Shown here piece by piece: positions 1 through 64,000 of a stretch of DNA of 64,000 nt. How positions within the stretch are numbered: position 1 is the stretch's first letter; each line of letters starts with the position of its first letter. Location: NCBI RefSeq assembly GCF_003576315.1, contig NZ_QWFZ01000006.1, positions 1 through 64,000 of the forward strand. The letters run 5' to 3'. The translations under genes and the position numbers were made by a program. The stretch is from Henriciella mobilis. Lineage in GTDB: Bacteria; Pseudomonadota; Alphaproteobacteria; Caulobacterales; Hyphomonadaceae. The notes beneath the pieces are model-generated. The model ran no database searches. It was not told the DNA's origin and worked only from the letters and a program-made list of their open reading frames with translations.

Positions 1-1
1 G

Positions 2-2332
2 GTGCGACCAGAAAGTCGCATCTGTTGAGTGAGGCAGGGATGCCTCTGGTCGAGCCTTCTCGACCATTTCTAGCCGGAGCGTGCGAGCTGGGTAACTGGC
101 TGGTGCGAAGCCTCCGGAAACGAGCGGGGAGCTGGCAGCCACACGCCGGTGAACCGCCCAAGGAGAAGACCGGTATGGTGAACGAAAGTGAATCTGTGTT
201 GATGCGTCGTTACCCATCAGTCCCCCGGAAGTGGCTTTTACGGGGAGCAAGGGAATGGGCTGGGGGCACGTGGATCCCTCAGTCGGAAGGTCGATATTCC
301 CCGGCGTATAGCAGGCACCTAACCCGGTCGCATCTCACAGATGCGGAACTGAGTAACCCCGATGAGGTCCGGTCGCTGGTAACAGCGCCCGGTAAGCGGC
401 TCGCAAGAGCCGCCCAACTCCTCAGCGGGTGTAGGAAGTTATCAGAAGCGAATGCCGCCAGCCGAAAGGCACGGGGAATACATAACCCGGTGGATAGGGC
501 CATGCCCAACCTGAAAGGGTGCTGACAGATGACTGGTGAGTCCCCCGTAATCTCGTGGAACAGCAACCGAACCGTTCGTGAAAAGATGGACGGGCCGCAA
601 GGCCTGATCGTAAGCGACGGAACTGTTCACTGGCAGACCATTGACTGGCCTGCCGCCTATCGAACCGTCAGGACGCTGCGCCGGAGAATCTATCGGGCGA
701 CTGAAATGCGGGACTGGAAAACGGTCCGCTCGTTGCAAAAGCTGATGCTGCACAGCCGGGCGAACCTGCTCGTTTCCATCCGAAGGGTCAGCCAGATCAA
801 TCGTGGGAAAGCCTCTCCCGGTGTCGATGCGCGAACCGCACTGACGCCGACCGAGCGGGCCGGCCTTGCGAACCAGTTGGTGAACCTCAAGGCATGGGAA
901 CCGCTTCCAGCCCGGAGGGTGTATATCCCTAAAGCGAGCGGCAAGAAGCGGCCGCTCGGAATCCCGTCCCTCATCGACCGGTGCCAGCAGGCCATTGTGC
1001 TCAATGCACTTGAGCCCTGTTGGGAAGCGCAGTTCGAGGGGACAAGCTACGGGTTCCGGCCCGGTCGTGGCGTCCATGACGCCATAGAGCGGATATATCT
1101 GGCAACCAAGTCCGGGTCCAAACGGGTCTGGGTTCTTGATGCCGATATCAAAGGCTGCTTCGACAATATCGACCATGACGCCCTGATGGAGGCTATCGGC
1201 AACTTCCCCGCAAGGGGAATGATCCGCCGTTGGCTGAAGGCAGGCTATGTGGAAGATGGCGTGTTCCACGCCACCGAGCAGGGTACACCGCAAGGCGGGG
1301 TCATTAGTCCTCTCCTTGCCAACATCGCCCTGCATGGAATGGAAGAAGCGCTGGGCATTGAGTATCGTGGAGGCACAAGCGCCTCATACGTGAAACCTCA
1401 CTGCCCTGTCTTCGTGCGGTATGCTGACGACTTCGTCGTCATCTGCCACACTGAGACGCAAGCGCTTGAGGCCAGGGAGCGCGTTGCTGCATTCCTCGCC
1501 GGGCGCGGCCTTAACCTCTCCGAGGAGAAGACCAGTATCCGGCACATACGGGAAGGCTTCGACTTCCTTGGCTTCAATGTCCGTTCCTATAAGGTGGCAG
1601 ACCGCGCCGCTGGCACGAAGACCCTGATCAAACCTTCCAAGGACGCCGTTAAAGCGTTTAGGAAGAAGCTCAGGGACCTGTTCCGCGCCCATGTCGGCTC
1701 GGATCAGGGGCAACTGCTTGCAGCTGCCAATCCGGTAATACGTGGATGGTGCAACTACTACCGTTACAGTGTCGCCGGGAAAATCTTCTCAGGGATCGAA
1801 CACTATGTCCATGTCCGGCAACGTCGCTGGTGCCATCGTGCCCATGCGAGGAAGCTGAAACACTGGTGGATGCGGAAATACTTCGGGCGGCACTATAACT
1901 GCCCGAACTTCAGCTACACCTTTATGGACAAGCAGTCTGGTGCGTTCATGATCCATCCAGCCGCGATCAAAATCGTGCGCTGGACGATGGTGAAACACCG
2001 CAACTCTCCCGACGATCCGTCTCTCGCCGATTACTGGCGAAACCGGGCCCGCCGGATGGGAGGGACTGACCTCACGCGCAGTTGGCAGAAGGTTGCGCAG
2101 CGGCAACGGCACAAGTGCCCGACCTGCCGCGAGAGCCTCTACAATGGCGAAACCATCCGCATGTCTCATGTGGATGGGGACAGGGCGAACGGTTCCTACC
2201 GGAACCTGCGACTTGTCCACGCCGACTGCCGCCGCGCGGCACAACAGGGACTTGCTTGAGCCGTGTGCGGGGAAACTTGCAAGCACGGTTCTGAGGGGAC
2301 GGGTCGGCGGCAACGCCGACCTGTTACCCGAC
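2..2332 (+). mobile_element. Group II intron, complete, with ORF
   Basis: The element opens with GTGCGACC at position 2, which fits the GUGYG 5' consensus. About 520 nt of structured RNA (domains I-IV) precede the encoded protein. Domain V is complete at 2258-2291: an 8-bp lower helix (2258-2265 with 2284-2291), a two-base AG bulge at 2282-2283, a 6-bp upper helix and a GAAA tetraloop at 2272-2275. Domain VI follows with a GCAA-capped hairpin. A2326 is the likely branch point, 7 nt from a 3' end at 2332 (...GAC). Only one base of 5' exon is in the window, so IBS/EBS pairing cannot be tested. It appears intact and possibly mobile. Confidence 0.9.
529..2259 (+). CDS. ltrA: Group II intron reverse transcriptase/maturase with HNH endonuclease
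   Basis: This is a 576-residue multifunctional intron-encoded protein. It binds the intron RNA, helps it splice, nicks target DNA and copies the intron by target-primed reverse transcription. An RT N-terminal region is seen at about 30-95 (GKASPGVD). RT core motifs follow, including QGGVISPLLAN and the catalytic YADD at residues 298-301. A maturase (domain X) region lies around 390-490. A C-terminal HNH domain has CPTC near residue 530, then SHVDGDR and a final His/Cys. The start at 529 is preceded by AAAGGGTG; Met20 (586) is an alternative. The stop codon TGA overlaps the first bases of intron domain V, so the ORF runs right to the catalytic RNA core. All key residues look present. Confidence 0.95.
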   Translation: MTGESPVISWNSNRTVREKMDGPQGLIVSDGTVHWQTIDWPAAYRTVRTLRRRIYRATEMRDWKTVRSLQKLMLHSRANLLVSIRRVSQINRGKASPGVDARTALTPTERAGLANQLVNLKAWEPLPARRVYIPKASGKKRPLGIPSLIDRCQQAIVLNALEPCWEAQFEGTSYGFRPGRGVHDAIERIYLATKSGSKRVWVLDADIKGCFDNIDHDALMEAIGNFPARGMIRRWLKAGYVEDGVFHATEQGTPQGGVISPLLANIALHGMEEALGIEYRGGTSASYVKPHCPVFVRYADDFVVICHTETQALEARERVAAFLAGRGLNLSEEKTSIRHIREGFDFLGFNVRSYKVADRAAGTKTLIKPSKDAVKAFRKKLRDLFRAHVGSDQGQLLAAANPVIRGWCNYYRYSVAGKIFSGIEHYVHVRQRRWCHRAHARKLKHWWMRKYFGRHYNCPNFSYTFMDKQSGAFMIHPAAIKIVRWTMVKHRNSPDDPSLADYWRNRARRMGGTDLTRSWQKVAQRQRHKCPTCRESLYNGETIRMSHVDGDRANGSYRNLRLVHADCRRAAQQGLA

Positions 2333-2431
2333 ATCAGAACGATCCTGTCCGGGCGCCTGTCCAGGCCGGGATGGTGATCGAACAGGTGATGCGGGAAGAT
2401 GAGCAGGGCTTTTGTCATGCCACGACATAGC
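2333..2431 (+). pseudogene. 3' exon: possible C-terminal fragment of the gene interrupted by the intron
   Basis: Directly after the intron, the third frame is open for 32 codons up to a TAG at 2429-2431. It reads like ordinary protein (QNDPVRAPVQAG, then MVIEQVMREDEQG, then FCHATT). The other two frames stop at codon 15 and codon 23. I infer that the intron sits inside a coding sequence close to its 3' end. The upstream exon is outside the window, so neither frame continuity nor gene identity can be established. If the intron splices, the host mRNA may still be functional. I do not recognise the protein. Confidence 0.4.
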
Positions 2432-2517
2432 TAGTCCGCAGCGCCCACAGGCAAAGGCTGCAAAACCGCTTCGCTGCCATTGCGGAGGTCCCCGAGTCCC
2501 TGCCATTATCACGCGCG

Positions 2518-4263
2518 ATGAGTGATGAGTCCCTGAACGAGCCCGAAGGCGAGCGCGATGATGCGACCTTCTCCATGTTTGGAGAGGAGGAAATGGGCTC
2601 GGCCGAGGCCAAGGCGCCCTATCAGGTGCTCGCGCGGAAGTACCGCCCGAAGCTCTTCTCCGACCTGATCGGCCAGGAAGCCATGGTGCGGACGCTGCGC
2701 AACGCCTTCGAGACGGGCCGGATCGCGCATGCCTTCATGCTCACCGGCGTCCGCGGGGTCGGCAAGACGACGACAGCCCGGCTTCTCGCGCGCGCTTTCA
2801 ACTATGAGGGCGCCGATCATGACGGCCCCAGCCTGAAGCTCGACCCGCCGGGCGAGCACTGCAAGGCGATCATGGAAAGCCGCCACCCGGATGTGCTGGA
2901 GCTCGATGCCGCATCGCGGACCGGTGTGGCCGATATGCGTGACCTGCTCGATGGCGTGCGCTATTCGCCTCAGGCCGCGCGCTACAAGGTCTACATCATC
3001 GACGAAGTTCACATGCTCTCGACGGCGTCATTCAATGCGCTGCTGAAGACGCTGGAAGAGCCGCCGCCGCATGTGAAGTTCATCTTCGCCACGACCGAAA
3101 TCCGGAAGGTGCCGGTCACGGTCCTGTCGCGCTGCCAGCGCTTCGACCTGAAACGGCTGGAGACGGCCGAACTCGCCGCGCACCTTGCAAAGATCGCTGC
3201 GCGCGAAGGCGCGAAGATTTCCGAGGAGGGCATCACGCTGATTGCGCGGGCGGCCGAGGGGTCCGTCCGGGACGGGCTCTCCATCCTCGACCAGGCGATC
3301 GTGCAGGGGCTCGATGGCGGCGAGATCAGTGGCGAAGCTGTGCGCGACATGCTTGGCCTTGGCGACCGGCTACGCCTGCTCGATGTGTTTGAGTATGCGG
3401 TGACCGGCAAGGCGCAGGAAGCGGTCAGCGAAATTACCGACCAGATCCAGATTGGCGCCGACCCGCTGGTCCTGATGAAGGACCTCCTGGAGATTGCTGC
3501 CGATGTCGCCACCGTCCAGGCCATGGGTGACAATTACACGCTGCCCGGTCCGGCCGACTGGACCAACCGGACCAAGCAGATCGCCGATAGCGTCACGCCC
3601 GCCCAGGCCCAGCGCAACTGGCAGATCCTGCTGTCGGGCTATCGCGATACCCAGAGTGCGCCGGAGACCGACGTTGCCCTGCGCATGGTGATTCTTCGGC
3701 TTGTCTCTGCAGCAGGCCTGCCCTCGCCGGAGGATGCGGCGCGGATGATCGCTGAGGGCGGGGGCAGTGCAAGCTCCGCCCGCGGCAAGGGCGGCAAGGA
3801 AGATCCCAATGTCGTCCCCGTCGGCGGCGGCGGAACCGGCCAGCTGTCGAAGTTCGAGGATGTCCTCGACCTCCTGGAAAAGGAACGCCAGCCGACCCTC
3901 TGGGGCCAGGCCAAGGCCTATATCCGTCCGGCCGTCTTCGCCGATGGCACGATCAGTTGCGACCTGAAGGACGGCGCGCCCGTCGACCTCCTTCGCCGGC
4001 TGACCGATTTCCTTGAAGTGTCCACGGGCCGCGTCTGGGATGTACAAAAGGCCAAGACCAATCGCGAAACCGTCAAGGAGCGCGAGGAGCGGCTGAAGAA
4101 TGAGCGGATCGAGGCGGTCAGGTCGGACCCGGATGTCCGCGCGGCGCTGGCGGCCATTCCCGGCGCTGAAATCGTTGAGGTCAGCGACCCTCAACCACTT
4201 GAAGCGACGGGCACGGAGGACAATGTCGTCCCCTTGCGCGTAGCGAGTCACAAGAAAGGGTAG
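2518..4263 (+). CDS. dnaX: DNA polymerase III subunit tau/gamma
   Basis: This 581-residue protein is the clamp-loader ATPase of the replicative polymerase. The core YQVLARKYRP motif begins at about residue 35. Walker A (GVRGVGKTT) lies at about 77-85, Walker B (IIDEVHMLS) at about 160 and the ATTE sensor at about 190. The C-terminal third is the variable tau region. Of the four zinc-finger Cys of E. coli-type DnaX, only the Cys of GEHCKAIME is present. No A6G-type slippery site is seen, so a frameshifted gamma form is not suggested. An internal ATG at 2593 has a much better ribosome site (GGAGAGGAGG) and could be the true start; the first 25 residues are acidic and not part of the core. It heads an operon with ybaB and recR. 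Confidence 0.95.
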   Translation: MSDESLNEPEGERDDATFSMFGEEEMGSAEAKAPYQVLARKYRPKLFSDLIGQEAMVRTLRNAFETGRIAHAFMLTGVRGVGKTTTARLLARAFNYEGADHDGPSLKLDPPGEHCKAIMESRHPDVLELDAASRTGVADMRDLLDGVRYSPQAARYKVYIIDEVHMLSTASFNALLKTLEEPPPHVKFIFATTEIRKVPVTVLSRCQRFDLKRLETAELAAHLAKIAAREGAKISEEGITLIARAAEGSVRDGLSILDQAIVQGLDGGEISGEAVRDMLGLGDRLRLLDVFEYAVTGKAQEAVSEITDQIQIGADPLVLMKDLLEIAADVATVQAMGDNYTLPGPADWTNRTKQIADSVTPAQAQRNWQILLSGYRDTQSAPETDVALRMVILRLVSAAGLPSPEDAARMIAEGGGSASSARGKGGKEDPNVVPVGGGGTGQLSKFEDVLDLLEKERQPTLWGQAKAYIRPAVFADGTISCDLKDGAPVDLLRRLTDFLEVSTGRVWDVQKAKTNRETVKEREERLKNERIEAVRSDPDVRAALAAIPGAEIVEVSDPQPLEATGTEDNVVPLRVASHKKG

Positions 4264-4272
4264 GCGGTCGCC

Positions 4273-4596
4273 ATGAAAGACCTCGGAAAGATCATGCAGC
4301 AGGCCCAGCAGATGCAGGCCAAGATGCAGGAAGCCCAGGAAAAGATCGAGAATATCGAGGCCGAAGGTGTCGCCGGCGCCGGTCTCGTAAAGGTTCGCCT
4401 GAAGGGCAAGGGCGACATGGTCGGAGTGACCATCGATCCGTCCCTGATGGGCGATGAGGCCGAAATCGTCGAAGATCTCATCAAGGCGGCGCATTCCGAT
4501 GCGAAGAAGCGCCTCGATGAGGAAATGGAAAAGGCGATGAAGGAAGCCACCTCGGGCTTCGGCGGCATGCTGCCGGGCTTCAAGATGCCGTTCTAG
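4273..4596 (+). CDS. ybaB: YbaB/EbfC family nucleoid-associated protein
   Basis: The product is a 107-residue, charged, mostly helical protein of the YbaB/EbfC DNA-binding family, which forms small dimers that coat DNA. It starts with the family's typical [20 protein letters not shown] helix, followed by a [19 protein letters not shown] strand region and an acidic/basic C-terminal helix ending in a Gly/Met-rich tail. It lies 9 bp after dnaX and 19 bp before recR. This dnaX-ybaB-recR order is widely conserved and suggests one transcript. Confidence 0.93.
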
Positions 4597-4615
4597 GCGC
4601 CGTCGCGGTTACAGT

Positions 4616-5221
4616 ATGAGCCAGAAGAGCGCCGGTCCCGAAATCCTGAAGATGATCGAGCTGATCGCCAAGCTGCCAGGGCTCGGGCCAAGGTCCGCGC
4701 GGCGGGCGGCCCTGCACCTGCTCAAGCGCAAGGACCAGCTCCTCCTGCCGCTTGCCGATGCGCTGGCCGAGGCCGGTAGCCGGATCGAGCGCTGCCGGAC
4801 CTGCGGGAATTTCGATACGCTGCAGCCCTGCGCGGTCTGCCAGTCCGATGGCCGGGACAATAGTGTGATCTGTGTTGTCGAGGATGTGCCCGACCTCTGG
4901 GCACTGGAGCGCGCGAGCGCCTTTCGCGGCCGCTACCATGTGCTTGGCGGCGTGCTGTCGCCGCTGGACGGCGTGGAGCCGGAAGACCTGACCATCGGCA
5001 TGCTGATCGACCGCCTCAAGGGCGGCGAGGTGCGTGAAGTGATCTTCGCGCTCTCGGCCACGCTCGATGGCCAGATCACGGTCGATTATGTGAAGGACCA
5101 GATCGAGGATCAGGGGCTGGAGGTCCAGACGACCAGGCTTGCCCAGGGCGTCCCGCATGGCGGCGAACTCGACCACCTCGACGAGGGCACCCTGGCTGCG
5201 GCCATGCGCTCGCGGCGCTAG
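4616..5221 (+). CDS. recR: Recombination protein RecR
   Basis: At 201 residues this has the normal RecR length. RecR works with RecF/RecO to load RecA at single-strand gaps. It has an N-terminal helix-hairpin-helix ([17 protein letters not shown], residues about 20-36), a four-Cys zinc site (C60, C63, C72, C75) and a Toprim domain starting near VICVVED at about 84. The C-terminal Gly-rich [19 protein letters not shown] segment fits the Walker-B-like tail of the family. It is the last gene of the dnaX operon, and a GST gene converges on it 2 bp downstream. Confidence 0.96.
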
Positions 5222-5223
5222 GC

Positions 5224-5844
5224 TTACTCCACCGCGCGTTCCTTGGCCCGCTTCCAGGCATCGCGCTGCATGTTGCGGTCGTAATAGGCCTTGAGGTGCC
5301 TGTAGGGCTCAAGCTCTCCCAGACGCTCGGCCATGCTGGCGATATAGGTGGTGCCGATGTCCGGCGCCTGGAAGTTGTCGCCGAGAATGTACGGCATCTC
5401 GGCGAGGCGCTTGTCGAGCAGGCCGAGATGCAGCGGCACCTCGCCATCGGCAAAGCCCTTGAAGACCGGAGAGGGGTTGTCGCCCTCGCGCGCCTGCAGC
5501 ATTCGCAGAAAAAGCGGCAGGAAGGCCGAGCCCTCAGGATAGTGTAGCCAGCGCTGGTATTCGGCCCAGGCCTTCCAGTCCGACCGCGGCGGCGCAAGCG
5601 TGTTGCCGGTATCGTAGCGATCGACAAGATAGGACGCGATCGCGCCCGACTCTGTCAGCAGGATGTCGTCATCCTCGATTGTCGGCGACTTGCCGAGCGG
5701 TGTTGCGCTCTTGATGTCGTCCTGTGAGCGGAAGGTCTCAGGATTGCGGTGATAGACTTTCAGCTCATAGTCGAGGCCGAGCTCTTCCAGCAGCCAGACC
5801 GTAAAGATCGAACGGCCGATGCGCAGGTGATGGAGTGTAATCAT
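5224..5844 (-). CDS. Glutathione S-transferase family protein
   Basis: This 206-residue protein has a thioredoxin-like N-terminal half (MITLHHLRIGRSIFTVWLLEE) and the glutathione-contacting TESGAIASYL signature at about 64-73. An all-helical C-terminal half follows with NFQAPDIGTTYIASMAERL. An Arg/Ser pair (RSIFT) sits where the catalytic Ser/Tyr region begins. Its ATG overlaps the stop of the upstream sugar dehydrogenase gene as ATGA (5841-5844), so translation of the two is probably coupled. The substrate is unknown. Confidence 0.9.
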   Translation of the reverse strand: MITLHHLRIGRSIFTVWLLEELGLDYELKVYHRNPETFRSQDDIKSATPLGKSPTIEDDDILLTESGAIASYLVDRYDTGNTLAPPRSDWKAWAEYQRWLHYPEGSAFLPLFLRMLQAREGDNPSPVFKGFADGEVPLHLGLLDKRLAEMPYILGDNFQAPDIGTTYIASMAERLGELEPYRHLKAYYDRNMQRDAWKRAKERAVE

Positions 5845-7028
5845 TCGGATTTCGTGACCGCATAGATCACGCCTTCCATGTCAGCGGTTGCAGCGTAGAG
5901 CGTGCCATCGGGACCGATGGTCACGTCGCGAAACGGGATATCGAGCCCTGAGAGCATATCTTCCGTGCCCAGAACATTGCCCTCCTCATCGAGGTCGACA
6001 TGCACGAGCTTCTGCCCCTTCGGCCCGTTCATGGCGCCGACGATCAGGTCTCCCTGCCAGTCACTCCAGGCCTCGCCCTTAACCAGCACCATGCCCGAAG
6101 GCGCGATGGACGGGACCCATTTCACGACGGGCTGTTCCATGCCCGGTGCCTCGGTTTCCTCGGTGATGACCGTCCCGTCATAGTTCACGCCATAGGTGAT
6201 TTCCGGCCAGCCATAATTGTTGCCCGGCGCGATGATGTTGAGCTCGTCGCCGCCTTTCGGGCCATGCTCATGGGCCCAGAGAATGTCGCGGCCTTCGTCA
6301 TAGACAAGGCCTTGCACATTGCGGTGGCCATAGGACCAGACGGCTGGCGCGCCCTCCTCGCCGCTTGCGAAGGGATTGTCCTCCGGGATCGAGCCATCGG
6401 GATTTATCCGGGCGATCGTGCCGTGATAATTCATCGGGTTCTGCGCTTCGTCCATGTAGCGGAAACCCTCGCCCATGGTCACGATCAGCGTGCCATCCGG
6501 CAGGAAGGCGAGGCGCCCGCCGAAATGGTAGGCCGTCCCGCGGATTGTGCCGGCAAAGATTTCCTGGACATCGGACAGTTCGGACGCGTCCTCAGAGAGC
6601 ACACCTTTGATGACGGTCGTCGTGTTTTCGCTCGTGGTTCCCTTGGCATAGGCGAGATAGAGCGTTCGATTGGACGCAAAGTCCGGGTCGAGCGCCATGG
6701 CAAAGTACCCGCCCTGTCCTTCGACGAGTGCCTCCGGCGTGCCGGCGACCGGCGCGTCGAGCAGTGAGCCATCCCGAACAACGCGAATATGACCGTCACG
6801 CTCGGAGACGAGCATCTCGCCGGACGGCAGAAACATCATGTCCCAGGGAAAGGTCAGACCGTCCACGACAGGCGTCAGCGTATAGCCGTCCCTGGATGTC
6901 ATGGTTCCTGCAACGGCGCCGGCTTCCCCGGCCGTCGAATTTTCAGTGCCCGGGCCTGGCCCGGCTTCGCCGCCGCTGCACGCCCCGAGAAGCAGCAGGA
7001 CAGCGGCGGTCGCTCTGGAAAAAGTCAT
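5841..7028 (-). CDS. PQQ-dependent sugar dehydrogenase, lipoprotein
   Basis: The 395-residue product belongs to the soluble glucose/aldose sugar dehydrogenase (GSDH, YliI-like) beta-propeller family, which oxidises sugars with PQQ in the periplasm. A signal peptide ends in the lipobox LLGAC at about residues 15-19, so it is probably membrane-anchored. The propeller shows LTFPWDMMFLPSGEMLVSER, WSYGHRNVQGL and HEHGPKGGDELNII, which hold the family's catalytic and PQQ/Ca2+ contacts. The start at 7028 is chosen because GAGGTGACCGAC precedes it and the signal peptide then begins at once. It is followed by a GST with a 4-bp overlap. Its sugar is unknown. Confidence 0.9.
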   Translation of the reverse strand: MTFSRATAAVLLLLGACSGGEAGPGPGTENSTAGEAGAVAGTMTSRDGYTLTPVVDGLTFPWDMMFLPSGEMLVSERDGHIRVVRDGSLLDAPVAGTPEALVEGQGGYFAMALDPDFASNRTLYLAYAKGTTSENTTTVIKGVLSEDASELSDVQEIFAGTIRGTAYHFGGRLAFLPDGTLIVTMGEGFRYMDEAQNPMNYHGTIARINPDGSIPEDNPFASGEEGAPAVWSYGHRNVQGLVYDEGRDILWAHEHGPKGGDELNIIAPGNNYGWPEITYGVNYDGTVITEETEAPGMEQPVVKWVPSIAPSGMVLVKGEAWSDWQGDLIVGAMNGPKGQKLVHVDLDEEGNVLGTEDMLSGLDIPFRDVTIGPDGTLYAATADMEGVIYAVTKSE

Positions 7029-7110
7029 GTCGGTCACCTCGAAACGCTTCAGCGAGATTGTAGACCAGTCCGACCGGCAGGCAAATGAGACGCGCCGTTC
7101 TCGGTGGCAT

Positions 7111-7139
7111 AAAAAAAGGGCGGCCTTCGCAGGCCGCCC
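7111..7139 (-). terminator. Rho-independent terminator of the TonB-dependent receptor gene
   Basis: On the minus strand this is a 9-bp perfect stem (GGGCGGCCT / AGGCCGCCC, 7131-7139 with 7118-7126) with a 4-nt loop, followed by seven T residues (complement of 7111-7117). It starts 27 bp after the receptor stop codon and separates that gene from the sugar dehydrogenase. Confidence 0.92.
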
Positions 7140-7165
7140 AGCCCTGTCAGGGGGCAAGTAGAGTG

Positions 7166-10100
7166 TTACCAGCTCTTGCTCACGGACACGCCGTAAAGCG
7201 CCGGCTCGTTCAGGAAGACGTTCGAGAACAGGCCTGAAGAGTCATCGGTGAGATAAGAGCCCGTGATGACATCATCGTCGGCGATATTCTTGCCGAAGAT
7301 CTCAAGCTGCAGACCATGGTCCGCATTCTCGAAGAGAATCGAGAGGTTGATATTGTCCCAGCTCTCAAGCTGGTCTCGGCCGCTATTCCAGACACGCGAG
7401 AAGGAATCGGCCTGATAGTAGTAGTCGCCGCGTAGACGCATGCTCCAGGCAGAGCCGCCGAGGGCTTCGAACGTATACTCGGCGCCGAGATTGAACGTCG
7501 TGTCTGGCGTGCCGGGCAGGTTGTTGCCGTCGAGATTGGCGGCATCGCCCCGGAAGGGGGTGAGGGCCGAAGCTGTCTGCATGACGCCATTGGAGTCCAT
7601 GTAGGACACGGTGTTCGACAGGCCCAGTGCTCCCTCTGCAAAGGCGATATCCGTCGCCATATCGCCGCTGCCGCCGTCCGTGCCGTTGAAGGCGTCATAC
7701 AGCCCCGCCGCGAAGGCGCCCGAGCACAGGCCAAGCGTCGCCCCAGGCGTTGCCTGGCCGCCCTGAATGGCGCCGAGGACAGTGGCGTAGCCTTCGGCGG
7801 AAATCACGCAATTCGCCGCTCCGGGGAAGCTCTTCAGCGTGACAAGATCGCTGCGTCCCTGCGTACGGTTCAGGACGTCGACGGCATGGGTATCGACGAT
7901 CTGCGCGTCGAGCAGGCCGAGATTGGCGTTCACGACAAAGGTGGACGCCGGGTTCCAGACGGTTTCCAGTTCAAACCCGGTTATCTCGGCATCCACATTG
8001 AAGTTGGCCGATGTGCGGTTGATGATCTGGGTGATCTGGTAGTCGGTGTAGTCGTAGTAGAAGCCTGTCGCATTCAGCTGAAGGGCGCCGTCAGCAAGCG
8101 TGTTCTTCGTGCCGATTTCGTAGGAATTAATGAATTCGGGCTCGAAGAAGAAGGGGAAAAAGCTGGCGCCGACCGGCTGCGGCGGGTTGATGCCGCCGCC
8201 TTTATAGCCGCGCGAGTAGAAGGCGTAGAAAAGCGAGTCTTCGGAGAAGCTCAGATCCGGGGACCAGTCGACACCGAAGCGGCCTGTGACTTCTTCATAC
8301 TGGACGTTGAACGTGCCATCGCCGGCTTCGTCATTGGAGTTGCCGGGGATTGGCGTCGCGGCGAGCGGATCGGGAACGTCGATAACGCTTTCACTCAGGA
8401 AGGTCGGAATCCGACGGACTTCCTTGTCGTCGCTCGTGTAACGCAGACCGACCGTCAACTGCAGGTCATCGGTGAGGTCGAAGTATCCTTCGCCGAACAC
8501 CGCGAAACTGTCTAGCGTATAGGGTGTGATCGACCGGAAGTATTGACGGGACACACCATCGATATTCTCGATCGGCGTCGCGCCGGCTCCGGCGACATCC
8601 TCAATGGGGAAGACCTCTGCGCCTGCTGCAGCATTAAGAAGCTGATTGAACGCCGTCGAGGTGTTGAAGAAGACGTAGTAGCTTTCTTGAATCTTGGGGT
8701 CCTGATTGGTCTCGTAATCGACCATGATGGCGCCAAGATTGAAATTGAACCGTCCGTCGAAATCAGATTGCAGGCGCAGCTCGTGCGTGGATTGCTCGGA
8801 ATAGCCGCCGGAAATGTCGGCAGCGACGGGCGCATTGAATGGCCCGAGTTGTGGATCGGAAATGACACCACCGGGGAAAAGAACCGGATAGAGGGCGGCA
8901 AATCCTGCCGGGAAGGCCGGATTGATCGAGCCGGTGAGCGCAACGAACGGGCTGGCCGATGTGTTGAATGGTACATCTGCAGCATATTCGTTGTAGTCTT
9001 CCTGCGAGATGACCTCATTTTCGTTGTAGCTGCCGAGATAGGTGAGCACCAGGCTATCGGTGAGATCGAATTCGGCTTTCCAGGTGAACAGATCCTGCTG
9101 GCCTTCATAGGTTGGATCGAAGTAGCTCTCGACTTTACGGAGGTCGGGTATGATACCGCTTGTATTGCTGTCGACATCGATCGCATTACCCGTTAGCGGA
9201 TCGATGCCGCCCATCGTACCGGACAAGAAGCCGTACTGCCCCGCGAGCGTACCGGCGGTATTCACGCCGCCGAGGGAAGCCGGGTCATCAAGCCTCGCCT
9301 CAACGCAGCCTACGGAGGTGATTAGCTGATCGAAGGCTGATATCGGGATGCCGGCGAAGGACGTTTTGATGGGGTCCTTGGCACAGAACTGTTTGCCCGA
9401 GCGGATGCGGCTGTCATCCTCCTCGAAATGTTCGTAGATGAATAGTGTCCGTAGCCGGTCGGTCGGTTCCCAGGCAAACGAGGCGCGGATCGAATAAAGG
9501 TCGCGATCGTCAATATCGTTCCCCGTGGTGACATTATCGACAAAGCCGTCGCGCTGTAGCAGAGAGCCAGCAACACGCAGGGCAGCTGTCTCGCCAACCG
9601 GCACGTTTATCATGCCCTTGGCCTTGAAGGTGTTGTAGTTGCCGTAGGTGAGTTTCGCGTCGGCCTGGAACTCCTCCAGCACCGGCTTGGCCGTGATCAG
9701 GTTGAACACACCGCCGGTCGCGTTGCGGCCATAGAGTGTCCCTTGCGGCCCGCGCAGCGTTTCGACCCGCTCCACGTCATAGAACTCGGCTTCAAACAGG
9801 CTGTTGGACGTCAGCGGGACATCGTTCTGGTGGACACCCACCCCCGCATCGGCGGACGTCGTCACGGCATCGACGCCGATGCCGCGTATCCGGAAATTGT
9901 AGCCAGTGAAATTGCCCTTGGTGAAGTTTACGTTCGGGATGGATTTGACCAGATCCGGGCCACCGCTCAACTGCAGCTTGTCGAGCGCTTCCTCGTCAAA
10001 GGCCGAAACCGCGATCGGAACATCCTGGATCGACTCCTCGGTTTTCTGGGTTGTGACCAGAACCGTACCCAGCGTGCGCTGCGCTTCTGTGTCTTCCTGC

Positions 10101-10186
10101 GCCACTGCAGCCGGGACAGCCCAGCTCATGGCGACCAGCGATGCGCCCGCCAGCATCAGATACTTTTCGGGTGTCTTGTGACTCAT
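7166..10186 (-). CDS. TonB-dependent outer-membrane receptor
   Basis: At 1006 residues, this is an outer-membrane barrel with a plug domain that takes up a substrate using TonB energy. A signal peptide ends near AVPAAVAQ (residue about 29). The plug begins with GTVLVTTQKTEESIQDVPIAVSAFD and contains RGPQGTLYGRNATGGVFN at about 150. The C-terminal strand ends LYGVSVSKSW with the aromatic last residue needed for barrel insertion. Large loop inserts make it longer than siderophore receptors and like the multi-copy receptors of Caulobacterales/Hyphomonadaceae. The start has GGGAGGAG upstream. The gene has its own terminator. The ligand cannot be told; neighbouring sugar oxidation genes only hint at organic substrates. 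Confidence 0.93.
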   Translation of the reverse strand: MSHKTPEKYLMLAGASLVAMSWAVPAAVAQEDTEAQRTLGTVLVTTQKTEESIQDVPIAVSAFDEEALDKLQLSGGPDLVKSIPNVNFTKGNFTGYNFRIRGIGVDAVTTSADAGVGVHQNDVPLTSNSLFEAEFYDVERVETLRGPQGTLYGRNATGGVFNLITAKPVLEEFQADAKLTYGNYNTFKAKGMINVPVGETAALRVAGSLLQRDGFVDNVTTGNDIDDRDLYSIRASFAWEPTDRLRTLFIYEHFEEDDSRIRSGKQFCAKDPIKTSFAGIPISAFDQLITSVGCVEARLDDPASLGGVNTAGTLAGQYGFLSGTMGGIDPLTGNAIDVDSNTSGIIPDLRKVESYFDPTYEGQQDLFTWKAEFDLTDSLVLTYLGSYNENEVISQEDYNEYAADVPFNTSASPFVALTGSINPAFPAGFAALYPVLFPGGVISDPQLGPFNAPVAADISGGYSEQSTHELRLQSDFDGRFNFNLGAIMVDYETNQDPKIQESYYVFFNTSTAFNQLLNAAAGAEVFPIEDVAGAGATPIENIDGVSRQYFRSITPYTLDSFAVFGEGYFDLTDDLQLTVGLRYTSDDKEVRRIPTFLSESVIDVPDPLAATPIPGNSNDEAGDGTFNVQYEEVTGRFGVDWSPDLSFSEDSLFYAFYSRGYKGGGINPPQPVGASFFPFFFEPEFINSYEIGTKNTLADGALQLNATGFYYDYTDYQITQIINRTSANFNVDAEITGFELETVWNPASTFVVNANLGLLDAQIVDTHAVDVLNRTQGRSDLVTLKSFPGAANCVISAEGYATVLGAIQGGQATPGATLGLCSGAFAAGLYDAFNGTDGGSGDMATDIAFAEGALGLSNTVSYMDSNGVMQTASALTPFRGDAANLDGNNLPGTPDTTFNLGAEYTFEALGGSAWSMRLRGDYYYQADSFSRVWNSGRDQLESWDNINLSILFENADHGLQLEIFGKNIADDDVITGSYLTDDSSGLFSNVFLNEPALYGVSVSKSW

Positions 10187-10280
10187 CTAACTCTCCTCCC
10201 GTCGAGCGCTGTTATTCTGTTTGCGCTCGATTTTTTGCGTTTCCTCACGGGCCTTCCTTTTTTGTCCGGAAGTGCCTCAA

Positions 10281-10320
10281 CTGTTATGACAGCGACAGTG
10301 GCGACAATTTGTCAACTGCT
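10281..10320 (-). promoter_or_regulatory. Probable receptor promoter region with two dyads
   Basis: On the minus strand a perfect -35 hexamer TTGACA lies at 10310-10315, about 125 bp before the receptor start. It overlaps the palindrome GACAATTTGTC (10303-10313). A second dyad CTGTTATGACAG is at 10281-10292, in the -10 to +1 region. The two centres are about 21 bp apart, two helical turns, as expected for a regulator bound on one face. No convincing -10 hexamer at ideal spacing is seen. Confidence 0.4.
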
Positions 10321-10431
10321 TCTCGTGTATTGTCCACGATGCTTTAAAACCGTGCTTTTTGGGTGACGCATACATGACGCTACGGAAGGTTTTGCTTGGT
10401 TGGAGGGGTTGGCTCTGCTAACTGCGCGCTC

Positions 10432-11142
10432 ATGGTAAAACCCACTTCGGCACTGGTACTTTTCTCCGGCGGACAGGACTCGACAACGTGTCTGGCTTCG
10501 GCGCTCAAACGGTTCGCTCATGTCGAGACGGTTGGCTTCGACTATGGTCAGCGTCACAAGGTCGAATTGCGCTGTCGCAAGAACGTGCTCAACGCGATCC
10601 GCAGCAAGTTTCCGCAATGGGCCGACAGGCTGGGCGAGGATCACATGATCGATCTCGCCGCGCTTGGCGAGATCAGCGACACGGCGCTGACGCGCGATAC
10701 GGATATCGAGGAAGGCGAGAACGGCTTGCCGTCCACCTTCGTGCCCGGGCGAAACCTGATTTTTCTCACGCTATCGGCCGCGTTGGCTTGGCGCCGGGGC
10801 ATTTCAGTGCTTGTCGGTGGTATGTGCGAGACCGACTATTCCGGCTATCCCGACTGTCGGCGCGACACGATCGACGCGCAGCAGAAAGCGATCGGCCTGG
10901 GCATGGACCGGTCTATCATCATCGAGACGCCGCTGATGTGGCTCGACAAGGCCGAGACCTGGCAACTTGCGGCTGACCTCGGCGGGCAGGCACTGGTCGA
11001 CCTGATCGTCGATGAGACCCATACCTGCTACAAAGGCGAGCGGTTGCGCCGTCATGCCTGGGGTTATGGCTGCGGCGAGTGCCCGGCCTGCCAGCTGCGC
11101 AAGGCCGGTTTCGAAAAGTGGAAACAGGGCGCGGTTGCGTGA
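10432..11142 (+). CDS. queC: 7-cyano-7-deazaguanine (preQ0) synthase QueC
   Basis: This 236-residue ATP-dependent ligase turns 7-carboxy-7-deazaguanine and ammonia into preQ0, for queuosine tRNA modification. The PP-loop SGGQDSTTC is at about residues 11-19. The C-terminal zinc site has THTCYKG followed by [12 protein letters not shown], supplying four Cys. The ATG at 10432 places the PP-loop at the usual distance from the N-terminus; an in-frame TTG at 10396 is an alternative. The GTGA overlap with queE means the three que genes are probably one operon. No preQ1 riboswitch-like structure is evident upstream. Confidence 0.95.
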
Positions 11143-11792
11143 AGATCTACTCGGTGAAGGAAGCCTATGTGACGCTTCAGGGCGAAGGCGCACAGACCGG
11201 GCGCGCCGCCGTCTTCCTGCGCTTTGCCGGTTGCAACCTGTGGTCGGGCCTGGAGCGTGACCGGCACAAGGCGGTGTGCCAGTTCTGCGATACCGACTTT
11301 GTCGGAACGAATGGCGAGAATGGCGGCAAGTTTGAAGGCGCCGACGCGCTGGCAGACCATGTCGCCAGCCTCTGGGCTGCTGCGGCCGGTGCGCACGCTG
11401 ACGAAGCTTATGTTGTGTGCACGGGCGGCGAGCCGCTATTGCAGCTCGATAGCCCTCTGATCGAGGCGCTTCACGCGCGCGGGTTCGAGGTTGGTGTCGA
11501 GACAAACGGGACAGTTGCCGCCCCTGCCGGGCTGGACTGGATCTGCATTTCGCCCAAAGCCAATGCGGCGCTTGTGCAAAGCCGGGGAGATGAGCTGAAA
11601 CTCGTCTATCCCCAGGATGAGCCCGAAGCCCAGCCGGAGCGCTTCGAGATGCTGCAGTTCCAGCACTTCTTCCTTCAGCCCAAAGATGATAACAGGCAGG
11701 CCGAGAATATCGCTGCCGCGGCAGCCTACTGCATGAAGCATCCGAAATGGCGACTGAGCTTACAAACCCACAAACTGATCGGGCTGCCCTGA
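11139..11792 (+). CDS. queE: 7-carboxy-7-deazaguanine synthase QueE
   Basis: The 217-residue radical SAM enzyme contracts 6-carboxytetrahydropterin to 7-carboxy-7-deazaguanine. The cluster motif is the long CX14CX2C form (C of AGCNLW, then AVCQFCDTD), which is typical of QueE rather than the usual CX3CX2C. The N-terminal [12 protein letters not shown] substrate-binding segment and the [11 protein letters not shown]-binding motif are also present. The start is a GTG overlapping the queC stop (GTGA, 11139-11142), which points to translational coupling. Confidence 0.95.
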
Positions 11793-12184
11793 ACCCGTCA
11801 GGCGAAGTGTTCGAAATCTCGAAGGCGGTGACCTTCGAGGCGGCACATTTCATGGGCGGAAAGCCCGAAGGCCACCCATATCGCAACCTGCATGGCCATT
11901 CCTTCCGGCTGGAAGCGAGTGTGCGCGGCAAGGTCAAGCCGGGCGAGGAATGGGTGGAGGATTTCAGCAAGCTGACGGCAGCCCTGCAGGACGTCGCCCA
12001 GCAACTTGACCATAGGCTGCTGAACGAGATTGAGGGCCTGTCCGTGCCGACCCTGGAGCGGGTCTGCCTTTGGGTCGCAAACATGTTGAGACCTACTCTG
12101 CCGGGCCTCACGCGCGTCACGCTATCGCGCCCGTCGCTCAACGAGACCTGTTCGCTCGACCTGACCGGCCAGTCGAATACGTAG
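11747..12184 (+). CDS. queD: QueD/6-carboxytetrahydropterin synthase family protein
   Basis: This 145-residue PTPS-fold protein would make 6-carboxytetrahydropterin from dihydroneopterin triphosphate. The zinc ligands are present: H34 (FEAAH), H49 and H51 (LHGH). So are H89 (LDHRLLN) and E133 (NETC). The catalytic Cys four residues before HGH is replaced by Tyr45 (PYRNLHGH, where E. coli has CGRLHGH). The ATG at 11747 overlaps queE by 46 bp. A GTG at 11807 would instead start 14 bp after the queE stop and give a more typical N-terminus. The operon context argues for a QueD role, but the missing Cys makes the exact reaction uncertain. Confidence 0.85.
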   Translation: MATELTNPQTDRAALNPSGEVFEISKAVTFEAAHFMGGKPEGHPYRNLHGHSFRLEASVRGKVKPGEEWVEDFSKLTAALQDVAQQLDHRLLNEIEGLSVPTLERVCLWVANMLRPTLPGLTRVTLSRPSLNETCSLDLTGQSNT

Positions 12185-12209
12185 TGATCCGGCCGGCCGG
12201 CGGTCTGGT

Positions 12210-12683
12210 CTATTCGCTAAGCTTTTCAGCAAACTTCTTGGCGAAACGGCTGGAGGCGCGCTTGGCATCGCCCCAGACGCCGGTGGCGCCGACCATCTGG
12301 ATGTTGGTCTCATACCAGTCGTACTGAAGCTCTGCGACGGCCTCGCCACTGGCATTGTAGGCCGTCCCTTCCAGGTCCATGCCGCCGATCGATTTCGAGC
12401 GCAGCATGTCGAGACCGGGCTCATCACTCATCTGCTGCATGGTCGGGCGATTGGGTTTCGCATCCACGATGATGACGCTGATACGGGCCGGATCGACATT
12501 TGCCTTGCGCAGTTCACGTTCGAGGTCCGAACGGATTTCCTTGGACAGGCGATCGCCTTCCTTGGCACCATAGTCGGATTCCAGTTTCTCCTGGAATTCG
12601 GCCGAATAGGTAATGCTGATTTCCGAGGCTGCAGCTGCGGGAACGATGACAGCGGCCGCGAGAGAGACAAGTAGCGTTTTCAT
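12210..12683 (-). CDS. Secreted protein of unknown function
   Basis: This 157-residue product has a clear Sec signal peptide (KTLLVSLAAAVIVPAAAA) and a mature alpha/beta region with SKEIRSDLERELRKANVDPARISVIIVDAKPNRP. The charged helix followed by a VIIVDAKPNRPT strand suggests a small periplasmic domain. I do not recognise a family with confidence. The start at 12683 is preceded by a strong AGGAGGTG. It converges on the que operon and lies beside a small lipoprotein gene on the same strand. Confidence 0.8.
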   Translation of the reverse strand: MKTLLVSLAAAVIVPAAAASEISITYSAEFQEKLESDYGAKEGDRLSKEIRSDLERELRKANVDPARISVIIVDAKPNRPTMQQMSDEPGLDMLRSKSIGGMDLEGTAYNASGEAVAELQYDWYETNIQMVGATGVWGDAKRASSRFAKKFAEKLSE

Positions 12684-12770
12684 GGGCACCTCCTGAAGGC
12701 TCAAGCATACCATCGTTAACGCTCGCGCGCCAAGCAGGTTGCCTGCGATGGGGGCCTTGCGGGGACGCGC

Positions 12771-12965
12771 CTAGTCGTCGTCCTTGTCGTCTTTCTTCTT
12801 CTTGTCCTTCTTGCCGTCCGGCACGACGGCACCGACAGCAGCGCCGGTCACGTTGACCGCGCCCTCGGCGACATCGCCAGCGACGCCAACAGCAGTTCTG
12901 ACAAGACAGCCACTCAGGAGGAGCGGGGCTGCGACGAGGAGGGGGAGTGCTTTTAACCGGGCCAT
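12771..12965 (-). CDS. Small lipoprotein with Asp/Lys-rich tail
   Basis: This 64-residue lipoprotein has a signal peptide ending in LLLSGC, then a Gly/Ala/Val-rich segment (AVGVAGDVAEGAVNVTGAAV) and a highly charged tail of alternating Lys and Asp. Tiny lipoproteins of this layout are common in alphaproteobacteria and have no established function. It stands alone between a secreted protein gene and pirin, all on the minus strand. Confidence 0.75.
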   Translation of the reverse strand: MARLKALPLLVAAPLLLSGCLVRTAVGVAGDVAEGAVNVTGAAVGAVVPDGKKDKKKKDDKDDD

Positions 12966-13010
12966 GCGCGCGAAGCTGGCACGGCCCGGTTAATCAGGCA
13001 ATAACAGGCC

Positions 13011-13706
13011 CTAGACCGTATCGACAAATACGATCTCTGCATCCTTCAGGCCCTTGAATTGAAGCGATTCCGGGCCGGTGACTGCTGCGCCGTCGCGGGC
13101 CTTCAGCACCTCGCCGTTCAGTTCCACTTCGCCGGCGGCGAGCACGAAATAGCCAAAGCGGCCTTCGCTGACCTGATAGTCGAGGGTTTCGCCTGCCTTC
13201 AGGGTCGCGCCAAGTACCTTGGCATCCTGGCGGATCGGGAGCGCCTTGTCGGCTTCATTGCCACTGGCAAGAACCGCCCATTGCCCGGACCGGTCGGCCT
13301 TGGGAAACTTGCGGGCGCCCCAGCCGGGGGACCCGCCATAGCTTTCCGGTTCGATCCAGATCTGGAAGAGCGTGGTTTCTTCCGTCTCGGCATTCCATTC
13401 CGAATGCTGGACGCCGCGCCCGGCGCTCATCACCTGGACGTCGCCAGCTTCCGTGCGGCCCTTGTTGCCCATCGAGTCCTGATGGGTGATTGCACCTTTG
13501 CGGACATAGGTGATGATTTCCATATCGCGGTGCCCGTGCGGGGGAAAGCCGGTCTGCGGACGGATCCTGTCGTCATTCCAGACACGCAGCTTGCCGTGTC
13601 CCATGCGGGCCGGATCGTAATAGTGCGAGAAGGAAAAATGGTAGTGGGCGTCCAGCCACTCGTTCTGGAAGGTGCCCAGCTTGTCGAAACGTCTGATGTC
13701 GATCAT
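13011..13706 (-). CDS. Pirin family bicupin protein
   Basis: The 231-residue protein is a two-domain cupin of the pirin/YhhW type, iron-containing proteins of which some act as quercetin dioxygenases. The metal site is in the N-terminal cupin: FPPHGHRDMEIITYVRKG at about 53-70 (two His and a Glu) and a further His in GRGVQHSEWNA at about 100. The C-terminal cupin is present but lacks these ligands. The start at 13706 has AGGAGG five bases upstream; the longer open frame upstream has no ribosome site. The physiological role is unknown. Confidence 0.93.
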   Translation of the reverse strand: MIDIRRFDKLGTFQNEWLDAHYHFSFSHYYDPARMGHGKLRVWNDDRIRPQTGFPPHGHRDMEIITYVRKGAITHQDSMGNKGRTEAGDVQVMSAGRGVQHSEWNAETEETTLFQIWIEPESYGGSPGWGARKFPKADRSGQWAVLASGNEADKALPIRQDAKVLGATLKAGETLDYQVSEGRFGYFVLAAGEVELNGEVLKARDGAAVTGPESLQFKGLKDAEIVFVDTV

Positions 13707-13809
13707 GTCTGCCTCCTGTTGAGGGGTTTCGTTGACCGAGAGATTGGGCATGAGGCGCGCCGCGTCCAGAAGCTGCACCGGACAGGACTTATGCCGATAA
13801 CGAATGAAT

Positions 13810-15255
13810 TCACTCTTCGCTGGACCTGGCGAGCTCGACCTTGATCGTCGATCCGGGTGTGATCAGCACGTCCTCGTGGCGCAGCGGGATGTCGATCCCA
13901 TGCTCCTTGAACCTGTCCCAGACATTGAGCAGCACTTCGGAGGAGACATTGGAAACACCATTTTCCGGGTCATTGATCCAGAAACGCACTTCCAGCTCGA
14001 TCGCCTCGTCCCCGAACTCCATGACAAGGCATTTCGGTGCCGGCGACTGCAAGACGCGCGATGTGTTTGCTGCGCCTTCGCAAACCAGGTCCACCGCCAG
14101 GCGCAGGTCTGTTTCATATTCGACCCGCAAGCGCCGCTTCACGCGGACATCCTTGTTTGAATAGGACCAGTTCACGACCTTGTCCGTGATCAGCATCTCG
14201 TTCGGGATCAGATGCTCCTTGCCGTCGCGCGTGATGACAGACGCGTAGCGCAGGCCGAGCGATTTCACGACGCCGTAGGTCTCGTCCACCTCGATGACGT
14301 CATTTGGCTTGATGGAGCGGTCGGTCAGCAGGATCACACCGGAAATGAAATTCGCGACGATCTGCTGCATGCCGAAGCCGAGGCCGACACCGATGGCACC
14401 GCCGAGCACGGCGAGACCGGACAGCGGTATGCCGAGACCAGCCAGCGTCAGCAGTGCCGCGCCGAAGAACAGGCCGATCTGCAGCGCATTCGACATCAGG
14501 ATACGCAGCGATGGCTCAACACGGGGAAGGGCGTGGACGCGGGTTTTCAGCCGCGTTGCCAGCCAGTGCGCGATGAACAGGAAGAAGGCCGCTGTTGCGA
14601 TGGCCTGAACGATGAAGATCGGGCTGATCCGTCCGCCGGCATAGGGCGGGCCGATATTCGACAGCCAGGCGATGGTCTCATCCAGCACGCCGAAGGCGTA
14701 CAGGATGGCAAAGCCCCAGATTGTCCAGGCAAGCGGCTTGCGGACGGCATCCGGCAGGAAGGTCGTCACCAGCCGGATCAGCAGCCAGGCCAGCGCCAGA
14801 GAGGACGCGATCCGCACGAGCGTTCCATCCAGGCCCAGGCTGACGAAAAGGACGGTCGCCAGATAGAGAAAAAGCGCCCACAGGGCCGGGCGAACGAGCC
14901 GCGGGACGGTATCGTTCACATTGCGGGCGATGCTCTTTGGCAGGCGCCCGACCAGCCCGCTTGCCTGGCGCCGGATGGACGGGGCGAGGAGGGCGCCAAG
15001 CAGGACCGCAGCCAGCACCGCGCCGATCTGGTAGAGGACGGGCAGCAGGACATCGAGGTTGAGGATATTTTGCTGCGCCCATCCGACCGGATCGTCGAGG
15101 ACAGGGCGGGCCCAGGCAAAATAGTCCGTCTGTGCGGCGGCGCCGTCCGGTGCAGCAGGATCGGGAGAGACGGTCCGGCAGTATTCGATCCCATCCCGAA
15201 GGACGCATTCCTTCAGGACGGTTTCGCCGTCAGACGGGGCCGCCTCACCCTGCAT
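13810..15255 (-). CDS. Mechanosensitive ion channel, MscS family
   Basis: The 481-residue inner-membrane channel has an N-terminal region with two Cys (LKECVLRDGIEYC) before the first helix. Several transmembrane helices lie at about 70-260. The MscS core has the pore helix AVLGGAIGVGLGFGMQQIVANFISG and the beta domain LLTDRSIKPNDVIEVDETYGVVKSLGLR. A C-terminal cytosolic alpha/beta domain follows. Such channels relieve turgor on osmotic downshock. The start has no strong ribosome site, but the protein fits. It is 18 bp downstream of an SDR gene on the same strand. Confidence 0.93.
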   Translation of the reverse strand: MQGEAAPSDGETVLKECVLRDGIEYCRTVSPDPAAPDGAAAQTDYFAWARPVLDDPVGWAQQNILNLDVLLPVLYQIGAVLAAVLLGALLAPSIRRQASGLVGRLPKSIARNVNDTVPRLVRPALWALFLYLATVLFVSLGLDGTLVRIASSLALAWLLIRLVTTFLPDAVRKPLAWTIWGFAILYAFGVLDETIAWLSNIGPPYAGGRISPIFIVQAIATAAFFLFIAHWLATRLKTRVHALPRVEPSLRILMSNALQIGLFFGAALLTLAGLGIPLSGLAVLGGAIGVGLGFGMQQIVANFISGVILLTDRSIKPNDVIEVDETYGVVKSLGLRYASVITRDGKEHLIPNEMLITDKVVNWSYSNKDVRVKRRLRVEYETDLRLAVDLVCEGAANTSRVLQSPAPKCLVMEFGDEAIELEVRFWINDPENGVSNVSSEVLLNVWDRFKEHGIDIPLRHEDVLITPGSTIKVELARSSEE

Positions 15256-15273
15256 GTCCCTGTTTTCCTGTCC

Positions 15274-16191
15274 CTAGATCGGTTCGTAGGGAAAGACTGT
15301 AGTCGTTGCGCCGAGATCCGTGAAGCTGCCTTTCATGGATGGCAGGCCCTGCTCGATCAGCGTTTCGGGGGTCCAGCCTTCCAGGCGGGCGACGGACTTA
15401 ACCGGCCGCGGCTGGTTGAACAGGATGACCTCATTGCCACGCACCGAGAAGATCTGCCCGGACACATCCTTCGCGCCATCGGCGCAAAGCGCGACGGCGA
15501 ACTGGGCAACCTGGTCGGCACGCATGCCGTTCTTCATCCGCTCGACACGCTGGGCGCCGGCTTCGTCCTTGACGGGGATAGAGGCGATCATCCGGGTCCA
15601 GGCAAAGGGCGCAATCACGTTGGAGCGGACATTCTTGCGTTCGCCTTCCATGGCGATGATGTGCGAGAGGCTGGCGATGCCGAGCTTCGCTGCGCCATAG
15701 TTCGCCTGGCCGATATTGCCGATCAGGCCGGTGGTGGAGGTGAACAGGACATAAGCGCCGTCCTCCTGGTCACGGAAATGATTGATTGAGGCGCGGGTGA
15801 CATTGAACGAGCCATTGAGGTGCACGTCGATGACGGCATTCCAGTCGTCCTCGGACATCTTGTGGAACATGCCGTCGCGCAGGATGCCGGCCGGGTTCAT
15901 GATGGCGTGCAGGCCGCCAAACTCGTCCTTGGCCTGCTCGATCATGCCTTCAACGGCCTTGTAGTTGGTCACGCTGTCGGAGTTGGAAACAGCTTCACCG
16001 CCCGCCGCGCGAATTTCCTGCGCGACCTTCTCGGCGGGCCCTGCATCGCCCTCGTCGGCGCCCGTAAGGCTGCCGCCAAGATCGTTCACGACGACTTTTG
16101 CCCCTGCCTTTGCGGCGATCAGCGCGCATTCCTTGCCAATGCCATTACCACCGCCAGTGACGAGAACTACCTTGCCATCCAATACGCCCAT
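15274..16191 (-). CDS. SDR family oxidoreductase, MFE-2/HSD17B4-like
   Basis: The 305-residue short-chain dehydrogenase has the NAD(P) motif TGGGNGIGKE at about 11-20, an Asp after the second strand (VVVNDLGG, which favours NAD+), the active-site Ser in LFTSTTGLIGN and the YGAAK catalytic pair. The insertion GSLTGADEGDAGPAEKVAQEI after the second strand is typical of the (3R)-hydroxyacyl-CoA dehydrogenase part of multifunctional enzyme type 2, so a role in fatty-acid or related oxidation is likely. The start at 16191 is preceded by GGAGG. Confidence 0.92.
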   Translation of the reverse strand: MGVLDGKVVLVTGGGNGIGKECALIAAKAGAKVVVNDLGGSLTGADEGDAGPAEKVAQEIRAAGGEAVSNSDSVTNYKAVEGMIEQAKDEFGGLHAIMNPAGILRDGMFHKMSEDDWNAVIDVHLNGSFNVTRASINHFRDQEDGAYVLFTSTTGLIGNIGQANYGAAKLGIASLSHIIAMEGERKNVRSNVIAPFAWTRMIASIPVKDEAGAQRVERMKNGMRADQVAQFAVALCADGAKDVSGQIFSVRGNEVILFNQPRPVKSVARLEGWTPETLIEQGLPSMKGSFTDLGATTTVFPYEPI

Positions 16192-16320
16192 GACTTCCTC
16201 CTAGTGCGTTACGATTATTCCAGTTGTGCGCTGTCCAACACCGTCGGCGCGCGAAAGGCAAGTGCGGCGACCGTTCGCAGCTCAATGCCCGCCATTGTCC
16301 CGGCACGCCTGATCACCTAC

Positions 16321-16332
16321 GTTAGCGCTAAC
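16321..16332. promoter_or_regulatory. LacI-type operator palindrome
   Basis: GTTAGCGCTAAC is a perfect 12-bp palindrome centred on CG, the hallmark of LacI/GalR-family operators. It lies 24 bp before the start codon of the aldo/keto reductase, where a bound repressor would block transcription or its early elongation. No LacI-family gene is seen in this window. Confidence 0.55.
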
Positions 16333-16355
16333 AAATTCGTCACAAAGGAGCAGGC

Positions 16356-17327
16356 ATGAAAACGAGACGGCTCGGTAAATCCGGATTGAAGGTCACGGAA
16401 ATCGGCCTCGGCTGCTGGCAGCTCGGGGGCGATTTTGGCCCGATCGAGGATGAAAGGGCGCAAGCTGTGCTGCAGGCGGCGCGCGAGGGCGGCATCAATT
16501 TCTACGATACCGCAGACGTATATGGCGACGGTCGCAGCGAGCGGTTCGTCGGTGCGCATCTGAAACCGGGCGAACTGGTGGCCACCAAAGTTGGCCGCTC
16601 GCCCGACCTCTATCCCGATGGTTATACGCAGGCTCGGGTTCGCGACCATGTGCTGTCGTCGATCGAACGGCTTGGCGGTGAGCAGCTTGACCTGATCCAG
16701 CTTCACTGCGTGCCGCCGGAAATGCTCGCTCGCGGCGAGATATTCGACTGGATGCGGTCGCTTCAGCAGGAGGGGCTTTGCCGTGCCTGGGGCGCCAGCG
16801 TCGAGACAATGGAAGAAGCCCATACATGCCTCGAACAGCCCGGCATCGCCTCTCTCCAGATCATCTTCAACGTTTTCCGCCAGGAGGCCGCTACGCAGCT
16901 GCTGGATGCTGCACGCGAAGCGGATGTCGGGGTCATTGTGCGCGTCCCGCTCGCCAGTGGGCTGCTGAGCGGCAAGTTTGCCCGCGAGACCGAGTTTGCC
17001 GAAACCGACCATCGGCACTTCAACCGCGATGGATCGGCCTTCTCCGTCGGTGAGACCTTTGCCGGCATCCCCTTCGAGGCGGGCATCGGTCTTGTGGAGG
17101 AGATGTCGGCGCTGAAGCCCGAGGGCTGGAGCATGGCGCAGTTTGCGCTGCGCTGGATTCTCGATTTCGACGCCGTTTCCACCGTGATTGCAGGGGCGTC
17201 AAAGCCGTCACAGGTCCACGCCAATATAGCGGCGGCGAACCTGCCGCCGCTATCGGCTGACACGCATGAACAGCTTGCCGATTTCTATGCCAGGCGGGTG
17301 AAGAACCTTGTGCAGGTCCCCGTCTGA
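16356..17327 (+). CDS. Aldo/keto reductase
   Basis: This 323-residue NADPH-dependent oxidoreductase has a TIM-barrel fold. The catalytic tetrad is visible: Asp and Tyr in NFYDTADVYG (about 48-57), Lys in LVATKVGRS and His in LIQLHC. The C-terminal cofactor segment reads VIAGASKPSQVHAN. The ribosome site AAAGGAG lies 7 bp before the ATG. A LacI-type operator palindrome sits just upstream, so expression may respond to a sugar or similar inducer. The substrate is unknown. Confidence 0.94.
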   Translation: MKTRRLGKSGLKVTEIGLGCWQLGGDFGPIEDERAQAVLQAAREGGINFYDTADVYGDGRSERFVGAHLKPGELVATKVGRSPDLYPDGYTQARVRDHVLSSIERLGGEQLDLIQLHCVPPEMLARGEIFDWMRSLQQEGLCRAWGASVETMEEAHTCLEQPGIASLQIIFNVFRQEAATQLLDAAREADVGVIVRVPLASGLLSGKFARETEFAETDHRHFNRDGSAFSVGETFAGIPFEAGIGLVEEMSALKPEGWSMAQFALRWILDFDAVSTVIAGASKPSQVHANIAAANLPPLSADTHEQLADFYARRVKNLVQVPV

Positions 17328-17330
17328 GGA

Positions 17331-18314
17331 TCAGACGCTTTCCCGGCTCCTGTAGCCCGCCATGCGGTTCATGGCGTCGTCTGCCTCGGCCATGATGCGC
17401 TCGACAATATCCTTTACCGGGAGCACATCCTTCACGCCACCGGCCGATTGGCCCATCGCGAAGCAGGAGCTGTCCGGGTCGAGCTTGGCTTCGTCCGTGA
17501 TCCCGCCAATGCCGCCAATGACGCCGGTCTGCGTGGAGTGGATCGCCTGCATCGGGAAAGGCTGGATGTCGTCCGGGCGGCTCTCCCAATCGAGAATGTA
17601 CTCATTGGACCGGCAACGCATCGGCTTGCCGGAATAGCAGCGCGTGCGGGTCGTGTCGGTATCGCCTGCCGAGACGATGGTCTGCTTGTATAGATTGGCG
17701 GCGTGTGCCTCTTCCGATGCGATGAAACGTGTGCCCATCCAGACGCCGACGGCGCCAAGCGCGAGTGAAGCCGCAAGCCCCCGGCCGTCATAAATGCCAC
17801 CTGCCGCAATCACAGGAATGTTCACCGCCTCGACGGCCTGTGCGACGAGCGGCATTGTGCCGACAAGGCCGGTATGCCCGCCGCCTTCGCCGCCCTGCAG
17901 GATGACCGCGTCACAGCCGGCCTGCTCTGCCTTGATGGCATGCTTCACAGCGCCGCCCACGACCATGACCTTCACGCCGGCCTTCTTGAGCTTTTCCATG
18001 ATCGGCATTGGCACGCCGAGGCCGGCAACAAAGCTGTCGGCGCCATTGTTGATGATCACGTCTACAGAGGCTTCCAGGCTTTCCGGCGAGGCGGCCAGAA
18101 GGTCCACGCCAAACGGTTTGTCGGTCAGTTCGCGCACGCGCTTCATCTGCCCTTCGATGAAGTCCGGCGTGGTGCCCGCCATGCCAAGTACGCCGTAGCC
18201 GCCCGCATTGGACATGGCGGCGGCAAGTTCGGCGTAGGATACCCCGCCCATGCCAGCGAGCATGATCGGGTATTTGACACCAAGAAAGTCACAGAGCGGT
18301 GTGCGGATGGTCAT
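17331..18314 (-). CDS. Nitronate monooxygenase (2-nitropropane dioxygenase family)
   Basis: This 327-residue FMN-dependent TIM-barrel enzyme oxidises alkyl nitronates. Family features include the N-terminal YPIMLAGMGGVSYAELAAAMSNAGG, the GGEGGGHTG loop holding the presumed catalytic His at about 144-152, and the phosphate-binding AAGGIYDGRGLAASLALGA. The C-terminal FAMGQSAGGVKDVLPVKDIV is also conserved in the group. It converges on the aldo/keto reductase gene with 3 bp between them. Many members have unknown true substrates. Confidence 0.92.
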   Translation of the reverse strand: MTIRTPLCDFLGVKYPIMLAGMGGVSYAELAAAMSNAGGYGVLGMAGTTPDFIEGQMKRVRELTDKPFGVDLLAASPESLEASVDVIINNGADSFVAGLGVPMPIMEKLKKAGVKVMVVGGAVKHAIKAEQAGCDAVILQGGEGGGHTGLVGTMPLVAQAVEAVNIPVIAAGGIYDGRGLAASLALGAVGVWMGTRFIASEEAHAANLYKQTIVSAGDTDTTRTRCYSGKPMRCRSNEYILDWESRPDDIQPFPMQAIHSTQTGVIGGIGGITDEAKLDPDSSCFAMGQSAGGVKDVLPVKDIVERIMAEADDAMNRMAGYRSRESV

Positions 18315-18484
18315 CAGGAATCCTCCAGGAGTTTTGATACCTGCATTGCCGCTGGATGCCCGTTTGCCAAGCCGTCCCGCAGCGGCAGGACACTGCAGGA
18401 GAGGAACATTTAGGCCTGTGCGACGCTATCCTGGCAGGAATTCACAACAGCGCAGTCGCGTTGCCAGAACAGGAGATCGCTATC

Positions 18485-18817
18485 ATGACCTCACTACGTT
18501 TCATTCTCGCCGGGGCTTCGCTCATCCTTGTCGGCGCATGTGGCGGCAATGATGAAGAAATCTCGCAAGAGGTGGGCGATACTCAGAACAACCCGCAATA
18601 CGTGATGCCCGGGGATGAGAGCGACACCGAACAAGTGCTGACACGGGAACCGGATCCGAGCCGTGACGCTGAGGAGGAACTCATCGCGAGCCCCGACACG
18701 CAGACGGACCTCGAACCTGAAATCGACGCACCGATCACGCCGGATACCGGTACCGAGCCCCAGTCAGTGCCGGAAGACGGCATGCCGGAGCCGGAAACCG
18801 AAACCCAGCCGCAATAA
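18485..18817 (+). CDS. Acidic small lipoprotein
   Basis: The 110-residue lipoprotein has a signal peptide ending in LVGAC. The mature part is low-complexity and very acidic, rich in Glu, Asp, Pro and Thr (PDTQTDLEPEIDAP, PETETQPQ). It has no Cys other than the lipidated one and no visible domain. The ATG at 18485 has CAGGAGA upstream. It may be a flexible envelope spacer or anchor; the function is unknown. Confidence 0.8.
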   Translation: MTSLRFILAGASLILVGACGGNDEEISQEVGDTQNNPQYVMPGDESDTEQVLTREPDPSRDAEEELIASPDTQTDLEPEIDAPITPDTGTEPQSVPEDGMPEPETETQPQ

Positions 18818-18829
18818 GGCGTCCCGGCT

Positions 18830-19615
18830 CTAGAAGAGCACGTATCCGCCATCGATCAGCAGCGTGTCGCCGGTGTGGAACCGTGACGCATCTGAAGCGA
18901 GGTAGACGGCTGCCCCGGCGAAATCTTCCGGTTCGCCCCAGCGTTTCATCGGTACACGGCTGATCACATGCGTCTCGAACTTGTCGTTCGACTGGGCACC
19001 GGCCGTCATGTCGGTCGCGATCCAGCCCGGCAGGATCGTATTGGCGCGGATGCCATAGCGCGCATATTCGACTGCAAGCCCCTTGATCAGAGTGATCAGC
19101 GCGCCCTTGGTGGCGGTGTAAGCTTCGTTCTTCGGGGCGCCCATGAGCGCGCCGAGCGAGGCCGTTCCCATCAGCGACCCGCCTGTATCGCCTTCTTTCG
19201 ACCGGGCGACCATGTGTTTCGCGCTCTCGCGAAGCGTCCAGAAGGCGCCGTCCAGATTGACGGACATGTTCTTGCGCCAGATCTCGGTGGTCATTTCATG
19301 GAAAGAGGGCGCCGAGAAACCGACGCCGGCATTGGCGATGCAGGTGTCGATGCGTCCAAAGGTTTTTACCACATCCTGCGTGGCTTCGATGACGGCCTGC
19401 TCGTCTGCGACGTCGACGGTCCAGGCCTTTGCTTCACCCGCACCAATGCCAGAGAGCTTTTCGGCCGCCGCCTTGTTGTCGGCCTCCTTGCGCCCCCAGA
19501 TGGCGAGGTTTGCGCCGGCCGCGGCCAGTCCTTCAGCCATGCCAAGGCCAATGCCCTTGTTGCCGCCGGTGACGAGTGCGGTTTTGCCCGTCAGATCGAA
19601 TGGTGCGAATGCCAT
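18830..19615 (-). CDS. SDR family oxidoreductase
   Basis: This 261-residue classical short-chain dehydrogenase has TGGNKGIGLGMA at about 16-27, NAGVGF at about 94, Ser in MGTASLGALMG, and YTATK as the Tyr-Lys pair. GWIATDMT and the C-terminal HTGDTLLIDGGYVLF complete the fold. Arg after the second strand (IWGRKEADNKA) suggests NADP+ preference. It converges on the acidic lipoprotein gene. Substrate unknown; it resembles glucose/gluconate-type dehydrogenases of this superfamily. Confidence 0.93.
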   Translation of the reverse strand: MAFAPFDLTGKTALVTGGNKGIGLGMAEGLAAAGANLAIWGRKEADNKAAAEKLSGIGAGEAKAWTVDVADEQAVIEATQDVVKTFGRIDTCIANAGVGFSAPSFHEMTTEIWRKNMSVNLDGAFWTLRESAKHMVARSKEGDTGGSLMGTASLGALMGAPKNEAYTATKGALITLIKGLAVEYARYGIRANTILPGWIATDMTAGAQSNDKFETHVISRVPMKRWGEPEDFAGAAVYLASDASRFHTGDTLLIDGGYVLF

Positions 19616-19729
19616 CTGGAAACTCCCTGTCTTTCGGACGGCATAAAGGAAGAAGCGCCTCGTCTTTACAATATTGACGGAACGGAAAGCGCCGATCCGC
19701 GGAAGACGGTCCCGGGCAGTCCTCAGGGT

Positions 19730-20659
19730 TCAGTTGTAGTCGAAGAACAGGCTCGGCATCTTGGCGACGCGGCGGTCGCGCTTGCTGAGGTGGAGACGAT
19801 TACCGTCCCTGTCGAGCTGCAGGCGGAAATGTTGCAGGATGTCGAGCCCCATGACCATGATCGGCTGGTCCTGAAGACCGACAGTCTCGAGAAAGGCGGG
19901 ATCGATCACGATCACCTCGAAGTGGCGCATCTTGAAATCACCGAATGTGAACCTGCGGCTCGACAGGATGCGAAGGGGCTTCACCACGCCTGTGGAACTG
20001 GTCACTTCGATCAGCCCGAAATCCTTGTCGGCCCGCGCGGCCTTGTCGGCAAATGCGCTGTTGATGAAGGTATTGCTGGCGCCGGTGTCGACCAGGGCAA
20101 GGCCAGACTTCCCGTTCACTTCGACCTTGATGAAGGGCAGGCCGTGAATCCACGTCACGGGCAATCGGCTGGTGGTGGAATGGTAGACGCGCCTTGGCCG
20201 GGAATCGTAGGCCGACAGGCTTTCCTTCTCGAAGTCGAAATCCAGGGTCCGGTGCGGCAGGAACCTGGCAGGCAACACGGTATCGGTCGGCTTCAGGCTG
20301 AAGTCCCTGTTGAGCGCTGCCTTCAAGGGACCGCTGTCGGCACCGCCGAAACGGACGGGGCCGAGATCAACCACCGGATAGGTGCCCTTGACGCCGAGGC
20401 CGACAATATCGATCAGCCGGCCATTCTCGTCTTCGATCAGACCGATCCGCGCAGCCGTCCGGCCACCCACCATGGCGAAGGTCGCCCCCGTATCGAAAAT
20501 GGCCGATACGGGCTCTCCATCATGCAGTGTCAGGTCGACGACGAGATGACCGGTGGAGGTAACCTCGATGGGGATGTTCATTTCCTCGTTCGTGTTCGCC
20601 TGTGCAGTGGCGCATAGCGTCACGGCCAATATGGCGAGACTGAACAGGATACGTGTCAC
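19730..20659 (-). CDS. Secreted double retropepsin-like aspartic protease
   Basis: The 309-residue protein has a Sec signal peptide (ILFSLAILAVTLCATAQA). It has two aspartic-protease active-site loops: FDTGATFAMVGG at about 56-67 and LVDTGASNTFIN at about 192-203. Each is followed by a hydrophobic Gly segment. Having both lobes in one chain means it could work as a monomer, unlike viral retropepsins. It lies alone between an SDR and a Nudix gene. The periplasmic substrate is unknown. Confidence 0.88.
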   Translation of the reverse strand: MTRILFSLAILAVTLCATAQANTNEEMNIPIEVTSTGHLVVDLTLHDGEPVSAIFDTGATFAMVGGRTAARIGLIEDENGRLIDIVGLGVKGTYPVVDLGPVRFGGADSGPLKAALNRDFSLKPTDTVLPARFLPHRTLDFDFEKESLSAYDSRPRRVYHSTTSRLPVTWIHGLPFIKVEVNGKSGLALVDTGASNTFINSAFADKAARADKDFGLIEVTSSTGVVKPLRILSSRRFTFGDFKMRHFEVIVIDPAFLETVGLQDQPIMVMGLDILQHFRLQLDRDGNRLHLSKRDRRVAKMPSLFFDYN

Positions 20660-20728
20660 GGCACGCCGATCCTCCCTTGTGCGCTTGTTTTGTTATGTTT
20701 GCGCTACATCCGTAGACTAGCACGTTTT

Positions 20729-21196
20729 TCAGTCATGCGGAAGCTGGGCGACCAGGCGCGCGCCTGCCCGGATAACCCGTTCGGTCTCATCCCAGAGGCC
20801 GAGCGAGCCGAGTTCAGCTAGCGGGAAAAAGCGCGCATCTGCTGCATCGTCACCAGCGACAGGCTCCCCTTCGAGCCAGCGCGCGGCAAAGTCGGTCAGC
20901 ACATAGTGACGGGTAACCAGCGTCCTTTCCCGGTTCTCGACGATCGCATCGACGACATCGATGAGCCCGGCAATCTCCGCCTTTATGCCAGTCTCTTCCA
21001 TCAGCTCGCGCAGGGCAGCGTTGCGAACCGGCTCGCCCGGCTCGATCCGTCCGCCGGGCAGTGACCATTCGCCTGTCAGCGGCGGGGTTCCGCGCCGGAT
21101 GAGGAGGACCTGCCCGTCCCTTATGCATACAACCCCCACGGCCGCTTGCGGACGTAGGCCGTCGACAGGTTGCGGCCGGTTTCGGGCATTTGTCAT
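20729..21196 (-). CDS. Nudix hydrolase
   Basis: The 155-residue hydrolase has the complete Nudix box (GGRIEPGEPVRNAALRELMEETGI, about 46-69, with the REXXEE core). It cleaves a nucleoside diphosphate linked to another group; ADP-ribose-type substrates are common in this subgroup (PPLTGEWSLPGG). The ATG at 21196 follows GAGGACACTCA; a GTG six codons earlier is also possible. It is divergent from the patatin gene, with start codons 48 bp apart, so the promoters overlap. Confidence 0.92.
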   Translation of the reverse strand: MTNARNRPQPVDGLRPQAAVGVVCIRDGQVLLIRRGTPPLTGEWSLPGGRIEPGEPVRNAALRELMEETGIKAEIAGLIDVVDAIVENRERTLVTRHYVLTDFAARWLEGEPVAGDDAADARFFPLAELGSLGLWDETERVIRAGARLVAQLPHD

Positions 21197-21243
21197 TGAG
21201 TGTCCTCGCAGCACTTCCTATGGGCAATCTGGAAGGAGGCCTT

Positions 21244-22290
21244 ATGGCGCGGTCTGTCCCCAAACCCAAGCCTGTCAGTCTCGCCCTGCAGGGTGGTGGG
21301 GCCCATGGCGCCTTCACCTGGGGCGTTCTGGACCGGCTCAGCGAATGCGAGACCCTGGACATAAGGGCCATGACGGCAACCTCGGCGGGCGCCATGAACG
21401 CAGTGGCCTACATCACGGGGCTTGAGCGCGGCGGACCTGCCGGGGCGCGTGAGGCGCTGGAATCCTTCTGGCGCGAGATTTCCCGCCGGGGGGCGCCTCT
21501 GGATGCCCTGATGCCGACGAGCGCGGCGTCCAGCATGTTCCAGAACCACCCGTTCAAGGCCTGGACGCCGCACAATTTCGCGGCGGCGATGACCTCCTTC
21601 CTCAGCCCTTACGATCTCAATCCATTCGACATCAATCCGCTTCGCGAAACGGTCGAGTCGCAGATCGATTTCGACGCTGTCCATGCATCAAGCCTCCGCC
21701 TGTTCGTCGCCGCGACAAATGTTGAAACCGGCAAGGTCCGGATTTTCGAGGATGGTGAGGTGTCGCTTGACGCTGTGCTGGCCTCAGCCTGCCTGCCGCA
21801 CACCTTCAAGGCAGTTGAGATCGACGGCGTGCCCTATTGGGATGGCGGGTATCTCGGCAACCCTTCTCTGTTCCCGCTCTTCTATTCGGATGCACCGCGC
21901 GATGTCGTGCTGATCACGCTGAACCCGATCGAGCGGCCGGGTACACCGCGAACGGCCGGTGAGATCCAGGACAGGCTGAATGAGATCACCTTCAACGCGT
22001 CCCTGCTGGGAGAATTGCGAGCGATTGCCTTCGTCCAGAAGCTGCTGAACCAGAACCTCCTCGCGAAGACGGTTCGTAGCCATTATCGCAAGGTGAACAT
22101 CCATGCGATCCGGGGCGGTGAGAGCCTGCGCACCCTGCGCCTTGAGTCCAAGTACGATACGAGCTGGTCTTTCCTGACCGGTCTTCGCGACAAGGGCCGC
22201 GCCTATGCCGAGGAATGGCTGGAAACCTGCGAACCGAAGGTCGGCAAGCAGTCGAGCCTGGATATCCATCAGGACTTTCTGGACGACTGA
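21244..22290 (+). CDS. Patatin-like phospholipase, DUF3734 type
   Basis: This 348-residue lipid hydrolase has a Ser-Asp dyad. The oxyanion loop is GGGAHGAFTWGVLD at about 15-28, the nucleophile elbow is ATSAGAMN (TSAG in place of GxSxG) and the Asp is in YWDGGYLGNPS. The 130-residue C-terminal segment matches the DUF3734 extension of bacterial patatins. The start at 21244 has GGAAGGAGG upstream. It converges on rsmD. The likely role is phospholipid or storage-lipid turnover. Confidence 0.92.
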   Translation: MARSVPKPKPVSLALQGGGAHGAFTWGVLDRLSECETLDIRAMTATSAGAMNAVAYITGLERGGPAGAREALESFWREISRRGAPLDALMPTSAASSMFQNHPFKAWTPHNFAAAMTSFLSPYDLNPFDINPLRETVESQIDFDAVHASSLRLFVAATNVETGKVRIFEDGEVSLDAVLASACLPHTFKAVEIDGVPYWDGGYLGNPSLFPLFYSDAPRDVVLITLNPIERPGTPRTAGEIQDRLNEITFNASLLGELRAIAFVQKLLNQNLLAKTVRSHYRKVNIHAIRGGESLRTLRLESKYDTSWSFLTGLRDKGRAYAEEWLETCEPKVGKQSSLDIHQDFLDD

Positions 22291-22297
22291 ACCGGGC

Positions 22298-22858
22298 TCA
22301 GGCCGGTTTCAGGATGGTCAGTTTTGCTTTGCCAGCTTCGCGCTCGTCGAGGACCTCCCAGCCGTCGTGGTCGAAGGTTTCCTTCGCATCGGTCTCCACG
22401 ACGGCGATGGCGTCAGCGGCCAGCCACTGGCCCGCAAGCAGGTTATCCAGGCATGGCGTCACCAGGCCCTGGTGGTAGGGCGGGTCGAGGAAGGCAATGG
22501 TGAAGGGCGAACCGACGCCGGCTGGCTTCGGCCCCAGGTCCGTCGCGCTACGCCGGTGGATGCGGGTGTTTCCGAACAGCTGGAAGGCTTCGACATTGTC
22601 ACGGATCGTTCCGCGCGCCGCGCTATCTGTTTCCACAAAGAGACAGAAGGCCGCCCCGCGCGACATCGCTTCGAAGCCAAGCGCGCCGGACCCGGCAAAC
22701 AGGTCAATCACGCGCGCGCCTTCCAGCGGCGGTGCCCAGCTCGCATGGGTGAGCACGTTGAACAGGCTTTCGCGTGCCCGATCGGATGTCGGGCGCGTGT
22801 TTCGGCCTTTCGGGGCTGCCAGCGGCTGGCCTTTGAAGCGTCCGGATATGATGCGCAT
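22298..22858 (-). CDS. rsmD: 16S rRNA (guanine966-N2)-methyltransferase RsmD
   Basis: This 186-residue SAM enzyme methylates G966 of 16S rRNA. It begins with the typical MRIISGRFKG and has RPTSDRARESLFN, the SAM-binding VIDLFAGSGALGFEA at about 52-66, and the catalytic DPPYHQG motif. A much longer open frame runs upstream, but the ATG at 22858 fits the family start exactly. It is divergent from tadA with about 60 bp between start codons. Confidence 0.95.
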   Translation of the reverse strand: MRIISGRFKGQPLAAPKGRNTRPTSDRARESLFNVLTHASWAPPLEGARVIDLFAGSGALGFEAMSRGAAFCLFVETDSAARGTIRDNVEAFQLFGNTRIHRRSATDLGPKPAGVGSPFTIAFLDPPYHQGLVTPCLDNLLAGQWLAADAIAVVETDAKETFDHDGWEVLDEREAGKAKLTILKPA

Positions 22859-22921
22859 GGGAAGCGGCCATAGCACCGGGCCCCTGTGCAGGAAAGCACG
22901 CTTCGGTGTATGGCGATGCTG

Positions 22922-23386
22922 ATGAGCAGGGATCATGACATGATGCAACGCGCGCTGGACCTGGCGCGCCTCGCTGCTGAGGCAGGAGAAGTCCCGGTCG
23001 GGGCGGTTGTCTGCGATTCCGAAACCGGCACTGTGCTGGGTGAGGGACGTAACCAACCCATCGCGACGCATGACCCGACCGCTCATGCAGAGATCGCCGC
23101 CATTCGTGCGGCATGTGAGGCCGCGGGGAATTACCGACTGACTGGCGCGACCCTCTACGTCACGCTGGAGCCGTGTGCGATGTGCGCCGGCGCGATCAGC
23201 TTCGCGCGGATCGGGAGGCTGGTCTTTGCTGCGGCTGACGAAAAGGGCGGGGCAGTGCTGAACGGGCCACGATTTTTCGAACAGCCGACCTGTCACTGGC
23301 GCCCCGAAATCGTTCAGGACGAAACAAGTGCCCCGGAGGCGGCCACTCTGCTTCGCGAATTCTTCCGCGCCCGTCGTTTGACTTGA
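22922..23386 (+). CDS. tadA: tRNA-specific adenosine deaminase
   Basis: The 154-residue zinc deaminase converts A34 to inosine in the anticodon of tRNA-Arg(ACG) and is usually essential. The zinc/catalytic motifs are HAEIAAI at about 60 and PCAMCAGA at about 90. GEVPVGAVV near the N-terminus is typical. Several in-frame ATGs (22910, 22916, 22922, 22940) make the start uncertain; the one at 22940 has the best spaced ribosome site (CAGGGA). Confidence 0.93.
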   Translation: MSRDHDMMQRALDLARLAAEAGEVPVGAVVCDSETGTVLGEGRNQPIATHDPTAHAEIAAIRAACEAAGNYRLTGATLYVTLEPCAMCAGAISFARIGRLVFAAADEKGGAVLNGPRFFEQPTCHWRPEIVQDETSAPEAATLLREFFRARRLT

Positions 23387-23444
23387 TAAAAGTGCGTTTC
23401 TCGAACACCCTCCACGTCTGGCTGAACGATGTGGGGGTGAAATC

Positions 23445-23777
23445 ATGAGAATGAGCCTTGTTGTTGCCGGCTTCCTGGCTGTGCCACTCGCCGCCCAGGC
23501 CGCCTTGCCGCCGCAGTCCGAAAGGCAGCGAGAGCTTCAGCTGATCATTTCGAGCGCAGAAGTCGAGGCGGCGCTTGGCAGCCGCCCGATCGACAGCATC
23601 AGCACGATCGGGGACGATACCTATACGATTACGGCGGGCGGCTGCTCCTTGGTTGTCGCCGTCGTCGATGCGCCTGAGCCGGCCATGCTCAGCTGGGTTT
23701 CTCCCGGGCCGTTGCGTCTCGAAATCGGCAAGCTGTCCTGCGTGGAATGCAGGAAGGCACAGCCGGGCGGTCTCTGA
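23445..23777 (+). CDS. Small secreted protein, function unknown
   Basis: The 110-residue product has a Sec signal peptide (MRMSLVVAGFLAVPLAAQA). The mature ~90-residue domain is probably a small beta-rich fold (SISTIGDDTYTITAGGCSLVVAVVD). Three Cys are present: GGCS and the pair SCVEC near the C-terminus, which could form a disulfide. I do not recognise a family. It follows tadA on the same strand by 58 bp with GGGGGTG before the start. Confidence 0.72.
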   Translation: MRMSLVVAGFLAVPLAAQAALPPQSERQRELQLIISSAEVEAALGSRPIDSISTIGDDTYTITAGGCSLVVAVVDAPEPAMLSWVSPGPLRLEIGKLSCVECRKAQPGGL

Positions 23778-23886
23778 GAGTCTTTCCGGCACGGAGGCAT
23801 GGATGACTTGCGCCCACTGCCTGTGACAGCAGTATGCGGCCCTGAATCGATCGTCATTCCTGAGCCTCGCAAGGTGTATTAAGGCT

Positions 23887-23909
23887 TTGTATTTTTTAAA
23901 TTAAAATAC
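23887..23909. promoter_or_regulatory. AT-rich inverted repeat upstream of the outer-membrane barrel gene
   Basis: An 8-bp perfect inverted repeat, TGTATTTT (23887-23894) and AAAATACA (23902-23909), encloses TTAAATT. This is a very AT-rich island in GC-rich DNA. It lies 139 bp before the barrel protein start and may be an operator or a curved promoter element. The rest of the 23778-24047 gap holds no gene that I can support. Confidence 0.4.
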
Positions 23910-24047
23910 AGAAAGTGATGCTCAACTGCCACATGTGCAGCTGCGTGTTCGTACACGTGGGAACGTGCCTTGTTTCAGCCTCGTTTGGGTTCCAGTTCCG
24001 GTCTCCGGGCCGGGGCAAATAAGCAACTCAGAATGAGGAAACCTCCC

Positions 24048-24689
24048 ATGCTTAAACATCTTCTCATCGGAGCCAGCGCAGCAGGCGCGATGACGATTGC
24101 TGCTGGTGCCGCACAGGCGCAGGGATATGCAGCCGGGTCAGAAGACACCGGCTTCTATCTGCAAGGCGGCTACAGCTATCTCGACATCCAGCCGGACGGC
24201 GCCGAATCCGGCGTCGATACGAATGCCATCACGGCGCGTGCCGGCTATCAGTTCAGCCCGTATTTCAGCCTTGAAGGCGACATCACGACGGGCTTCGACG
24301 ATGGCGAGTTCGACTACAATGTCGATGAAGATGACTTCAATCTCGACGACAACAATGATGGTGACTTCAACGACCTGATCAACGCATCCGGCGACATCGG
24401 CCTGAACTATCTGGTCGGCGTCTACGGCAAGGCATCCATGCCGGTCAGCGACAAGCTCGATGTGTTTGCGCGCGCCGGTTATGCCTTTGTCGATCTCGAC
24501 GCGACAGTCACCACACCCGGTGGGACGGATCTCACCACCGTTGAGGATTCAGAAGACGGCGCCGCGCTTGGTGCCGGTGCCGAGTTCGACCTGACAGAAA
24601 GCTGGGTCCTGCGTGGCGACTACACATGGTATGGCTTCGGCGACACCGATACCCATGCCGCCATGATCAGTGCTGGCTACAAGTTCTAG
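24048..24689 (+). CDS. Outer-membrane beta-barrel protein (opacity/Omp25-like)
   Basis: This 213-residue barrel has a signal peptide (MLKHLLIGASAAGAMTIAAGAAQAQ). Alternating strands begin with GFYLQGGYSYLDIQ and end with TDTHAAMISAGYKF, the aromatic C-terminal residue used by the BAM machinery. One long loop is strikingly Asp/Asn-rich (about 95-125, DEDDFNLDDNNDGDFND), which could bind Ca2+ at the cell surface. It looks like an eight-stranded Omp_b-brl porin-like protein. The start has GAGGAAA upstream and the gene has its own terminator. Confidence 0.9.
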   Translation: MLKHLLIGASAAGAMTIAAGAAQAQGYAAGSEDTGFYLQGGYSYLDIQPDGAESGVDTNAITARAGYQFSPYFSLEGDITTGFDDGEFDYNVDEDDFNLDDNNDGDFNDLINASGDIGLNYLVGVYGKASMPVSDKLDVFARAGYAFVDLDATVTTPGGTDLTTVEDSEDGAALGAGAEFDLTESWVLRGDYTWYGFGDTDTHAAMISAGYKF

Positions 24690-24716
24690 CACTCGACCAC
24701 CTTGCGATATCGCACG

Positions 24717-24753
24717 GCGCCGGTCTCTCAGAATGAGAGGCCGGCGTTTTTTT
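24717..24753 (+). terminator. Rho-independent terminator after the barrel gene
   Basis: A GC-rich stem (about 24719-24730 with 24734-24746, GCCGG-TCTCTCA against TGAGAG-GCCGGC) is followed by seven T residues. It begins about 28 bp after the stop codon. Confidence 0.9.
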
Positions 24754-24756
24754 GCT

Positions 24757-25503
24757 CTATAACCAACCGGCGGCCCGCGCGAGATAGACGACGCCAATTG
24801 CCGTCACCAGCCAGCGCATCCAGCGCTTGAAGTTCACGTCGTTCATCCGCTCCAGCACCAGCCCGCCCAGCCACGTGCCGGTCATCGAGAGAGGGATGGC
24901 AAGCGCAAACAGCCACAGCGGCGGCATGGCGGCAAGGCCTGCCGAGGCCACGACAGGCGCGCTCCAGAAGGCGATCTTGACGAGATGCGCGAGGACCTGC
25001 GTGGCCGATTTGGTGGCCACGATGGCCTGTCGGGTCATGTCCGTGCGCACGAAGAAAAGGTCGAGCAGCGGGCCAGCGACGCCGGCCAGCGTATTCAGCG
25101 CCTGCACGACAAAACCGGCCGCCTCGGCCTGACCGCGCTTCTGGATATCAAGATCGATGATGGCCTTCGGCACCCACACCATCAGCGGTGTCAGGCCGAG
25201 CAGGAGATAGACAATGGTCTTGTCGGGGCGCCAGGCGAGCACGATCAGAAGCAGGACGGCCGCCAGCGAACCGACCGTGTAACGCGCGAAAATCCGCCAG
25301 TTGATATGCTTGCGCAGCAGGAAAGCGCGCCAGCCATTCGACACCATCTGGATCGCGCCATGCACGATCATGGCTGTCGCGACGGGCAGGATCGCCGTCA
25401 GCACGCCCATCAGGATGAGCCCGCCTGCCATGCCGAAGATGCCCGAAACAAACGCTGTGATCAGTGTCGCAATGAGAATGATAAGGGCACTGATCCATGT
25501 CAT
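24757..25503 (-). CDS. TSUP family transporter (TauE/SafE)
   Basis: The 248-residue inner-membrane protein has about seven to eight hydrophobic helices. The N-terminal repeat has LITAFVSGIFGMAGGLILMGVLTAI, and the second half has the matching QALNTLAGVAGPLLDLFFVR. The family exports or imports sulfite, sulfoacetate or other organosulfur anions; which one is not clear here. It lies against the barrel gene's terminator and is divergent from the Nudix gene at 25595. Confidence 0.9.
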   Translation of the reverse strand: MTWISALIILIATLITAFVSGIFGMAGGLILMGVLTAILPVATAMIVHGAIQMVSNGWRAFLLRKHINWRIFARYTVGSLAAVLLLIVLAWRPDKTIVYLLLGLTPLMVWVPKAIIDLDIQKRGQAEAAGFVVQALNTLAGVAGPLLDLFFVRTDMTRQAIVATKSATQVLAHLVKIAFWSAPVVASAGLAAMPPLWLFALAIPLSMTGTWLGGLVLERMNDVNFKRWMRWLVTAIGVVYLARAAGWL

Positions 25504-25594
25504 GGCTCAGGCGATAGGCCATCGCCGCGCGATTCGCCAGCATCGCTCAGCTCCGGGCTTTTCGGATCCGAATTCCGGTCATAGGCTCGCTCGC

Positions 25595-26188
25595 ATGTCG
25601 GATGATGTACGAAGAGTTGGCCCGTGGAAGGTCCATCGCACGGAAGTGTCGTTCGAAAACCCCTGGGTCCGGGTGGAGTCCAGCCATGTCACCCATCCGA
25701 ACGGGGACCCCGGAACCTATGGCGTCGTCCGGTATGCCAATCTCGCGATTGGCGTCCTGCCGGTCGACGAGCACGGCCATACCTGGCTTGTCGGCCAGCA
25801 TCGGTTTCCCTTCGATGAGTATAGCTGGGAGCTGCCTGAGGGCGGCGGCGGCAAATCCGAGCCGCCGCTTGGAACAGCCCGGCGTGAGTTGCGTGAGGAG
25901 ACCGGCCTGTCGGCGGCGCACTGGCATGAGATCGGGCGCTGGCACTTGTCGAATTCGGTCAGTGATGAGCGGGCGATCGGTTACCTTGCCTGGGGACTGT
26001 CTGAGGGCGATGCGCAACCCGAAGCGAGCGAGGAACTTGCCCTGCGCCGGGTCTCGATCAAGACGCTCGTTGCCATGTGCCTGGCAGGCGAGGTGACGGA
26101 TGCGTTCACCCATCTCATGGTGCTGACAGCGCTTGCGCAGGCCCGCGAAGGCCGATTGCCTGCCGATGTGTCGCGATTGCTGGTCTGA
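25595..26188 (+). CDS. Nudix hydrolase, ADP-ribose pyrophosphatase-like
   Basis: The 197-residue enzyme has an N-terminal beta-sheet (KVHRTEVSFENPWVRVESSHV) and a Nudix box: ELPEGGGGKSEPPLGTARRELREETGL (about 80-105). It has the REXXEE core, with an EGGG opening typical of the ADP-ribose pyrophosphatase/UGPPase group. The ATG at 25595 is chosen because the upstream open frame overlaps the divergent TSUP gene. The likely substrate is a nucleoside diphosphate sugar such as ADP-ribose. Confidence 0.9.
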   Translation: MSDDVRRVGPWKVHRTEVSFENPWVRVESSHVTHPNGDPGTYGVVRYANLAIGVLPVDEHGHTWLVGQHRFPFDEYSWELPEGGGGKSEPPLGTARRELREETGLSAAHWHEIGRWHLSNSVSDERAIGYLAWGLSEGDAQPEASEELALRRVSIKTLVAMCLAGEVTDAFTHLMVLTALAQAREGRLPADVSRLLV

Positions 26189-26272
26189 CCCGGTGCATGC
26201 TTGCTTCACCTCGACGGGGCCGGCGTGTCTCCGGCAGAAGCCCTTCATTGTAATCCAGCCGGGAGTGTTGTG

Positions 26273-26959
26273 ATGTCCAGGAATGCGCGGCGCATGGCCA
26301 GGGCGCACAAGCTTGTCGGTCTCGTTGTTGGCCTCCAGCTCTTGTTCTGGACCGCGAGTGGACTGTTCTTCACGCTCTTTCCGATCGAACAGATCCGCGG
26401 CGAACACTTGCGTAAAGAGCCCGCGTCAATGGACGCGGCTGACCTTGCGGGCATTGTACCGCCGCCGCTCTCGGGTCCGGTCGAGCAGCTGGAGCTGCGG
26501 GAGATCCTGGGGCAACCGGTCTGGGAAGCCGCCTCCGAAAGCGGCAGCCAGCTATTCGACGCCCGGTCAGGTTCGCTGCTGCCGGCGCCCGATGCTGACG
26601 CCGTGCGCGCCATCGCTGAAGCGGCCTGGGCGGGCGATGGCGCAGTGACCGGTGTCGAGCTTGTCGAGCGCCCACCGCGCGAGGCTTTTTCCGGCAAACC
26701 GCTCTGGCGGGTCGATTTCGATGGGGCCGACCGGGCGACGTTCTGGGTTGATCCAGACACGCGCGAGGTCAAGGCTGTGCGAACCGGAAAGTGGCGCATC
26801 TTCGATGTGTTGTGGCGCTTTCACATCATGGATGTGACGGGCGACGACCGGTTCGATTCCTGGTGGCTGAAGCTCTTCGCCTTTCTCGGTCTGACTACCG
26901 TGCTGTTCGGCATCGGGTTGCTCGTCCATCGCGCCATGGCAGGCCGGCTGCTCAGATAA
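26273..26959 (+). CDS. PepSY domain-containing membrane protein
   Basis: The 228-residue protein has an N-terminal transmembrane helix (KLVGLVVGLQLLFWTASGLFFTLF), a periplasmic PepSY-like region of about 150 residues, and a second helix near the C-terminus (LFAFLGLTTVLFGIGLLVHRA). WRVDFDGADRATFWVDPDTREV is the characteristic PepSY beta hairpin. This short two-helix type resembles a half PepSY-associated TM protein, often linked to iron uptake or reduction. The ribosome site is GGGAG. Confidence 0.82.
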   Translation: MSRNARRMARAHKLVGLVVGLQLLFWTASGLFFTLFPIEQIRGEHLRKEPASMDAADLAGIVPPPLSGPVEQLELREILGQPVWEAASESGSQLFDARSGSLLPAPDADAVRAIAEAAWAGDGAVTGVELVERPPREAFSGKPLWRVDFDGADRATFWVDPDTREVKAVRTGKWRIFDVLWRFHIMDVTGDDRFDSWWLKLFAFLGLTTVLFGIGLLVHRAMAGRLLR

Positions 26960-26985
26960 AAAAGACCCCCGCCAGAGGGCGGGGG
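26958..26985 (-). terminator. Rho-independent terminator of the BlaI/M56 operon
   Basis: On the minus strand an 8-bp stem (CCCCCGCC 26966-26973 with GGCGGGGG 26978-26985, loop of four) is followed by TCTTTTTT. It begins about 39 bp after the M56 gene stop and overlaps the end of the PepSY gene on the other strand. Confidence 0.85.
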
Positions 26986-27023
26986 CCAGAGGGGTCCTGG
27001 TGATCAAATCCGGTTCGAAGGGA

Positions 27024-29060
27024 TCAGTCGTCTGTCCAGGAGAATTCGAAGGAATAGGAGCGCTGCTGGGTGAAGCGTTCCTTCTCGGCGTCGGTAAGGG
27101 CCGGGTGATTGGCAACAAAGCCCTTCACGTCTTCGTCCTCGAGCCGCGAGCGGTCGCCGCCGACGCAGAGCGCGCGGTACATCTGCCCATCCTCGCCGCG
27201 GGTGCTGACGATAACCGGTGAAGTTTCGTCGCTGTCCCGGTCTTCGCACTGGTCGGCCAGATCTTCCACGACCTCGCCGGCCGCTTCCAGGTCGTCCTCG
27301 AGGCCGTCCTCGAAGGCCATGGCAACGCGCGCTTCCATCCGTTCGGCCAGTTCTTCCATACGCTCGGCCTTGTCTTCCATGCGGGTCTCGATCACCAGAG
27401 CGATCTTTTCAGCCCGCTCGGCCTGTGCTTCCGCCATGGCTTCAATGCGTTCGGCATGGGCTTCGGCGAGGGCGGCAGCCTTCTCGATCTGGATTTCGAA
27501 GTTCTTTCCGTCGAGCTTCGAGATGAAGATCTCCTGGTCGGGGATGATGATCTTGATGCCATCATCGGTCTCGACCGTCTCGATATCGAAGCCGTCAAAG
27601 TCGAGGTCAAAGTCGAACGTCATGTTTCCCAGTTCTGCCAGGCCTTCGAGTTCCGAAAGGCCTTCCAGTTCGGAAAGGGATGCCAGTCCGGAAAGGTCCA
27701 TGTCCTGCAGGACTTTGAGCCCCTCAAGTTCTCCGATCTTGCTCATCTCGATCGAGAGAACCTTCATCTCGTCCTCGAGATCCGACAGGTCCAGCTTGTG
27801 AACCCTGTCGAGGCGTGGCTGGAGCGCTTCAAACGGATCGCTCAGGAGCACGAACTGCCGGTCGTCGTCTCCGTCATGAGAGGAGAAGCGGTAAACGCGG
27901 GTCTCATGATCCTTCACGACGTGAACCTCGCTCTCGTCGCCACCGGCCAGCTCGGCCGGGGACTGGTCCTTCGGGGAGGCCGACGCGGCGCAGGAAGCGG
28001 TGGCGAAGATCGCAGCCGTGCCGATGGTAACCGCGAGGGTCGAGCCAAGCAGGCGGCGGCGAAGGGTAGGGGCGGCATTTTGCATCAGTATCAGTCTTTC
28101 TTTTATGGGATGCGCCAGGGTGAGGTTCGCGCCCGAAAACGCGGTGTCGGCCGGTCCGGCAAGGCGGGCTGCCTTGACGAGGGTGCGGCCATAGGAGAAC
28201 GCCGATGATGTTCCCGCCCGAAGTACATCAGCGTCGCAAGCGGCTTCCTGGTCCACCCGGAAGGCCCGGATGGCAACATGAGCCAGCGGATTGAACCACT
28301 GCACGGCCAGCATGATCTGGGCGATGTGCAGGGCCAGAAGGTCGCCGCGCTTGATGTGCATGAGCTCATGGGTGAGTGCATCACGCCGTTCGCGCGGGGA
28401 ATAATCAGCCTCGAACCATTCCGGCAGCAGGATCACGGGCTTCAGAAAGCCGGTGACCAGAGGACTGCCATTGAGAAGGCTTGTGCGGACCTCGAACCTG
28501 CGGCGCACCTTGAGCTGGGCCGCGATCTCATGGGTCATCTCGTTCACCGGATCGCTGGCCGGCGAGGAATCGTCGCGGATCAGCTGGTGGAAGATCGCCT
28601 GCCTGCGCCAGGCAAGACCCAGCATAACGGTAATCCCGATCAGCCAGACCGGTATCAGCATGGACGGCAGCGACGCGATGATGCCGTCCATCATGCCGGG
28701 TTCCGCAGCCTCGGGCGCAGCCGCCCAGTCGACTTTCACAACGGGCGGGAATTCGGCAGGCGCTGGCACCTCTACCTGTGTATCCACCCGGGCCGATATC
28801 CAGTGCGGTGCGGCAACTTCCGTCGTTTCTGGAGCGTCCTGCGTTGGTGCGAGGAAGCCGAACAGAGAAGTATTGGCCGGGAGCGGGGGCATGAATAGCC
28901 GCGCCAGTGGAACGAGCCACAGGGCATAGGCGGATTTTGCGCCAAAGTTCCGGGCGAAGGGCTTGCGGACCAGCAGGACAAGCAGGATCAGCGCCGTGAC
29001 GGCGATACTTGTCTGCAGGGCGTTTGCCAGCAGTGGGCTGATGTCGTTGAGCGCGTTCAT
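27024..29060 (-). CDS. BlaR1/MecR1-like M56 metalloprotease sensor with long acidic coiled-coil tail
   Basis: The 678-residue membrane protein has N-terminal helices at about 15-31 and 45-60 and a third at about 130-150. The zinc protease site is HELMH at 231-235, with E272 (VDQEAACDAD) as the likely third ligand. A fourth helix is at about 338-358. The 320-residue tail after it is not a penicillin-binding domain. It has leucine/acid repeats (GLSELEGLAELG), a beta section (IKIIIPDQEIFIS) and an Ala/Glu/Arg coiled coil (AEAHAERIEAMAEAQAER). Its ATG overlaps the blaI-like stop. By analogy it senses an envelope signal and cleaves the repressor; the signal is unknown. Confidence 0.88.
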   Translation of the reverse strand: MNALNDISPLLANALQTSIAVTALILLVLLVRKPFARNFGAKSAYALWLVPLARLFMPPLPANTSLFGFLAPTQDAPETTEVAAPHWISARVDTQVEVPAPAEFPPVVKVDWAAAPEAAEPGMMDGIIASLPSMLIPVWLIGITVMLGLAWRRQAIFHQLIRDDSSPASDPVNEMTHEIAAQLKVRRRFEVRTSLLNGSPLVTGFLKPVILLPEWFEADYSPRERRDALTHELMHIKRGDLLALHIAQIMLAVQWFNPLAHVAIRAFRVDQEAACDADVLRAGTSSAFSYGRTLVKAARLAGPADTAFSGANLTLAHPIKERLILMQNAAPTLRRRLLGSTLAVTIGTAAIFATASCAASASPKDQSPAELAGGDESEVHVVKDHETRVYRFSSHDGDDDRQFVLLSDPFEALQPRLDRVHKLDLSDLEDEMKVLSIEMSKIGELEGLKVLQDMDLSGLASLSELEGLSELEGLAELGNMTFDFDLDFDGFDIETVETDDGIKIIIPDQEIFISKLDGKNFEIQIEKAAALAEAHAERIEAMAEAQAERAEKIALVIETRMEDKAERMEELAERMEARVAMAFEDGLEDDLEAAGEVVEDLADQCEDRDSDETSPVIVSTRGEDGQMYRALCVGGDRSRLEDEDVKGFVANHPALTDAEKERFTQQRSYSFEFSWTDD

Positions 29061-29437
29061 TTCTTGAGTTCCCCCAACAAGGCTTCAAGATCGGCAATGT
29101 CCTCAGGGGTCAGCCCCCGGGAATCTGCGAGATGGGCAACCAGCGGCGCAGCGCGGCCGCCGAACATGCGGTCGACGAACTGTTTCGCCGCCTTTTTCTG
29201 GTAGTCGCCCCGCTTGATGGCAGGGCGGTAAAGATAGCGCCGGCCATCGGGCTCGGTCGTCAGCGCGCCTTTCTCAACCAGGCGTCCGACAAGGGTCTTG
29301 ATCGTGCGGATGTTCCAGGACTTGTCGTCCTTCAACTCTTCGGCAATCTCGCTCGCGCCGATGCCGGGCTGGTCCCACAGCACGTTCATGATTTCAAGTT
29401 CAGCCGGTGTGATCTGCATCGGATCCACATCCCTCAT
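29057..29437 (-). CDS. BlaI/MecI family transcriptional repressor
   Basis: The 126-residue winged-helix repressor begins with ITPAELEIMNVLWDQPG and has WNIRTIKTLVGRLVEKGAL as the recognition region and KRGDYQKKAAKQFVDRMFGG in the dimerisation helix. It overlaps the M56 gene by 4 bp (ATGA), so the two form a classic sensor-repressor pair. Two operator dyads lie directly upstream, indicating self-regulation. An internal ATG at 29419 is an alternative start. No beta-lactamase gene is nearby. Confidence 0.93.
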   Translation of the reverse strand: MRDVDPMQITPAELEIMNVLWDQPGIGASEIAEELKDDKSWNIRTIKTLVGRLVEKGALTTEPDGRRYLYRPAIKRGDYQKKAAKQFVDRMFGGRAAPLVAHLADSRGLTPEDIADLEALLGELKK

Positions 29438-29438
29438 T

Positions 29439-29479
29439 GACTACGGTTGTAGTCGATACGTTTGATTACAATTGTGGTC
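29439..29479. promoter_or_regulatory. Two tandem BlaI-type operators
   Basis: A perfect dyad GACTAC-GGTT-GTAGTC lies at 29439-29454, 2 bp before the blaI-like start. A second, imperfect one (GATTACAATTGTGGTC) is at 29464-29479. Both match the TACA-TGTA core known for BlaI/MecI operators. Their centres are 25 bp apart. Confidence 0.75.
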
Positions 29480-29538
29480 AATAGGGGAAATGTGAAATTT
29501 TTTTATGCGCCGGCGGGACGAAATTGCGCCGGTAGGCA

Positions 29539-30897
29539 TCAAGGGGATTCTTTTTCCTGCTTTGCCTTCTCTTGGCGCATTTTTCTGACCTTTTCTGCCT
29601 TCCCGGTGGCGACAAACCAGAAAATCTTCCACGCCAGGCCAAGTGTCAGTTTTCCATCGACGCGCGCCGTGCCCTCCTTTTCCTTGCCGGGAATGTGAGG
29701 CGACTTGCGTTTGCGGCGGCGCTTGACCTCTGCATGGTCGGATGCCGGCGGCACCAGCGTACTGATGGTGCCGTCTTCTTCCTCGACGACTTCCAGCTGC
29801 GCGGGTTTGCCCTCCTGCTGGGCAGCGGCCGACAGATTGTGTTGAAGGTGCTCGTCGGAAAAATCGATCGCCAGCTCGACCCAGAGCGGCAGGTGATCCG
29901 AGATCTGCCAGGTGCGCCAGCGCGAGAGGTAATAGTCCTTGTCCTCGCTGCGGCTCTTTGGCGTGCCGTTCTCCTTCAGCTCGCGATGGCGCTCTGGCAG
30001 GACCGGGGCGTAGTGGTCGTAGTGTTCCGGCAGGTACAGCGACTTGGTGAAGTTGAAGGCGCCGGCATTGATAAAGGTTACCTTGTCCTTGCGCGTGCGG
30101 AAGGCGATCTGGTCATAATACTTGTCGCCCAGCACATTGGACGGGAAGAGCTCCGGCGGCAGCTGGAAGCCGGCACTCGTGAGGGCATCCATGGTCGCGC
30201 CCATCTTGTTGCCGATATTGAAGTCGCCCAGCAGGATGTAGTTCTCGTCCTCGCGGTCTGCCCGCCGGGCCATCTCCTCTGCAATATGCTTTATTTCAGC
30301 GACGCGGCGCTGGAACCGGTCGGAGTTCTTTTCATCCGATCCGAAATAGATGTGGACCGTGCAGAGCGTGAAATGAAACCAGCCAGCCCGGAAGCGGACC
30401 AGAAAGGGCGTGCGCGCGAATTGCTGCTCATCCGGCAGCAGGGCGTGTTTCGGCAGGACCACCTCGCCAGCGACATTCTGGAAATGGACCTTCGAACGGT
30501 CGAAGACAAAAGCCATCCGTTCGCGATTGCCTGATGACCCCACTGTGACATCGGTGGCAATGAAGTCCCATTGCGGCCCGAGGATCTCCATGACCTTGCG
30601 CAAGGGGTCGAGATTCTCATTGACCTCCTGAATGGCGCAGACATCGAAGCCGGAGATGATCTCGGCAATATAGAGAAGGCTTTCGCGGCGGCGCGGACCA
30701 TGCCGGTACTTGTTGTTGTCGAAGTCGCGCAGATTCCATGTGCCGATGATAAGGCTGGAGTTGCGTGTCCGCGATGGAATGCCGATCCCCGGCGGCGATT
30801 TCATGTGCGCGCGCAGGTCCAGAAGGCGGCGCGAAACCCAGTCGCGCTCGTCCTCGGTAAAGAGATCGGGATCCCGAAGATCGGCATACCGGACCAT
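29539..30897 (-). CDS. Endonuclease/exonuclease/phosphatase (EEP) family protein
   Basis: The 452-residue protein carries an EEP fold: LIIGTWNLRDFD at about 50-61 (Asn ligand), CAIQEVNENLDPL at about 86 (metal-binding Glu), FHFTLCTVHIYFG, ILLGDFNIGNKM (GDFN) at about 225 and the final SDHLPLWVEL near 330 (catalytic His). An extra C-terminal ~110 residues follow, with a basic stretch RRRKRKSPHIPGKEKEG, possibly nucleic-acid or membrane binding. It could be a nuclease or a phosphodiesterase. The start at 30897 is preceded by AAGGGGA. No secretion signal is seen. Confidence 0.88.
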   Translation of the reverse strand: MVRYADLRDPDLFTEDERDWVSRRLLDLRAHMKSPPGIGIPSRTRNSSLIIGTWNLRDFDNNKYRHGPRRRESLLYIAEIISGFDVCAIQEVNENLDPLRKVMEILGPQWDFIATDVTVGSSGNRERMAFVFDRSKVHFQNVAGEVVLPKHALLPDEQQFARTPFLVRFRAGWFHFTLCTVHIYFGSDEKNSDRFQRRVAEIKHIAEEMARRADREDENYILLGDFNIGNKMGATMDALTSAGFQLPPELFPSNVLGDKYYDQIAFRTRKDKVTFINAGAFNFTKSLYLPEHYDHYAPVLPERHRELKENGTPKSRSEDKDYYLSRWRTWQISDHLPLWVELAIDFSDEHLQHNLSAAAQQEGKPAQLEVVEEEDGTISTLVPPASDHAEVKRRRKRKSPHIPGKEKEGTARVDGKLTLGLAWKIFWFVATGKAEKVRKMRQEKAKQEKESP

Positions 30898-31030
30898 ACT
30901 GTCCCCTTCATGGCCTGCCAGCTGGCCCGCAGCCATTGAGCCTGCGGGTCAGGACTGGCGCGATTCGACAAGCCTGTTCCAGATCAAAACCGCTCATTGG
31001 ACGTTCAGGCAAGCCATGGCAGGAGATGGC

Positions 31031-31816
31031 ATGTTCAAAACCGCGATCGTCGCTACCCTTGCCGCAATTCTGGCCGTCACGTTCGCCGGGGCGCAGTCCG
31101 GGGCCGTCTGCGGGCAGGATACCACGCTTTCCGGGCTGGTGCGCTGCGCCGCTGAAGCGGCCGCCGTGCTGCCGGAAGACAAACGGGTGCGTCTTCGCCC
31201 CGACATGCTCCGCACGGCGCAGAGCGTGGGCGGCGATGCGCTCGAAACCGAGATCGCCGGCCGGATGCCGCAGGCGCCAGCAAAACAGCAAACCGACACC
31301 GGCCCATATCCGGACTATGGCTGGCAAGCCGCCAAGGATCTGATCGAGTCTGGCGGCATTGAAGCGCTGATGGAGGCTGCGCGGGCAAAGTCCGGGCCGC
31401 TTCGCTATGGGCGTGCCGAAGCGTTGCTCGCTGCGGGACAGCGCGCCGCCGGATTCGGGCTTGATGATGGGACAGCTCGCCAGCTTGCCGCTCAGGATGG
31501 CCTTGCCTGGCGACTCAACGAGGTCCTCCTGGAGATGGCACGCTCTGCCGAGGCTTTCGAGGCCGGAGACCTTGCCCATGCGGCCGCACGGCTTGCAGCA
31601 CTGCGCTGCGACCTCAAGACGTTCGACACCGCGCGCATGATGACTCTCGCGCCGGATGCGATCCGATATGCCTTCTGGCGTGCCCGGATTACAGGGGACC
31701 GTGCTGGACTACCCACCGCTATCATGACCGGGGCCAGCAGCGAGGATACCAGGCCCATCCGCCAGGCCCTCGATGGGATAGAATTCCTTGCGGAATTCGG
31801 GGCGTGCGACGGATAA
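31031..31816 (+). CDS. Secreted helical protein of unknown function
   Basis: The 261-residue protein has a signal peptide (MFKTAIVATLAAILAVTFAGA). The mature part is helical and Ala-rich, with Cys at about residues 22 and 34 and again near the end (RCDLKTF, FGACDG). Repeating helix pairs (LIESGGIEALMEAARAKSG, AEALLAAGQRAAGFG) suggest an alpha-solenoid. I do not recognise a family. AGGAG lies five bases before the ATG at 31031; an ATG at 31016 is possible. It is divergent from the EEP gene. Confidence 0.72.
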   Translation: MFKTAIVATLAAILAVTFAGAQSGAVCGQDTTLSGLVRCAAEAAAVLPEDKRVRLRPDMLRTAQSVGGDALETEIAGRMPQAPAKQQTDTGPYPDYGWQAAKDLIESGGIEALMEAARAKSGPLRYGRAEALLAAGQRAAGFGLDDGTARQLAAQDGLAWRLNEVLLEMARSAEAFEAGDLAHAAARLAALRCDLKTFDTARMMTLAPDAIRYAFWRARITGDRAGLPTAIMTGASSEDTRPIRQALDGIEFLAEFGACDG

Positions 31817-31875
31817 TGCCCTAAAGTCAAAAGACATTCTCGCGATTTGTGCGACTCGGGTGTATAGTCGCCCGC

Positions 31876-32571
31876 GTGACAGATGATATTGATAGTGAAC
31901 TGATTGAACCGGTATCCGGCGCCAAGGAAATAGGCGCGCTTGCCCACCTGTACCGGGCGGAGGTTTACCGCTCCACGATCTGGCGCCAGCGGCTTGATAT
32001 GACGACCAACTGGGCTGTCGTGTCGACCGGCATTGCGCTGTCGGTCAGTTTCGCGACGGCGACAGCCTCGCCGCTCCCGATTCCGCTGGTCGGCATGCTG
32101 ACCATCATGTTCCTTTTCCTGGAGGCGCGGCGCTACCGTTACTTCATGACCTGGAAGTTCCGGGCGCGCCTGCTGGAGCTGGCGCTGATGGTGCCGATCC
32201 TGCGCGGCAAGGGGGGGGACATCGCGCTCGACCGGGGAACAGCGCTTTCGGATGACTATGTCACGCCGGACTTTCACATCTCCGCCTGGCAGGCCATCGG
32301 CCACCGGCTGCGGCGCAACTATCTCTGGATATTCATGATCCAGTATGCCGCCTACATCGCGAAAATCTGGATTCACCCGATTGAGGCCGTAACCATCGAC
32401 CAGATGTTGCAGCGGGCCCATATCGGGCCGGTTCCCGGGCTGCTTGTCCTGGCTGCGGGCACAGCGTTGCTGGTCGCATTCGTAGTGATCACGATCTGGA
32501 CCTATCGCGAGAAGAAACGGGATACTTCGCGAATGTCCGATTACCTCAAGGGCGAGGATTTTCCGGCCTGA
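31876..32571 (+). CDS. DUF2270 family membrane protein
   Basis: The 231-residue protein has a soluble N-terminus (LAHLYRAEVYRSTIWRQRLDMTTNWAV), two tightly spaced helices (about 45-90), EARRYRYFMTWKFRARLLE, an amphipathic middle section and a C-terminal helix (LLVLAAGTALLVAFVVITIW). This is the layout of DUF2270. The function is unknown. The GTG at 31876 is one choice; an ATG-equivalent start at 31849 is also open. Neither has a strong ribosome site. Confidence 0.8.
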   Translation: MTDDIDSELIEPVSGAKEIGALAHLYRAEVYRSTIWRQRLDMTTNWAVVSTGIALSVSFATATASPLPIPLVGMLTIMFLFLEARRYRYFMTWKFRARLLELALMVPILRGKGGDIALDRGTALSDDYVTPDFHISAWQAIGHRLRRNYLWIFMIQYAAYIAKIWIHPIEAVTIDQMLQRAHIGPVPGLLVLAAGTALLVAFVVITIWTYREKKRDTSRMSDYLKGEDFPA

Positions 32572-32831
32572 TTCCGGCCCTGCCGCATTAGTCCATTGCT
32601 ATTCCGGGCAAACCCATTATCTACGCGCCAGACGCCTCAGGCATCGATCAAGTGATCCACCAGCCACTTCGGCCCGGATCGAGCGACTTTCCTAAAACGA
32701 TCGTTGCCTTGCGAACCAAGCCCTGAACGCGCGACTATCCAGCCGGCAGAATGATCTGCTGGCCTGGCCTATTGGCGCCTATTTCCGGTGCGGGAAGACC
32801 CCGCCCATCAGGCATATTGAAAGTTTTCTTT

Positions 32832-34109
32832 TTGACCCAATTCTCCGATCTCGGCCTCGCCGAGCCGATCCTGCGCGCGATTTCCGCACAGGGCTATGAA
32901 ACCCCGACACCCATCCAGCAACAGGTCATTCCGGCCATGATGGCTGGAAACGATATACTTGGCACGGCGCAGACAGGGACCGGCAAGACCGCCGCCTTCG
33001 TGCTACCACTTCTCAATACGCTGGCGAAATCGAACCGCCGCCCAGACGCGAAGGCGTGCCGCGCGCTTGTGCTTGCCCCGACCCGTGAGCTGGCTGCGCA
33101 GATCGTCGAGAGTGTCCGGGCCTACAGTGCCGAAATGCGCACCTCCGTGACCATGATCATCGGCGGCATGAAGATTTCCAAGCAGGTGCGCGCCATGCAG
33201 CGCGGCATGGATATCGTCGTCGCGACTCCCGGTCGCCTGCTCGATCTGCAATCCCAGAATGCCATCCGCCTCGACCAGGTCGAGACGGTCGTCATCGACG
33301 AGGCTGACCACATGATGGATATGGGCTTCCTGCCGCAGATCCGGAAAGTCCTCGCCCAGCTTCCGGAAAAGCGCCAGACGGTGCTGCTGTCGGCCACCAT
33401 GCCGAAGGATATCCGCGCGCTGGCCGACAAGTTCCTCGACAATCCGGTCAGCATTGCTGTTGCAGCGGAGTCTCGCCCGGTCGAGCGGATCGACCAGAGC
33501 GTGCGGTTCCTGACCCCCAATCAGAAGCGTGACGCGCTGACCGAGATTCTCAGCGCCGACAATGTCGACAGTGCCATCGTGTTCACCCGGACCAAGCGCG
33601 GCGCCGACCGTGTCTCCCGTCACCTCGAAGATGCCGGAGTCGCCTCCGCCGCAATCCACGGCAACAAGAGCCAGAGCCAGCGCACCAGGACGCTGGATGC
33701 CTTCAAGGGCCGTCAGCTGCGCGTCCTCGTGGCAACCGACATCGCGGCGCGCGGTATCGATATCGACAAGGTCAGCCATGTCGTGAACTTTGAGCTGCCC
33801 AATGTTCCGGAGTCCTACGTCCACCGCATCGGCCGCACCGCGCGCGCCGGTGAATCCGGTACGGCGATCACGCTTTGCGCCCCCGATGAACGAAAGCTGC
33901 TGCGTGATATCGAGAAGGTCATCGGCAACAGGCTGCCAGGTAGCGATGCTGCGGGACCTGATGAATCGCAGGGCGAAAAGGCCGGACGGTCGTTCCGCCC
34001 GGAAAAGGACGGCCAGCCCCGGCGCAGGCCACGCCGCCGCGGACCGCGCGGACAGGGCGGCGCAAAAGGGCATCGCAAGGGCCAGGGGCAAAGCAGTCAG
34101 GCCTCTTGA
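32832..34109 (+). CDS. rhlE: DEAD-box RNA helicase, RhlE type
   Basis: This 425-residue ATP-dependent RNA helicase acts in ribosome assembly and mRNA decay. Motifs in order are the Q motif (YETPTPIQQQ), AQTGTGKT, PTRELA, GG, TPGR, DEAD at about 150, SAT, then in the second domain FTRTKRGAD, ATDIAARGIDI and HRIGRTARAG. A basic Arg/Gly tail follows. The family start (M-T-x-F-x-x-L) aligns with a TTG at 32832; longer starts at 32817 (TTG) or 32751 (ATG) are possible. The 250-bp leader before it has no other gene. It lies just upstream of rpsD. Confidence 0.92.
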   Translation: MTQFSDLGLAEPILRAISAQGYETPTPIQQQVIPAMMAGNDILGTAQTGTGKTAAFVLPLLNTLAKSNRRPDAKACRALVLAPTRELAAQIVESVRAYSAEMRTSVTMIIGGMKISKQVRAMQRGMDIVVATPGRLLDLQSQNAIRLDQVETVVIDEADHMMDMGFLPQIRKVLAQLPEKRQTVLLSATMPKDIRALADKFLDNPVSIAVAAESRPVERIDQSVRFLTPNQKRDALTEILSADNVDSAIVFTRTKRGADRVSRHLEDAGVASAAIHGNKSQSQRTRTLDAFKGRQLRVLVATDIAARGIDIDKVSHVVNFELPNVPESYVHRIGRTARAGESGTAITLCAPDERKLLRDIEKVIGNRLPGSDAAGPDESQGEKAGRSFRPEKDGQPRRRPRRRGPRGQGGAKGHRKGQGQSSQAS

Positions 34110-34141
34110 CCACCCGGCGCTTTTCCCTTTTAAAGCGCCGC
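34106..34141 (+). promoter_or_regulatory. rpsD promoter candidate overlapping a hairpin
   Basis: TTGACC (34106-34111), a 17-bp spacer and TTTAAA (34129-34134) form a reasonable sigma-70 promoter whose -35 box overlaps the rhlE stop codon. The same DNA contains a 9-bp inverted repeat, CGGCGCTTT (34115-34123) and AAAGCGCCG (34132-34140), without a following T run. It may act as a weak rhlE terminator. Confidence 0.45.
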
Positions 34142-34230
34142 TTCAGGACGGGTAGGTGTGGTGCCGCCGTTGAGATCGTGAAGCTCGCAAGGGACGCTTC
34201 ACCGGCCCACGTCGAAAAAGGAAGACACCT

Positions 34231-34848
34231 ATGTCACGTCGTCACTCGACGAAGTACAAGATCGACCGTCGCGTCGGTGAGAATATCTGGGGCCGCCCCA
34301 AATCTCCGGTCAACAAGCGCCCGACCAAACCCGGCCAGCATGGCCAGGGCCGCCGCGGCAAGACCTCTGACTATGGTCTGCAGCTCATGGCCAAGCAGAA
34401 GCTGAAATTCCACTACGGTGACATCACCGAGAAGCAGTTCCGCAAGACGTATGACGAAGCCAACCGTCAGAAGGGCAACACGGCAGAGAACCTGATCGGC
34501 CTGCTGGAAAGCCGTCTGGAAGCGTTCGTCTATCGCGCCAAGTTCGTTCCGACGATCTTCGCGGCCCGCCAGTTCGTGAACCACGGCCACGTGAAGGTGA
34601 ACGGTGTGAAGACCAATATCGGGTCCTATCGCCTGAAGGCCGGTGACGTTGTCGAGATCCGCGAGAAGTCCCGCAACATCGCTCTCGTTCTCGAAGCCCT
34701 CGGTTCGCCGGAGCGTGACATCCCAGAGTATATCGATGTCGATCCCAAGGCGATGACCGCGACGTTCGTTCGCGTGCCGGAACTCAACGACGTGCCTTAT
34801 CCGGTCAAGATGGAACCGGCCCAGGTCGTCGAATACTATTCTTCGTAA
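34231..34848 (+). CDS. rpsD: 30S ribosomal protein S4
   Basis: The 205-residue primary 16S rRNA-binding protein begins [20 protein letters not shown] and carries [13 protein letters not shown], typical of the Cys-free alphaproteobacterial S4. The S4 RNA-binding domain is at about 95-160 ([23 protein letters not shown]). The ATG has AAAAAGGAAG upstream. It stands alone with its own promoter and terminator, not in an alpha operon. Confidence 0.98.
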
Positions 34849-34875
34849 GTCTGCAAGGACTTGCGCAACAGGTCA

Positions 34876-34909
34876 GGCCGCGCTCCATTGGGCGCGGCCT
34901 TTTCTTTTT
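34876..34909 (+). terminator. Rho-independent terminator of rpsD
   Basis: An 8-bp perfect stem, GGCCGCGC (34876-34883) and GCGCGGCC (34892-34899), has an 8-nt loop and a following TTTTCTTTTT run. It starts 27 bp after the rpsD stop. Confidence 0.93.
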
Positions 34910-34938
34910 GAGTTTCAGGGATCTGGAGGTCCGCACCG

Positions 34939-35766
34939 ATGAGCACCCCATCAATCGAGGACGTTCGCAAGCGATTCATCGCCCCACCCGGCAAACCGTT
35001 TGACCTGTCATCCCGAGACAGTGGCGACCGCGATCTTTTCCCGGACAAGAAGCACGCCCGCAAATCGCTGAAGTCGGATGCCGGCGCGATCGATGAGTTG
35101 CAGGACCTGCTCTATGCCACGCGCGAAAAGGCTCTGCTCATCGTGCTTCAGGGCATGGACACCTCGGGAAAAAGCGGGGTTATCCGGAACGTGTTCGCGC
35201 AGACCTCGCCGCTTGGCATGAAGGTCAAGGCCTTCAAGGCGCCGACGCGGCTCGAGCTTGGCCATGACTATCTCTGGCGGGTGCATGAGGCGACGCCGCG
35301 CAAGGGCTTTGTCGGGATATTCGACCGGTCACAGTACGAGGATGTTCTGGTCGTGAAGGTGCGCAATTTCGCGCCCGCAGACCAGGTCGAGCAGCGATAT
35401 GAGCAGATCAACCAGTTCGAAAAACACCTCAGCGAGAATGGCACGAAGATCCTGAAATTCATGCTCCATGTCGGCTACGAGGAGCAGGGAATCCGCCTCA
35501 AGGAGCGCATCACCGAGCCTCACAAGCGGTGGAAATTCAATCCGGCTGACCTCGACGACCGGAAGATCTGGCCGGAATTCATGAAGGCTTACGAGACCAT
35601 GGTGGAGCGCTGCTCGACCGACTGGGCGCCTTGGTATGTCATTCCTTCCGATAGCCGTACCCGGCGCAATGCTGCCATTGCGCGGATCATTCGCGGCGCC
35701 ATGGAAGACTTGAAACTGCAGTGGCCGGACCCCGGCTACAAGTTGGAAGACTTTGATTTCGGGTGA
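34939..35766 (+). CDS. ppk2: Polyphosphate kinase 2 family nucleotide phosphotransferase
   Basis: This 275-residue single-domain PPK2 moves phosphate between polyphosphate and nucleotides. Walker A is GMDTSGKSG (about 71-79), Walker B is FDRSQYEDV (about 127-135), and the lid has EPHKRWKFNPADLDDR. GHDYLWRVHEATPRKG places it in the short PPK2-related group that can phosphorylate AMP and/or ADP. The direction in vivo is probably nucleotide synthesis from stored polyphosphate. The ribosome site is CTGGAGG. Confidence 0.94.
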   Translation: MSTPSIEDVRKRFIAPPGKPFDLSSRDSGDRDLFPDKKHARKSLKSDAGAIDELQDLLYATREKALLIVLQGMDTSGKSGVIRNVFAQTSPLGMKVKAFKAPTRLELGHDYLWRVHEATPRKGFVGIFDRSQYEDVLVVKVRNFAPADQVEQRYEQINQFEKHLSENGTKILKFMLHVGYEEQGIRLKERITEPHKRWKFNPADLDDRKIWPEFMKAYETMVERCSTDWAPWYVIPSDSRTRRNAAIARIIRGAMEDLKLQWPDPGYKLEDFDFG

Positions 35767-35790
35767 TTTTCTTCGCCGCCTGAACAGGTT

Positions 35791-35897
35791 GGCCCGCCCG
35801 GTATGACTGGCGACGGGTCAATCACCAGTACCGGGCGGGCCGCATGATGCGCTCGGGCGTCGATTGTCAGGGTCGGGGTCACGACCCACGCATCATG
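35791..35897. other. Highly structured intergenic element with three inverted repeats
   Basis: Three perfect inverted repeats fill the gap between convergent genes. A 13-bp one pairs 35791-35803 (GGCCCGCCCGGTA) with 35829-35841. A 9-bp one pairs 35843-35851 (CATGATGCG) with 35889-35897. Nested inside the second is a 6-bp hairpin GGGTCG/CGACCC (35870-35875 with 35882-35887). No T run follows. It may be a two-way Rho-independent-like barrier, a structured RNA or a protein-binding site. Confidence 0.6.
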
Positions 35898-35909
35898 GTC
35901 TCCTGAAAG

Positions 35910-36602
35910 CTAGCCGACCGAAACCGATCCGCCGCTTGATTTGTCGATTGTGACGTCGGTTGCGCCACCGCTGACGCGGACAGATCCGCCGCTGGACGCA
36001 TCGGCATTCACGCGATTGGTGGCGTAGGCGCGGATCGAGGCACCGCTCGAAACATCGGCCTCAAGCGCCGTGCATTGCAGGTCCGAGGCATCGATGCTCG
36101 CGCCGGACGAGGCATCGGCATCGATTTCCGTGCAGCTGCCGGAAATTTCAGCGCTGGAGCCGCTGGAGGCTTCGACTTCTATATCGCCGACGGAAGCATT
36201 TGTGATGACGGCCCGGGCGCCGGAGGATACGTCGAGGGAGGCGTCGTCGCCGGAGAGGCCACTGCCTTCGATATAGGAGCCGGAAGACGCCTCGATATCG
36301 CTCAGCGAGGGCACCCCAACCGTGACTGTGTAGGACTCGCGCTTGCCGCCCCAGTTTATCTTCTTGGCGCGGGAGAGGATAAGCGCCCCGTCATCCACCT
36401 CGACCTTTATGTCGCTGAAGTCACCTTTTTCGTTCTCTACCGACACCGATTGCGGCACGCCGGTTTCGTAGTAAACTTTTATGCCTGCCGAGACGTCGAT
36501 GGCGTCAAAATCCGACACGCTGAAGGTGCGTGTTTCAGCGAAGGCAGGTGTAGCAGCGACAGCGCCTGCAGCGAGGCCGGCAAGGGCAATACGAACGCGC
36601 AT
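35910..36602 (-). CDS. Secreted DUF2807 (GIN domain) protein
   Basis: The 230-residue secreted protein has a signal peptide (RVRIALAGLAAGAVAATPAFA). TFSVSDFDAIDVSAGIKVYYETG is the start of the DUF2807/GIN domain, a right-handed beta-helix. The body repeats a DASSGASI/SSGSY-type rung at least eight times, ending DKSSGGSVSVG. Such proteins are proposed adhesin heads or envelope scaffolds, without proven function. The ATG at 36602 has AAGGAT upstream. It is divergent from a lipoprotein gene with shared direct repeats between them. Confidence 0.88.
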   Translation of the reverse strand: MRVRIALAGLAAGAVAATPAFAETRTFSVSDFDAIDVSAGIKVYYETGVPQSVSVENEKGDFSDIKVEVDDGALILSRAKKINWGGKRESYTVTVGVPSLSDIEASSGSYIEGSGLSGDDASLDVSSGARAVITNASVGDIEVEASSGSSAEISGSCTEIDADASSGASIDASDLQCTALEADVSSGASIRAYATNRVNADASSGGSVRVSGGATDVTIDKSSGGSVSVG

Positions 36603-36657
36603 GATGGTATCCTTTTTCAAAGTCCGTCGCAGGGAGAATCTAGTACTTGACTTGTTC

Positions 36658-36696
36658 ATATCGATAGTCAATACGCTTCAATATCGTAAGTCAATA
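36658..36696. promoter_or_regulatory. Direct repeats between divergent DUF2807 and lipoprotein genes
   Basis: ATATCGATAGTCAATA (36658-36673) and ATATCGTAAGTCAATA (36681-36696) match at 14 of 16 positions, start to start 23 bp. They lie in the 106-bp divergent promoter region, the second ending 12 bp before the lipoprotein start. They look like paired binding sites for one regulator of both genes. Confidence 0.5.
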
Positions 36697-36708
36697 AGGA
36701 ATCTTTCG

Positions 36709-37098
36709 ATGACGAAAAATTTTTCCTCCCTGCTCATGCTTCCAGTCATGGGTGCTACACTTGTCGCTCTCTCGGGTTGTATCGTAATTGATGCCGATGA
36801 GGAAGACCTTCATTCGGAACTGGCAATTTCCCCGCACTACGGCACGATCAAGGCGGCGGATATTACCGGGGACACGGTGACGGTCCGGGTCTCCTCCAAT
36901 GGCTGCACCACGAAGGAGTTCATCGGCACTGATGTGCGGCGGATGAATGGTGACCTGTTCTCGGTCGGGTTCTACCGCGAGAAGGAGGATTATTGCCGCG
37001 CGAACCTGCCGGACGGTGTGGCGCTGAGCTGGTCATTCTCCGAGCTCGGCATCCCCGACGGGGCAGAGGTGAGCGTGCGCAACACGGTCCGCAACTAG
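36709..37098 (+). CDS. Small lipoprotein
   Basis: The 129-residue lipoprotein has a signal peptide ending in ALSGC. The mature part begins IVIDADEEDLHSEL and has a beta-rich domain with two further Cys (SNGCTTKEF and DYCRANL) that could pair. The ATG at 36709 has AAGGAAT upstream. It is divergent from the DUF2807 gene and probably coregulated with it. I do not recognise the family. Confidence 0.8.
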   Translation: MTKNFSSLLMLPVMGATLVALSGCIVIDADEEDLHSELAISPHYGTIKAADITGDTVTVRVSSNGCTTKEFIGTDVRRMNGDLFSVGFYREKEDYCRANLPDGVALSWSFSELGIPDGAEVSVRNTVRN

Positions 37099-37115
37099 AT
37101 TGGCCGGAGTCTATT

Positions 37116-37169
37116 TTCCGTACAATTCCAGTATGATTCCGGTATAATTCCAGTCTGATTGCAGTCTGG
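37116..37169. repeat. 11-bp tandem repeat, about 4.9 copies
   Basis: Units are TTCCGTACAA, TTCCAGTATGA, TTCCGGTATAA, TTCCAGTCTGA and TTGCAGTCTGG; the first lacks one base. The consensus is TTCCAGTATGA. The array fills most of the 91-bp gap between the convergent lipoprotein and rimO genes. The period is close to one DNA helical turn. Confidence 0.85.
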
Positions 37170-37189
37170 CGCCGGACATCCCGGCCCAT

Positions 37190-38548
37190 TCAAGCCGGTT
37201 CGGCGTAAAGGTCGTATTCGTCGGCGTCCGTCACCCGGACGCTGACGATGTCGCCGGCCGAGACATCTGTAGCGCCGGAGAGATAGACAACGCCGTCGAT
37301 TTCCGGTGCGTCGGCCTTCGACCGGGCCAGAATTTCCCCCGGTTCCTCGCCCGGCCCGTCAATGATGACGTCCTGCACCGTTCCGATCTGGGCGGCGGCC
37401 CGTTCGGCGGAAATTTCCGCCTGCAGTGCCATGAAGCGGTGCCAGCGCTCTTCTTTCACCTCTTCCGGCAGATGGCCCTCGAGCATCCGGCTCTCGGCAT
37501 GTTCGACATTCTCGTATTTGAAGCAGCCGGCCCGGTCGATCTTCGCCTCGCGGATGAAGTCGAGCAGGATTTCGAAGTCTTCTTCGGTCTCGCCCGGAAA
37601 GCCGACAATGAAGGTCGACCGGATGGTCATGCCCGGCACGTCGCGGCGCCATTGCTGGATGCGCTCCAGAACCCGGTCCTGCTTGGCCGGGCGCTTCATC
37701 GCCTTCAGCACGTTGGCCGAGGCATGCTGGAAGGGGATGTCGAGATAAGGGAGGATCGCCCCCTCGGCCATCAGCGGGATCACCTTGTCGACATGCGGGT
37801 AAGGGTAGACATAATGCATCCGCACCCAGGCGCCGAGCGAGCCGAGCCCGCGCGCGAGGTCGAGGAAGCGGGTCTCATAAGCTTCGCCCTTCCAGGTCTG
37901 CGGGGCGTATTTCACATCGAGCCCATAGGCCGACGTATCCTGGCTGATCACCAGCAGCTCGTTCACACCAGCTTTCACCAGCTGTTCGGCTTCGGTCAGC
38001 ACATGATGGATCGGGCGCGAGACAAGGTCGCCGCGCAGCTTCGGGATGATGCAGAAGCTGCAGCGATTGTTACAGCCCTCTGAAATCTTGAGATAGGAAT
38101 AGTGGCGCGGTGTGAGCTTCAGCCCCGTCTCCGGCACAAGGTCGGTATAGGCATTGGCGGGCGGGGTGAGATGGGTGTGCACCGCATCCATCACCTGCTC
38201 ATACTGGTGCGGCCCGGTCACCGCGAGCACCTTGGGATGGGCCTTCTGGATCACCTCCGGCTCGGCGCCAAGGCACCCCGTCACGATCACCTTGCCATTC
38301 GCCTCGATGGCCTCGCCGATGGCTTCGAGGCTTTCATCGCGCGCACTGTCGAGAAAGCCGCACGTATTCACGAGCACAAGGTCGGCGCCCTCATAATCCG
38401 GCGCGATGGCATAGCCCTCGGCGCGCAGGCGCGTGATGATGCGTTCGCTATCGACCAGCGCCTTGGGGCAGCCAAGCGAGACAATGCCGACCTTGGGCTG
38501 GGTCTTCGGCTCACGCGTTTTCGGCGGGGTCTGGATGAGGGTGCTCAT
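37190..38548 (-). CDS. rimO: Ribosomal protein S12 methylthiotransferase RimO
   Basis: The 452-residue radical SAM enzyme adds a methylthio group to Asp88/89 of S12. It shows the N-terminal UPF0004 cluster site ([30 protein letters not shown]), the radical SAM CX3CX2C ([10 protein letters not shown]), the conserved [10 protein letters not shown] and a C-terminal TRAM domain ([26 protein letters not shown]). The ATG at 38548 is favoured over a longer frame. Confidence 0.95.
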
Positions 38549-38649
38549 GGCCCGCGCCTTTACCAGCGACAGCAAGATTTAGGAAGTGGTTAGGTCTGTA
38601 GGGCTGAGGTATTCGCTGATGCGCAGCCGCACCAGGACAGGAGAAAGAC

Positions 38650-39186
38650 ATGACACTCGAAGACTACCAGGCGGACCTCCGCCGCTCCTATGTCGGCGGC
38701 GGGCCAAGCGCCACTGTCTCCGGCCTTGTCTGGTCGGCGACTGCCATCGTGTTCAGCCAGTCAGGCCTTCAGGCGGGTTTTGCGACGCTGTTTTTCGGCG
38801 GCATGGTGATCTTTCCCATCAGCATGCTGCTCTGCCGGACGCTCTTCGGCCGTGCGGGCGTTGTTGCGGGTAATCCCGGCGGGCGGATCGTGGTCGAGAC
38901 ACTGCCCATGATGTTTGTCGGCCTGTTCGTCGCCTGGCTGCTGATGGCGAACCGGCCGGACCTTGTCTTCCCCATCGCGGCCATGGCCGTGGGCGCGCAT
39001 TACTTCAACTTCCGCACCGCCTATGGCGACATGACCTATTACATACTCGGCGGCCTGATGGTGGCCGTCGGCGCCGTCGCAGCCATGGGACTGGGGCTCA
39101 CATCGCTGCACACGATCGCGCTCATCGCGGCCATCGAAATCGCCTTCGGCGCCTACCTGGTCTTGGCGAACAGGAAGAGCGGCTGA
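38650..39186 (+). CDS. Integral membrane protein, DUF7010-like
   Basis: The 178-residue protein has a short soluble N-terminus (MTLEDYQADLRRSYVGGG) then six hydrophobic helices. It contains HYFNFRTAYGDMTYYILGGLMV, a segment with several aromatic residues. It resembles small DUF7010-type membrane proteins of unknown function. ACAGGAGA precedes the ATG. It is divergent from rimO. Confidence 0.78.
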   Translation: MTLEDYQADLRRSYVGGGPSATVSGLVWSATAIVFSQSGLQAGFATLFFGGMVIFPISMLLCRTLFGRAGVVAGNPGGRIVVETLPMMFVGLFVAWLLMANRPDLVFPIAAMAVGAHYFNFRTAYGDMTYYILGGLMVAVGAVAAMGLGLTSLHTIALIAAIEIAFGAYLVLANRKSG

Positions 39187-39339
39187 GGACATCAGTGGTT
39201 TGCGCCCCGGCCAAACAGCGGGAGTGGAACGCCTCGCTCGAGCCACGGCAAGGCGAGTGACTGAGAGGCTTCGTTTTCCACCAAGCTCGTCCTGGCCCCT
39301 CGTTGGACAGGCGCGGCGGGGATCGGTTAGAAGGCCCGC

Positions 39340-39963
39340 ATGACCGATGACTTCATTGACCGGGTCTACAGGACGACCGGACAGGACGAGATGCGCGCCC
39401 TCTATGATGACTGGGCAGCCGGTTATGACGCGGATCTCGAGGACAGCGCATACAGGACGCCGGGACGTGTCGCGGAGGCGCTCAGCGCCGCCCTCGCCGA
39501 CAAGCAGGCGCCCATGCTCGATTTTGCCTGCGGCACCGGCCTTTCCGGGGTCGCGCTGGCCGATGCCGGTTTCAAGGTCATCGACGGCGCCGATATTTCC
39601 GACGGCATGCTCGAAGAGGCCCGGCGCAAGGGCGTCTACAGGCATCTCATCAGGACCAGGCCGGACCAGCCGCTGCCGGTCGAACGTGGGGCCTACCGCG
39701 CGATCACCGCGGTTGGCGCGATCAGCGTCGGGGCCGCACCCGGCGCGCTCTATGACGAACTCGTCGACCTTCTCGCGCCCGGCGGCCTCATGGTGCTGTC
39801 GCTGAATGACCGCAGCATTGCATTGGAGGATTATGGCGGGCGCCTGAAGGCGAGCATCGAGGCCGGGAAGGTCCGCAAACTGTCAGAGGAGACGGGCCCG
39901 CACCTCGTCCATGACGGCAAGACGACGCAATCGACGGTCTATGTGCTGGAGCGGCGCGCCTGA
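39340..39963 (+). CDS. Class I SAM-dependent methyltransferase
   Basis: The 207-residue enzyme has the SAM motif I LDFACGTGLSGVALADAG at about 64-81, an acidic residue after the second strand (VIDGADISDGMLEEAR) and the motif GAISVGAAPG. The N-terminus (YDDWAAGYDADLEDSAYRTP) is typical of the UbiE/WBSCR27-like small-molecule group. Substrate unknown. It converges on the CoA-transferase gene 10 bp away. Confidence 0.9.
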   Translation: MTDDFIDRVYRTTGQDEMRALYDDWAAGYDADLEDSAYRTPGRVAEALSAALADKQAPMLDFACGTGLSGVALADAGFKVIDGADISDGMLEEARRKGVYRHLIRTRPDQPLPVERGAYRAITAVGAISVGAAPGALYDELVDLLAPGGLMVLSLNDRSIALEDYGGRLKASIEAGKVRKLSEETGPHLVHDGKTTQSTVYVLERRA

Positions 39964-39973
39964 GGGCGGTGCC

Positions 39974-41161
39974 TTATCCGCCCGACAGGACACCGCTTCT
40001 TTCCAGCTGCTCAAGCCTGTCCTCGTCATAGCCGAGTTCGGACAGGACCGCCCGGTTGTGTTCGCCGAGGAAGGGGGCGGCGCCCCTGATGCGGCTGGGC
40101 GTGCCATCGAATTGCGCGACGGGACGCGGCTGGCGCACCGGGCCGAGCGTTCCGTATTCGTCGACGATGAGGAGGCCATTCGCCTTGACCTGCTCATCGT
40201 CGAGAAGGTCATAGCGTGTCAGCAGCGGCGCGCTCGGCACATCGGCCTCGTTGAGGGCCGCGAGCAGCGCCTCTGACGACCATCGCGCCATTTCGGCCGC
40301 GCACAATTCCTTGCGGATGCCGACATTGCGCATGCGGGGACCTGCCTCTCTGAAGCGGGGGTCCTCGATCCATTCCGGCTTGCCCAGCACCGTGCAGAGG
40401 CCCTTCCACTCTGCGTCCGAGACGGCACCCACCGTGATGTAGCCGTCCTTCGTTTCGTAGATCAGGTCCATGCCGGAGCGGAATTCCGCCGGGTCCTTTT
40501 CCTGGCCGACAAAGTTGAGCGTGGCCATCTGCTCGGGCCAGAAGAAGGCGATCAGGGCGTCGAGCATCGACAGTCTGATATGCTGGCCAGCGCCGGTGCG
40601 GGCCCGCGCGAACAGGCCCGCCGAGATCGCCTGGGCGGCGGTCAGCGCGGTCACCTTGTCCGCGATGATGACCTGGAACATTTGCGGGCGGCCGGTCTTG
40701 CGGTCCGCCTGCACGTCGGTCGCCCCGGTCAGGGCCTGTATCACCGGATCGTAGACGCGCTTGTGGGAATAGGGGCCGGCATCGCCGAAGCCGCTCATGG
40801 AGACGTAGAGGATGTCCGACCGGATCGCGCGCACATCAGCCTCGCCAAAGCCCATCCGGTCGATGGCGCCGGGGCGGAAATTCTGCACCAGCACATCGGC
40901 GCTTGCGATCAGGTCGCGCAGGACCGCCTTGCCCGCATCGGTCTTGAGGTCGAGCGATACCGATTTCTTGCCGCGGTTGCAGGAGAAGAAGCCGCCGGAC
41001 ATGCCCTTGTGGGCGGGGCCGAGGGCGCGCATCTGGTCGCCCCGCGGCGCCTCGATCTTGATGACGTCGGCGCCCTGGTCGGCCAGGATCATGCACGCCA
41101 TGGGGCCGGAGACCATGGTTGTCAGGTCGAGTATCCTGATGCCGTCAAACGCGCCTGGCAT
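39974..41161 (-). CDS. CaiB/BaiF CoA-transferase family protein
   Basis: This 395-residue family III CoA-transferase moves CoA between carboxylic acids through an aspartyl-CoA intermediate. It has the N-terminal GIRILDLTTMVSGPMACMILADQGADVIKIE, RGKKSVSLDLKT, and LYVSMSGFGDAGPYSHKRVYDPVIQALTG (catalytic Asp region at about 165). The ATG at 41161 has AGGGGGATG upstream. It follows a TauD-like dioxygenase on the same strand, so the pair may degrade one organic acid. Confidence 0.93.
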   Translation of the reverse strand: MPGAFDGIRILDLTTMVSGPMACMILADQGADVIKIEAPRGDQMRALGPAHKGMSGGFFSCNRGKKSVSLDLKTDAGKAVLRDLIASADVLVQNFRPGAIDRMGFGEADVRAIRSDILYVSMSGFGDAGPYSHKRVYDPVIQALTGATDVQADRKTGRPQMFQVIIADKVTALTAAQAISAGLFARARTGAGQHIRLSMLDALIAFFWPEQMATLNFVGQEKDPAEFRSGMDLIYETKDGYITVGAVSDAEWKGLCTVLGKPEWIEDPRFREAGPRMRNVGIRKELCAAEMARWSSEALLAALNEADVPSAPLLTRYDLLDDEQVKANGLLIVDEYGTLGPVRQPRPVAQFDGTPSRIRGAAPFLGEHNRAVLSELGYDEDRLEQLERSGVLSGG

Positions 41162-41224
41162 GTCATCCCCCTGAAGTCTGATCGCGGGTGAGCCTGCCAG
41201 CATGCACGGGCCGGGCGTCTCCGG

Positions 41225-42241
41225 CTAGTTCTGCATCGGAATATGCTCGTCCCAGCGAAAGCCGATGCCGCCGCCCTGCCAGACGCCGGCGCTGAACGGG
41301 TTTGCGCCATGGATGTCGACATAGGCCGGCAGGCCGAAGCCGGGCGAGAGCGGGTGGATCCCGCGAACCGTACTGCGGTGCATGATCCTGAGGCCCTGCT
41401 GCTCGGCGGGCAGGTGCGCTTCCGGCGCCGCGCGGTGCGCGACCGCGAGATTGTCGATGAAGACGCAATCATTCTCTTCATATTCGAAGGCGATGGCATA
41501 GCCATTGTCGAGGCCGGCATTGAGGATGTCGTTATATTCCCGGCAGAGCCTCGTCAGCTCGGACGCGTCAAGCAACCGGAACCCGTCTTCATCTGGCAGT
41601 TTCTCGATGACGGCGCCGGTCATGCCGAGGTGGAGCCAGATGCAGTTTTGCTCCGATATGGGATGCGTGTGCACCAGCGGGTGCGTGACGCCGGAATTGG
41701 AGTTCACCGAGGTCAGCCGGCTCCAGTACGCCTTCTTGGCATCGGGCAGGGCGTCATAGGCGCCAGCCTGATGGGCGAAATAGGTCCCGCCGCCTTTTTC
41801 GGCCGGCCGGATGATGTGGTAGCCGGAATGGGAGAACGTCGCGGGAATGAAGCTGCCATCATTGTGCCATTGCGGACCGACGCCGGGGATGCCGTGCGCG
41901 CGGTCATTCGACAGACGGAAGACGTGCGGGTTGCCGCCGGGCGTTGCCGGGTGGATGCCATGCGTGCTGTGCAATTGCCGTCCGCCCCACCAGCAGCTGG
42001 CGCGCAGGAAATCATCGACGTCCAGTTGCTTCGGGTTCTTGAAAACGAGGAAGCCGCGCCGGGCCATTTCCTGTTCCAGCGCGCGGCGCAGGTCGGGTGG
42101 CGGCGGGCTTTCGGATGTCAGGTCGATCCCGTGGACCTCTGCGCCAATCGGCTCCAGCGGGAGGAGCTTGCCGCCGGAAGCCTCGACAATGGCGACGTGG
42201 TCCGGATCAAGCGGTGGCAGGCTGGACGTGCTGTCAGGCAA
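41225..42241 (-). CDS. TauD/TfdA family Fe(II)/2-oxoglutarate dioxygenase
   Basis: The 338-residue oxygenase has the iron facial triad: WHNDGSF (HxD at about 137-139) and a distal His in AVAHRAAPE or IMHRSTVRG, with Arg in STVRG for 2-oxoglutarate. The N-terminal IGAEVHGIDLTS and RGFLVFKNPKQLDVDDF are typical of TauD/TfdA. A TTG at 42241 is preceded by the strong site GGAAGGAGG. A GTG at 42265 lies before that site and is less likely. It is upstream of a CoA-transferase and may act with it on an aryloxy- or sulfonate-type acid; substrate not known. Confidence 0.9.
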   Translation of the reverse strand: MPDSTSSLPPLDPDHVAIVEASGGKLLPLEPIGAEVHGIDLTSESPPPPDLRRALEQEMARRGFLVFKNPKQLDVDDFLRASCWWGGRQLHSTHGIHPATPGGNPHVFRLSNDRAHGIPGVGPQWHNDGSFIPATFSHSGYHIIRPAEKGGGTYFAHQAGAYDALPDAKKAYWSRLTSVNSNSGVTHPLVHTHPISEQNCIWLHLGMTGAVIEKLPDEDGFRLLDASELTRLCREYNDILNAGLDNGYAIAFEYEENDCVFIDNLAVAHRAAPEAHLPAEQQGLRIMHRSTVRGIHPLSPGFGLPAYVDIHGANPFSAGVWQGGGIGFRWDEHIPMQN

Positions 42242-42324
42242 TGAGAGCCTCCTTCCCGACTCCACCTAGGAACGCGCAGGCCTTCACGAAAGGGGGCGGC
42301 CCCGGAAATGGCTTTGACCTTTTT

Positions 42325-42352
42325 TTGACCCGACCTACGCTTTGTCTATTGT
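42325..42352 (+). promoter_or_regulatory. Promoter candidate for the 42440 lipoprotein gene
   Basis: TTGACC (42325-42330), 16 bp, then TATTGT (42347-42352). The position, about 88 bp before the start codon and divergent from the dioxygenase gene, fits a sigma-70 promoter. Confidence 0.4.
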
Positions 42353-42439
42353 GACCAGGCGTCAGATCAGGGCAGGCAGTGCGGTTCGCATTCGCGGTGT
42401 TTGCTATTGATCGCGGGATAAGAAGGGGGCTTTGAGGGC

Positions 42440-43528
42440 ATGGGTTCATTTGTTCGGTTTCTGGTGGCGGGGCTATGCAGCCTGGCCGTGCTCACAGGCT
42501 GCGCCAGCCATCGCGGGGCGGGCACGATCAGCCCCTCGGGATATGCCTATAATGAAGCGATTGCGAAGACGAAGAGCGAGCAGCTCCTGCTCAACCTGGT
42601 GCGCCTGAAATATCGCGATCCCATCGTGTTCATGGATATCGACGGCATCACGACGCAGCACCAGTACGTGTTCTCCGCCTCGGCCGAAAACCTCATACCG
42701 TTCCGCAACACCGCTGATGGCTCCTCGCTGATCATTCCGGGCGCGAGCGTCAGCGAGACACCGACCACGGTCTACAAGCCGCTCGACAGCAGCCAGTTCG
42801 CGCAGGACCTCCTTGCCCCGATTGCGCCGGAAACCGTCGTGCTGCTGGCCAATTCCGGCTGGAGCGTCGAGCGCCTGATGGCGTGCTGCATCGAACGTAT
42901 CGGGCCGCTCTCGAATGCAGCCAGCGTCTCGGGCCCGACACCGGCCACCATTCCTGACAATTATGCGTTTCGCCAGACGGCAGGGCTGGTCCGCGAACTC
43001 CAGCAGGAGGAGCGCGTCACGATCGAGCGCCTGCCCGGCGGTGAAGGGGCTGGAACGCATCTCGTGATCGATGCGGTCGATACCGATGTCTGCGCGCCGC
43101 TTCGGGCGCTACTGGAGGCGCCGGATTGTGCGATGGAGTTCCGCCTCGTCGCAAAGGATTCCGGCCGGCAGGCCGATGCGGCCTTCGCCCAGACCCGCAC
43201 CGTCCTTGGCGCGCTCTACACGCTGTCGCATGCGGTCGACGTGCCGCCGGCGCATCTCGATGCCGGCCTGACGACGCAGAGCGGAGTGGCCTCAGCACGC
43301 ACGCCGGACTGGGCAGCCTATCTCGGCAATATCTTCGAGGTTCGTGCCGGGGCCAGCGAGCCAGCGGGTGCGGCGGTGAAAATCTTCTATCGCGATCACT
43401 GGTACTGGATCGATGACCAGGACCTGCAGTCGAAGACGACCTTCAACCTCGTCACCTTCCTGCTTGCCCTGCAGTCCGCCGCCAGCGACGGCGCCTCGCC
43501 GCTGCTGACAATCAATGCGGGGGGGTGA
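42440..43528 (+). CDS. Envelope lipoprotein of unknown function
   Basis: The 362-residue lipoprotein has a signal peptide ending in AVLTGC. The mature N-terminus contains YNEAIAKTKSEQLLLNLVRLKYRDPIVFMDIDGITTQ, a segment found in an uncharacterised family of bacterial lipoproteins, often near transport genes. Cys pairs (MACCIER, VCAPL, DCAMEF) may form disulfides. The C-terminus IFYRDHWYWIDDQDLQSKTTFNLVTFLL is conserved-looking. It stands alone. Function unknown. Confidence 0.82.
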   Translation: MGSFVRFLVAGLCSLAVLTGCASHRGAGTISPSGYAYNEAIAKTKSEQLLLNLVRLKYRDPIVFMDIDGITTQHQYVFSASAENLIPFRNTADGSSLIIPGASVSETPTTVYKPLDSSQFAQDLLAPIAPETVVLLANSGWSVERLMACCIERIGPLSNAASVSGPTPATIPDNYAFRQTAGLVRELQQEERVTIERLPGGEGAGTHLVIDAVDTDVCAPLRALLEAPDCAMEFRLVAKDSGRQADAAFAQTRTVLGALYTLSHAVDVPPAHLDAGLTTQSGVASARTPDWAAYLGNIFEVRAGASEPAGAAVKIFYRDHWYWIDDQDLQSKTTFNLVTFLLALQSAASDGASPLLTINAGG

Positions 43529-43588
43529 AGGGGCGCGCTGGATGGAAGGCCCGCCTTGCTTCGGGCGCTTCAAGTCTGGCGAGGCCTG

Positions 43589-44449
43589 TCAGTCCTGTTC
43601 GGGCACGCAGGCGTCGCCGCGCTTCTGGTAGGGCTTGTCACACTCCCAGCGGCTGCCGGTGTAGTCGAGATGGGCGTTCTCCGGCACCGTGACGGGCTCA
43701 CACTTGGATCCCGCCGCACGATAGCCGCGGTCACAGGCCCAGCCCGGTCCATAAGAGGTGGTTTCGAGATATCCGTTCTCGGGCACGGCAACTTCAATGC
43801 ACGAATCGCCTGAGCGGTAAAAACCGCGTTCGCAAACCCATTCGGACCCGAACGAGGTATCGCTGAGATAGGCATTCTCAGGTACCTGGATGGGCATGCA
43901 GCGGTCGAGCACGACCATGTAGCCGCGCTCGCATTCCCAGCCGAGCGGGCTGTGGCGGTCCGAGAGGAAGGCATTGTCGGGAACATCCAGCGCGACGCAG
44001 GTGTCACCAGCTGCACGATACCCGCGATCGCATCCCCAGCTGTCACCGCGCTCCTTGAGGTAGCCATTGGGGGGAACAGCGACGGGCACGCACCGCCCGT
44101 CATTGGGAATGTATCCGTGCTTGCACAGCCATCCCCGATCATAGGAGCGGCTGGACAGGTAGGCGTTCTCGGGCAGTGCGATTGGCTCGCACGCACCTTC
44201 ATTCCTGAAGAAACCGAGGTCGCAGGTCCAGCTGCCCCCATAGGCCGAGCGCGTGGCATTGTCCGGCAGGAGGTCAGCCTGCTGGCGGGCGCTGGCCACG
44301 GCTGGCAGGAAGAGCTGGGCGGCGAGGATGAGGGCGAATAGCAGGGCGATGTGGATGCGCCTGTCAGACAGGGGCTTGCGGTCCTGGCCTGGGGCAGGGG
44401 CGTCCAGCCTGTCCGGGCCAGCCGGACATGTTGTTCCAAACGTGATCAT
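43589..44449 (-). CDS. Secreted protein with seven Cys-containing tandem repeats
   Basis: The 286-residue protein has a signal anchor/peptide (HIALLFALILAAQLFLPAVASA, about 33-54). Seven tandem units of about 30 residues follow. Each has W-x-C-x2-G-[YF]-x6-C, and units 1-6 then continue x2-[ILV]-x-[VL]-P-x-N-[AG]-[YFH]-L. Examples are WTCDLGFFRNEGACEPIALP and WVCERGFYRSGDSC. The last unit ends at ACVPEQD. Each unit has two Cys (C-x10-C), so seven disulfide-closed modules are likely. The start has AAAGGAT upstream. I do not recognise the family; a surface adhesive or wall-binding role is only a guess. Confidence 0.85.
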   Translation of the reverse strand: MITFGTTCPAGPDRLDAPAPGQDRKPLSDRRIHIALLFALILAAQLFLPAVASARQQADLLPDNATRSAYGGSWTCDLGFFRNEGACEPIALPENAYLSSRSYDRGWLCKHGYIPNDGRCVPVAVPPNGYLKERGDSWGCDRGYRAAGDTCVALDVPDNAFLSDRHSPLGWECERGYMVVLDRCMPIQVPENAYLSDTSFGSEWVCERGFYRSGDSCIEVAVPENGYLETTSYGPGWACDRGYRAAGSKCEPVTVPENAHLDYTGSRWECDKPYQKRGDACVPEQD

Positions 44450-44783
44450 GGAGATCCTTTCTCGGGCCGGCACGCGAGATGTACGCAGCAGCGCCGTGCG
44501 CTCCGGTCTTGTCCGGAGCGTTGCGGGCAGAACCGGCGTGAACAGGATCTGAAATGAAATCGTGTCTGAAGGGAGAGGCTAAACCAACCGGGAGTCCAAT
44601 CGGCGTATTCCACGCCGCCAGCCCATGCGCGCGTGTCGCGCTTCGACAGCCCATCAGTGGGGCCTATGGGGCGTTAGGTCAATCAGCTTCTGTCAGCAGG
44701 GAACCGCCGGGCGGGTGCCCGGATTGCATCCCGAGGGCTCGCGGTTGGGGCAAACCGTAAATTGTGAGAATGGCAGGCCCGCC
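44450..44783. other. Gap of 334 bp with one hairpin, no gene seen
   Basis: The gap lies between the repeat protein start and the glutaredoxin stop. An 8-bp inverted repeat CGCTCCGG (44499-44506) and CCGGAGCG (44513-44520), loop six, lies about 50 bp upstream of the repeat protein start and may be in its leader RNA. No convincing coding frame or RNA gene is seen in the rest. Confidence 0.5.
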
Positions 44784-45119
44784 TCAGGCCGCTTCCATCT
44801 CGATGCCCTTTTCGGCCATGAACTCTTTCAGTTCACCGCTTTCGAACATTTCCTTGATGATGTCGCAGCCGCCGACGAATTCGCCCTTCACATAGAGCTG
44901 GGGAATGGTCGGCCAGTCGGAATAGACCTTGATGCCTTCGCGCACGGCCTGGTCTTCCAAGACGTTGGTCGCAACATAGTCGACGCCGAGATAGTCGAGC
45001 ACCTGGACGACGACCGAGGAGAAACCGCATTGCGGGAAGGTCGGCGTGCCTTTCATGAAGAGCACCACGTCATTGCCCTTCACGGCCTTGTCGATGGCTG
45101 CCTGGATGTCGTCGCTCAT
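44784..45119 (-). CDS. grxD: Monothiol glutaredoxin, Grx4 family
   Basis: The 111-residue protein has the monothiol site CGFS in KGTPTFPQCGFSS at about 25-37, plus WPTIPQLYVKGEFVGGCDI. This CGFS class carries and transfers [2Fe-2S] clusters and often pairs with BolA. The ATG at 45119 follows GGAGA. It lies downstream of the zeta inhibitor gene on the same strand, with an inverted repeat between them. Confidence 0.95.
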   Translation of the reverse strand: MSDDIQAAIDKAVKGNDVVLFMKGTPTFPQCGFSSVVVQVLDYLGVDYVATNVLEDQAVREGIKVYSDWPTIPQLYVKGEFVGGCDIIKEMFESGELKEFMAEKGIEMEAA

Positions 45120-45162
45120 GTGAGGTCTCCGGTGTCTGGCTTCGCGAAGAGAGATGAGGCGG

Positions 45163-45190
45163 AGACGGGCCGGCTTCAAGAGGCCCGTCT
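45163..45190 (-). other. Intercistronic hairpin between zeta inhibitor and grxD
   Basis: A 9-bp perfect inverted repeat, AGACGGGCC (45163-45171) and GGCCCGTCT (45182-45190), has a 10-nt loop. It has no T run, so it is more likely an attenuator or RNA-stability hairpin than a full terminator. Confidence 0.5.
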
Positions 45191-45195
45191 GCCGA

Positions 45196-45525
45196 CTACT
45201 CCTTCACTTCCTTCATGACCTGTTCGCGCGCGACGGCGATCAGTTCGGCCATGTGCTCGCGGATGCGGGCATCGGTGCGGTCGACGCCGGCCTTGTCGAG
45301 GTCGCCGCGCACCTTGCGGAAGACGTCCTCATCGCCCGGCTCTTCCAGGTCCGACATGACGACGGTCTTGGCATAGGCCTCTGCATCCTTGCCCGACAGG
45401 TTCATCAGGTCTGCGGCCCAGAGGCCGAGCAGCTTGTTGCGGCGGTTCATGATCTTGAACTGGAGCGCGGAGTCGTGGGCGTACTTTGCTTCCTCGGCGC
45501 GTTCACGGTCGTCGAAAGTGCTCAT
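45196..45525 (-). CDS. DUF1476 protein, F1Fo-ATPase inhibitor zeta subunit
   Basis: The 109-residue helical protein begins MSTFDDRERAEEAKYAHDSALQFKIMNRRNKLLGLWAADLMN, the signature of alphaproteobacterial DUF1476. In Paracoccus this protein is the zeta subunit that blocks ATP hydrolysis by F1. No other ATP synthase gene is nearby, which is usual. The ATG has GGCAGGCC... only weakly like a ribosome site. It is divergent from purC. Confidence 0.93.
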   Translation of the reverse strand: MSTFDDRERAEEAKYAHDSALQFKIMNRRNKLLGLWAADLMNLSGKDAEAYAKTVVMSDLEEPGDEDVFRKVRGDLDKAGVDRTDARIREHMAELIAVAREQVMKEVKE

Positions 45526-45781
45526 TTGGCAGGCCTTCCTGTCTTGGTGGGCATATCAGTGTTCCGGCGCGGTATAGTTCGCCGCAGCCCTGTCGCGCAA
45601 GACTGCCACGGCGCCGCAGCCCACGGCAAGCAGCCAATCGCTTTTCCGGCCCCGAAACATGACACTGAATCAGCATTTGTTTCGCCGCGCGCTTCGGAGT
45701 AACACTCCACACTTGATTCCGAGGGGTGGCACCGGGGTGCCCGGGCACTGCCGCCTGCTTTCCTCCAGGGGGAGATTCGCG

Positions 45782-46552
45782 ATGTCGCGCCGGCGCATGA
45801 TTTATGAAGGCAAGGCCAAGATCCTCTATGAGGGACCTGAGCCCGGTACGCTGATCCAGTATTTCAAGGATGACGCCACCGCGTTCAACGCGGAAAAGAA
45901 AGCCGTTCTCGATGGCAAGGGCGTCCTGAACAACCGCATCAGCGAGTTCATCATGACCCGCCTCGGCGCGGTCGGCATCCCGAACCATTTCATCAAGCGC
46001 ATAAACATGCGCGAGCAGCTGATCCGCAAGGTCGAGATCATCCCGCTCGAAGTGATCGTGCGCAATGTCGCTGCCGGCACCATGTCGAAGCGCCTCGGCA
46101 TCGCCGAGGGCGAGACGCTGCCGCGCGCCATCGTCGAGTTCTGCTACAAGAAGGACGAGCTGGGCGATCCGCTGGTCTCCGAAGAGCATATCGCCGCCTT
46201 TGGCTGGGCGAGCCCGCAGGAGCTGGATGACATCATCTCGCTGGCCCTGCGCATCAATGACTTCATGTCCGGCCTGTTTGCGGCTGTCGGTATCCGCCTC
46301 GTTGATTTCAAGCTGGAATTCGGCCGTCACTTCGAGGGCGACATGGTGCGCACCATCCTCGCCGATGAGATCAGCCCGGACAGCTGCCGGCTGTGGGACC
46401 TCGTGACCAATGAGAAGCTCGACAAGGACCGCTTCCGCCGCGACCTTGGCGGGGTGACGGAGGCCTATGCAGAGGTCGCCCGGCGTCTCGGCATCATCAA
46501 GGAAAGCGCGCAGGGCGGAGAAGTCGTCGACTTTTCCAGCGCTGGCAAATAG
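45782..46552 (+). CDS. purC: Phosphoribosylaminoimidazole-succinocarboxamide synthase
   Basis: The 256-residue SAICAR synthetase joins CAIR and aspartate in purine synthesis. [31 protein letters not shown] is the conserved ATP-binding start, and [20 protein letters not shown] and [14 protein letters not shown] complete the active site. The ATG at 45782 has GGGGGAGA upstream; the longer frame has no such site. It is followed by purS. Confidence 0.97.
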
Positions 46553-46633
46553 GGCGCTCACCGCTGGTTTCCATCGCCGGGCAAATCGGCTAAACCCGCG
46601 CCGGATCGTCAGCAAAGACAGGAAATCCTGACC

Positions 46634-46876
46634 ATGAAAGCCATTGTCCATGTCGGCCTGAAACCCGGTGTCCTCGATCCGCAGGGCAAGGCTGTGGCCG
46701 ACACGCTCGGCCGGATGGGCTATTCGGAAGTCCAGGGCGCGCGCATCGGCAAGGTGATCGAGCTGGACCTCACCGGCATCGACCCGGCCAAGGCGGACAC
46801 GCGCGTCAAGGAGATGTGCGAGAAGCTGCTCGCCAATACGGTGATCGAATCCTATCGATACGAACTGGTCGAATAG
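46634..46876 (+). CDS. purS: Phosphoribosylformylglycinamidine synthase subunit PurS
   Basis: The 80-residue small subunit bridges PurL and PurQ in the three-part FGAM synthase. It has KAIVHVGLKPGVLDPQGKAVADTL and IGKVIELDLTGID, ending NTVIESYRYELVE. It lies 81 bp after purC. In many alphaproteobacteria purQ and purL follow, but here an EthD-type gene does, so the rest of the complex is encoded elsewhere. Confidence 0.95.
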   Translation: MKAIVHVGLKPGVLDPQGKAVADTLGRMGYSEVQGARIGKVIELDLTGIDPAKADTRVKEMCEKLLANTVIESYRYELVE

Positions 46877-46921
46877 GGTTCTCCCGCGCTAGGCTCTGCC
46901 GGAAAACCGGAGGAGCCCGCC

Positions 46922-47290
46922 ATGATCAAACTCACCTTCTGCCTGCACCGCCTGCCGCATCTTTCGCGGGAGGAATTCCAGACATACTGGCGCGAACAGC
47001 ACGCTCCGCTGGTGGCCAAGCATGCCAAGACGCTGGGCATTGCGCGCTATGTGCAGACCCACGCGGTAACGCATGATTTCAACGGCGTGATGCGGGAAAG
47101 CCGCGGGGCGCCGGAGATGTATGACGGCGTCGCCGAGCTCTGGTGGGACAGCTGGGAGGCGCTGTTCAAGGCCGGCGAGAACCCCGGCAATGCCGAGGCT
47201 GGCGCCGCCCTGCTGGAGGACGAGCGCAAATTCATCGACCTCGCCCGCTCCCCGCTCTGGTTCAACGAGGAACATGTGATCGTGGGGTGA
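46922..47290 (+). CDS. EthD domain protein
   Basis: The 122-residue ferredoxin-like alpha+beta barrel begins IKLTFCLHRLPHLSREEFQTYWREQHAPLVAKHA, the EthD signature (YW..HAPL with a conserved His). FIDLARSPLWFNEEHVIV closes it. EthD proteins help degradation of ethers or polyketides, often as dimers with no known cofactor. GGAGGAG precedes the ATG. It follows purS by 45 bp, possibly on the same transcript. Confidence 0.9.
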   Translation: MIKLTFCLHRLPHLSREEFQTYWREQHAPLVAKHAKTLGIARYVQTHAVTHDFNGVMRESRGAPEMYDGVAELWWDSWEALFKAGENPGNAEAGAALLEDERKFIDLARSPLWFNEEHVIVG

Positions 47291-47341
47291 GAGCTTCCCC
47301 GCTGGCACGGTTCCTGGACCGGCCGGTCAGGCCATAAAAGA

Positions 47342-47370
47342 AAAGCCCCGGTCGGTCTGACCGGGGCTTT
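47342..47370. terminator. Bidirectional Rho-independent terminator
   Basis: A 12-bp perfect stem, AAAGCCCCGGTC (47342-47353) and GACCGGGGCTTT (47359-47370), has a 5-nt loop, with A/T runs on both sides. It serves the EthD gene on plus and icd on minus. Confidence 0.92.
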
Positions 47371-47402
47371 GTATTTTGATCCGCCCAAAAGCGGCGTCAG
47401 GC

Positions 47403-48614
47403 TTACGCCATCGCCTTTTCGAGGTTCTCGGCAACCGCTTCGAGGAAGCCTTCGGTGGTCAGCCAGTCCTGGTCGGGGCCGATGAGCAGGGCGAGGTCCT
47501 TGGTCATCTTGCCTTCCTCGACCGTCTGGATGACGACTTTTTCCAGCGTCTCGGCGAACTCGGTCACCTTCGGCGTGTTGTCGAGGCGGCCGCGGTGGGC
47601 GAGGCCACGCGTCCAGGCGTAGATCGACGCGATCGAGTTGGTCGAGGTCGCTTCGCCCTTCTGGTGGTTGCGGTAGTGACGGGTCACCGTGCCGTGCGCG
47701 GCTTCGGCTTCGACCGTCTTGCCGTCCGGCGACATGAGAACAGACGTCATCAGGCCGAGCGAGCCGAAGCCCTGCGCGACCGTGTCGGACTGCACGTCAC
47801 CGTCATAGTTCTTACAGGCCCAGACATAGCCACCGGACCATTTCATGGCGGCGGCCACCATGTCGTCGATCAGGCGGTGCTCATAGGTGCCACCGAATTC
47901 CTTGAAGGCGTCGGCGAACTCATTGTCGAACACTTCCTGGAACAGGTCCTTGAAGCGGCCGTCATAGGCTTTCAGGATCGTGTTCTTGGTCGACAGGTAG
48001 ACCGGCCATTTGCGGTTCAGGCCATAATTGAACGAGGCGCGCGCGAAATCGCGGATCGACTCGTCGAGGTTGTACATGCCCATCGCGATACCGGAAGACG
48101 GCGCGTCGAACACGTCATGCTCGATCACGGTGCCGTCCTCGCCTTCGAACTTCATCGTCAGCTTGCCCTTGCCAGGGAATTTGAAGTCGGTCGCGCGGTA
48201 CTGGTCACCGAAGGCGTGACGGCCGATGACGATCGGCTTGGTCCAGCCCGGCACGAGGCGCGGCACGTTGGAGATCACGATCGGCTCACGGAAGACGACG
48301 CCGCCGAGGATGTTGCGGATCGTGCCGTTCGGCGACTTCCACATCTTCTTCAGGCCGAATTCCTCAACGCGGGCTTCGTCCGGCGTGATCGTCGCGCACT
48401 TCACGCCAACGCCGTACTTCTTGATGGCATTGGCCGAGTCGATGGTGATCTGGTCGTCCGTCGCATCGCGGCTTTCAATGCCGAGATCATAGTATTTCAG
48501 ATCGACATCGAGATAGGGGTGAATGAGACGGTCCTTGATCATCTGCCAGATGATGCGGGTCATCTCGTCGCCGTCGATTTCGACAACGGGATTTTCGACC
48601 TTGATCTTTGCCAT
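47403..48614 (-). CDS. icd: NADP-dependent isocitrate dehydrogenase
   Basis: The 403-residue TCA-cycle enzyme belongs to the dimeric eukaryotic-like type II group. Landmarks are [14 protein letters not shown] at the N-terminus, the isocitrate site [12 protein letters not shown] at about 94-105, metal ligands in [20 protein letters not shown], and GTVTRHYR for NADP. The length and sequence differ from E. coli Icd but are normal for alphaproteobacteria. It ends in a two-way terminator and is divergent from a protease-like gene. Confidence 0.97.
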
Positions 48615-48718
48615 CGGATGGAAGTCCTTTCAGTTGCACTGCTTTCCGGGCGGCTATAGCAGAAGGGTATGAGAGGTCAAAAGCGACTTTCGGGCGCGCG
48701 AGGGGCAGACTGGACAGG

Positions 48719-50152
48719 ATGCAACTCATGCAGCGATTAGTTATTGTTTTTATTGTACTTTTTTCGTTCGGTGGGCTCGCGGCCCAAGCGCAGCTGCCAG
48801 ACGGCGCAGATGCCGAAGTCAGGCTGTCGCCTGAAGAATCCGGCAACTGGCGCGTCGAATACACCTTCGCGGAGCCGCAGAGCGTGCTCGCCCTGGTGCG
48901 TTCGACGGGCGACTATCGCGAGCTGACATGGTCCGTCACCTCCGACAATGCCCGCTTCGGCCGGGTTGCCGGGATCGACGTTATCGCCCTCGACGAACCG
49001 GCGCGGACGGTCAGTTTCAGCATCATCCCGCTGACCAGCACGCTGGTCGGCGAGTACACGCCCTTCGTCACCTTCGCCGATGGCAGTGTCGCGGTGCATG
49101 ACGGCCAGTTCAGCGTTGCGCCCCTGGACAGTCTCGAGGCCGTCGAAGCGCTGGAGGGCGACACGTCCAATATCGGCGCCCCCGCGCTCAGCATGGATGT
49201 CGTCCTGTCGTCGGACACGCCGATCATCGTCGATGGCGAGGTGCATCAGGACAAGGTCCGCCACCGCGTCGATGGCGATGGCACCTATATCTATCTCGGC
49301 AATAGCGAGATCGAGGAATTCGACAGCTTCACCGCTGTCATCGACAAGCGCCTGCCCGCCTGGCTGCGCGACCGGTTCGACAGTGACCTCGAGGCGATCT
49401 TCTCGGCCTATGAACAGCTCTGGGGTTTCGACCTCGAGCACAAGGCGACGGTGATGCTGGCCTATAAGGGCGCGACAGCCGACGGTTTCTCGGTCACGGG
49501 CGGAGCGCTCGACCAGCTGCTGATGATGGAAATGGGCGGCACGGCGCTGAATGCGCCGGACGATGATGTGCTGTCCTATGTCCACTGGTTCTTCGCGCAT
49601 GAGGCCGCCCATCTTTTCCAGATCGACCGGGGCGTCGGTTTTGCCAGCGGCGCGCAATCCTGGATCCATGAGGGGGCGGCCAACACGATGGCCTACAGCC
49701 TGATTGCGTCCATGATGGAGCAGGACGGGGCCAAGCGCTTCCTCGCGGGCGTCTATGGCCGGGCCTTCGATGAATGCGTCACCACGCTGGAGGCCGGGCC
49801 GCTGGCAACGGCGGCTGAGCGCGATGCCTTCTCGGCGCACTATTCATGCGGCGATTTCATCGCGCTTGCGACCGATGGCTTCCTCAAGCAGCGCAATCTT
49901 TACGGCTTCTGGAACCGGCTGGTGTCGATGGCCAAGGGCGAGCCGGACGAAAAGGTCGACGAAGACACCTATTTCTCCACAATGCAGATCCTCGGCGCGA
50001 CAAAGGCCCAGCGCAATGCCGTGCGCGCGCTCGTCGACGGCCGGCCGGACAATGCCCGCAAGACACTGACCAACCTGCTGGAAAAGGCCGGGCTGGAGCC
50101 GGAGTTCAGCGCAGGCGGACAGTTGATTGCGCTGAAATGGCCGGACTATTAA
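48719..50152 (+). CDS. Secreted gluzincin-like zinc metallopeptidase candidate
   Basis: The 477-residue protein has a signal peptide (LVIVFIVLFSFGGLAAQA). A beta-sandwich-like N-terminal half with EVRLSPEESGNWRVEYTF and TWSV follows. The second half has HEAAH at 294-298 and, 20 residues later, SWIHEGAANTMA with E318 as third zinc ligand: the M1/M61-like gluzincin layout. An M61-style PDZ domain is not obvious. Two ATGs (48719, 48728) are possible. A periplasmic or outer-membrane protease role is inferred from motifs only. Confidence 0.82.
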   Translation: MQLMQRLVIVFIVLFSFGGLAAQAQLPDGADAEVRLSPEESGNWRVEYTFAEPQSVLALVRSTGDYRELTWSVTSDNARFGRVAGIDVIALDEPARTVSFSIIPLTSTLVGEYTPFVTFADGSVAVHDGQFSVAPLDSLEAVEALEGDTSNIGAPALSMDVVLSSDTPIIVDGEVHQDKVRHRVDGDGTYIYLGNSEIEEFDSFTAVIDKRLPAWLRDRFDSDLEAIFSAYEQLWGFDLEHKATVMLAYKGATADGFSVTGGALDQLLMMEMGGTALNAPDDDVLSYVHWFFAHEAAHLFQIDRGVGFASGAQSWIHEGAANTMAYSLIASMMEQDGAKRFLAGVYGRAFDECVTTLEAGPLATAAERDAFSAHYSCGDFIALATDGFLKQRNLYGFWNRLVSMAKGEPDEKVDEDTYFSTMQILGATKAQRNAVRALVDGRPDNARKTLTNLLEKAGLEPEFSAGGQLIALKWPDY

Positions 50153-50254
50153 CTCAGGTAGAGAATGATTGACGGTTTCGTATTGATTTCTCCCCTTGAT
50201 TGATTTTTATTGGTTCGTCGCCAAACCTGATCCGTGACGTTTGGAGGGTCAGAC

Positions 50255-50656
50255 ATGTTTCGCAGACTGGGCGTATTTAGCGTGGTTCTTGTCGCTGGCT
50301 GGGCGAGCTTAGCGTTCAGTCAGGGAACGACCGGTGGCAGCGTCGGTTTAACCGAAAGCGGATTTGCCTGTTTCGGCCTGCAATGCCCCGACGATCCGTA
50401 TTACGATAGCGCGATGCCTACGATGCCGAACGGAATGTCGACATGGGGTACCTATGGCGACTGGCGGGGGCTGACCGCTGGCTTTCACATGCCGCCTGAG
50501 CACACGGTTGAGCAGTGCAACTATCATTGCTTCGATCACGCCCGCGCGGCGCAGACCGACTGTCTTTCGGTCGGCGGCACTGACGGTCAGTGCAATTCTG
50601 TGTTTCAGTCGACGCTGAACTCCTGTGCGACCCAGTGTATCGACAATGATCACTAG
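50255..50656 (+). CDS. Small secreted protein with symmetric six-Cys helical hairpin
   Basis: The 133-residue product has a signal peptide (LGVFSVVLVAGWASLAFS) after MFRR. An early Cys pair (ACFGLQC) is followed by C88, C92, C103, C113, C124 and C128. The spacing is C-x3-C-x10-C-x9-C-x10-C-x3-C, mirror-symmetric. Each half has Cys at i, i+4 and i+15, one helix face, which fits two antiparallel helices with three stacked disulfides. GGAGGG precedes the ATG. I do not recognise the family. Confidence 0.75.
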   Translation: MFRRLGVFSVVLVAGWASLAFSQGTTGGSVGLTESGFACFGLQCPDDPYYDSAMPTMPNGMSTWGTYGDWRGLTAGFHMPPEHTVEQCNYHCFDHARAAQTDCLSVGGTDGQCNSVFQSTLNSCATQCIDNDH

Positions 50657-50726
50657 CGGTTGGCATGGCCATGGGACTTCGGCCGACGCTTGCTCAATAG
50701 AAGGCAACGCGGCATAGCCTGCGCGC

Positions 50727-51473
50727 ATGTCTTCTGAACCCATAATCATTCTCGCTGAACCGCAGCTTGGCGAGAATATCGGCGCGTCTGCGCGCGCCAT
50801 GCTGAACTTCGGCCTGACGGAGCTGCGCATCGCGGCCCCGCGCGATGGCTGGCCCAATCCTGCCGCCGAGCCGCTGGCCGCCGGTGCGTTTGAGGCCGGG
50901 GTCAATGTCACCGCTTTCGATAGCGTCGAGGCGGCCTGCGCCGATCTTGGTTATCTCGTTGCGGCGACGGCCCGCCCGCGCGGCATGGAGAAACCGGTCA
51001 CCAATGCAGGTGGTGCAGTGGACCTGTTGAAGGCACAGGCGCGGCCGACGGGCGTCCTTTTCGGCAATGAGGCGCAGGGGCTGTCCAATGACCATGTCGC
51101 CCTCTGCGATGCGATCATGACCTATCCGGTGAACAAGGCGTTCGCCTCGCTCAACCTCTCGCAGGCCGTCATCGTCTTTGCCCACGCCTGGGGCGAGGCC
51201 CTGGGACAGGCGGGCCGTTTCGAGGGGACGGATGCAGGCGTCGGCGATCCGGCGAGCCGCGAGGAGCTGATCGGCATGTTCGAGCATTTCGAGGCCGAGC
51301 TGGAACGCGCGGGCTATTTCTATCCGCCGGACAAGACGCCGCTGATGACCCGAAACCTGCGCAACGCCTTCATTCGCGGCCAGTGGACCAGCCAGGAGGT
51401 GCGCACCTTCCGGGGCGCCGTGAAGGCCCTCGCTATCGGGCGCGGCAAGGCACGGATCGTCCGTGACGACTGA
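50727..51473 (+). CDS. trmJ: tRNA/rRNA 2'-O-methyltransferase, TrmJ/SpoU family
   Basis: The 248-residue SPOUT enzyme has motif 1 PQLGENIGASARAMLNFGL near the N-terminus (Asn and Arg for RNA), motif 2 GVLFGNEAQGLSN, and motif 3 MTYPVNKAFASLNLSQAVIVFAH, forming the trefoil knot for SAM. The C-terminal helical extension is TrmJ-like (Nm32 of tRNA). It overlaps the next gene by 11 bp. Confidence 0.93.
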   Translation: MSSEPIIILAEPQLGENIGASARAMLNFGLTELRIAAPRDGWPNPAAEPLAAGAFEAGVNVTAFDSVEAACADLGYLVAATARPRGMEKPVTNAGGAVDLLKAQARPTGVLFGNEAQGLSNDHVALCDAIMTYPVNKAFASLNLSQAVIVFAHAWGEALGQAGRFEGTDAGVGDPASREELIGMFEHFEAELERAGYFYPPDKTPLMTRNLRNAFIRGQWTSQEVRTFRGAVKALAIGRGKARIVRDD

Positions 51474-52701
51474 GCGGGTTGCGGTCATCGGTACCGGGCC
51501 GGCAGCGCTGATGGCGGCTGAGGTCATCACCGGGGCAGGGCTGGGCGTCGATATCTATGAGGCCATGCCGAGCGCCGGGCGCAAGGTCCTGATGGCGGGC
51601 AAGAGCGGGCTCAACATTTCCCATACCGGCTCACAGAAAGACTTTGCCGCGCAGTATCAGGATCATGATGGCCGGCTGCGCGGCTGCCTGAAAGCGTTCG
51701 GGCCAGAGGCGGTGGTCCAATGGATGGACGGCCTCGGCATGCCCGCGCATACCGGCCCGACCGGGCGCATATTTCCGCAATCCATGAAGGCCTCGCCGCT
51801 GCTGCGCGCCTGGCTGCGCCGGCTGCAGGGCCGCGGCGCCCGCCTGCACCTGAAGCACCGGTGGGCCGGCTGGGACGCCTGGGGCGCACTGGTCTTCACT
51901 GCGCCAGAAGGGCAAGTTGTTATCCGGCCTGCTGCGACCGTGTTCGCGCTCGGCGGGGGCAGCTGGCGGCGGCTCGGTTCGGATGGCGAATGGACGGCGC
52001 CTTTCGCGGAAGCCGGCATCCCGGTGACACGTTTCCGGCCGTCCAATTGCGGTTTCCTCGTCGACTGGTCCGACCGGATGCGGGATGCGTTCGCCGGTGC
52101 CCCGGTGAAGGGGGTTCGGCTCTCGGCGGCGGGGCGGGAGACACGGGAGGAGCTCACCATCACCGCGCGCGGTGTGGAAAGCGGCGGCGTCTATACCTTG
52201 TCTGCGCCCTTGCGGGACGCGATTGAAACTGAGGGCTCTGCAACGCTGTGGCTGGACCTGCTGCCTGATCTGGAGGCGTCCGAGATCGCCCGGCGGCTCG
52301 CGGCTGCGCCGGCCAAGCAGTCCCTGTCGAACCGGCTGCGCAAGGCGCTGAATCTGACCGGCGTGAAGGCCGCCCTGCTTTTCGAGTGCGCCGACCGGGC
52401 GGCGCTGAAACAGCCGGAAGATGCCGCAAAAGCGATCAAGGCCTTGCCCATGAGGCTGACCGGCACGGCGCCGCTGGACGAAGCCATCTCCACGGCGGGC
52501 GGTGTCGCATGGGATGCGCTGGATACGAACTTCATGCTGACCGGCAAGCCCGGCCATTTTTGCGCGGGCGAAATGATTGCCTGGGACGCGCCGACCGGCG
52601 GTTACCTGATCACGGCCTGCATGGCGACAGGCCGCGCGGCCGGGGCCGGTGTGCTCGCGTGGCTGGCGCGCGAGAGATCAGGCGTCAGTCGCCAGCTTTA
52701 G
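51463..52701 (+). CDS. NAD(P)/FAD-dependent flavoprotein, HI0933/TIGR03862-like
   Basis: The 412-residue flavoprotein has the FAD-binding GTGPAALMAAEVITGAG at about 10-26 (GxGxxA), then GRKVLMAGKSGLNISHT, typical of the BaiN/HI0933 group, PTGRIFPQSMKASPLLRAWLRRL, and the C-terminal GGVAWDALDTNFMLTGKPGHFCAGEMIAWDAPTGGYLITACMATGRAAG. The start is a GTG inside trmJ. The reaction is not known for this subgroup. It converges on the WYL regulator, overlapping by 17 bp. Confidence 0.92.
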   Translation: MTTERVAVIGTGPAALMAAEVITGAGLGVDIYEAMPSAGRKVLMAGKSGLNISHTGSQKDFAAQYQDHDGRLRGCLKAFGPEAVVQWMDGLGMPAHTGPTGRIFPQSMKASPLLRAWLRRLQGRGARLHLKHRWAGWDAWGALVFTAPEGQVVIRPAATVFALGGGSWRRLGSDGEWTAPFAEAGIPVTRFRPSNCGFLVDWSDRMRDAFAGAPVKGVRLSAAGRETREELTITARGVESGGVYTLSAPLRDAIETEGSATLWLDLLPDLEASEIARRLAAAPAKQSLSNRLRKALNLTGVKAALLFECADRAALKQPEDAAKAIKALPMRLTGTAPLDEAISTAGGVAWDALDTNFMLTGKPGHFCAGEMIAWDAPTGGYLITACMATGRAAGAGVLAWLARERSGVSRQL

Positions 52702-53395
52702 AGCTGTCTCGTTCGGCTTCGCGTGATTGGTTCCAGCGCGTGCGCAAGATAGCGACCCGCTCTGGAAACCGCTCATCGAGCAGGGTCGCAGCCTGCACGC
52801 GGTCTGTGCGAAAATGCCGGAAGTCCTGACGCAGCTCGCACCAGGCACAGATCAGGCGGACAGTCTCCCAATAGGCCACGAGGAATGGCCAGATTGTGCG
52901 GGACGACGTCCTGCCGGCCTCATCGGCATAGTCGATATCGAGCTTGGACTGCGTCCGGATCGCCGTGCGCACAAGCGAGACATCGAAACTGTCCTCGATA
53001 TGGCCGCCAAAGCGGGAAATCGGCTGCAGGCCCGCATCCACGATAACCGGTTCGAGTTCGGCGGGGATGACGCTGGACAGTTTCGCAATCAGGTCTTCGG
53101 CGCCGCGGGCGAGCGCCGGGTCACCGCGGGCCGCCACCCATTTGGCCCCGAGGACCGCCGCCTCCAGTTCGTCCGCCGTCAGCATCAGCGGCGGCAGGTC
53201 ATAGCCGCGCTCCAGAACATAGCCGGTGCCGGCCTCGCCGCGGATCGGGACGCGCTGGGCGATCAGCTCCGCCATGTCGCGGTAGAGCGTGCGCAGGGAA
53301 ACTTCCAGTTCCTCGGCCAGCGCATGCCCGGTCACGGGACGTCGCTTGCGGCGCAGGATCTGGATGATCCGGAAGAGGCGTTCGGTTCGCCGCAT
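52685..53395 (-). CDS. YafY-type HTH/WYL transcriptional regulator
   Basis: The 236-residue regulator has an N-terminal DeoR-like HTH (RLFRIIQILRRKRRPVTGHALAEELEVSLRTLYRDMAEL) and a WYL-type ligand domain (residues about 130-200). The usual WYL tripeptide is not intact here (KLDIDYADEAG; RLICAWCELRQDFRHFR). It is divergent from a GST gene, with a strong palindrome between them, so it probably controls that gene and itself. Confidence 0.92.
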   Translation of the reverse strand: MRRTERLFRIIQILRRKRRPVTGHALAEELEVSLRTLYRDMAELIAQRVPIRGEAGTGYVLERGYDLPPLMLTADELEAAVLGAKWVAARGDPALARGAEDLIAKLSSVIPAELEPVIVDAGLQPISRFGGHIEDSFDVSLVRTAIRTQSKLDIDYADEAGRTSSRTIWPFLVAYWETVRLICAWCELRQDFRHFRTDRVQAATLLDERFPERVAILRTRWNQSREAERDSSKAGD

Positions 53396-53417
53396 TCTGT
53401 TTTCGTTCTCCTGACAC

Positions 53418-53443
53418 GCTGCTGACAATATGCTGTCAGCAGC
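53418..53443. promoter_or_regulatory. Operator palindrome between WYL regulator and GST
   Basis: Two perfect 10-bp arms, GCTGCTGACA (53418-53427) and TGTCAGCAGC (53434-53443), flank a 6-bp spacer. A further CTGACA half-site is at 53411-53416. It lies 23 bp upstream of the regulator start and 47 bp from the GST start. Confidence 0.75.
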
Positions 53444-53489
53444 CGTCATCTAGCAAGGCCTTTCCCGAAGAAAGAAGAGGAGAAGTGCC

Positions 53490-54215
53490 ATGACAACGCT
53501 ATTTGGATGGGGGCCGATGTTCGATTGCCCGTCGCCGAGCCCCTTTGTGATGAAGTCGGATATCCAGCTGCAGATGCTGGGCGTCGATTTCGACCGGGCC
53601 ATCGCCGACCTGGAGGCCGTCTCGAAGCACAAGGCACCCTATGTCGAGGATGACGGCCAGATCATCCAGGATTCCAATTTCATCCGCGCCCATTTCGAGA
53701 AGAAGCTGGGCCGCTCGCTGAATGACGGGCTGACCCCGCGCGAGCAGGCGCTGAGCTGGGCGCTGGAGCGGATGGCAGAAGGGCATCTCAATGCCGTGAT
53801 GGCTGGCGAGCGCTGGATGAACGAATCGAATTTCCGAAAAGGCCCGGCCAGCTTCTTCATGGGTGCGCCTGAGCCGATGCGCGAAACGGTGATCCGCGAG
53901 ACCCTGGACACCATGCGTCAGACGCGCTGGCAGTCGGGCATCGGGCGCCATTCGCATGACGAGCAGCTGCAGCTGGCGGGCTTCGACCTCGCCGCCATTG
54001 CAGCCCAGCTGGGCGATCGGCTTTTCCTGCTGGGCGATGAGCCGACGGTGGCCGACGCGTCCGTCTCGGCCGTCCTCATCTCCTGTGCGACGCCGTATTT
54101 CGACACCCCGCTTGTCGAGATGGTGCACGCGCATGCGAACCTGCCCGGCTATATCCGCCGGATGCGCGAATCCTACCTGCCTGAGGGTGTCTGGCCGGAG
54201 CTCCAGATGGCCTGA
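53490..54215 (+). CDS. Glutathione S-transferase-like protein
   Basis: The 241-residue protein has a thioredoxin-like N-terminal half beginning TTLFGWGPMFDCPSPSPF, with VEDDGQIIQDSNFIRAHF as the glutathione-contacting motif (D/S pair). A helical C-terminal half carries LLGDEPTVADASVSAVL. Cys13 lies in the active-site loop where cysteine-type GSTs have their nucleophile. AGAGGAGAAG precedes the ATG. It is likely controlled by the divergent WYL regulator. Confidence 0.9.
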   Translation: MTTLFGWGPMFDCPSPSPFVMKSDIQLQMLGVDFDRAIADLEAVSKHKAPYVEDDGQIIQDSNFIRAHFEKKLGRSLNDGLTPREQALSWALERMAEGHLNAVMAGERWMNESNFRKGPASFFMGAPEPMRETVIRETLDTMRQTRWQSGIGRHSHDEQLQLAGFDLAAIAAQLGDRLFLLGDEPTVADASVSAVLISCATPYFDTPLVEMVHAHANLPGYIRRMRESYLPEGVWPELQMA

Positions 54216-54238
54216 TGATGGGGCAGGCCTGCCTGGCG

Positions 54239-54703
54239 CTAGCGTCCCCGCGCGCCGCTGGGCAGGTTGGCTTCGGCCAGCGCATTGGCGAGCTGCTGGC
54301 CCGTCGAGGCATACATCTTTTCAGCTGACACCGCGGCCTCGTCGCACTGGCGGCGCCGGGCGCTCTCGGCCTGGAACGCATTGTTGAAGGCATCGACCAT
54401 GGAGGATCGCAGGCGGCTGCGATAGGGCGCCTCGACGCCGAGCAGTTCCTGCATGTAGACGCGCCAGTACTGGTCGTCCCGGCCATTGCAGAGCAGGCGG
54501 ATCGCATGCGCCGAGCCGAGCGTGGACGACAGCGAGACGACATCCCTCAGATAGTCCTGGCTGCGCGTGTCGCTAAGGTCGTAATCAGGATTGAAATCCT
54601 GCTGATATTCGCCCTGATACTGGCCATTGGCGCCCATGGCTGGCAGGAAGGCCAGAAACAAGGCCGGTAGGAGGCGCCAGTGTACGAATGTCTGCTTCAT
54701 CAT
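54239..54703 (-). CDS. Secreted TIGR02301-like protein
   Basis: The 154-residue protein has a signal peptide (LLPALFLAFLPAMGANG). Mature features are YLRDVVSLSSTLGSAHAIRLLCNGRDDQYWRVYMQELLGVEAPYRSRLRSSMVDAFNNAF and two Cys (LLCNG and RRQCDE). It resembles the TIGR02301 family of alphaproteobacterial periplasmic proteins of unknown role. Its first 8 codons overlap, head to head, the start of the 2-hydroxyacid dehydrogenase gene. Confidence 0.85.
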   Translation of the reverse strand: MMKQTFVHWRLLPALFLAFLPAMGANGQYQGEYQQDFNPDYDLSDTRSQDYLRDVVSLSSTLGSAHAIRLLCNGRDDQYWRVYMQELLGVEAPYRSRLRSSMVDAFNNAFQAESARRRQCDEAAVSAEKMYASTGQQLANALAEANLPSGARGR

Positions 54704-55672
54704 GAGACTTTCTCGCGGCTTGAGGCTCGCCTCAAGCCTTTCTCGGACCGAATTTCACCTGTGACGGTCTCCGATAGCGGCGAAATCGGGCGGCCATGGG
54801 GCGAAGCTGCATGTGACGCCCTGATCGCGCATGGCAATGCCGACGTCTGGTTCAGCGGCGCTGCAAGGGCCTTCGGGAAGTATCTCTATGCGGCGGACCG
54901 TCTGGATTTTTTCCAGTCGAGCGCGGCGGGGCTGGAAAACCCGTTCCTGCAGAAGATTGGTGAGAAGGCGCAGGCCTATACGTCCAGTCATGTGCAGTCC
55001 GATGCGATTGCCGACTGGGTGCTGTGGGCCGGGTACGACTGGTTCGGCAATGGGGCTGCGCGGCGCGCGGCCCAGGCCGCGAAGGAATGGCGCAACGTGC
55101 ATTTTCGCGAAATCCAGTCGACCCACTGGTTGATCTATGGCTTTGGCCATATCGGCGAGGCTGTCGGCCGGCGCCTGAAGGGGCTTGGCGCGCATGTCAC
55201 CGGCGTGCGCCGGTCCGACCAGGTCTCGCCCTTTGCCGACCGGATCGTCCATCCGAACGATGTGAGCGCCGACGAGATCGGCCAGGCCGACGCTGTCCTG
55301 CTCTGCTGTCCGCATACAGAAGAGACAGAAAACCTCGCCGATGCCGACTTCTTCGCGGCGATGAAGGAGGGGAGCCTCTTTTCCAATGTCGGGCGCGGGG
55401 CGCTGGTTGACGAGGCAGCTCTGCTCAAGGCGCTTGATGCCGGCAGGCCGGCGCATGCGACCATCGACGTCACCCGCGAGGAACCGCTGCCAGCCGATCA
55501 CCCGCTATGGACCCATCCGGGCGTGACGCTGACAGCCCACACCTCCGCACTGACCAGCGAATCGCGCAAGCGCAATGACGAACTGTTCCTGGAAAACCTG
55601 TCGGCCTTCCTGAATGGCGAGCCCCTTCGCAACCTCGTCGATGCAAAGGCCTTCGCCGACCAGTCTGTATGA
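54680..55672 (+). CDS. D-isomer-specific 2-hydroxyacid dehydrogenase
   Basis: The 330-residue NAD(P)H enzyme reduces 2-oxoacids. The nucleotide motif is LIYGFGHIGEAVGRRLKGLG (GxGxxG, about 151-170), with RRS after the second strand suggesting NADPH. VGRGALVDEAAL holds the conserved catalytic Arg region, and TREEPLPADHPLW plus TAHTSAL supply Glu and His. The start is a GTG with the strong site TAGGAGG, inside the divergent neighbouring gene. It resembles hydroxypyruvate/glyoxylate reductases. Confidence 0.9.
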   Translation: MYECLLHHETFSRLEARLKPFSDRISPVTVSDSGEIGRPWGEAACDALIAHGNADVWFSGAARAFGKYLYAADRLDFFQSSAAGLENPFLQKIGEKAQAYTSSHVQSDAIADWVLWAGYDWFGNGAARRAAQAAKEWRNVHFREIQSTHWLIYGFGHIGEAVGRRLKGLGAHVTGVRRSDQVSPFADRIVHPNDVSADEIGQADAVLLCCPHTEETENLADADFFAAMKEGSLFSNVGRGALVDEAALLKALDAGRPAHATIDVTREEPLPADHPLWTHPGVTLTAHTSALTSESRKRNDELFLENLSAFLNGEPLRNLVDAKAFADQSV

Positions 55673-55711
55673 TCGCTTGCGGTGTCCGCCGTCACGGGCG
55701 TATCAAGCAGC

Positions 55712-56974
55712 ATGGCTGACGCATTGGCGAAACTGATCGGGCTGGGTTCGGGCCCCATGTTGCAGGAAGAGCCGCGAAAGCCGCTCTCCGAGCCGCTTGA
55801 TGCGCTCGGTGAGACCGCGGAATCGGCAACCGAGGCAGCCAGCGAATTTGCGACCTGGGTCGCTTCGGGCTCACGCGAGGCGCTGATCGCTCTCGGCCTG
55901 GCCGTCGCCATGACCGTCATTCTGTGGTTCGCGCGCTGGGGCCTCATCCGGCTGATGCGCCACCTTCCGCGCAATGACGACTATTCGCTATCGGCGATCT
56001 TCAACCGGATCGTGAGACGGTTCCGGATCTATTTCATGCTGGCGACGGCGCTCCTGATCACCGACCGGATCATGGAGCTGCCGCAGACCATTTCGACCTT
56101 CAGCCACGTGCTGTTCGTGATCACCGCGACGTTGCAGGCGGCCGAGTTGCTGCAGGAAGCGGCGATCTCATCAATCCGGCGCCAGGCCATTCGCAACCCG
56201 CAGGATGCCAGCACGCTGGCTTCGGCCGTGAACCTCATCAAATGGTTCATCAATGTCGTGATCTGGTCCTTTGCGCTGCTGCTGATCCTCGACAATGTCG
56301 GCGCGGATGTGACGACGCTGATTGCCGGTCTCGGTATCGGCGGTATCGCGATCGGTCTGGCCGCGCAGGGCATGTTCCGCGACCTCTTCTCCTCGCTCTC
56401 CATCGTGCTCGACAAGCCATTCCAGGTTGGCGACACGGTGCGCTACCGCGACACCTGGGGCGACATCGAGGATATTGGCCTGAAGACGACGCGTATCCGC
56501 TCCAAGAGCGGTGAGCAGATCATCATCTCCAACACCAACCTCCTGGAAGAAGAGATCCACAATATGCGCCGCATGAACCGGCGGCGCATCGAGACGCAGT
56601 TCGGGGTGATCTTCCAGACGCCGCCCAAGGTCGCCGAGGCGATCCCCGGCATGGTGGCAGAACTGGTGAAAGGCGTTCAGGGCGTCTCGTTCGACCGCTG
56701 CAGCATGGCCGCTTTCGGCCCGAGTTCGCTGGATTATGAACTCGTCTTCTATTCGCTGAACCCCGACTTCAACCGATCCATGGCGGCGCGGTCCAACGTG
56801 CTGCTGGCGCTGTTCCGAAAGTTCAAGGAAGAGGGTGTGGAGTTCGCCTATCCGACCCAGACGCTCTACGTCAGCGGCGTGGAGAATGTGCCGGAGGGCC
56901 GCTTCGAGGCGAAGACCTCAGAGGATGCGCTTGTCGTGGAAGGTCCGCTCGACGCCGGGACAGACAAAAGCTGA
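55712..56974 (+). CDS. Mechanosensitive ion channel, MscS family (second)
   Basis: The 420-residue channel has helices at about 60-80, 110-130 and 180-200. The pore helix is TLIAGLGIGGIAIGLAAQGMFRDLFSSLSIVLDKPFQVGDTVRY and the beta domain is GDIEDIGLKTTRIRSKSGEQIIISN. A cytosolic C-terminal domain follows. This is the YbdG/YnaI-like group. ATG 55712 or a GTG at 55682 could be the start. It is 40 bp (or 10 bp) after the dehydrogenase. Confidence 0.92.
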   Translation: MADALAKLIGLGSGPMLQEEPRKPLSEPLDALGETAESATEAASEFATWVASGSREALIALGLAVAMTVILWFARWGLIRLMRHLPRNDDYSLSAIFNRIVRRFRIYFMLATALLITDRIMELPQTISTFSHVLFVITATLQAAELLQEAAISSIRRQAIRNPQDASTLASAVNLIKWFINVVIWSFALLLILDNVGADVTTLIAGLGIGGIAIGLAAQGMFRDLFSSLSIVLDKPFQVGDTVRYRDTWGDIEDIGLKTTRIRSKSGEQIIISNTNLLEEEIHNMRRMNRRRIETQFGVIFQTPPKVAEAIPGMVAELVKGVQGVSFDRCSMAAFGPSSLDYELVFYSLNPDFNRSMAARSNVLLALFRKFKEEGVEFAYPTQTLYVSGVENVPEGRFEAKTSEDALVVEGPLDAGTDKS

Positions 56975-57036
56975 GCCCGGCCGGGTCAGCGCAGCCTAGT
57001 AATTTGCGAGTGTGAGAAGCGTCCGGAAAGGAGGGC

Positions 57037-57348
57037 TTATTCGACCGTCCAGCCGCGCGCGGTGCGGTGCGCGTCGAGCGTGATGCCGTCGCTTTCGGCC
57101 TCGGTGCGGGTTGTCGTGCGCGTGGTGAAAATGGTTTCGCGGCGACCGCCCGTGGTCAGGCGCAGGAGGATAGCCACCGTGGCGATGACCAGGCCGACAA
57201 TGGCTGTCATCACCGCAAACATGCCGGCCATGACGATGATGGCGAGGGCAAGGATGCCGCGTAGCGCCCAACGTGCGCCTTCACGCAAGCCGTTGCCGAT
57301 GCGTGCCAGGATGGCGTCGAAAGAAAGGGTTGAGCGTGCTGCTGTCAT
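57037..57348 (-). CDS. Small membrane protein, function unknown
   Basis: The 103-residue protein has a basic/amphipathic N-terminus (ILARIGNGLREGARWALRG), one or two hydrophobic helices (ILALAIIVMAGMFAVMTAIVGLVIATVAILL) and a Thr/Arg/Glu-rich tail (TIFTTRTTTRTEAES). The ATG at 57348 has GGGAGACTT upstream. It converges on the MscS gene. The neighbour on the same strand is the TerB/J-domain gene. Confidence 0.75.
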   Translation of the reverse strand: MTAARSTLSFDAILARIGNGLREGARWALRGILALAIIVMAGMFAVMTAIVGLVIATVAILLRLTTGGRRETIFTTRTTTRTEAESDGITLDAHRTARGWTVE

Positions 57349-57417
57349 CTTCAAGTCTCCCAGCCCTCAACATGATATCGCCCGGCGAATTCGTCAATCA
57401 CGCGAGCGAAATCGCCT

Positions 57418-58119
57418 TCAATTGGCCGCAATCAGGCCCCGTTCTGCCCGGATCCGCGCATAGGCGCCCGTGATCGCGGCAGCCTTGTCATGCGCGGCCA
57501 ATTCGAATTCGCGCGGTGCGCCATTGCCGACGATGCGGTCGGGGTGGTTGTCCGCCATCAGCTTGCGATAGGCGCGGCGGATATCGTCGAAGGCGGCATC
57601 GTGGGCAACGCCGAGAATATGATACGGATCGTCCCGGTCCGGTCCGAGATGGCTTGCCCGGATCCGCCGGAAGGTTGTTTCGTCGAAGCCGAAATTTTCC
57701 GCGACCGTGCGAAGATACTGCATCTCGTCATCGGTCACCACGCCATCGGCGCCGGCGATCATGAACAGGCCGTCCAGCACGCCCTCGAGCAGGCATGGCC
57801 GGGCGCTGTACTTCTTGCCGATGCGCCGGGCATAGGCCTCATAGCCGCGGACGGTCTGGCGGGCGATATTGAAGACGCGGCGAACCTTGTCGGCGTCTTC
57901 CGGCGCTGCGCGGAAGACGCGGGAGAAGACCATGATCTCGCTGTCGCTGACCCGGCCGTCGGCCGCTGCCATCTTGGCGCCCAGACCGATCACGGCGGCG
58001 GTGAATCCGACATCGTTTGGATCGGGCGCGCAGCCTTGTTCGGCGGACTCCGGTTCGTCCTGCACGTCGCTGTCAAAAAGGCGCTTTCCACCCTCGATAA
58101 GGATCTGCCAGAGGCTCAT
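57418..58119 (-). CDS. TerB/DjlA-like J-domain protein
   Basis: The 233-residue protein combines a TerB-like helical domain (about 38-150, KMAAADGRVSDSEIMVFSRVF and IAGADGVVTDDEMQYLRTVAENFGF) with a C-terminal J domain (DPYHILGVAHDAAFDDIRRAYRKLMADNHPDRIV; HPD at about 198-200). This is the DjlA order without its N-terminal membrane helix. It should stimulate DnaK ATPase; client unknown. Confidence 0.92.
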   Translation of the reverse strand: MSLWQILIEGGKRLFDSDVQDEPESAEQGCAPDPNDVGFTAAVIGLGAKMAAADGRVSDSEIMVFSRVFRAAPEDADKVRRVFNIARQTVRGYEAYARRIGKKYSARPCLLEGVLDGLFMIAGADGVVTDDEMQYLRTVAENFGFDETTFRRIRASHLGPDRDDPYHILGVAHDAAFDDIRRAYRKLMADNHPDRIVGNGAPREFELAAHDKAAAITGAYARIRAERGLIAAN

Positions 58120-58226
58120 CGTCCTACAACTATAGCGGGTTATTCGGGCAAAATCAGGCCCCGGATGCTCAATTGTCTTGCGACAAAATGTGAAATGTTC
58201 GTGATCAACCGGTCTCAGGCGGCGTC

Positions 58227-59102
58227 CTAGCGCTGCTGCGACTGTTGTGAAACCACCGATTTCAGTTCTGCGATCTCGTCCTTCAGCGAGCGCAGCAGGT
58301 CGAAGATTTCGTCGCGTTCTTCCTCGGCATGCTCGGCATCTTCCTCGATATCCTCGAGCAATTCCTCGGTCGCTGCCTTCTGTTCGGCCGCCAGTGCATC
58401 GACGATCAGGGCGATGAACAGGTTTAGCACGGCAAAGCTCGCCACGAAGATGAAGGTCAGGAAGAAGAGCGGCGCCCATGGATGGCCATCATCGACAACC
58501 TTCTGGACGACCTCGAACCGCCAGCCGTCCATCGTCATCACCTGGAACAGGGAATAGGCCGATCTGGGCAGGTCGCCGAACAGCTCCAGCACCTCCTCAT
58601 TCGAGGTGTCGCCGTACATGTTCGTCGCCATCACCGCATAGACATAGGTCAGCAGCGCCAGCACCGCGACGATGGCGCCCATGCCCGGCAGCGCCTTGAG
58701 CAGCGCCTCGGTTATCCGCCGCATCATCGGCACGACATGCAGCAGGCGCAGTACACGCAAGACGCGCATGGCCCGCAGCACCGAGAAACCCTGTCCGCCC
58801 GGCACCATGGATATGCCGACGACGATGAAGTCGAACCAGTTCCAGCCAGACCTGAAGAACATGAACCGATAGACGAACAGCTTCAGCAGGATTTCGAAGG
58901 CGAAGGCGTAGGTAATCCCCCGGTCCATGACCTCGAGCCAGTAGACCGATGTCGGCGGCAGCGAGTCGGCATAGGTCAGAATGCCGAGAATGGCGGCATT
59001 GAGGATGATCAGCCCGGTGATCAGGTTCAGGAACCAGCGGCTCTCGATCGCTGCTTCAAGCGGCGAATTGCTGGTGGTTTCGTCGAGTGTCGCGCGCGCC
59101 AT
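58227..59102 (-). CDS. One-domain voltage-gated cation channel, BacNav-like, filter TMDGW
   Basis: The 291-residue inner-membrane channel has six helices. S4 at about 108-129 has Arg at 110, 113, 116 and 119, the voltage-sensor pattern. The pore has T190-M191-D192-G193-W194 where NaChBac/NavAb have TLESW, so Asp replaces Glu and Gly replaces Ser. S6 (FLTFIFVASFAVLNLFIALIVDAL) ends in a long acidic coiled coil (EDAEHAEEERDEIFDLLRSLKDEIAELKSVV) for tetramer formation. Whether it carries Na+ or Ca2+ is open; a Ca2+/Na+ antiporter gene is 667 bp away. Confidence 0.9.
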   Translation of the reverse strand: MARATLDETTSNSPLEAAIESRWFLNLITGLIILNAAILGILTYADSLPPTSVYWLEVMDRGITYAFAFEILLKLFVYRFMFFRSGWNWFDFIVVGISMVPGGQGFSVLRAMRVLRVLRLLHVVPMMRRITEALLKALPGMGAIVAVLALLTYVYAVMATNMYGDTSNEEVLELFGDLPRSAYSLFQVMTMDGWRFEVVQKVVDDGHPWAPLFFLTFIFVASFAVLNLFIALIVDALAAEQKAATEELLEDIEEDAEHAEEERDEIFDLLRSLKDEIAELKSVVSQQSQQR

Positions 59103-59166
59103 GTCCCCTCGCTCGCCTTATGGTCGAGTTCGCTACAGGGGTTTCATACCCTGCGGTACGAATTGT

Positions 59167-59649
59167 TCAATCAGCCGAAGTGGTCGTATCGCTGATGATC
59201 TTCCATTCGCCGTCCATGCGCCGAAGGACCAGCGTGAAAAGCCCGCCCGGCGTGTCGTTTTCCCGCTCCAGCTGCCAGCGGCCATGCACGATGGCAGCAT
59301 CTGGCGAGAGGCGCACAATCTCCAGGTCGCTGGTGTCGAGTGTGCCCATCGCGGCGCGGCTGGAATAGCGCGTGCGGTAGCGCTCCAGCGTCGGGGCATA
59401 GCCGCGCACGACCGTCCCGCCGGATGCAAAGCGCAGCTCGGGCGACTGCCAGTAGCCATCCATGAAGCCCTCAATGTCGCCCGCATTCCATGCCTCGTCC
59501 TGGCGCTCAAGCAGGGCCGTGATCGCCGCCTCGTCCTCGGCGACAGACGGGACGGAGGCGTCCGCGGCGGCCGGTTCGGCTGTCTGGCAGGCGGTCACCG
59601 AAAAGCCGGCCAGGCACAGGGCAGTCGCAGCAAGGATGGTTTGGCGCAT
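59167..59649 (-). CDS. SnoaL/DUF4440-like lipoprotein
   Basis: The 160-residue lipoprotein has a signal peptide ending in SVTAC. The mature NTF2-like cone has ITALLERQDEAWNAGDIEGFMDGYWQSPELRFASGG and ends LFTLVLRRMDGEWKIISDTTTSAD, the DUF4440 hallmark. Such proteins may bind or turn over a small molecule; none is known. It is divergent from the antiporter gene. Confidence 0.88.
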   Translation of the reverse strand: MRQTILAATALCLAGFSVTACQTAEPAAADASVPSVAEDEAAITALLERQDEAWNAGDIEGFMDGYWQSPELRFASGGTVVRGYAPTLERYRTRYSSRAAMGTLDTSDLEIVRLSPDAAIVHGRWQLERENDTPGGLFTLVLRRMDGEWKIISDTTTSAD

Positions 59650-59768
59650 TGATTTCTCTCCGATGTTCAGGTGGGAGTGTAGTCAAAGGCCCGCCAGATG
59701 AAACCGCCTTTGGCGGAATGTGTTTTACACGCTAGAGAGTTGCGGAAGAGTTCGGGAGTCGGAAATTC

Positions 59769-60809
59769 ATGATCATGGTCGCGCTGATCGTCGGCGGTCT
59801 GCTTTTGCTGTTTGCTGGCGGTGAGATGCTCGTTCGCGGGTCGGTGGGTGTTGCCCGCCGGCTTGGTATGTCGGAATTACTTATTGGCTTGACGCTGGTC
59901 GGTTTCGGTACCTCGATGCCGGAGCTCGTGACCAGCCTGCAGGCGCTGTCGGATGGTGCGACCGGGATCTCGGTCGGCAATGTCATCGGGTCCAACGTCG
60001 CCAATGTCCTGCTGGTGATCGGCGCCGCCTGCCTGATCTCGCCGATCATTACCCATCCGCGCGCGCTTGCCCGCGACGGGCTGTTCATGATCGGCGCAAC
60101 CGTTCTTTTCGCCGTCGTGCTCTGGTTCGACGGGTTTACGCGGGTCACGGGCCTCATCTTCGTAGCCATCCTGATCGCCTATCTCGTCGCCTCCGTCATT
60201 CTCGACCGGCGCAAGCAGTCGGCTGCCGCAAAGGTCCACTCCGGCGAGGCGGAGGTCATCGAGACCCATGAGCCTCTCTTTATCTCGCTGGTCCTGGCCG
60301 TCCTCGGCATTGCAGGCGTCGTCGCCGGTGCGAAGCTGCTGGTGACCGGCGGTTCCGATCTCGCCCGCGCCTTCGGCATTTCGGAGACGGTGATCGGCCT
60401 GTCCATCGTCGCCATCGGCACCAGCCTGCCGGAACTCGTCACCTCGATCATGTCGGCCATCAAGGGCAAGGCGGATGTGGCGCTCGGCAATGTGCTCGGC
60501 TCAAACGTGTTCAACATATTGGGCATCATGGGCGTGTCGGCCGCCGTTTACCCCTTCAGCATCATCGCGCCTGCGGCGCCGGATGGCACCAAGCCGCTCG
60601 ATGTCGAGGCGATGAGCTTTCCGGCGGGCGACAGCCTCGTGACGATGCAGGACATGGGCGCCCTCGCGCTGTCGGTGATCCTGCTTGTCCTGTTCGCCTA
60701 TACCGGGCGCAAGCTCGCCCGCTGGGAAGGCGCCGTGCTTCTCGGCGGCTACGCGCTCTATATGGCGATGAGCTTCAATCTCCTGCCGCACTTCGGAGGC
60801 GCCGCATGA
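59769..60809 (+). CDS. Calcium/sodium antiporter, CaCA family
   Basis: The 346-residue inner-membrane exchanger has two inverted repeats, each with an alpha motif: [17 protein letters not shown] at about 38-54 and [17 protein letters not shown] at about 217-233, plus [16 protein letters not shown] and [16 protein letters not shown]. These hold the ion-binding Glu and Asn. It resembles YrbG. Its stop overlaps the queF start (ATGA), although the functions are unrelated. Confidence 0.94.
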
Positions 60810-61270
60810 GCAAGGACATCTATTCCGGTCTCGATCAGCTCGGCGCATCGAGCACGATCCCGGCCTCTCCGGAGGAGGCAAAGCTCGAGCGCGTGCCCAA
60901 TCCGCATGCCGGCACGCTTTATCTCACCCGCTTCACTGCGCCGGAATTTACCTCGCTCTGCCCGGTCACGGGCCAGCCGGACTTTGCGCATATCGTCATC
61001 GATTACGCGCCGGGCGAGTGGCTCGTCGAAAGCAAGAGCCTGAAGCTCTACCTGACCTCGTTCCGCAACCATGGCGCCTTCCATGAGGATTGCACCGTCG
61101 CCATCGGCAAGCGGCTTGTCGATCTGCTCGCGCCGCAATGGCTGCGCATCTATGGCTACTGGTATCCGCGCGGCGGGATACCGATCGATGTCTTCTGGCA
61201 AAGCGGGCCGGTGCCGGACGGGCTCTATGTGCCCGATACCGGCGTTCCGTCCTATCGCGGGCGCGGCTAG
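60806..61270 (+). CDS. queF: 7-cyano-7-deazaguanine (preQ0) reductase QueF
   Basis: The 154-residue NADPH-dependent nitrile reductase makes preQ1, which Tgt inserts into tRNA. It is the short single-domain (YkvM) type. The catalytic Cys is in [13 protein letters not shown] (about 52) and the family motif ESKSLKLYL is at about 75. HEDC and the C-terminal [14 protein letters not shown] are also conserved. It is translationally coupled to the antiporter gene and far from queCED. Confidence 0.95.
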
Positions 61271-62973
61271 GCTTTCGCCAGCGCCGTCATGGCCTCGCCG
61301 TCGCGGCGTGTGACGAAGCTGGCGACCTTCTCGGTCGAATAGGTTTCCTCGAGCACGGTGGACACCTTGAAATAGTCCGCCGTCACCGCGTCGGCGTCGA
61401 GCGTCACGAGGATGTAGCCGTGGCCATTGGGGTCGAACCATTCGACATCCTCATTCGCCTCGGCAAACATCTCGCCGAGATCGGGGACATCCTTCACATA
61501 CTTGCCCATGCCGGGCGAGGTGACCGAGGTGCAGCCGAACTCGACCCCGCGCAGGGCGCCGGCCTTGTCATGCAGCTCATTGGCCCAGGCCGTGTGCGTG
61601 TCACCGGTGAAGGTGACGAGCCGCGCGCCGGCCGTGGCGGCTGAATAGTAGAGCCGCTCGCGCGCCGCCGGGAAACCGTCCCAGGCGTCGAGATTGAAGG
61701 GCAGGCCGAGCTGGCTGAAGGGGATCATGCCCGCGACATAGCCGGTCTGTGCGGCCTGCTGTTCGGGGGTCAGCGCCTCGACAAGGTTCGGCGGCTTGAC
61801 GTTCGCCATGATCACCTGGTTGGCGAGGACCTGCCAGGCCTTGCCGGAGGAGACGGAGCTTTTCAGCCCCTTGTCCAGCCAGGCTTCCTGGACGCCGCCC
61901 AGCATGGTGCGGCTTTCGTCGCTGACGCGGCCCATCACTTCCATCGCCTTGTCCGGAACCTCTTCAGGTGCAACCCCAGCCAGTTCGGCACCCCAGGAGA
62001 TTTCGTCCGAGCGGCCGGTGAGGCGCGACTCCAGGCAGAAGACGGTTGCAAGATCACCGAAGTCGAACTGGCGGTAGATGGCGCTGTACTCGCGCCCCGC
62101 CGTCACGTCGCGGACCGGCATCCACTCCATATAGGCCTGGACGGCGGCCTGCTTGCGATCGGTCCAGTTGCCTTCGGTTTCCGGCTGGTGGTTTTCCGCG
62201 CCGGTGCGATAGGCATTGTTGGTGCTTTCATGGTCGTCCCAGGTGCACAGCCACGGCGCGGCGGCATGGGCGGCCTGGGCCTTCGGGTCGCTCTTGTACT
62301 GCGCATGGCGCATCCGGTAGTCGCCGAGGGTAATGACCTCCATGGGCGGCTCATGGAAACGGCCGAGTTCCTGCGCCGTCTCCGCGCCATAGCCATCCAC
62401 GCCGTATTCGTAGAAATAGTCGCCGAGATGGATGATCGCATCGAGATCGTTCATCCGGCCAAGATCGTCATAGACGTTGAAATAGCCGAACTGCCAGTTC
62501 GAGCAGGAGATGACCGCGAACTTGACCGGGTCCGTGCCCGAGGCGGCCAGCGTCTTCGTGCGGCCAACGGGGGAGGTGATATCGCCCGCCGCTGTCTTCG
62601 CGGTGAACTGGTAGAAATACTGCGTGGCCGGATCGAGGCCGGTCATGTCGACCTTCACCGTGAAATCGCGGCCGGGTGTCGCTTCTGCGAGGGCCTGGCC
62701 AACGATGTCGGTGAGACCGGCATCGCGCGCAACAATCAGGCTGACCGGGACCGGTGCGGTGGCGTTCTCGTCCGCAGGCGTCACGCGTGTCCAGAGGATG
62801 ACCCGGTCGGACAGCGGGTCACCGGAGGCAACGCCGTGATCGAAGCTCGCCTCGCCCGGGAAGGCCGGACGATTATCGGCCAGCGGATCGCCGCCGGCTG
62901 GCGTCGCACAGGCCGCCAGCCCTGCAGCACCTGCACTGAAACCAAGGAAATGACGCCTGGAAAACCTGCTCAT
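61267..62973 (-). CDS. phoD: PhoD-like alkaline phosphatase
   Basis: The 568-residue secreted phosphodiesterase/phosphatase depends on Ca2+/Fe3+. It has a twin-arginine signal ([15 protein letters not shown]) ending at a Cys (LAAC) that might also be lipidated. [21 protein letters not shown] begins the N-terminal domain. The metallophosphatase core has [24 protein letters not shown] (GD), WDDHESTNN and [14 protein letters not shown]. The ATG at 62973 has GGGAGGAG upstream. It converges on queF; both stops share the CTAG at 61267-61270. Confidence 0.93.
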
Positions 62974-63056
62974 GAAACCCGCTCCTCCCGAATTGCAGCC
63001 TTCTTTTATGCTGCCATCATGACGAATACGCGAAAGCAGGTCTATAAGCTGCAGCG

Positions 63057-64000
63057 ATGAGCAAATTGACCGCCACCGCAACCCAGGCCGACAACGGGAC
63101 CCGTCTCGACAGATTCCTGTCCGAACAGTTTCCGGACCTGTCGCGTTCGCGTGCGAAGGCACTGGTCAAGGAAGGGGCGGTGACCGCCGGCGGCGCGCTC
63201 GCCGATGATCCGAAAGCGCCGGTTCGCCCGGGCATTGCCTATGAGATCGACATGCCGCCGCCCATCCCCGCGACGCCTGAGCCGGAGGACATCCCGCTCG
63301 ATGTGCTGTTCGAGGATGAGCACCTCATCCTCGTCAACAAGCCGGCAGGCATGGCCGTGCACCCGGCGCCGGGCAGCTGGCAAGGCACGCTGGTCAATGC
63401 GCTGCTGCACCACTGCAAGGGTGAGCTGCCAGGAATTGGCGGGGTGGAGCGTCCCGGTATCGTCCACCGCATCGACAAGAACACGACGGGCGTGTTGGCG
63501 GTGGCGAAGACCGAAGCCGCGCATGCAGGGCTGTCGAAACTCTTCAAGACCCACGACATCGACCGGGCCTATCTCGCCATCACGCGCGGCGCGCCGCGCC
63601 CGCTCGTCGGCACGGTCGACATGGCGATTGCGCGCTCCACAGCCGACCGCAAGAAGATGGCGGTGGTGCGCGACCCGGACAGCGATGAGGGCCGCCACGC
63701 GATCACGCATTACAAGGCGCTCGAGACGTTCGGGGAGCTCGACAAGGGTACGGGGCTACCGGCCGCAGCACTCATGGAATGCCGGCTGGAAACCGGCCGT
63801 ACCCACCAGATCCGCGTGCACATGGCCCATATCGGCGCGCCGCTGATCGGCGATCCGACCTATGGCAAGCATCGTGGCATCAAGGCTTATGGCGCGGGCG
63901 AAGCCTTCATCGAGGCGACGACACGGGCGCGCCAGTTCGACCGCCAGGCGCTGCATGCGGCGAGCCTCGGTTTTGTCCACCCGGTGACGGGAGAAGACGT
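63057..64000 (+). CDS. rluD: 23S rRNA pseudouridine synthase, RluD type (partial at window end)
   Basis: The visible part is 314 codons, open at the right edge. It has an S4 RNA-binding domain (RLDRFLSEQFPDLSRSRAKALVKEGAVTAGG), then the RluA-family core: LILVNKPAGMAVHPAPG, GIVHRIDKNTTGVLAVAKT with the catalytic Asp, and ECRLETGRTHQIRVHMAHIGAPLIGD. It makes pseudouridines at helix 69 of 23S rRNA if RluD. The start is divergent from phoD by 83 bp. Confidence 0.93.
   Translation, partial: MSKLTATATQADNGTRLDRFLSEQFPDLSRSRAKALVKEGAVTAGGALADDPKAPVRPGIAYEIDMPPPIPATPEPEDIPLDVLFEDEHLILVNKPAGMAVHPAPGSWQGTLVNALLHHCKGELPGIGGVERPGIVHRIDKNTTGVLAVAKTEAAHAGLSKLFKTHDIDRAYLAITRGAPRPLVGTVDMAIARSTADRKKMAVVRDPDSDEGRHAITHYKALETFGELDKGTGLPAAALMECRLETGRTHQIRVHMAHIGAPLIGDPTYGKHRGIKAYGAGEAFIEATTRARQFDRQALHAASLGFVHPVTGED

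Follow-up and report, generated by a model that had tools for sequence, protein, structure and literature searches.

The window, the whole 64,000-nt stretch of Henriciella mobilis DNA that was analysed, encodes a protein that by its sequence and modelled fold is a single-domain voltage-gated cation channel of the BacNav superfamily (PF00520, with S4 arginines, a pore loop and S6), and its selectivity filter, TMDGWRFE, is remodelled in a manner found in no channel measured to date. The channel kind itself is already known; what is new, on the sequences compared, is a filter variant that extends family-wide. The reading that we favour, by analogy with characterised channels and at little short of an even chance, is that of a voltage-gated, Ca2+-permeable and weakly selective cation channel on a NavAb/NavMs scaffold, working as a homotetramer, an assembly that we assume from the family.

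The channel protein and its filter

The gene lies on the minus strand (58227..59102, with ATG at 59102 and stop at 58227), and its 291-residue product matches the Pfam family PF00520 (Ion_trans) with an E value of 1.2e-44; a search of the protein against NCBIfam profiles gave no useful match. NavMs and NavAb are its best sequence matches among single-domain channels of solved structure, and an AlphaFold2 model made from a 69-sequence alignment (mean pLDDT 91) found NavMs first in the PDB, followed by NavAb and CavAb, with identities in the structural match of ~45–47% to NavMs and 35–40% to NavAb. Model helices and conserved residues delimit a voltage-sensor domain (residues 22–122; 58737..59039, minus strand) comprising S1 (22–42), S2 (50–78), S3 (86–99) and S4 (104–122), followed by an S4-S5 helix (125–136). 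The four arginines of the S4 ladder (R110, R113, R116 and R119) are invariant in the 69-sequence alignment, as are N35, E70 and D91 of the voltage sensor. The modelled pore domain (residues 138–240; 58383..58691, minus strand) consists of S5 (138–163), P1 (178–189), the filter, P2 (194–204) and S6, which starts at residue 210 and continues as a single helix to residue 290 through an acidic C-terminal neck (residues 241–290; 58233..58382, minus strand). This neck is the least conserved region, with a mean column conservation of 54%, and P1, the filter and P2 are among the most conserved. With NavMs and NavAb the protein shares the single-domain six-helix fold, the S4 ladder, the P1 Gln, the S6 Asn and the continuous C-terminal helix. 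A preliminary description of this locus had named a BacNav-like channel with an intact S4 arginine ladder and a TMDGW filter in a Gram-negative host, all of which holds, the relatives being Henriciella and Hyphomonas. A K+ channel was rejected since the filter is not of the GYG type and the K+-type channels of this genome lie at other loci (L002, L003); the host has one BacNav-type channel, its remaining Ion_trans matches being K+-channel-like or a Trk-like transporter. Plasmid relatives of the channel all fall below 60% identity.

The filter and the start of P2 are encoded at 58512..58535 (minus strand) by the codons ACG ATG GAC GGC TGG CGG TTC GAG, giving T190, M191, D192, G193, W194, R195, F196 and E197. 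The preliminary description had ended its reading of the filter at the Trp and so overlooked the R-F-E that follows, including Arg195 (58518..58520, minus strand), which an alignment of relatives places at filter position 6, the site of Ser180 in NavAb. Relative to the TLESWSMG of NavMs and NavAb, the window channel has Asp for Glu3, Gly for Ser4, Arg for Ser6, Glu for Gly8 and Gln for Arg185, and it is one residue longer between the filter Trp and S6. Counted over the seven residues used for CavMr (PMC7041947), the filter has a net charge of 0 per subunit because of the Arg at position 6, compared with −1 for NavAb (TLESWSM), −2 for CavMr (TLEGWVD) and −3 for CavAb (TLDDWSD). With one Asp and one Arg it is therefore not ‘Asp-rich’, the type of filter that the preliminary description had cited as also favouring Ca2+. 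The accompanying statement that TLESW is the filter of known bacterial sodium channels holds for the canonical Na+-selective ones, whose filter the window protein lacks, but it passes over native NsvBa, which has Asp3 (TLDSWGSG; PMC4225499), and CavMr, which has Gly4 (TLEGWVD; PMC7041947). Literature searches found no paper containing the string TMDGW, no electrophysiology of any TMDGW channel and nothing that combined Hyphomonas with bacterial sodium channels; among the measured channels of this type that we found, none has a basic residue at position 6.

Conservation and coupling of the filter

A channel match was present in 84 of 105 genomes of the window's family. Gly4 was present in 62 of the 64 family genomes in which we read the channel gene, and the identical TMDGWRFE in 35 of them; the other Gly4 filters were TMDGWRNE (7), other TMDGWR (3), TLDGWRGE (1), TMDGWS[DE] (9) and TMEGWN (7), and the two exceptions had TLESWSMG and TFEDWTDV. 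Such a distribution rules out a single-strain oddity. TMDGWRFE is encoded at 79 loci, drawn from overlapping sources with some species counted twice, in 40 different DNA spellings that use all four CGN codons for Arg6, and this number of spellings for one eight-residue motif rules out a chance or frameshifted reading frame. It occurs at 40 of the 80 loci in named genomes, these being Henriciella, Hyphomonas or incompletely named alphaproteobacterial relatives. In close relatives Arg6 is conserved to the same degree as the Asp and the Gly, and the pattern across sequences is one of strong purifying selection on Asp3-Gly4-Trp5-Arg6-x-Glu8 throughout the family. A wider sample of the class (68 loci) had TLESW in 55 and Gly4 in the rest; two members of the class on a long branch (L201 and L210, with IMDGWAE and IMDGWAD) have Ile at filter position 1, where Thr is invariant in the others.

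Among 228 aligned relatives, the residue at position 4 covaries with the residues that follow the filter Trp. An acidic residue at position 7 or 8 was found in none of the 108 Ser4 filters, in 93 of the 99 Gly4 filters and in all 20 Asp4 filters, and Arg6 was found in 62 sequences, every one of which also has Asp3, Gly4 and Glu8. These counts come from related sequences that are not fully independent, with only two independent Gly4/Ser4 contrasts on well-supported branches. In 58 of the 62 Arg6 channels position 12, a helical turn past Glu8, is Lys, and in 60 of them position 11 is Gln. Position 11 (Gln200 in the window protein) is the site of NavAb Arg185, whose equivalent is present in 105 of the 108 Ser4 channels; in NavAb, Arg185 holds Gln172, which in turn holds the backbone of Glu177 (PMC12919392). 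The P1 Gln that corresponds to Gln172 is retained in every Arg6 channel. On these covariations the filter is remodelled as a unit, coupled to its surroundings, and we infer that the gain of Arg6 came with a rebuilding of the brace around the filter. That Arg6 simply took over from Arg185 is uncertain, because positions 6 and 11 should face different sides of the helix. In a Hyphomonas subclade with TMEGWN[GDE]H (L045–L049, L136–L140, L142 and L143), the P1 Gln is replaced by Glu and the channel gene sits in a different neighbourhood; an Asn mutant of Gln172 in NavAb gave no current.

Placement among BacNav channels

We built a tree without the filter columns, in which TFEDW/TLEDW channels with NavPp-like filters served as proxies for CavMr and NavPp; the NavAb and NaChBac reference sequences of the analysis were checked against PDB chains. 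The Hyphomonadaceae Gly4 channels form one clade (31 rows, SH-aLRT 98), adjoined by a TLESW channel of Oceanicaulis, within the NavAb/NavMs side of the best tree (93 rows, SH-aLRT 100), and sequence similarity agrees with this placement. The best tree keeps the TFEDW/TLEDW (AnclNav-type) channels apart from the window's group, although joining the two was not rejected (AU p 0.39). It needs at least nine changes between Gly and other residues at position 4, though a single clade of all Gly4 filters was not rejected either (AU p 0.13); on these sequences a repeated origin of Gly4 filters is likely. The TMDGWSD and TMEGWN subclades are nested in the Arg6 group (SH-aLRT 95 for the pair), which points to a secondary loss of Arg6 in both, accompanied in the TMDGWSD subclade by the gain of an acid at position 7. 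Among the bacterial filters that we found, TMDGWSD/SE (L042, L116, L122–L128 and L130) is the closest to those of CatSper3 and CatSper4, which TMDGWSD matches almost fully, a resemblance of short motifs that does not imply common descent.

Ion permeation and gene neighbourhood

In the mechanism that we propose for a mixed, Ca2+-permeable channel, depolarisation would move S4 and open S6. The Asp3 ring would provide the high-field-strength site and, Asp being shorter than Glu, would no longer enforce Na+ selectivity; Gly4 would widen the mouth of the pore, and with the canonical Met7-Gly8 gone and Glu8 gained, the channel would lack what keeps divalents out of NavAb, in which M181A raises PCa/PNa from below 0.05 to 0.36, or to 0.47 with S178G added (PMC12919392). 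The role of Arg6, which accompanies the loss of the bracing Arg185, is probably not to close the pore but to support the loop or to tune Asp3. The predicted outcome is that Ca2+ permeates together with Na+, at a PCa/PNa of about 1 to a few tens, which would give these marine bacteria a voltage-gated path for mixed Na+/Ca2+ entry. Ca2+ permeability is plausible because Asp3 confers it in NsvBa (PMC4225499) and because CatSper3 (TVDGWTD) and CatSper4 (TQDGWVD) share the Asp3-Gly4-Trp5 core (PMC7041947), and the combination of Asp3, Gly4 and a missing Met7-Gly8 makes modest selectivity with admission of Ca2+ the most likely behaviour. NsvBa, which likewise carries Asp3 on a single-domain bacterial scaffold, is natively non-selective among Na+, Ca2+ and K+, and D186E alone restores its Na+ selectivity (PMC4225499), but it has Ser4, lacks Arg6 and belongs to a Bacillus group rather than being NavAb-like; the CatSper proteins are subunits of a eukaryotic heterotetramer, with an acid at position 7 and no Arg6.

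The preliminary description had suggested a possible voltage-gated Ca2+ channel, citing Gly4 in CavMr, and it was right about that channel: CavMr is a native prokaryotic Ca2+ channel, still the only one identified according to a 2026 paper (PMC12919392), and like the window channel it is single-domain and voltage-gated with Gly4. Strict Ca2+ selectivity is possible by this analogy, and a true Ca2+-selective channel, CavMr- or CatSper-like, in which Gly4 and the acidic Asp3 ring strongly prefer Ca2+ over Na+, is a doubtful reading that nonetheless deserves weight. Gly4 is the key determinant in CavMr, where PCa/PNa falls from 218 to 12 in the G4S mutant, and in NavPp-D4G (PMC7041947); the ‘beacon’ rule of a review predicts Ca2+ selectivity for Gly4 preceded by Asp or Glu (PMC10120453); and the filter of the nested TMDGWSD subclade is very like that of CatSper3. 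However, a simple transfer from CavMr is opposed by the NavAb-like scaffold and by Arg6. The whole CavMr filter placed in NavAb gave no current (PMC7041947), and NavAb S178G, which is Gly4 on the NavAb scaffold, is impermeable to Ca2+ (PMC12919392), a result later than the review that contradicts the beacon rule on this scaffold. Position 6 matters, V6T lowering the PCa/PNa of CavMr from 218 to 40 whereas D7M has little effect (144; PMC7041947), and it is Arg here; the window channel also differs from CavMr in having Asp rather than Glu at position 3 and Phe rather than Asp at position 7. In CavMr the P2-S6 loop carries an extension bridged by cysteines (PMC10120453); the window protein lacks such an extension and has no cysteine, hence no CavMr-type disulphide loop.

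The genomic surroundings bear on Ca2+ selectivity through a divergent gene of the Na+/Ca2+ exchanger family (59769..60809, plus strand; PF01699, E 9e-61), whose presence beside the channel in Henriciella would fit Ca2+ handling. It adjoins the channel only in Henriciella loci and close MAGs and is absent beside the channel in Hyphomonas loci, and we rejected it as strong functional evidence since only Henriciella-type genomes have it as a neighbour. An MscS-family mechanosensitive channel gene (55682–56974, plus strand) is close to the channel in many Henriciella loci, and an MscS-type gene also adjoins the TLESW channel of Oceanicaulis (L044).

The engineered NavAb S178G is also a precedent for a monovalent-selective (Na+ or Li+) channel, in which Arg6 would offset Asp3 and screen out divalents and Gly4 alone would admit no Ca2+ on this scaffold. 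The S178G channel, LivAb (TLEGWSM), has a PLi/PNa of 2.18 and a PCa/PNa below 0.05 (PMC12919392), so that it prefers Li+ and excludes Ca2+; the seven-residue filter of the window channel is neutral, Arg6 is common to the 62 aligned channels, and its four positive charges near the mouth could repel divalents. Position 7 is Phe in most members, still bulky like Met181 of NavAb, which also speaks against the mixed-permeation channel. We nevertheless consider a monovalent-selective channel unlikely: Asp3 abolishes Na+ selectivity in NsvBa (PMC4225499) and the canonical Met7-Gly8 is missing, whereas LivAb keeps Glu3, Ser6, Met7, Gly8 and Arg185. Arg6 is the main uncertainty for the mixed-permeation channel that we favour, because we found no measured channel of this type with a basic residue there. 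Decidedly unlikely is the broader scenario in which a Ca2+-selective filter replaced the NavAb-type sodium filter in the whole marine alphaproteobacterial family through a new chemical solution, Asp3-Gly4 and an Arg6 that stands in for the Arg185 brace and is balanced by Glu8, independently of CavMr and the eukaryotic Cav and CatSper channels. The published rules disagree, in that Gly4 makes CavMr Ca2+-selective but leaves NavAb Ca2+-impermeable, and this clade offers a natural test of Gly4 on a NavAb-like scaffold, with variation in the residues after the Trp (RFE, RNE, SDI and NGH); recordings from its members would tell with which neighbours a Gly4 filter lets Ca2+ in and how an Arg in the filter acts in a homotetramer.

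The channel gene is flanked upstream by a gene for a DUF4440/SnoaL-like protein with a lipoprotein-like signal (59167..59649, minus strand; PF14534, E 1e-11) and downstream by a gene for a DjlA-like protein with TerB and DnaJ domains (57418..58119, minus strand; PF05099, E 6e-23; PF00226, E 8e-9). The DUF4440 gene is adjacent and on the same strand in most clade members, the TerB-DnaJ gene is co-directional and downstream in nearly all, and the three-gene order (57418–59649, minus strand) is kept down to ~47% identity; among the loci compared, it is absent from the TMEGWN subclade and from the surroundings of TLESW channels. By this conserved order the three genes may form a functional unit. 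It would also suit a protein that under standard conditions passes little current or none and either depends on the product of one of its neighbours (DUF4440 lipoprotein, TerB-DnaJ protein) as a partner or serves as a voltage sensor, and some cloned relatives, the Halomonas and Teredinibacter AnclNavs, gave no current (PMC7041947). All pore elements are conserved, however, and P1, the filter and P2 are as constrained as expected of a conducting pore, which leaves such a role very improbable.

Paired channel genes occur elsewhere in the loci collected. In another proteobacterial genome, two channel genes with the Gly4 filters TMEGWPD and TTEGWPT lie nearly end to end (L240:571–2310, minus strand, coordinates on the reverse strand), and the two form a candidate bacterial heteromeric channel. 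Tandem BacNav gene pairs in which both filters are TLESWSMG are found in three alphaproteobacterial genomes (L187, L200 and L209).
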